Positions 1 through 15,946 of a stretch of 15,946 nt of DNA are shown here, one piece after another (the first letter of the stretch is position 1; each line of letters opens with the position of its first letter). This DNA comes from Elusimicrobiota bacterium (GTDB taxonomy: Bacteria > CAYTYR01 > UBA6262 > DAOVJB01): NCBI GenBank assembly GCA_030673425.1, contig DAOVJB010000009.1:1-15946 (forward strand), read 5' to 3'. The notes under the pieces are model-generated. The model was not told the DNA's origin. It searched no databases and worked only from the letters and a program-made list of their open reading frames with translations. The position numbers were made by a program, and so were the translations under genes.

Positions 1-1
1 A

Positions 2-601
2 ATTGATTCAGTGGCAGCGTTGGTTCCTAAGGCTGAAATTGACGGAGAAATGGGAGATGCTCAAATGGGATTACAGGCAAGGTTGATGTCTCAGGCTTTG
101 AGGAAACTCACAGCGGTTATAAGCAAGTCAAAGACATGTGTTATTTTCATCAATCAGTTGAGGGAAAAAATAGGAGTCATGTTCGGCAATCCCGAGGTTA
201 CACCTGGTGGCAGGGCGCTTAAATTCTACTCGAGTCTCAGGTTGGATATCCGCAGGATTCAAACGATTAAGCAGGGAGATACGCCTATCGGGAACAGGGT
301 CAGGGTTAAAGTATCAAAAAATAAAGTTGCGCCACCCTTTAAACAGACTGAGTTTGAAATTATCTATGGCAAAGGGATATCCAAAGAAGGTGATATTTTA
401 GACCTGGCAATAGCCAGAGATATTATAGATAAAAGCGGTGCATGGTTTACGTATAAAAATAATCGCATTGGTCAGGGAAGGGAGAATGTCAAGACTTATT
501 TAACCCAGAATCCTAATGTTTTAAAAGAAGTCACCCAGAAGATTAAAGATGCGGTAGATGCCGATGAATCTGGTAAAGGTAAAACGGGAGAAAAGAAATG
601 A
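2..601 (+). CDS. recA: Recombinase RecA, C-terminal part (5' end outside window)
   Basis: RecA forms ATP-dependent filaments on single-stranded DNA, carries out strand exchange and triggers LexA cleavage in the SOS response. The frame is open from base 2, so the gene begins upstream; about 199 residues are visible. They start with [19 protein letters not shown], which corresponds to the Walker B region near residue 144 of E. coli RecA, followed by the L1/L2 core with [13 protein letters not shown] and [16 protein letters not shown] (the RecA family signature is ALKFY[AS]S). The C-terminal domain contains KEGDILDLA and GAWFTY, and the tail is short and rich in Lys, Asp and Glu ([14 protein letters not shown]), as is usual. 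Walker A lies outside the window. The stop codon overlaps the next start as ATGA, suggesting co-translation with the metallo-hydrolase. Identification is secure. Confidence 0.97.
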
Positions 602-1176
602 TTGAAACTATAACTGTAGGGCCTTTAAGCACAAATTGCTACATCCTAACGGATGAAGAAGCTCAAGAAGGCGTCGTAATAGACCCAGGCGATGAACCGG
701 AAAAAATAATAGAGTTTCTAAAGATGAGTCCCATCAGGATCAAGTACATCATCAACACGCATAATCACGGTGACCATATAGGGGCCAATAAAGAGCTTAA
801 GGCATTTACAGGGGCACAAATTCTGGTTCATGAGAAGGACGCAAGAATATTGACAATGTTATCTGTTTCTGCGGATAAGTCTTTACAGGAGGAGGATAAG
901 ATAAAAATCGGCTCTCTTATACTGAGTGTGTTACACACACCGGGCCATACTCCCGGTAGTATGTGTCTTTTAGGAGACACTTTTATTTTTACGGGTGATA
1001 CATTATTCGCAGGTTCGGTAGGAAGATGGGATTTGCCCGGAGGTTCAGAGAAAATGCTGTGTGAGTCTATTCATGTTAAGTTAAGTCCATTAAATGATAA
1101 TTTAAGAGTATATCCCGGACATGGTCCTGCTACCACAATTTCTAAAGAAAAAAGAGATAATCCATATTTAAGATAA
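598..1176 (+). CDS. MBL-fold metallo-hydrolase, glyoxalase II-like (YcbL type)
   Basis: A soluble metallo-beta-lactamase-fold hydrolase of 192 residues. The metal-binding set is complete: THNHGDH at residues 54-60 (H55, H57, D59, H60), H117 in TPGHTPGS, D134 in FTGDTLF and H175 in YPGHGP. The short length, the GRWDLPGGS segment (143-150) and the C-terminal [13 protein letters not shown] are typical of the small YcbL-like branch of hydroxyacylglutathione hydrolases, which lacks the C-terminal glutathione-binding helical domain of classical GloB. It probably hydrolyses a thioester, but the substrate cannot be read from the sequence. The ATG overlaps the recA stop (ATGA), so the two genes are likely translationally coupled. 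No signal peptide is seen. The family call is firm; the reaction is inferred. Confidence 0.9.
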
Positions 1177-1208
1177 ACCCCATTAGATAATTTCATATTT
1201 AACGGGGT
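1177..1208 (+). repeat. Imperfect inverted repeat between the hydrolase gene and murC
   Basis: ACCCC (1177-1181) pairs with GGGGT (1204-1208), and TTA (1183-1185) with TAA (1200-1202), around one A/C mismatch and a loop of about 14 bases. There is no following T-run, so it does not look like an intrinsic terminator. It could be a weak RNA hairpin at the boundary between the recA pair and the mur genes, or chance. Confidence 0.3.
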
Positions 1209-1237
1209 AAAGGATGGTTAATCCAGAAGATGTTTAG
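1204..1237 (+). promoter_or_regulatory. Possible translated leader minigene coupling to murC
   Basis: A seven-codon frame (MVNPEDV, ATG at 1214, TAG at 1235-1237) has a purine-rich Shine-Dalgarno-like GGGGTAAAGG just upstream. Its stop lies three bases past the murC start codon (1230-1232). The murC ATG itself has no well-placed ribosome site; the nearest AAAGG ends 16 bases upstream. No alternative upstream murC start exists, because a TAA is in frame at 1200. Ribosomes finishing the minigene could reinitiate at murC. This is a sequence-based suggestion only. Confidence 0.25.
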
Positions 1238-2627
1238 TAAAATTCGTCATATTCATTTTGTAGGTATTGGCGGCACCGGAATGAACGGGATTGCCGAGGT
1301 GTTGATTAATTTAGGATATAAGATAAGCGGTTCAGATATAAAGCAAACACCTGTTACCCGGAGATTGAAAGATATGGGAGGAATTATTTATCAGGGCCAC
1401 GATAAAAAAAATATAAAGGGAGCTGATGTAGTCGTAGTTTCAACAGCTGTTGAAACCAATAATCCCGAGGTAACAGAAGCAAGACTTCAAACGATACCTG
1501 TAATTCCAAGAGCTGAGATGTTAGCAGAACTTATGCGTTTAAAGTATAGTGTTACAGTAATCGGAACGCATGGAAAGACCACGACGACATCTATGATTGG
1601 ATTAGTTTTAGCTCAGGGCAGATTAGACCCGACTGTTGTCATAGGAGGTAAATTAAATAATTTCGGGAGCAATGCCAAATTGGGTAAGGGAGAATATATA
1701 GTTGCTGAAGGAGACGAAAGTGACGGCTCATTTTTAAGGTTAACTCCGACAATTGCCGTTGTAACTAATATAGATACAGACCACCTGGATTATTACGGCA
1801 GTATTAATAATGTTAGAAAGGCATTTCTTGAATTTGTTAATAAAGTTCCTTTTTACGGAAGTGTTATTGTTTGTAGTGATGATGTCCAGACACAGAAGAT
1901 TCTTCCCAGGATTAAAAGAAGGTATATTACCTATGGTATTAAGAATAAAGCAGACGTGAAAGCCTCTGATGTTGTTACTGCTACTTTTAGTTCGGAATTT
2001 AATCTTCTTTATTGCGGTAAGGGTTTTGGCAAAGTTAAACTTAATATCCCGGGAATACATAATGTGTATAATGCTTTAGCTGCTATTGCTGTAGGTATGG
2101 AGTTAGGTTTAGATATTAAAGATATCAAGGAAGCATTCCTTGAATTTAAGGGTGTACAGAGACGGATACAGGTTAAAGGTGAAGTTAACGGGGTAACAGT
2201 AGTAGACGATTATGCCCATCATCCTACAGAGATTAAAGCAACGTTATCCGCCGTAAAGGAAAATTGGGAAAAAAGGGTCATAGCAGTTTTTCAGCCTCAT
2301 CGTTATACGAGAACAAAAATTCTGGCTAAGGATTTTGGTAAAGCCTTTGACAGGGCTGATATGGTTATTATTACTAATATTTATCCTGCAGGCGAAGTTC
2401 CTATTCCGGGAGTTACCGCAAATCTGATCACTCAGAATATTGTTTCAAATAATCGGACTAGTGTGGAATTTTTTCCCAGTCAGGAGGAAATTATAGATTT
2501 TTTGGTAGGAAAGGTCACATCTGGCGATCTGGTTATTACCTTGGGGGCCGGGGATATCTGGAAAGTAGGGGAGAGATTGTTGGAGAAATTAAAAATTTCC
2601 GCCAGAGGCGGATCAGCCTTTGGCTGA
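1230..2627 (+). CDS. murC: UDP-N-acetylmuramate--L-alanine ligase MurC
   Basis: MurC adds L-alanine to UDP-MurNAc using ATP, the first step of stem-peptide synthesis in the cytoplasm. At 465 residues it is normal length. The N-terminal Rossmann domain begins HIHFVGIGGTGMNGIAEVL (residues 8-26) with GSD at 34-36. The ATP loop is GTHGKTTTT (112-120). AEGDESDGSFL (159-169) and TNIDTDHLDYYG (179-190) belong to the Mur ligase central domain. DDYAHHPTEI (about 326-335) and FQPHRYTRT (about 355-363) mark the C-terminal domain. The start matches the conserved family N-terminus. The last nine residues, SARGGSAFG, are encoded by a palindromic repeat (2598-2627) and look like an acquired tail. It is first in the murC-murB-ddl-ftsQAZ run. 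Confidence 0.97.
   Translation: MFSKIRHIHFVGIGGTGMNGIAEVLINLGYKISGSDIKQTPVTRRLKDMGGIIYQGHDKKNIKGADVVVVSTAVETNNPEVTEARLQTIPVIPRAEMLAELMRLKYSVTVIGTHGKTTTTSMIGLVLAQGRLDPTVVIGGKLNNFGSNAKLGKGEYIVAEGDESDGSFLRLTPTIAVVTNIDTDHLDYYGSINNVRKAFLEFVNKVPFYGSVIVCSDDVQTQKILPRIKRRYITYGIKNKADVKASDVVTATFSSEFNLLYCGKGFGKVKLNIPGIHNVYNALAAIAVGMELGLDIKDIKEAFLEFKGVQRRIQVKGEVNGVTVVDDYAHHPTEIKATLSAVKENWEKRVIAVFQPHRYTRTKILAKDFGKAFDRADMVIITNIYPAGEVPIPGVTANLITQNIVSNNRTSVEFFPSQEEIIDFLVGKVTSGDLVITLGAGDIWKVGERLLEKLKISARGGSAFG
2598..2627 (+). repeat. Tandem pair of 15-bp palindromes at the 3' end of murC
   Basis: Two abutting perfect hairpins are visible: TCCGCC-AGA-GGCGGA (2598-2612) and TCAGCC-TTT-GGCTGA (2613-2627), each with a 6-bp stem and a 3-base loop. 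Together they encode residues 457-465 of MurC (SARGGSAFG), and the TGA stop is the last codon of the second stem. An A-run follows, so on the opposite strand the second hairpin would be preceded by T's. It looks like a small REP-like element that became part of the coding region. No second copy of either palindrome was seen in this window. Confidence 0.7.
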
Positions 2628-2654
2628 AAAAATGAAAAGTTAAAGAGATGTATA

Positions 2655-3548
2655 ATGAATTTAGTTGCTGAAATAAGAAAAATAGTTAATGATGTTAAAC
2701 AGAATGAACCTATGAGTAAGAACACCTCTTTTTGTATTGGAGGACCTGCGGAAGTATTTGTAAAGGTTGCTAATATTAAGCAATTGCAGGGAATTATTAA
2801 ATATTCAAATTCCAAAAAGATACCGTTATGTATATTGGGTAAAGGTACTAATATGCTTGTTAAAGATAAAGGTATACGAGGAATAGTTTTAAAGTTAAAC
2901 GGTGATTTTAACCAAATAGAATTTGCTAATGATACAGTAACAGCCGGAGCAGCGGTTGATTTGCCTGTTCTGGCGAGCAAGTCGTTTGCCAGGGAATTAA
3001 GTGGTCTGGAGTTTGCCGTGGGTATTCCCGGTTCTGTCGGAGGGGCAGCTATAACCAATGCCGGGGCATATGGTGAATCTATAGGAAATATAATTGATGA
3101 AATTACAATAATGGACTTTGAGGGTAAAATGCATACGTTAAAAAAGGACGAAGTCCGATTTGAATACCGCAGTTCGTTTTTAGCTGTAGAAGGCGTACTA
3201 TTAAATATAAGATTAAAATTGCAGCCTAAGAACAAAAATGATATAATAAAAGAGATGCAATCATATATAGAGAAAAGAAAAAAAACGCAAGGTATAAAAT
3301 TTCCTAATGCAGGGTGTATTTTTAAGAATATCGAATCTTCCAACACAGGAAAATTAATTGAAGAAGCCGGATTGAAGGGATTTCGAGTCGGTGGAGCTCA
3401 GGTTTCTGTTAAGCATGCAAATTATATTGTTAACCTCGGTGGTGCTACGGCGGAAGATGTACTTGGTTTGATTGAAGAAGTCAGGACAAAAATTAAAGAT
3501 AAATTTGGAATTATGTTTGAGTTAGAGATAAAGGTTGTGGGAGAATAA
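2655..3548 (+). CDS. murB: UDP-N-acetylenolpyruvoylglucosamine reductase MurB
   Basis: MurB is the FAD- and NADPH-dependent reductase that converts UDP-GlcNAc-enolpyruvate to UDP-MurNAc, the substrate of the neighbouring MurC. The 297-residue protein has the FAD-binding PCMH domain with NTSFCIGGPAEVF (23-35), LGKGTNMLV (61-69) and GLEFAVGIPGSVGGAAITNAGAYG (117-140). The substrate-binding C-terminal domain has YRSS (171-174), FPNAGCIFKN (216-225), GKLIEEAGLKG (232-242) and the terminal GIMFELEIKVVG carrying the likely catalytic Glu (E291). The position of the usual proton-donor Ser (Ser229 in E. coli) is Cys221 here. Twenty-seven bases separate it from murC and six from ddl, so one operon is likely. 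The Cys variant does not weaken the family assignment. Confidence 0.96.
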   Translation: MNLVAEIRKIVNDVKQNEPMSKNTSFCIGGPAEVFVKVANIKQLQGIIKYSNSKKIPLCILGKGTNMLVKDKGIRGIVLKLNGDFNQIEFANDTVTAGAAVDLPVLASKSFARELSGLEFAVGIPGSVGGAAITNAGAYGESIGNIIDEITIMDFEGKMHTLKKDEVRFEYRSSFLAVEGVLLNIRLKLQPKNKNDIIKEMQSYIEKRKKTQGIKFPNAGCIFKNIESSNTGKLIEEAGLKGFRVGGAQVSVKHANYIVNLGGATAEDVLGLIEEVRTKIKDKFGIMFELEIKVVGE

Positions 3549-3554
3549 TATATA

Positions 3555-4529
3555 ATGATGAGAATAACCTCCGCATTAAAAACCAAAAAGATTGGCGTTC
3601 TAATGGGAGGGTGGTCTACTGAGAGGAGTATATCATTAAAAACAGGCAAGGCTATCGAGGAGGCTCTTGAGGAAGAAGGTTTTAGAGTAGTCGGAATTGA
3701 TGTAAATAGAAAGGTACTGGATAAATTAAAAAAAGAAAATATTGATTTAGCCTTTATTGCTTTACACGGTGCTTATGGAGAAGACGGTATAATACAGGGT
3801 ACACTGGAACTACTTGGTATTCCTTATACAGGCTCCGGTGTTTTGGCCAGTGCTTTAGCCATGGACAAGATAAAGGCAAAGGAGATTTTCGCATTTAATA
3901 AAATTCCTACGCCTGATTGGCAGATACTAAATAGAAGTCAGAAGTCAGAAGACAGAAAAGAGAAGGCAGAAAATAGAAGACAGATAGAAAAGATGATGAA
4001 AAAGCTTGGGTTTCCGGTGGTGATTAAACCATCCCAGCAGGGGTCGACTGTCGGTGTGACAGTTGTAGATAAAATCAAAGATATAGATAGAGCATTAAAG
4101 AAGGCTTTTAAATACTCAGATAAGGTAATAATTGAAAAGTATATAGCTGGCATGGAAATTACGGTAGGAATTATAGACAATACTCCATTGCCTGTTATGG
4201 AGATAGTTCCTAAAAGCAAGTTTTATGACTATTCGGCAAAATATACCAGGGGAATGTGTGAACATATAATCCCGGCACGTCTTCCTTCTTCATATCTCCT
4301 GATGGCTCAGAAATTAGCCTTAATGTCCCATAAGGCTTTAGGATGCCGCGGAGTTACAAGGGTTGATCTGATAGTAGAAAAGGGTTCCAAAAAATTGTAT
4401 GTTCTTGAGGTTAATACTATACCTGGTATGACCAGGATCAGTCTGCTTCCTGAGGCTGCAAGGGCTATAGGCATGGATTTTAACCAATTGGTAGTAAAGA
4501 TGCTCAGATTGGTGTATACAGAGCGATAA
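3555..4529 (+). CDS. ddl: D-alanine--D-alanine ligase
   Basis: Ddl makes the D-Ala-D-Ala dipeptide used by MurF. The 324-residue ATP-grasp protein shows GGWSTERSISLKTG (18-31), LHGAYGEDG (70-78), PYTGSG (90-95), the ATP-binding VIKPSQQGSTVGV (156-168), FYDYSAKYTRG (223-233) and the metal-binding EVNTIPGMT (285-293). The Y-x-K-Y loop form is compatible with dipeptide rather than depsipeptide synthesis, but specificity cannot be settled by eye. Residues 127-142 are a charged Arg/Lys/Glu/Ser stretch encoded by a heptamer-type DNA repeat, giving a loop several residues longer than in E. coli DdlB. GGGAG at about 3540 serves the start; an ATG three bases later (3558) is an alternative. It sits between murB and ftsQ, as in many dcw clusters. 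Confidence 0.96.
   Translation: MMRITSALKTKKIGVLMGGWSTERSISLKTGKAIEEALEEEGFRVVGIDVNRKVLDKLKKENIDLAFIALHGAYGEDGIIQGTLELLGIPYTGSGVLASALAMDKIKAKEIFAFNKIPTPDWQILNRSQKSEDRKEKAENRRQIEKMMKKLGFPVVIKPSQQGSTVGVTVVDKIKDIDRALKKAFKYSDKVIIEKYIAGMEITVGIIDNTPLPVMEIVPKSKFYDYSAKYTRGMCEHIIPARLPSSYLLMAQKLALMSHKALGCRGVTRVDLIVEKGSKKLYVLEVNTIPGMTRISLLPEAARAIGMDFNQLVVKMLRLVYTER
3933..3988 (+). repeat. Degenerate AGAAGTC heptanucleotide array inside ddl
   Basis: Seven in-register 7-base units, each beginning AGAA, run from 3933 to 3981: AGAAGTC, AGAAGTC, AGAAGAC, AGAAAAG, AGAAGGC, AGAAAAT, AGAAGAC. A diverged eighth (AGATAGA) follows. They encode the hydrophilic R127-R142 segment (beginning RSQKSEDRKEK) of the loop between the N-terminal and ATP-grasp portions of Ddl. 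The first two units are identical and the rest increasingly degenerate, as expected for a decaying simple repeat. Confidence 0.65.
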
Positions 4530-4552
4530 AAGAATAGTTTCTAAGGTATAAA

Positions 4553-5374
4553 ATGAAATATATAGTTAAGAAAAAAATATGGAATAAAAAAGTAAAACGT
4601 AGATTAAAATACAAAAAAGTAAGAAGAAAAAAATTAGGAGAATATTTATTAAAAGCAATAGAAATTTCTTTGATTGTAGCAGTTTTGGTTTTTAGTGGGA
4701 GCAAGATATATAATTTTGTATTTTATTCATCTTATTTTCAGATAAAAAAGGTGCGAGTAGAGGGTTTAATGACTTTCCCGCAACAGCAGATTTTAAGGGT
4801 TGCCGGTTTTCCTTCACCAGAGAATATATTTCATATTAACTTAAAAAAATTAAAATCTATGATACAGAAACATCCTTCCATCAGGAAAGTAAAAATTTCC
4901 CGGAGGCTACCTGATACTCTCTTGATAACGATAAAAGAACGGATGCCAATGGCTCTGGTAAGGAGAAACCAGCAATTGTACGGTTTTGACCAGCAGGGAA
5001 TTATATTTAAGTTGCCGTTGGAAGCTTCAGAAATTCGTTTACCGGTTATTACCGGCCTCGAAGATAAGGTCATAAGCGGTAAAGGAAAGAATACGACTCG
5101 TTTAATCACAGCTGTAAGGTTACTTAATGAGTTCTTAAATGCAGGTTTGCCAATCGCTGATGAAATTCTGGAAGTGGATTTAACTGAGATCGAATATGTG
5201 ATTTTGCAGACTAAAAATTATGGAGTAATTCGTCTTGGAAGGATTGATTTTGAAAATTTCAGAAAGAACTTGATAAGGCTTGCTACTATATTGGAAAGTA
5301 TAAAAAAACAAGAGATAAACGTAGAGTATATAGATATGCGCTTTAAGAATACAGTGATTAAACCTGTTGGCTAA
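4553..5374 (+). CDS. ftsQ: Cell division protein FtsQ (POTRA domain)
   Basis: FtsQ is the single-pass membrane component of the divisome that links FtsB/FtsL to the rest of the complex. The 273-residue protein has a very basic cytoplasmic N-terminus (residues 1-28, mostly Lys/Arg) and one transmembrane segment at about 33-57. A POTRA domain follows at about 63-133, with FQIKKVRVEGLMTFPQQQIL and the HPSIRKVKISRRLPDTLLITIKER core. The beta domain has LYGFDQQGIIFKLP (142-155), LPVITGL (163-169) and the C-terminal VEYIDMRFKNTVIKP. AAGG at 4543-4546 is six bases from the ATG. Position between ddl and ftsA is the classic ftsQ position and supports the call, since FtsQ sequences diverge strongly. 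Confidence 0.93.
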   Translation: MKYIVKKKIWNKKVKRRLKYKKVRRKKLGEYLLKAIEISLIVAVLVFSGSKIYNFVFYSSYFQIKKVRVEGLMTFPQQQILRVAGFPSPENIFHINLKKLKSMIQKHPSIRKVKISRRLPDTLLITIKERMPMALVRRNQQLYGFDQQGIIFKLPLEASEIRLPVITGLEDKVISGKGKNTTRLITAVRLLNEFLNAGLPIADEILEVDLTEIEYVILQTKNYGVIRLGRIDFENFRKNLIRLATILESIKKQEINVEYIDMRFKNTVIKPVG

Positions 5375-5393
5375 CATATGGTGAGAATATTGT

Positions 5394-5400
5394 AAAGGAG
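5394..5400 (+). promoter_or_regulatory. Shine-Dalgarno sequence deciding the ftsA start
   Basis: AAAGGAG directly abuts an ATG at 5401 (zero spacing, too close to use) but lies nine bases before an in-frame GTG at 5410. The GTG is therefore the better-supported ftsA start; the ATG would only add Met-Ile-Lys in front. Confidence 0.55.
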
Positions 5401-5409
5401 ATGATTAAG

Positions 5410-6648
5410 GTGGGTAAGAATAAATTTATCGCAGGGCTGGATATAGGAACAAGTAAAATTTGTGCGATTATCGGACAAAGGAATGAAAATGGACAGATAG
5501 AAATTATAGGTGCAGGTATTGTTCCTTCCACGGGGCTTCGTAAAGGTGTAGTGGTGAACCTGGATAAAACCATTAGATCAATCGAACAAGCAATTGAAGA
5601 AGCAGAGAAGCAGGCTAATGTAAACGTGGAATCGGTTTATGTATCTGTTGGCAGCGGGTATATAAGGAGTCAGCCTTCCCGCGGGGTAATCGCGATTTCT
5701 CGCAGTGATAAAGATATTACTTCCGGGGATGTGGGTCGTGTTATTAATCAGGCAAGGGCTGTTCCTTTACCTTTAGAACAGGAAGTAATCCATGTTATAC
5801 CTCAAAGATTTATTATAGACGACCAGAATGGGATATCGGATCCGGTGGGGATGTCAGGCATAAGGTTAGAAACGGATGTTTTTATTGTTACAGGTACCAG
5901 CACATTCCTGCAAAATGTTGTTAAGTGTGTAAACCGTGGCGGGTTTAAGATTGAAAGTCTTATCTTTGGTCCTCTGGCTTCTAGTGAAGCAGTTCTGTTG
6001 AGCGATGAAAAAGAATTAGGAATAGCTCTTGTTGATATTGGCGGAGGTAAAGCTGATATAGCTGTATTTATCGAAGGGTGCCTTTGTTATACGGGAAGTT
6101 TGCCTTTAGGCGGTAATTTGATCACTAAAGACATTGCTTTCGGGTTAAGGACATCTCTTACCGAAGCAGAGGAGATTAAAAGGAATTACGGTTGTGCTTT
6201 TGTAGATTTAGTTAAGGAGACGGAGAAAATTTCTGTAAAAGGAGTAGGTAACAGAGATATACGCAAGATCACCCGGCGTTCTTTAAGTGAGATAATAGAA
6301 CCTCGTATTGAAGAAATTCTGGAATTGATCAATACGGAGATACAAAAAAGTGGGTATGCGGATTTACTTCCGGCCGGGGTGGTAATAACCGGCGGGACAT
6401 CTTTAATGGAAGGGATACTTCCTTTTGCTGAGCAGATTCTGAATTTGCCTGTTAGAAAGGGGTGTCCTAATAATTTTGTCGGTTCGTATAAGGAATTAGA
6501 TAGTCCGGCTTATGCTGTAAGTGTAGGGTTGATTCGGTATGGAATAGATGAACAATCAGCTCCATATAAATTTATGAGCCCGAAAGGCGGCCGGTTTATA
6601 AACAGGATAGTTAAACCGGTTAAAACATGGGTTGAAGAAGTATTTTGA
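5410..6648 (+). CDS. ftsA: Cell division protein FtsA
   Basis: FtsA is the actin-like ATPase that anchors FtsZ to the membrane. With the GTG start it is 412 residues; the alternative ATG at 5401 gives 415. The phosphate-1 motif is GLDIGTSKI (9-17). The 1C/SHS2 region spans roughly 77-160, with SVYVSVGSGYIRS and HVIPQRFIIDD. Phosphate-2 is LVDIGGGKADIAVF (207-220) and the adenosine motif TGGTSLMEG (327-335). The C-terminus (about 397-412, FINRIVKPVKTWVEEVF) can form an amphipathic helix with Trp, Val and Phe on one face and Lys and Arg on the other, as expected for the membrane-targeting sequence. It lies between ftsQ (35 bases) and ftsZ (32 bases). The identification is secure and only the exact start is open. 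Confidence 0.96.
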   Translation: MGKNKFIAGLDIGTSKICAIIGQRNENGQIEIIGAGIVPSTGLRKGVVVNLDKTIRSIEQAIEEAEKQANVNVESVYVSVGSGYIRSQPSRGVIAISRSDKDITSGDVGRVINQARAVPLPLEQEVIHVIPQRFIIDDQNGISDPVGMSGIRLETDVFIVTGTSTFLQNVVKCVNRGGFKIESLIFGPLASSEAVLLSDEKELGIALVDIGGGKADIAVFIEGCLCYTGSLPLGGNLITKDIAFGLRTSLTEAEEIKRNYGCAFVDLVKETEKISVKGVGNRDIRKITRRSLSEIIEPRIEEILELINTEIQKSGYADLLPAGVVITGGTSLMEGILPFAEQILNLPVRKGCPNNFVGSYKELDSPAYAVSVGLIRYGIDEQSAPYKFMSPKGGRFINRIVKPVKTWVEEVF

Positions 6649-6680
6649 AAAATTGAAAATTAAGGTACAAAAGGAAAAAG

Positions 6681-7802
6681 ATGAAATTAAAAATCAATGA
6701 GGAATTTAATCAGGCAGCGAGTATAAAAGTTATTGGTTTAGGCGGGGGTGGGGGCAATGCCGTTAACAGGATGGTCCTTTCTAATTTTAAGGGTGTGGAT
6801 TTTATAGCGGTAAATACAGATGTGCAGGCATTGAAAGCTTCCATTGCCTACGAACGTTTACAGATAGGAGAAAGATTAACTAAAGGGTTAGGAGTGGGAG
6901 GAGACCCCGAACTTGGCCGGCAGGCAGCAGAAGAATCTAAAGAAGAAATTAAACAGGTCTTAAAAGACACAGATATGCTTTTTATCACCGCAGGTCTGGG
7001 CGGAGGGACGGGAACAGGTAGTGCACCCGTTATAGCCGAGATATCTCATTCATTAGGTATCCTTACCGTGGGTGTAGTGACAAAACCATTTATGTTCGAA
7101 GGGATAATACGAGCCAGGCAGGCTGAGGAAGGATTAAAAAATCTAAGAGGGAAAGTAGATACTTTAATTACTATTCCGAACCAGAGGTTGTTTTCAGTAA
7201 TTGATAAAAACACTTCGGTTCTTGACGCGTTTAAGGTAGCGGATGATATACTACGCCAGGGTGTCCAGAGTATTTCAGATATTATTACCCAGCATGGGAT
7301 TGTTAATGTTGATTTTGCTGATATTAAGACGATTATGAAAGAAGCCGGAAGTGCCTTTATGGGTGTAGGTGTTGCTTCCGGCACTGATAAAGCAAAAATA
7401 GCCGCTCAAAAAGCTGTTACTTCGCCTTTACTTGAAGATGTGACTATAGAAGGGGCAACAAGGGTATTAGTGAATATTACCGGAAGATTAAATTTGACCA
7501 TGTATGAAACGGAACAGATAATGAAGACTATCACTAATTCTATCTCGCATGAAGCCAATGTGATATTTGGAGCTGTTTTTGATGATAAAATAGAAGATGA
7601 TGTTAAGGTTACCGTTATTACAGCCGGCTTTTGTCCGAAGAAAGACAGGAGAAAGAAAAATATGTTCCCTGTCCATCAAAGGCGGAGGAAGGTAGATAGT
7701 CAGTCAGAGACTATTTTAATTCATCAGACGCAGGATGATAATAATTTTAGTATACCGGCATATTTAAGAAAGAAAAGGGGGCAAGAAGCAGATGGAACTT
7801 AA
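6681..7802 (+). CDS. ftsZ: Cell division protein FtsZ
   Basis: FtsZ is the tubulin-like GTPase that forms the division ring. The 373-residue protein has IKVIGLGGGGGNAVNRM (15-31), the tubulin signature GGGTGTGSAP (107-116) and the T7 catalytic loop NVDFADIKTIM (209-219), so GTPase activity should be intact. The globular part ends near 318 (VITAGF). A short basic and polar linker of about 35 residues follows, then the conserved C-terminal peptide FSIPAYLRKKR (355-365) that binds FtsA. The linker is short compared with many bacteria. AAAAGGA sits a few bases before the ATG. The last 11 bases overlap pilT, so FtsZ and PilT translation are likely coupled. Confidence 0.98.
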   Translation: MKLKINEEFNQAASIKVIGLGGGGGNAVNRMVLSNFKGVDFIAVNTDVQALKASIAYERLQIGERLTKGLGVGGDPELGRQAAEESKEEIKQVLKDTDMLFITAGLGGGTGTGSAPVIAEISHSLGILTVGVVTKPFMFEGIIRARQAEEGLKNLRGKVDTLITIPNQRLFSVIDKNTSVLDAFKVADDILRQGVQSISDIITQHGIVNVDFADIKTIMKEAGSAFMGVGVASGTDKAKIAAQKAVTSPLLEDVTIEGATRVLVNITGRLNLTMYETEQIMKTITNSISHEANVIFGAVFDDKIEDDVKVTVITAGFCPKKDRRKKNMFPVHQRRRKVDSQSETILIHQTQDDNNFSIPAYLRKKRGQEADGT

Positions 7803-8898
7803 TGAGTTGCTTCGTATAATGGTGGAAAAGAAAGCTTCAGATTTGCATCTGCGTGCAGGCAGCCGGCCTATCCTGCGGATAAATGATGAACTTATACCTT
7901 TGGAGGAAGTTGAACCGTTGACCTCATCTGAGGTTAAAAAACTGGCCTATAGCATTATGACTGATGAACAGAAAAAGATATATGAAAAGGAACATGAGCT
8001 TGATATTGGTTACAGTGTTAGTAATGTAGGCAGGTTCAGGCTCAATATTTTTCAGCAGCGCGGAACAGTTGATATAGCCTTGAGAATGATACCTTTTACC
8101 ATTCCTAAATTTGAGGATTTGAATTTACCACCTGTTTTATCTAAATTATCTGAGCAACCACGCGGGCTGGTGATTGTTACCGGAACTACCGGCAGTGGTA
8201 AAAGCACTACTTTAGCGGCGATGATAAATTATATAAATACCAATCAAAAAAGTCACATTATTACTGTAGAAGATCCTATTGAATTCTTGCACAGGGATAA
8301 GATGAGTATAGTGAGCCAGAGGGAATTAGGTGCAGATACAAAATCATTTGCCACAGCACTTAAGTATATAATGAGGCAGGATCCGGATGTAATCTTAATC
8401 GGAGAAATGAGGGATTTAGAAACAATGTCTGCGGCTTTAACAGCAGCACAGTTAGGACATCTGGTATTGAGTACCTTGCATACGATTGACGCAAGCTCAA
8501 CAGTGACCAGAATTATTGATTTATTTCCGCCTCACCAGCAGAACCAGGTTCGCCTGCAGTTGTCGGATACCTTAAAAGGGGTAATATCCCAGAGACTTTT
8601 ACCATTGGCTGATGGTGAAGGACTTATTCCGGCAGTAGAAGTTATGGTTGTTACTCCTTATATAAAGAAATTAATTGCGGAAAATAAACTTTCGGAAATA
8701 AACAAAGCTATCCAGCAGGGGGAATATTATGGAATGCAGACATTTAATCAATCTTTAGTGACTCTTTATAAAGAAGGTAAGGTCACCTTAGAGGATGCCA
8801 AAGAAAATGCTACGAGTCCTGAAGAATTCATGATGAATGTTAAGGGAATCTACGCTGGAGAGGATAATTCAGTAAACTTCCAAAGCAATGGACAATGA
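7792..8898 (+). CDS. pilT: Type IV pilus retraction ATPase PilT
   Basis: PilT is the hexameric cytoplasmic ATPase that depolymerises type IV pili. The 368-residue protein starts with the family-typical short N-terminal domain (ASDLHLRAGSRPILRIN, 15-31). Walker A is GTTGSGKSTT (131-140), the Asp box lies around ITVEDPIEFLH (157-167), Walker B is VILIGEMRDLETM (200-212) and the His box lies around HLVLSTLHT (223-231). The C-terminal retraction region reads INKAIQQGEYYGMQTFNQSL (303-322), resembling the AIREGK-type motif of PilT rather than PilB. A purine-rich AGGGGGCAAG precedes the ATG. Its start is inside ftsZ and its stop overlaps the next gene, so it is physically joined to the division operon and not to the pilMNOP operon 4.5 kb downstream. 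Confidence 0.96.
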   Translation: MELNELLRIMVEKKASDLHLRAGSRPILRINDELIPLEEVEPLTSSEVKKLAYSIMTDEQKKIYEKEHELDIGYSVSNVGRFRLNIFQQRGTVDIALRMIPFTIPKFEDLNLPPVLSKLSEQPRGLVIVTGTTGSGKSTTLAAMINYINTNQKSHIITVEDPIEFLHRDKMSIVSQRELGADTKSFATALKYIMRQDPDVILIGEMRDLETMSAALTAAQLGHLVLSTLHTIDASSTVTRIIDLFPPHQQNQVRLQLSDTLKGVISQRLLPLADGEGLIPAVEVMVVTPYIKKLIAENKLSEINKAIQQGEYYGMQTFNQSLVTLYKEGKVTLEDAKENATSPEEFMMNVKGIYAGEDNSVNFQSNGQ

Positions 8899-9895
8899 AA
8901 TGAAGGTGTTGATTACAGGAGCTAATGGTTTCATCGGGAGCTATCTTGCAGAAGCTCTGATAGATGAGGGCTATGATGTTAAGTGTTTAGTAAGAAAAAC
9001 GAGTAATCTCCAATGGCTCCTGCCTTATCAAAATACGAATAAAAGAAATAAAATTAGCTTTATCTATGGAGATATTACAGATAAAGCTTCTCTTTATAAC
9101 GCGGTAAAAGATATAGATTATGTGTATCACTTGGCCGGGTTAATTAAAACACATCATCCCGAAGATTATTACGAAGTTAATTACTTGGGGACTAAGAATT
9201 TAATTGAAACTGTAAAAGAAGTTTCTCCTAAGCTAAAAAAGTTTATTTTTTTAAGTAGCTTAGCTGCTAGTGGACCGAGTGCAGATGGACATCTGCTGCG
9301 GGAAAGTGACGAATGTCATCCTATCACTGATTATGGAAAAAGCAAGCTTAGAGCAGAAGAACTCCTGAAGAATAAATTTATGAGGGATATTCCCATAGTA
9401 ATAATCCGTCCACCTGTTATTTACGGTCCCAGGGATAGAGGATTTTATTTTTATTTTAAGGTGGTTAAAAAAAGATTTATTCCTGTATTGAGAAACAAAT
9501 TAAGTTTCTGTTTTGTTTCAGATTTAGTTAATGGTATTATTTTAACTAGTGAAAGTGAAAAAGCCTGTGGGCAGATTTATTTTATTAGTAGCGATAAAAC
9601 ATATTCTTCAGAACAAATAGGTAAGCTTATATCTGATAATTTGGGAATAAGGGCGGTTAAAATAAAAATTCCCAAATGGTTGATTTTAACAGCAGGTTTA
9701 GTAAGTGAGTCAGTTGCAGGCTTTATCAGGAAAACTAGTATATTTAACAGGCAAAAAGCCCGTGAGTTAATTCAATCATACTGGATTTGTGATGTGTCTA
9801 AAGCTAAAAGAGAATTAGGTTTTAATCCAGGAGTCGGTATAGAAGAAGGGATTAGGACAACGGTTGATTGGTATATTAAACATGGATGGCTCTAA
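8888..9895 (+). CDS. Extended SDR, NAD-dependent epimerase/dehydratase family (possible ceramide reductase, CerR-like)
   Basis: A 335-residue extended short-chain dehydrogenase/reductase. The Rossmann motif TGANGFIG is at 10-17, HLAG at 81-84, the catalytic Ser region LSSLAASGP at 122-130 and Y149-x-x-x-K153 in DYGKSK. RPPVIYGPRDRG (174-185) is the usual substrate-loop entry. A hydrophobic stretch near 262-282 (KWLILTAGLVSESVAGF) could contact the membrane, fitting a lipid substrate. Many of these are sugar-nucleotide enzymes, but the next genes are SPT-like and bCerS-like, and in Caulobacter the ceramide reductase CerR is of this family and is encoded near Spt. That function is inferred from context. 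The start overlaps pilT by 11 bases; an internal ATG at 8900, one base past the pilT stop, is an equally plausible start (331 residues). Confidence 0.88.
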   Translation: MDNEMKVLITGANGFIGSYLAEALIDEGYDVKCLVRKTSNLQWLLPYQNTNKRNKISFIYGDITDKASLYNAVKDIDYVYHLAGLIKTHHPEDYYEVNYLGTKNLIETVKEVSPKLKKFIFLSSLAASGPSADGHLLRESDECHPITDYGKSKLRAEELLKNKFMRDIPIVIIRPPVIYGPRDRGFYFYFKVVKKRFIPVLRNKLSFCFVSDLVNGIILTSESEKACGQIYFISSDKTYSSEQIGKLISDNLGIRAVKIKIPKWLILTAGLVSESVAGFIRKTSIFNRQKARELIQSYWICDVSKAKRELGFNPGVGIEEGIRTTVDWYIKHGWL

Positions 9896-9906
9896 AGGGG
9901 GGATAA

Positions 9907-11202
9907 ATGGATTTATTCGATAAATGTGTGAAATTTAAGACCGCAAAGGAGGTAATGGCTGCCGGGCTTTATCCATATTTTAATATAATTACCTCGGCTC
10001 AGGATCCTGAAGTAATTGTGAGTGGTAAAAAAATGATTATGATTGGTTCAAATGACTATCTGGGCTTAACCACTCATCCTAAATTAAAAAGAGCAGCGTT
10101 TAGAGCGCTTAAGAGGTATGGAACAGGGTGTACCGGTTCACGATTTCTTAACGGCACATTTGATATTCATGAAGAGCTGGAGAGCGAATTAGCTGATTTT
10201 GCTGATAAAGAAGCAGCTTTATTCTTTACGACAGGTGTGCTTGCCAATTTAGGGACTATTGCTGGATTGGTAGGGAAGAATGATATAGTAATCACGGATA
10301 AAGCAGACCACGCAAGTATTATTGATGGCTGTCATTTATCTTTTGGCGAGACGAAAAGATTCAGGCACAACAATATGGAAGATTTAGAGAGAGTTTTGGC
10401 GTCTTGCGATAAATCGAAAGGGAAATTGGTAGCGGTTGACGGGGTCTTTAGTACAGAGGGGGAAATTGTAGACCTTCCCCGTGTAGTTGAATTATGTAAA
10501 AGATATAGTTCTAGAATTATGGTAGATGACGCTCATGCTGTTGGTGTTTTGGGTAAAGGGGGAAGAGGTACAGCCGAACATTTTGGTCTTCAGGATGACG
10601 TAGACGTAATTATGGGTACTTGCAGTAAGTCATTAGCTTCTGTTGGAGGGTTTATTACTGCTACCAAAGACGTGGTTCATTACCTTAGGCATAATTCCAG
10701 GGCATTGATTTTCAGTGCCAGTCCTCCGCCGGCTTCGGTGGCTGTAGTATCAGCTGCTTTGGATATAATAAAGAATGAGCCGAACCGACGTAAACGTCTC
10801 TGGGAAAATACAAGAAAAATGAAAGAAGGATTTCAGGAATTAGGCTATGATACCGGTGACAGCCAGACTCCGATTATTCCTGTTATTATTGGTGATAATT
10901 TCAAGACTTTTCAAATGAGGAAGATGTTATTTGAAAAAGGTGTTTTTACTAATCCTTTTGTTAGTCCGGCGGTACCGGAAGGCAGGGCATTGCTGAGGAC
11001 AAGTTATATGGCTACCCATACTGCCCAACAGTTGGATAGAGTATTGGAAATATTTGAAACAGTAGGCAAACAGCTGGGAATAATTCCTGGAGGGAGAACA
11101 AGAAGAACGCCTAAAAAATTACCTTTAAGAAGGCGTATAACCAACCAGATGAAAGACGGGGTTAAGACATGGATGCAAAGGATATACAGATTCAGGCGGT
11201 AG
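9907..11202 (+). CDS. spt: PLP-dependent alpha-oxoamine synthase, serine palmitoyltransferase-like
   Basis: This enzyme family condenses an amino acid with an acyl thioester; serine palmitoyltransferase joins serine and a fatty acyl group to give 3-ketosphinganine, the first step of sphingolipid synthesis. In the 431-residue protein, the PLP lysine is K241 in GTCSKSLASVGGF. The stacking His is H135 in DHASIIDGCHLS, and D207 and H210 in MVDDAHAVGVLG hold the cofactor. YGTGCTGSRFLNGTFDIHEELE (71-92) and RFRHNNMEDLE (151-161) resemble bacterial SPT more than KBL or 8-amino-7-oxononanoate synthase, and no other biotin gene is nearby. An unusual basic extension occupies about residues 395-431. RBS AGGGGGG precedes the ATG closely. 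The gene overlaps the following acyltransferase by 34 bases. Family certain; substrate probable. Confidence 0.85.
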   Translation: MDLFDKCVKFKTAKEVMAAGLYPYFNIITSAQDPEVIVSGKKMIMIGSNDYLGLTTHPKLKRAAFRALKRYGTGCTGSRFLNGTFDIHEELESELADFADKEAALFFTTGVLANLGTIAGLVGKNDIVITDKADHASIIDGCHLSFGETKRFRHNNMEDLERVLASCDKSKGKLVAVDGVFSTEGEIVDLPRVVELCKRYSSRIMVDDAHAVGVLGKGGRGTAEHFGLQDDVDVIMGTCSKSLASVGGFITATKDVVHYLRHNSRALIFSASPPPASVAVVSAALDIIKNEPNRRKRLWENTRKMKEGFQELGYDTGDSQTPIIPVIIGDNFKTFQMRKMLFEKGVFTNPFVSPAVPEGRALLRTSYMATHTAQQLDRVLEIFETVGKQLGIIPGGRTRRTPKKLPLRRRITNQMKDGVKTWMQRIYRFRR

Positions 11203-12293
11203 AAACAAAGAAGGATTTGATTGATTTTATAAAGTTTCCTCAAATAGTATATAAAGATAATCCTTACTGGGTAGCTCCTTTAGTGGCAGAAAGGAAAGCG
11301 TTACTCAGTGATAAGAACCCATTCTGGCAGCATAGCGAAAAGATTTTATTCTTAGCTAAGAAAGGCAACAACATTATCGGGCGAATTGAAGCTGCTGTTG
11401 ACCATAATTATATTAAATTTCAAAGAGAAGAATGTGGTTTCTTCGGTTTTTTTGAGTGTCTGCCTGATTATGAGGTTGCCCAAAGGTTATTGGATACAGT
11501 AAGAGGTTGGTTGAAGGCAAAGGGTATGAAAATAATGCGCGGGCCTTTTAATCCCTCAACTAACGACGAATGCGGTTTGCTCTTGGAAGGTTTTGATTCT
11601 TCTCCATTTATAATGATGATGTATACACATAAGTACTATTTGGAGTTTATGCAAAGGTATGGTTTGACAAAAGCCAAGGACCTTTTTGCATATATTATGT
11701 CGGTTGCCGGAGAAGCTTCCGGGAAATTAGTACGAGTAGCAGAGATAGTCCGTAAGAAATTTCCTGAGGTAGTAATAAGGTCTATAGATTTAAGTAATTA
11801 TTATAAAGAGGTTGAAAAAGTTAAAGTAGTCTATAATGCAAGCTGGACTAAAAACTGGGGATTTGTTCCATGGACCAGTGATGAATTTGATGCTCTGGCT
11901 AAACAACTCAAACCCCTTGTGGTTCCCGAACTAGTTTTCTTTGCCCAAATAGATGGTAAACCGATAGGATTTTTGCTTGCTCTGCCTGATTATAACCAGG
12001 TATTAAAAAAATTAAACGGGCGAATGGGTCCTATAGAAATAGTGAAATTTCTGTTGTATAGAAAAAAGATTACTAATATTCGCTTGCTGGCAATGGGAGT
12101 TTTTCCCGAATATCGTAAAAGAGGAATTGACGCACTTCTTTACTTAGAGGGATTGAAAGCTGCTCAAAAGAAAGGCTATAAGCAGTCTGAACTATCCTGG
12201 ATATTGGAGGATAATGTTCTTATACAAAGAGCGTCAGAGATGATGGGCGGGAGAGTTTACAAGAAATATAGAATATACGAAATGAAGATTTAA
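11169..12293 (+). CDS. GNAT-like N-acyltransferase, candidate bacterial ceramide synthase (bCerS-like)
   Basis: A 374-residue soluble protein. The N-terminal part has NPYWVAPL (31-38) and a central block RGPFNPSTNDECGLLLEGF (124-142), followed by PFIMMMYTHKYY (146-157). The C-terminal part has a GNAT-like acyl-CoA-binding stretch, MGVFPEYRKRGIDALLY (309-325), and ends in SWILEDN (343-349) before a terminal strand. From memory this architecture is shared by proteins variously annotated as GNAT acetyltransferase, hypothetical, or (in Alphaproteobacteria) dATP pyrophosphohydrolase, including the Caulobacter ceramide synthase bCerS. If so, it N-acylates 3-ketosphinganine or sphinganine. The 34-base overlap with the SPT-like gene strongly implies co-translation. 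GGGG at 11158-11161 is the likely ribosome site. No transmembrane segment. The fold is likely; the ceramide role is inferred from neighbours. Confidence 0.82.
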   Translation: MDAKDIQIQAVETKKDLIDFIKFPQIVYKDNPYWVAPLVAERKALLSDKNPFWQHSEKILFLAKKGNNIIGRIEAAVDHNYIKFQREECGFFGFFECLPDYEVAQRLLDTVRGWLKAKGMKIMRGPFNPSTNDECGLLLEGFDSSPFIMMMYTHKYYLEFMQRYGLTKAKDLFAYIMSVAGEASGKLVRVAEIVRKKFPEVVIRSIDLSNYYKEVEKVKVVYNASWTKNWGFVPWTSDEFDALAKQLKPLVVPELVFFAQIDGKPIGFLLALPDYNQVLKKLNGRMGPIEIVKFLLYRKKITNIRLLAMGVFPEYRKRGIDALLYLEGLKAAQKKGYKQSELSWILEDNVLIQRASEMMGGRVYKKYRIYEMKI

Positions 12294-12297
12294 GGTA

Positions 12298-13203
12298 TTA
12301 CGGAAGTAGCATATTGATTGCCTCTGGGCATATCTCAAACTCAGATGGACTTTCCTGAAAAGCCTCACCGTCAATTTGTACCCACAATTTATTACTTGAT
12401 TCTATCTTTATATTTTTGGCTTTCAAATATTCTACATCATTGAAGCTTAAATGGCATCGACTCAGGATTCCCCAAATGTAGCGTAATATATCCCTTCTTC
12501 TTTTTCCCTTAAATAAGCATACATGTAATAATCCGTCGTCTAAATTTGCATAAGGGGTTACATTAAATCTACCGCCGTATGATTTTATATTTCCAATCAC
12601 AGCAAAATAACCGGTGTGTTTGACGGTCTCTGTATCACACAAAATAGAGAATTTATAAGGGTTGTATTTTATTAAGATAAATATTCCTGTTAGAATATGA
12701 GCAAGTTTTCCTCCCACGATTCTTTTAAGTTGTGGTTTAACAGACTTTACTACCTGGGCGTCAAATCCGATTCCAGCCATGGATATAAAATACCGGGTGA
12801 AGGGTTCTTTTATTTTTACTAAGTCTGCTTTTTTAATTTTATATTTGAGAATGTCATGACATGCTTTAATAGGGTTCAAAGGAATACCTGCTTCCAGAGC
12901 AAAGACATTACTCACTCCTAATGGGATAAAGCCCAAGGAAGGATTCGGTTTATTGGTGAGTGTTGATTTGGCTTTCATTATACCGTTTATGGCAGCATTA
13001 AGGGTCCCATCTCCTCCGGCAGCAATGATTAGATTAAAATCTTCTTTAATAGAATTTAGCACTAAGTCTATAGTTTCCCCTATGGTACCTGTAGAGGAAA
13101 TACTTAAGTGATTTTCCGCACACAGAGTTTTTTCGATTTCAGGTAAATATTTATTTACCTTTTTCCTGCCAGCTGTAAAATTGACTATTAGTTTAATCCG
13201 CAT
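12298..13203 (-). CDS. Diacylglycerol/sphingosine kinase family lipid kinase (possible ceramide kinase)
   Basis: A 301-residue member of the DAGK-catalytic family, which transfers the ATP gamma-phosphate to a lipid hydroxyl. The nucleotide loop is AAGGDGTLNAAING (61-74). The second nucleotide segment reads PLGVSNVFALEAGIPL (94-109), where most relatives have G-T-x-N; V97 replaces the Thr/Ser. SMAGIGFDAQVV (141-152), GGRFNVTPYANLDDGLLHV (210-228) and VQIDGE (275-280) complete the core. Length is typical of YegS/DgkB-type soluble kinases. GGAGGA lies just before the start (13207-13212 on the + strand). It faces the SPT-like and acyltransferase genes with four bases between stops. Substrate could be diacylglycerol, a sphingoid base or ceramide; context favours a sphingolipid, without proof. 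Confidence 0.88.
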   Translation of the reverse strand: MRIKLIVNFTAGRKKVNKYLPEIEKTLCAENHLSISSTGTIGETIDLVLNSIKEDFNLIIAAGGDGTLNAAINGIMKAKSTLTNKPNPSLGFIPLGVSNVFALEAGIPLNPIKACHDILKYKIKKADLVKIKEPFTRYFISMAGIGFDAQVVKSVKPQLKRIVGGKLAHILTGIFILIKYNPYKFSILCDTETVKHTGYFAVIGNIKSYGGRFNVTPYANLDDGLLHVCLFKGKRRRDILRYIWGILSRCHLSFNDVEYLKAKNIKIESSNKLWVQIDGEAFQESPSEFEICPEAINMLLP

Positions 13204-13291
13204 TTATCCTCCGTTTATTTGAACATAGTTTAACATAGCGAAGGATTTTTAGCAAGAGGAAAATGAAAGCCCCATATTTCCTTTTATCCTA

Positions 13292-13319
13292 ATTATAATA
13301 GTTCACATATTTATATTAA
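13292..13319 (-). promoter_or_regulatory. Candidate promoter of the lipid kinase gene
   Basis: On the - strand, TATAAT (13292-13297) lies 16 bases downstream of TTAATA (13314-13319, 4 of 6 matches to TTGACA). Transcription would begin near 13285, giving a leader of about 80 bases. The -10 is a perfect consensus match but the region is A/T-rich, so chance is possible. Confidence 0.4.
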
Positions 13320-13334
13320 AGCGAGATTTTTTTC

Positions 13335-13363
13335 TTGACAAATTTAACCCTATATGATATTTA
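13335..13363 (+). promoter_or_regulatory. Candidate sigma-70 type promoter of pilMNOP
   Basis: A perfect TTGACA (13335-13340) is followed after 17 bases by TATTTA (13358-13363), preceded by TG at 13355-13356 as in an extended -10. Start of transcription would be near 13370, leaving a leader of about 64 bases before pilM. It lies in the only sizeable non-coding gap of the window (13204-13433), between divergent genes, as expected for the head of the pilus operon. Confidence 0.6.
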
Positions 13364-13386
13364 AAAAGTAAAAGTAAAGATGGGAA

Positions 13387-13405
13387 AAGGATAGAACATA
13401 TCCTT
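13387..13405 (+). promoter_or_regulatory. Leader hairpin upstream of pilM
   Basis: AAGGATA (13387-13393) and TATCCTT (13399-13405) form a perfect 7-bp stem with a 5-base loop in the predicted pilM leader. Two further AAGGA motifs follow (13416-13420 and 13426-13430), the last three bases from the ATG. One arm of the stem contains an AAGGA copy, so the other arm could in principle pair with the real ribosome site. A regulatory role is speculative. Confidence 0.35.
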
Positions 13406-13433
13406 GGAAAACAAAAAGGAGTAAAAAGGATAA

Positions 13434-14528
13434 ATGGGAATATTTCCAAAAAGAACAAAGGAAATAATGGGGTTAGACATTGGGAGCTATTCTATAAAAG
13501 TAATCTGCCTTACGGCAGATTCTTTAATTAATGTAGGGATTTCGGAAATATCTTCGGAATCGTTGAGCGGACTTTCTGCAGAAGCAAAAGATAATCTGGT
13601 AATTAATACAGTTAAAAGAATTATGTTGGAAAATAGGATATCTGCTAAGAACACTATCAGTTCCGTTGCTGGCGACGGCGTGATAGTCAGATATATTACG
13701 TTACCCAAGATGACGGAAAAAGAGCTTTCAGCTACTATTAAATTTGAAGCAGAACCTCATGTTTCTTTTGATATAGATCAGGTAATATTAGATTATCAAA
13801 TATTAGGAGAAAAGGTTGAGGAAGAATTAAAGAAAATGGACGTCATTTTGGTAGCTGCTAAGAAGGATACAATTAATAAGCATCTTAGTGTTCTGCAAGC
13901 AGCGGGTTTAAATCCTTTAGCCATTGATGTTGATGCTTTTGCTTTAGAGGGATCATATGAATTCAGTCACCCGGAGGATAAAACAGGTTCGGTAGCATTG
14001 GTTAATATTGGAGCCACTTTTACTAATGTTAATATTTTGGAAAATGGCATTTCACGATTTACAAGGGATATCTTAATTGCCGGAAATAATTTTACAAAAG
14101 TTATCCAGAGAGATTTAAGAGTCGATTACAAAAAAGCAGAGGCCTTAAAAAGAGAAAAAGGTGCGGTTTTAGTAGAGGAAGAAACGAGTTCTGTTGGGGG
14201 TGGCTCTGAAGATGCTGAAGCCATGCAGGTCTGTGAAGCAATCAGGGGGTCAATTAATGAATTATTAGCTGAACTCCAGCGTTCTTTTGATTATTATCAA
14301 GCCCAGACGCATGAACGCTCAATTATGAAAGTCATTATAAGTGGCGGGAGTGCTAAATTAAAAAATATAGATAAATTCTTGTCTCATGAACTTAAGATTC
14401 CTGTAGAGGTAGATAATCCTTTTGCAAAGTTGCAAATTGACTCTCAAGTATATTCTCCAGAATATATCAAAAATATCGCGCCTTTATTTTCTGTAGTAGT
14501 AGGTTTGGCTGTAAGAAAGGGTAAGTAA
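13434..14528 (+). CDS. pilM: Type IV pilus assembly protein PilM
   Basis: PilM is the cytoplasmic actin-like (FtsA-fold) protein that binds the N-terminus of PilN and connects the pilus motor to the inner-membrane complex. The 364-residue protein has GLDIGSYSIKV (13-23) as phosphate-1, LPKMTEKEL (90-98) and IKFEAEPHVSFDIDQVILDYQ (102-122) in the family's typical 1C region. VALVNIGATFTNVNIL (187-202) is phosphate-2 and IISGGSAKLKNI (301-312) the adenosine motif. It is first of pilMNOP, with stop-to-start gaps of 3, 32 and 0 bases onward. A perfect palindrome is embedded in codons 23-30 (VICLTADS). AAGGA at 13426-13430 is close to the ATG. Confidence 0.95.
   Translation: MGIFPKRTKEIMGLDIGSYSIKVICLTADSLINVGISEISSESLSGLSAEAKDNLVINTVKRIMLENRISAKNTISSVAGDGVIVRYITLPKMTEKELSATIKFEAEPHVSFDIDQVILDYQILGEKVEEELKKMDVILVAAKKDTINKHLSVLQAAGLNPLAIDVDAFALEGSYEFSHPEDKTGSVALVNIGATFTNVNILENGISRFTRDILIAGNNFTKVIQRDLRVDYKKAEALKREKGAVLVEEETSSVGGGSEDAEAMQVCEAIRGSINELLAELQRSFDYYQAQTHERSIMKVIISGGSAKLKNIDKFLSHELKIPVEVDNPFAKLQIDSQVYSPEYIKNIAPLFSVVVGLAVRKGK
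13502..13521 (+). repeat. Perfect palindrome within the pilM coding region
   Basis: AATCTGCC (13502-13509) and GGCAGATT (13514-13521) form an 8-bp perfect stem with loop TTAC. It encodes the end of the first beta strand of PilM and the turn after it. Stem-loop size resembles the pair of palindromes at the end of murC, although the sequence differs. Confidence 0.5.
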
Positions 14529-14531
14529 AAA

Positions 14532-15083
14532 ATGATCAGAATTAATTTATTGCCTCCAGAGATAGCAGAAGAAAAAGCTAAAAGACGTCAGATGGAATTC
14601 ATGGTAGGCGGTGTCATATTTATTGTAGTAATGTTATTAATAGTGTATGTCGTAAAGACCAGCAAATTGGTAAAGATAGAGAAGGAATTCAAGACTGTTA
14701 CCGCGGCACTGGAAAGGGAGTCCGCAATAGTAACACAAGTAGAATCGTTAAAAATGAGGAAGAATGTTCTAAGTACAAGGATGAATATAATTAAAAAATT
14801 GGTTGAGGATCAATTTACATGGGTCGAAATTTTAGATGAAGTAAACGGGTGTCTGCCTAAAGATATCTGGTTAAGTTCTTTAACCAGCAGTAAAACGGGG
14901 AATCAAGGGAGTATTACTTTTAGCGGGATAGCATTTGATAATTTTGCTATAGCAGATTTTATTACCTCCTTGGATAATTCAGGGTATTTTAGTAATGTGG
15001 AGTTGAGTTATATTGAAAAGGGGCAGGAGATAGACAAGGTAATGACTTTGCAGTTTGTATTAACATGTAGAATTCAAATTTAA
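14532..15083 (+). CDS. pilN: Type IV pilus inner-membrane assembly protein PilN
   Basis: PilN is a bitopic inner-membrane protein that pairs with PilO and docks PilM. The 183-residue protein opens with the diagnostic MIRINLLPPE, whose INLLP motif is the PilM-binding peptide, then a basic stretch (14-20) and one transmembrane helix at about 24-42. A periplasmic coiled coil follows (about 45-90), then a small ferredoxin-like domain (about 95-183) with TWVEILDEVNGCLPKDIWLSS, typical of the family. It starts three bases after the pilM stop; an AAAGGGTAAG purine tract lies in the end of pilM. Confidence 0.93.
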   Translation: MIRINLLPPEIAEEKAKRRQMEFMVGGVIFIVVMLLIVYVVKTSKLVKIEKEFKTVTAALERESAIVTQVESLKMRKNVLSTRMNIIKKLVEDQFTWVEILDEVNGCLPKDIWLSSLTSSKTGNQGSITFSGIAFDNFAIADFITSLDNSGYFSNVELSYIEKGQEIDKVMTLQFVLTCRIQI

Positions 15084-15115
15084 CTATATTTATAGATGAA
15101 TATAGGGAGAAAAAA

Positions 15116-15679
15116 GTGGAATTACTTAAAAAGGGAGATGTGAAGACTACAATTATTGCAGGTATTATATTTGGGGTAATAATATGTATTATTTTTTATG
15201 TTACTTTATATAAATCCAGGTCAAATGAAATATTAGAAAAGCAAAAAGAATTACAGGAAAAACAGATTAAGTTACAAGAAGCCCAGAAAATAGCGCAACA
15301 ACTAGACAAATTACAAAGAGAAAATAGAAAATTAGAATATGAAATAAGAGAAAGCGCTAAAAGATTACCGCAAGAAAAAGAAATTCCTGATCTATTACGG
15401 CAAATTACAAACTTAGGAAATAGGGCACAGATTGATTTTGTCTCCTTTAAGCCACAAACTGTGGAAGCCAAGGGTTTTTATAAAGAAATTCCCATTAGAG
15501 TAAATGTACGTTCTAGTTATCATAATTTAGGACTATTTTTGAGTGAATTGGGACAGCTAGAGAGGATTGTTAATACCTCAGATATTCAAATTCAGCCACT
15601 AGCTGGTAAAAAAGGAGAAAGCGTCTCTTCCTCTTTTTTAATTACCACATTTACGTTTGCAGAAGGCGGTGGAGTTTAA
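15116..15679 (+). CDS. pilO: Type IV pilus inner-membrane assembly protein PilO
   Basis: PilO partners PilN and links it to the lipoprotein PilP. The 187-residue protein has a short cytoplasmic tail, a transmembrane helix at about 12-32 and a long coiled coil at about 35-82, very rich in Glu, Gln and Lys. The periplasmic domain has LPQEKEIPDLLRQITNLGNRA (84-104) and YHNLGLFLSELGQLERIVNTSDIQI (135-159), both characteristic of PilO. Initiation is at a GTG, five bases after GGGAGA (15105-15110). Sequence conservation in this family is low, so position between pilN and a PilP-like gene is important support. Confidence 0.92.
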   Translation: MELLKKGDVKTTIIAGIIFGVIICIIFYVTLYKSRSNEILEKQKELQEKQIKLQEAQKIAQQLDKLQRENRKLEYEIRESAKRLPQEKEIPDLLRQITNLGNRAQIDFVSFKPQTVEAKGFYKEIPIRVNVRSSYHNLGLFLSELGQLERIVNTSDIQIQPLAGKKGESVSSSFLITTFTFAEGGGV

Positions 15680-15946
15680 GTGAGAGATAAACAAGTAACA
15701 GTAATACTTATAATTGCTTTATTTATTTTTGGCGTTTTTGCTTGTAAAGGTTCAAAAGGACCTTCTAAAAAAGTAGCCAGGCGAACCGCTGCTCGTGCGT
15801 CGGTTGCTAAACCAGCTGTACAGGAAGCCGAGGCACCTAAAGATAAGAAAGAGTTACCTAAATATCTCTATAAAAGCAGTGGACGAAGGGATCCTTTTGT
15901 TCCTTTAGTAGGAAGAGTTGAGATTCGTCCTGTTACCACAGGAAAA
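15680..15946 (+). CDS. pilP: Type IV pilus assembly lipoprotein PilP, N-terminal part (3' end outside window)
   Basis: The GTG at 15680 directly follows the pilO TAA, and GGCGGTGGAG just upstream is the likely ribosome site. The first 89 codons are visible. A hydrophobic signal segment (about 6-21) ends in VFAC with Cys22 as the presumed lipidation site; Phe at -2 is not the usual lipobox residue, so lipidation is likely but not certain. A low-complexity Lys/Ala/Arg/Pro linker (about 23-61) follows, then YKSSGRRDPFVPL (64-76), in which RDPF is the hallmark of PilP. PilP bridges PilN-PilO and the secretin PilQ, so pilQ would be expected just beyond the window. Confidence 0.88.
   Translation, partial: MRDKQVTVILIIALFIFGVFACKGSKGPSKKVARRTAARASVAKPAVQEAEAPKDKKELPKYLYKSSGRRDPFVPLVGRVEIRPVTTGK

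Follow-up and report, generated by a model that had tools for sequence, protein, structure and literature searches.

Three adjacent genes in this Elusimicrobiota genome, encoding an extended SDR, a serine palmitoyltransferase (SPT) and a GNAT-family acyltransferase, appear to specify a bacterial ceramide (dihydroceramide) pathway, and a convergent YegS-family kinase gene probably encodes an enzyme that adds a phosphate to the ceramide produced or to a related lipid. Judged from the sequence, this reading has a probability of about three in four. The window, meaning the whole stretch of 15,946 nucleotides analysed here, corresponds to contig C137 in a draft genome of 1.32 Mb that is 88% complete and 4.7% contaminated. 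The preliminary description had proposed a minimal sphingolipid set of four genes; all four ORFs are intact, and phylogenetic analyses support the proposal, placing the PLP enzyme with SPTs and the SDR apart from sugar epimerases. From their translations, the genes before the cluster are presumably recA (partial), a metallo-hydrolase, murC, murB, ddl, ftsQ, ftsA, ftsZ and pilT, and those past the kinase we take to be pilM-pilN-pilO.

The cluster is tightly packed. The ATG of the GNAT gene (11169) falls within the SPT coding sequence, whose stop lies at 11200-11202, so the 34-base overlap is genuine; the convergent GNAT and kinase genes have stop codons 4 bases apart. A promoter scan returned chance-level matches only, and no terminator was found. 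The SDR gene would overlap pilT by 11 bases only if it starts at 8888. An alternative ATG at 8900, one base past the pilT stop, fits the homologue starts better and is likely the true start, in which case the pilT/SDR overlap may not exist. The coupling to cell division (ftsZ-pilT) hinted at earlier is rejected, as relatives carry these genes at other sites and the closest SPT relatives encode SPT beside cdaA, the gene for c-di-AMP synthase (L032:5523-9239, L033:8001-11620, L034 and L057). In L032 and L033, glmM follows cdaA, and a gene for an MGDG-synthase-like glycosyltransferase directly precedes the SDR gene.

The PLP enzyme (9907-11202, + strand; Pfam Aminotran_1_2, 8.7e-56) carries a recognizable PLP motif and is, by family placement, a bacterial SPT of the Bacteroidetes/Sphingobacterium-type subgroup, predicted to condense serine with an acyl thioester. 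Its best NCBIfam model is the SPT model NF047600 (549.8 bits), ahead of TIGR01825 (423), KBL (406.5) and BioF (391.8); the score does not reach the curated cut-off of 640 set for this model, which was built for Bacteroidota (CFB) sequences, and is still the best by more than 120 bits. Among solved structures, Sphingobacterium multivorum SPT scores best (3A2B; 436 bits, 8e-130). In a careful maximum-likelihood tree of 49 sequences, from which 11 long-branch or divergent rows were excluded, the enzyme lies inside the SPT clade (support 100/98) and within a subclade that contains the S. multivorum enzyme (96/91); a quick tree of all 60 rows also recovers this SPT clade (98). For S. multivorum SPT, the residues binding PLP and L-serine were taken from PMC10196870, and every one checked is conserved (N49, S78, H135, S182, D207, H210, T238, S240, K241 and R364), which bears out the earlier description of an SPT-like enzyme with its catalytic residues. 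A basic C-terminal tail of about 38 amino acids (ending WMQRIYRFRR; window 11086-11199), with similar tails in L032, L033, L037 and L038, is possibly a membrane-binding helix. Outside such clusters, a Priestia megaterium plasmid (L063:8001-9215) encodes an SPT-clade enzyme with 52% identity to that of the window; bCerS and CerR genes are not nearby, and genes for a methyltransferase and an acyltransferase adjoin it.

The GNAT protein (11169-12293, + strand; Pfam Acetyltransf_1, 3e-9) is a tandem-GNAT N-acyltransferase of the YghO/bCerS family and a probable ceramide synthase, judged by homology, SPT linkage and fold. It is 36.6% identical to YghO over 99% of the query (35.9% over 368 residues in the alignment). 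Homology over 98–99% of its length extends to YghO, to GNATs encoded beside alpha-oxoamine synthase (AOS) and SDR genes in Streptomyces and Rubrobacter, and to a Sphingomonas homologue encoded 6 kb from SPT. The yghO gene of E. coli BL21 is the counterpart of Caulobacter CC_1154, which is needed for dihydroceramide formation (PMC9386255), and the bCerS-type assignment made in the preliminary description therefore gains a full-length link to the Caulobacter ceramide synthase. An AlphaFold model shows a tandem-GNAT fold (pLDDT 82, pTM 0.83), and several tandem GNATs are among its best Foldseek matches (from 1.6e-13). Residues 130-152 are among the most conserved stretches of the alignment and are predicted with low confidence in the model; they may form a substrate or membrane loop.

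GNAT relatives also occur in other arrangements. In G055 (L199:9494-11878, - strand), a 794-aa protein joins a bCerS-type GNAT in frame to a beta-ketoacyl synthase (Pfam ketoacyl-synt at 386-750; TACASG, Cys545), and the same fusion, cut by the contig end, occurs in G057 (L201:1-1489, - strand). This suggests that the N-acyl chain may come over from fatty-acid synthesis. Locus L106:7595-8779 (- strand) of G025 encodes an alpha-oxoamine synthase that falls outside the SPT clade, and the gene for a bCerS-type GNAT lies 67 bases away; bCerS may therefore also work with condensing enzymes other than SPT. In Anaeromyxobacter (L049, L053), what looks like an SPT-GNAT fusion is rejected, judging from coordinates, as a high-GC artefact, because the long ORF runs in the GNAT frame only.

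The SDR (8888-9895, + strand; Pfam Epimerase, 1e-35, and GDP_Man_Dehyd) is an extended SDR with an intact NAD loop (TGANGFIG), Ser and YxxxK motif (YGKSK). It is probably, though not provably, a CerR-like ceramide reductase and is the least certain core member. Its nearest tree neighbours are the SPT-adjacent SDRs of L032, L033, L035 and L066, and GalE, UXS, RfaD and two epimerases from its own genome fall outside a branch with support 100/99. The placement with sugar-nucleotide epimerases that would have counted against the earlier CerR-like assignment is not seen. The SPT-linked SDRs form no single clean clade in this tree, where CerR is represented by proxies: HpnA-like and haloarchaeal SDRs branch among them, and the placement is weaker for it. 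E. coli, Sphingomonas and Roseomonas proteins served as proxies for the Caulobacter proteins throughout. Caulobacter CerR is periplasmic; no signal peptide is obvious by eye at the N terminus of the window SDR. Bacteroides SDR L170 (335 aa) was not accepted as representing the B. thetaiotaomicron reductase BT_0972, since the latter is about 31 kDa (PMC9278070) and the two are not the same protein; L170 serves in the tree simply as an SDR from Bacteroides. A second SDR (32–36% identical to that of the window) and an Rce1-like membrane protein are encoded beside bCerS in some relatives (L197:5998-8738, L198:7570-8580, L199:8506-9501), and a search of the window's genome found no homologue of the membrane protein.

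The neighbourhood is conserved well beyond close kin. SPT genes accompanied by GNAT and/or SDR genes, in varying order, occur in Endomicrobia, Nitrospirota, Chitinophaga, Anaeromyxobacter, Bdellovibrio and several more genomes, the relatives searched including just four further genomes from the window's class. With neighbour labels assigned by hand, bCerS or CerR is near 8 of 13 SPT-clade loci and 1 of 20 other AOS loci in genomes not picked by their neighbours (Fisher p 7e-4). Across all loci, a set that includes those found via GNAT or SDR, the counts are 25/35 and 1/20 (p 1e-6), leaving 10 of the 35 SPT-clade loci with neither gene near. A GNAT, linked or unlinked, is present in all 18 genomes reached via a window-like SPT. 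The conservation that the preliminary description suggested looking for is found for the SDR-SPT-GNAT trio across many phyla and for the kinase in some relatives only.

Such conservation bears on whether the PLP enzyme might instead be a KBL or BioF, working with a threonine dehydrogenase or sugar epimerase and outside any sphingolipid pathway. The fold is common to all alpha-oxoamine synthases, and the best NCBIfam models for the SDR are HpnA and LegB, both far below cut-off. Forced grouping of the PLP enzyme with KBL or BioF is nevertheless rejected (p-AU 3e-46 and 9e-60, respectively), and KBL carries Val, Gly and Asn at the positions where SPT and the window enzyme have Ser78, Ser240 and Ala271. 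The enzyme is the sole alpha-oxoamine synthase found in the draft genome, and no BioB scored above its cut-off there. Together with the conserved trio, these results make KBL/TDH threonine degradation or BioF-dependent biotin synthesis very improbable, and both are rejected. A pathway leading to a related lipid, whether from alanine or glycine to a 1-deoxysphingolipid or from cysteate to a sulfonolipid, is less remote and still improbable. SPT tolerates alanine and glycine (PMC10196870), 1-deoxysphingolipids are reported from the Black Sea (PMC11334938), and the active site of the sulfonolipid enzyme SulA is nearly equal to that of SPT, with Lys281 in place of an SPT alanine (PMC9304779). The window enzyme has Ala271 at this position, on which sulfonolipid synthesis is rejected, and solved cysteate enzymes score 244 and 232 bits with it, against 436 for S. 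multivorum SPT. Alanine as a substrate is compatible with the present evidence.

The kinase (12298-13203, - strand) belongs to the YegS/BmrU family, with DAGK_cat and YegS_C domains, a GGDGT motif and a TIGR00147 score of 153 bits (cut-off 118.65), and is a candidate ceramide or long-chain-base kinase. The preliminary description compared it with CpgB, the Caulobacter ceramide kinase. By sequence it is no CpgB orthologue: its best local match to a Roseomonas CpgB-like proxy has an E value of 0.018, against 1e-20 to YegS. Ceramide phosphate stays plausible through genomic linkage, with relatives of the kinase encoded near the GNAT or within a whole cluster. In G040, G041 and G056, which hold the close SPT relatives L032, L033 and L031, respectively, no more than 2.5 kb separates the gene for a kinase with 44% identity to that of the window from the gene for a GNAT with 55–56% identity to the window GNAT. 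The order in these genomes is kinase, Rce1-like membrane protein, second SDR and then, on the opposite strand, GNAT, with the membrane protein and second SDR duplicated in G040. Because the three genomes are close kin, this linkage amounts to roughly one observation. The distant genome G005 has an SPT-GNAT-SDR-kinase run on one strand, with a kinase 36% identical to that of the window. In the kinase tree, the window kinase and its three relatives group at 96/93, and the G005 kinase joins at 88/86. A HEPN/nucleotidyltransferase pair, likely a toxin-antitoxin module, sits inside the G005 cluster (L067:5866-6574, - strand).

The same core enzymes could also end in plain dihydroceramide, with the kinase an ordinary diacylglycerol (DAG) or phospholipid-turnover kinase that happens to be encoded next door. 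The kinase scores as YegS/DgkB, is encoded on the opposite strand and is the sole DAGK-family member found in the draft genome (a second match proved to be phosphofructokinase), so it may serve general DAG metabolism; most SPT clusters also have no kinase within reach. The recurrence of the 44% identical kinase near GNAT and of the 36% identical one in the G005 run argues against chance adjacency. CpgB itself accepts DAG in vitro too (PMC10331486). We regard this account as a serious possibility at somewhat under even odds. A role for the kinase in sphingolipid phosphorylation is plausible but unproven. It is tentatively conceivable, at a little less than an even chance, that the window kinase together with its GNAT-linked relatives and the G005 kinase represents a second bacterial lineage of ceramide or long-chain-base kinases, in a subfamily other than CpgB, that gives anionic ceramide phosphate to an uncultivated, LpxC-bearing lineage. 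The genome carries LpxC, so LPS is likely made, and ceramide phosphate would then be an addition rather than a replacement.

In the proposed ceramide pathway, SPT would condense L-serine with a long acyl thioester to give 3-ketodihydrosphingosine with loss of CO2, the GNAT (bCerS) would N-acylate this intermediate, and the SDR (CerR) would reduce the 3-keto group, either before or after N-acylation. The YegS-family kinase would then probably phosphorylate ceramide or a related lipid. The analyses show the family of the SPT, the relationship of the GNAT to YghO, the joint conservation of the trio and the closeness of related kinase genes to the GNAT or cluster in relatives; from these we infer the substrates, the reaction order, the assignment of the SDR, and what the kinase uses and makes. 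The most likely product would be dihydroceramide, perhaps its phosphate.

Acyl supply had been raised as a difficulty, since the window contains neither an ACP nor an acyl-CoA synthetase. That absence stands, and as an objection it falls away. A Caulobacter-type SPT requires a dedicated ACP and acyl-ACP synthetase. This pair is a feature of Rhodobacteria, with Bacteroidetes and delta-proteobacterial SPTs forming another subgroup (PMC9386255), and its absence is expected here because the window SPT branches together with S. multivorum SPT. The only ACP domain and the only clear AMP-ligase domain that turned up in the draft genome are fused in one 919-aa AMP-ligase/ACP/PlsC protein on a different contig; no free-standing ACP was found in the draft, a negative that could stem from the draft or from the search itself.

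Like the window, Caulobacter crescentus encodes an SPT, a GNAT-type acyltransferase, an SDR-type reductase and a DAGK-family kinase (Spt, bCerS, CerR and CpgB) near each other. The window differs in having no adjacent ACP or acyl-ACP synthetase, an SPT from the other subgroup, a kinase that is not CpgB-like and no Lpt-like or Cpg head-group genes. Its SPT shares a subgroup and all checked active-site residues with S. multivorum SPT, from which it differs by the additional C-terminal residues. The E. coli yghO-FAAL-SDR-ACP-SPT cluster (L061) likewise unites a YghO-type GNAT, an SDR and an SPT but belongs to the proteobacterial subgroup with an ACP and a fatty acyl-AMP ligase, unlike the window. 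The Bacteroidota trio is reported to be often dispersed (PMC11334938); in the window the SPT and partner genes lie together, as in Chitinophaga. The same source reports Spt-like genes from 38 phyla in Black Sea metagenomes; as here, uncultivated phyla there carry homologues of Spt, bCerS and CerR, frequently side by side, and the sections consulted describe no kinase. A literature search for papers naming Omnitrophota or Elusimicrobiota together with SPT, limited to that wording, found none.

The three-gene set is already known from many phyla and is not a new kind of system, and the window cluster alone leaves the understanding of bacterial sphingolipid synthesis unchanged. It is in line with a wide distribution of the Spt/bCerS/CerR set that does not depend on the proteobacterial ACP pair. 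For a bacterial lineage with few sampled genomes, it contributes a well-supported ceramide pathway next to a lipid-kinase gene. The new element is possibly a pathway-linked lineage of kinases distinct from CpgB, for which the window kinase provides a concrete candidate ceramide kinase.
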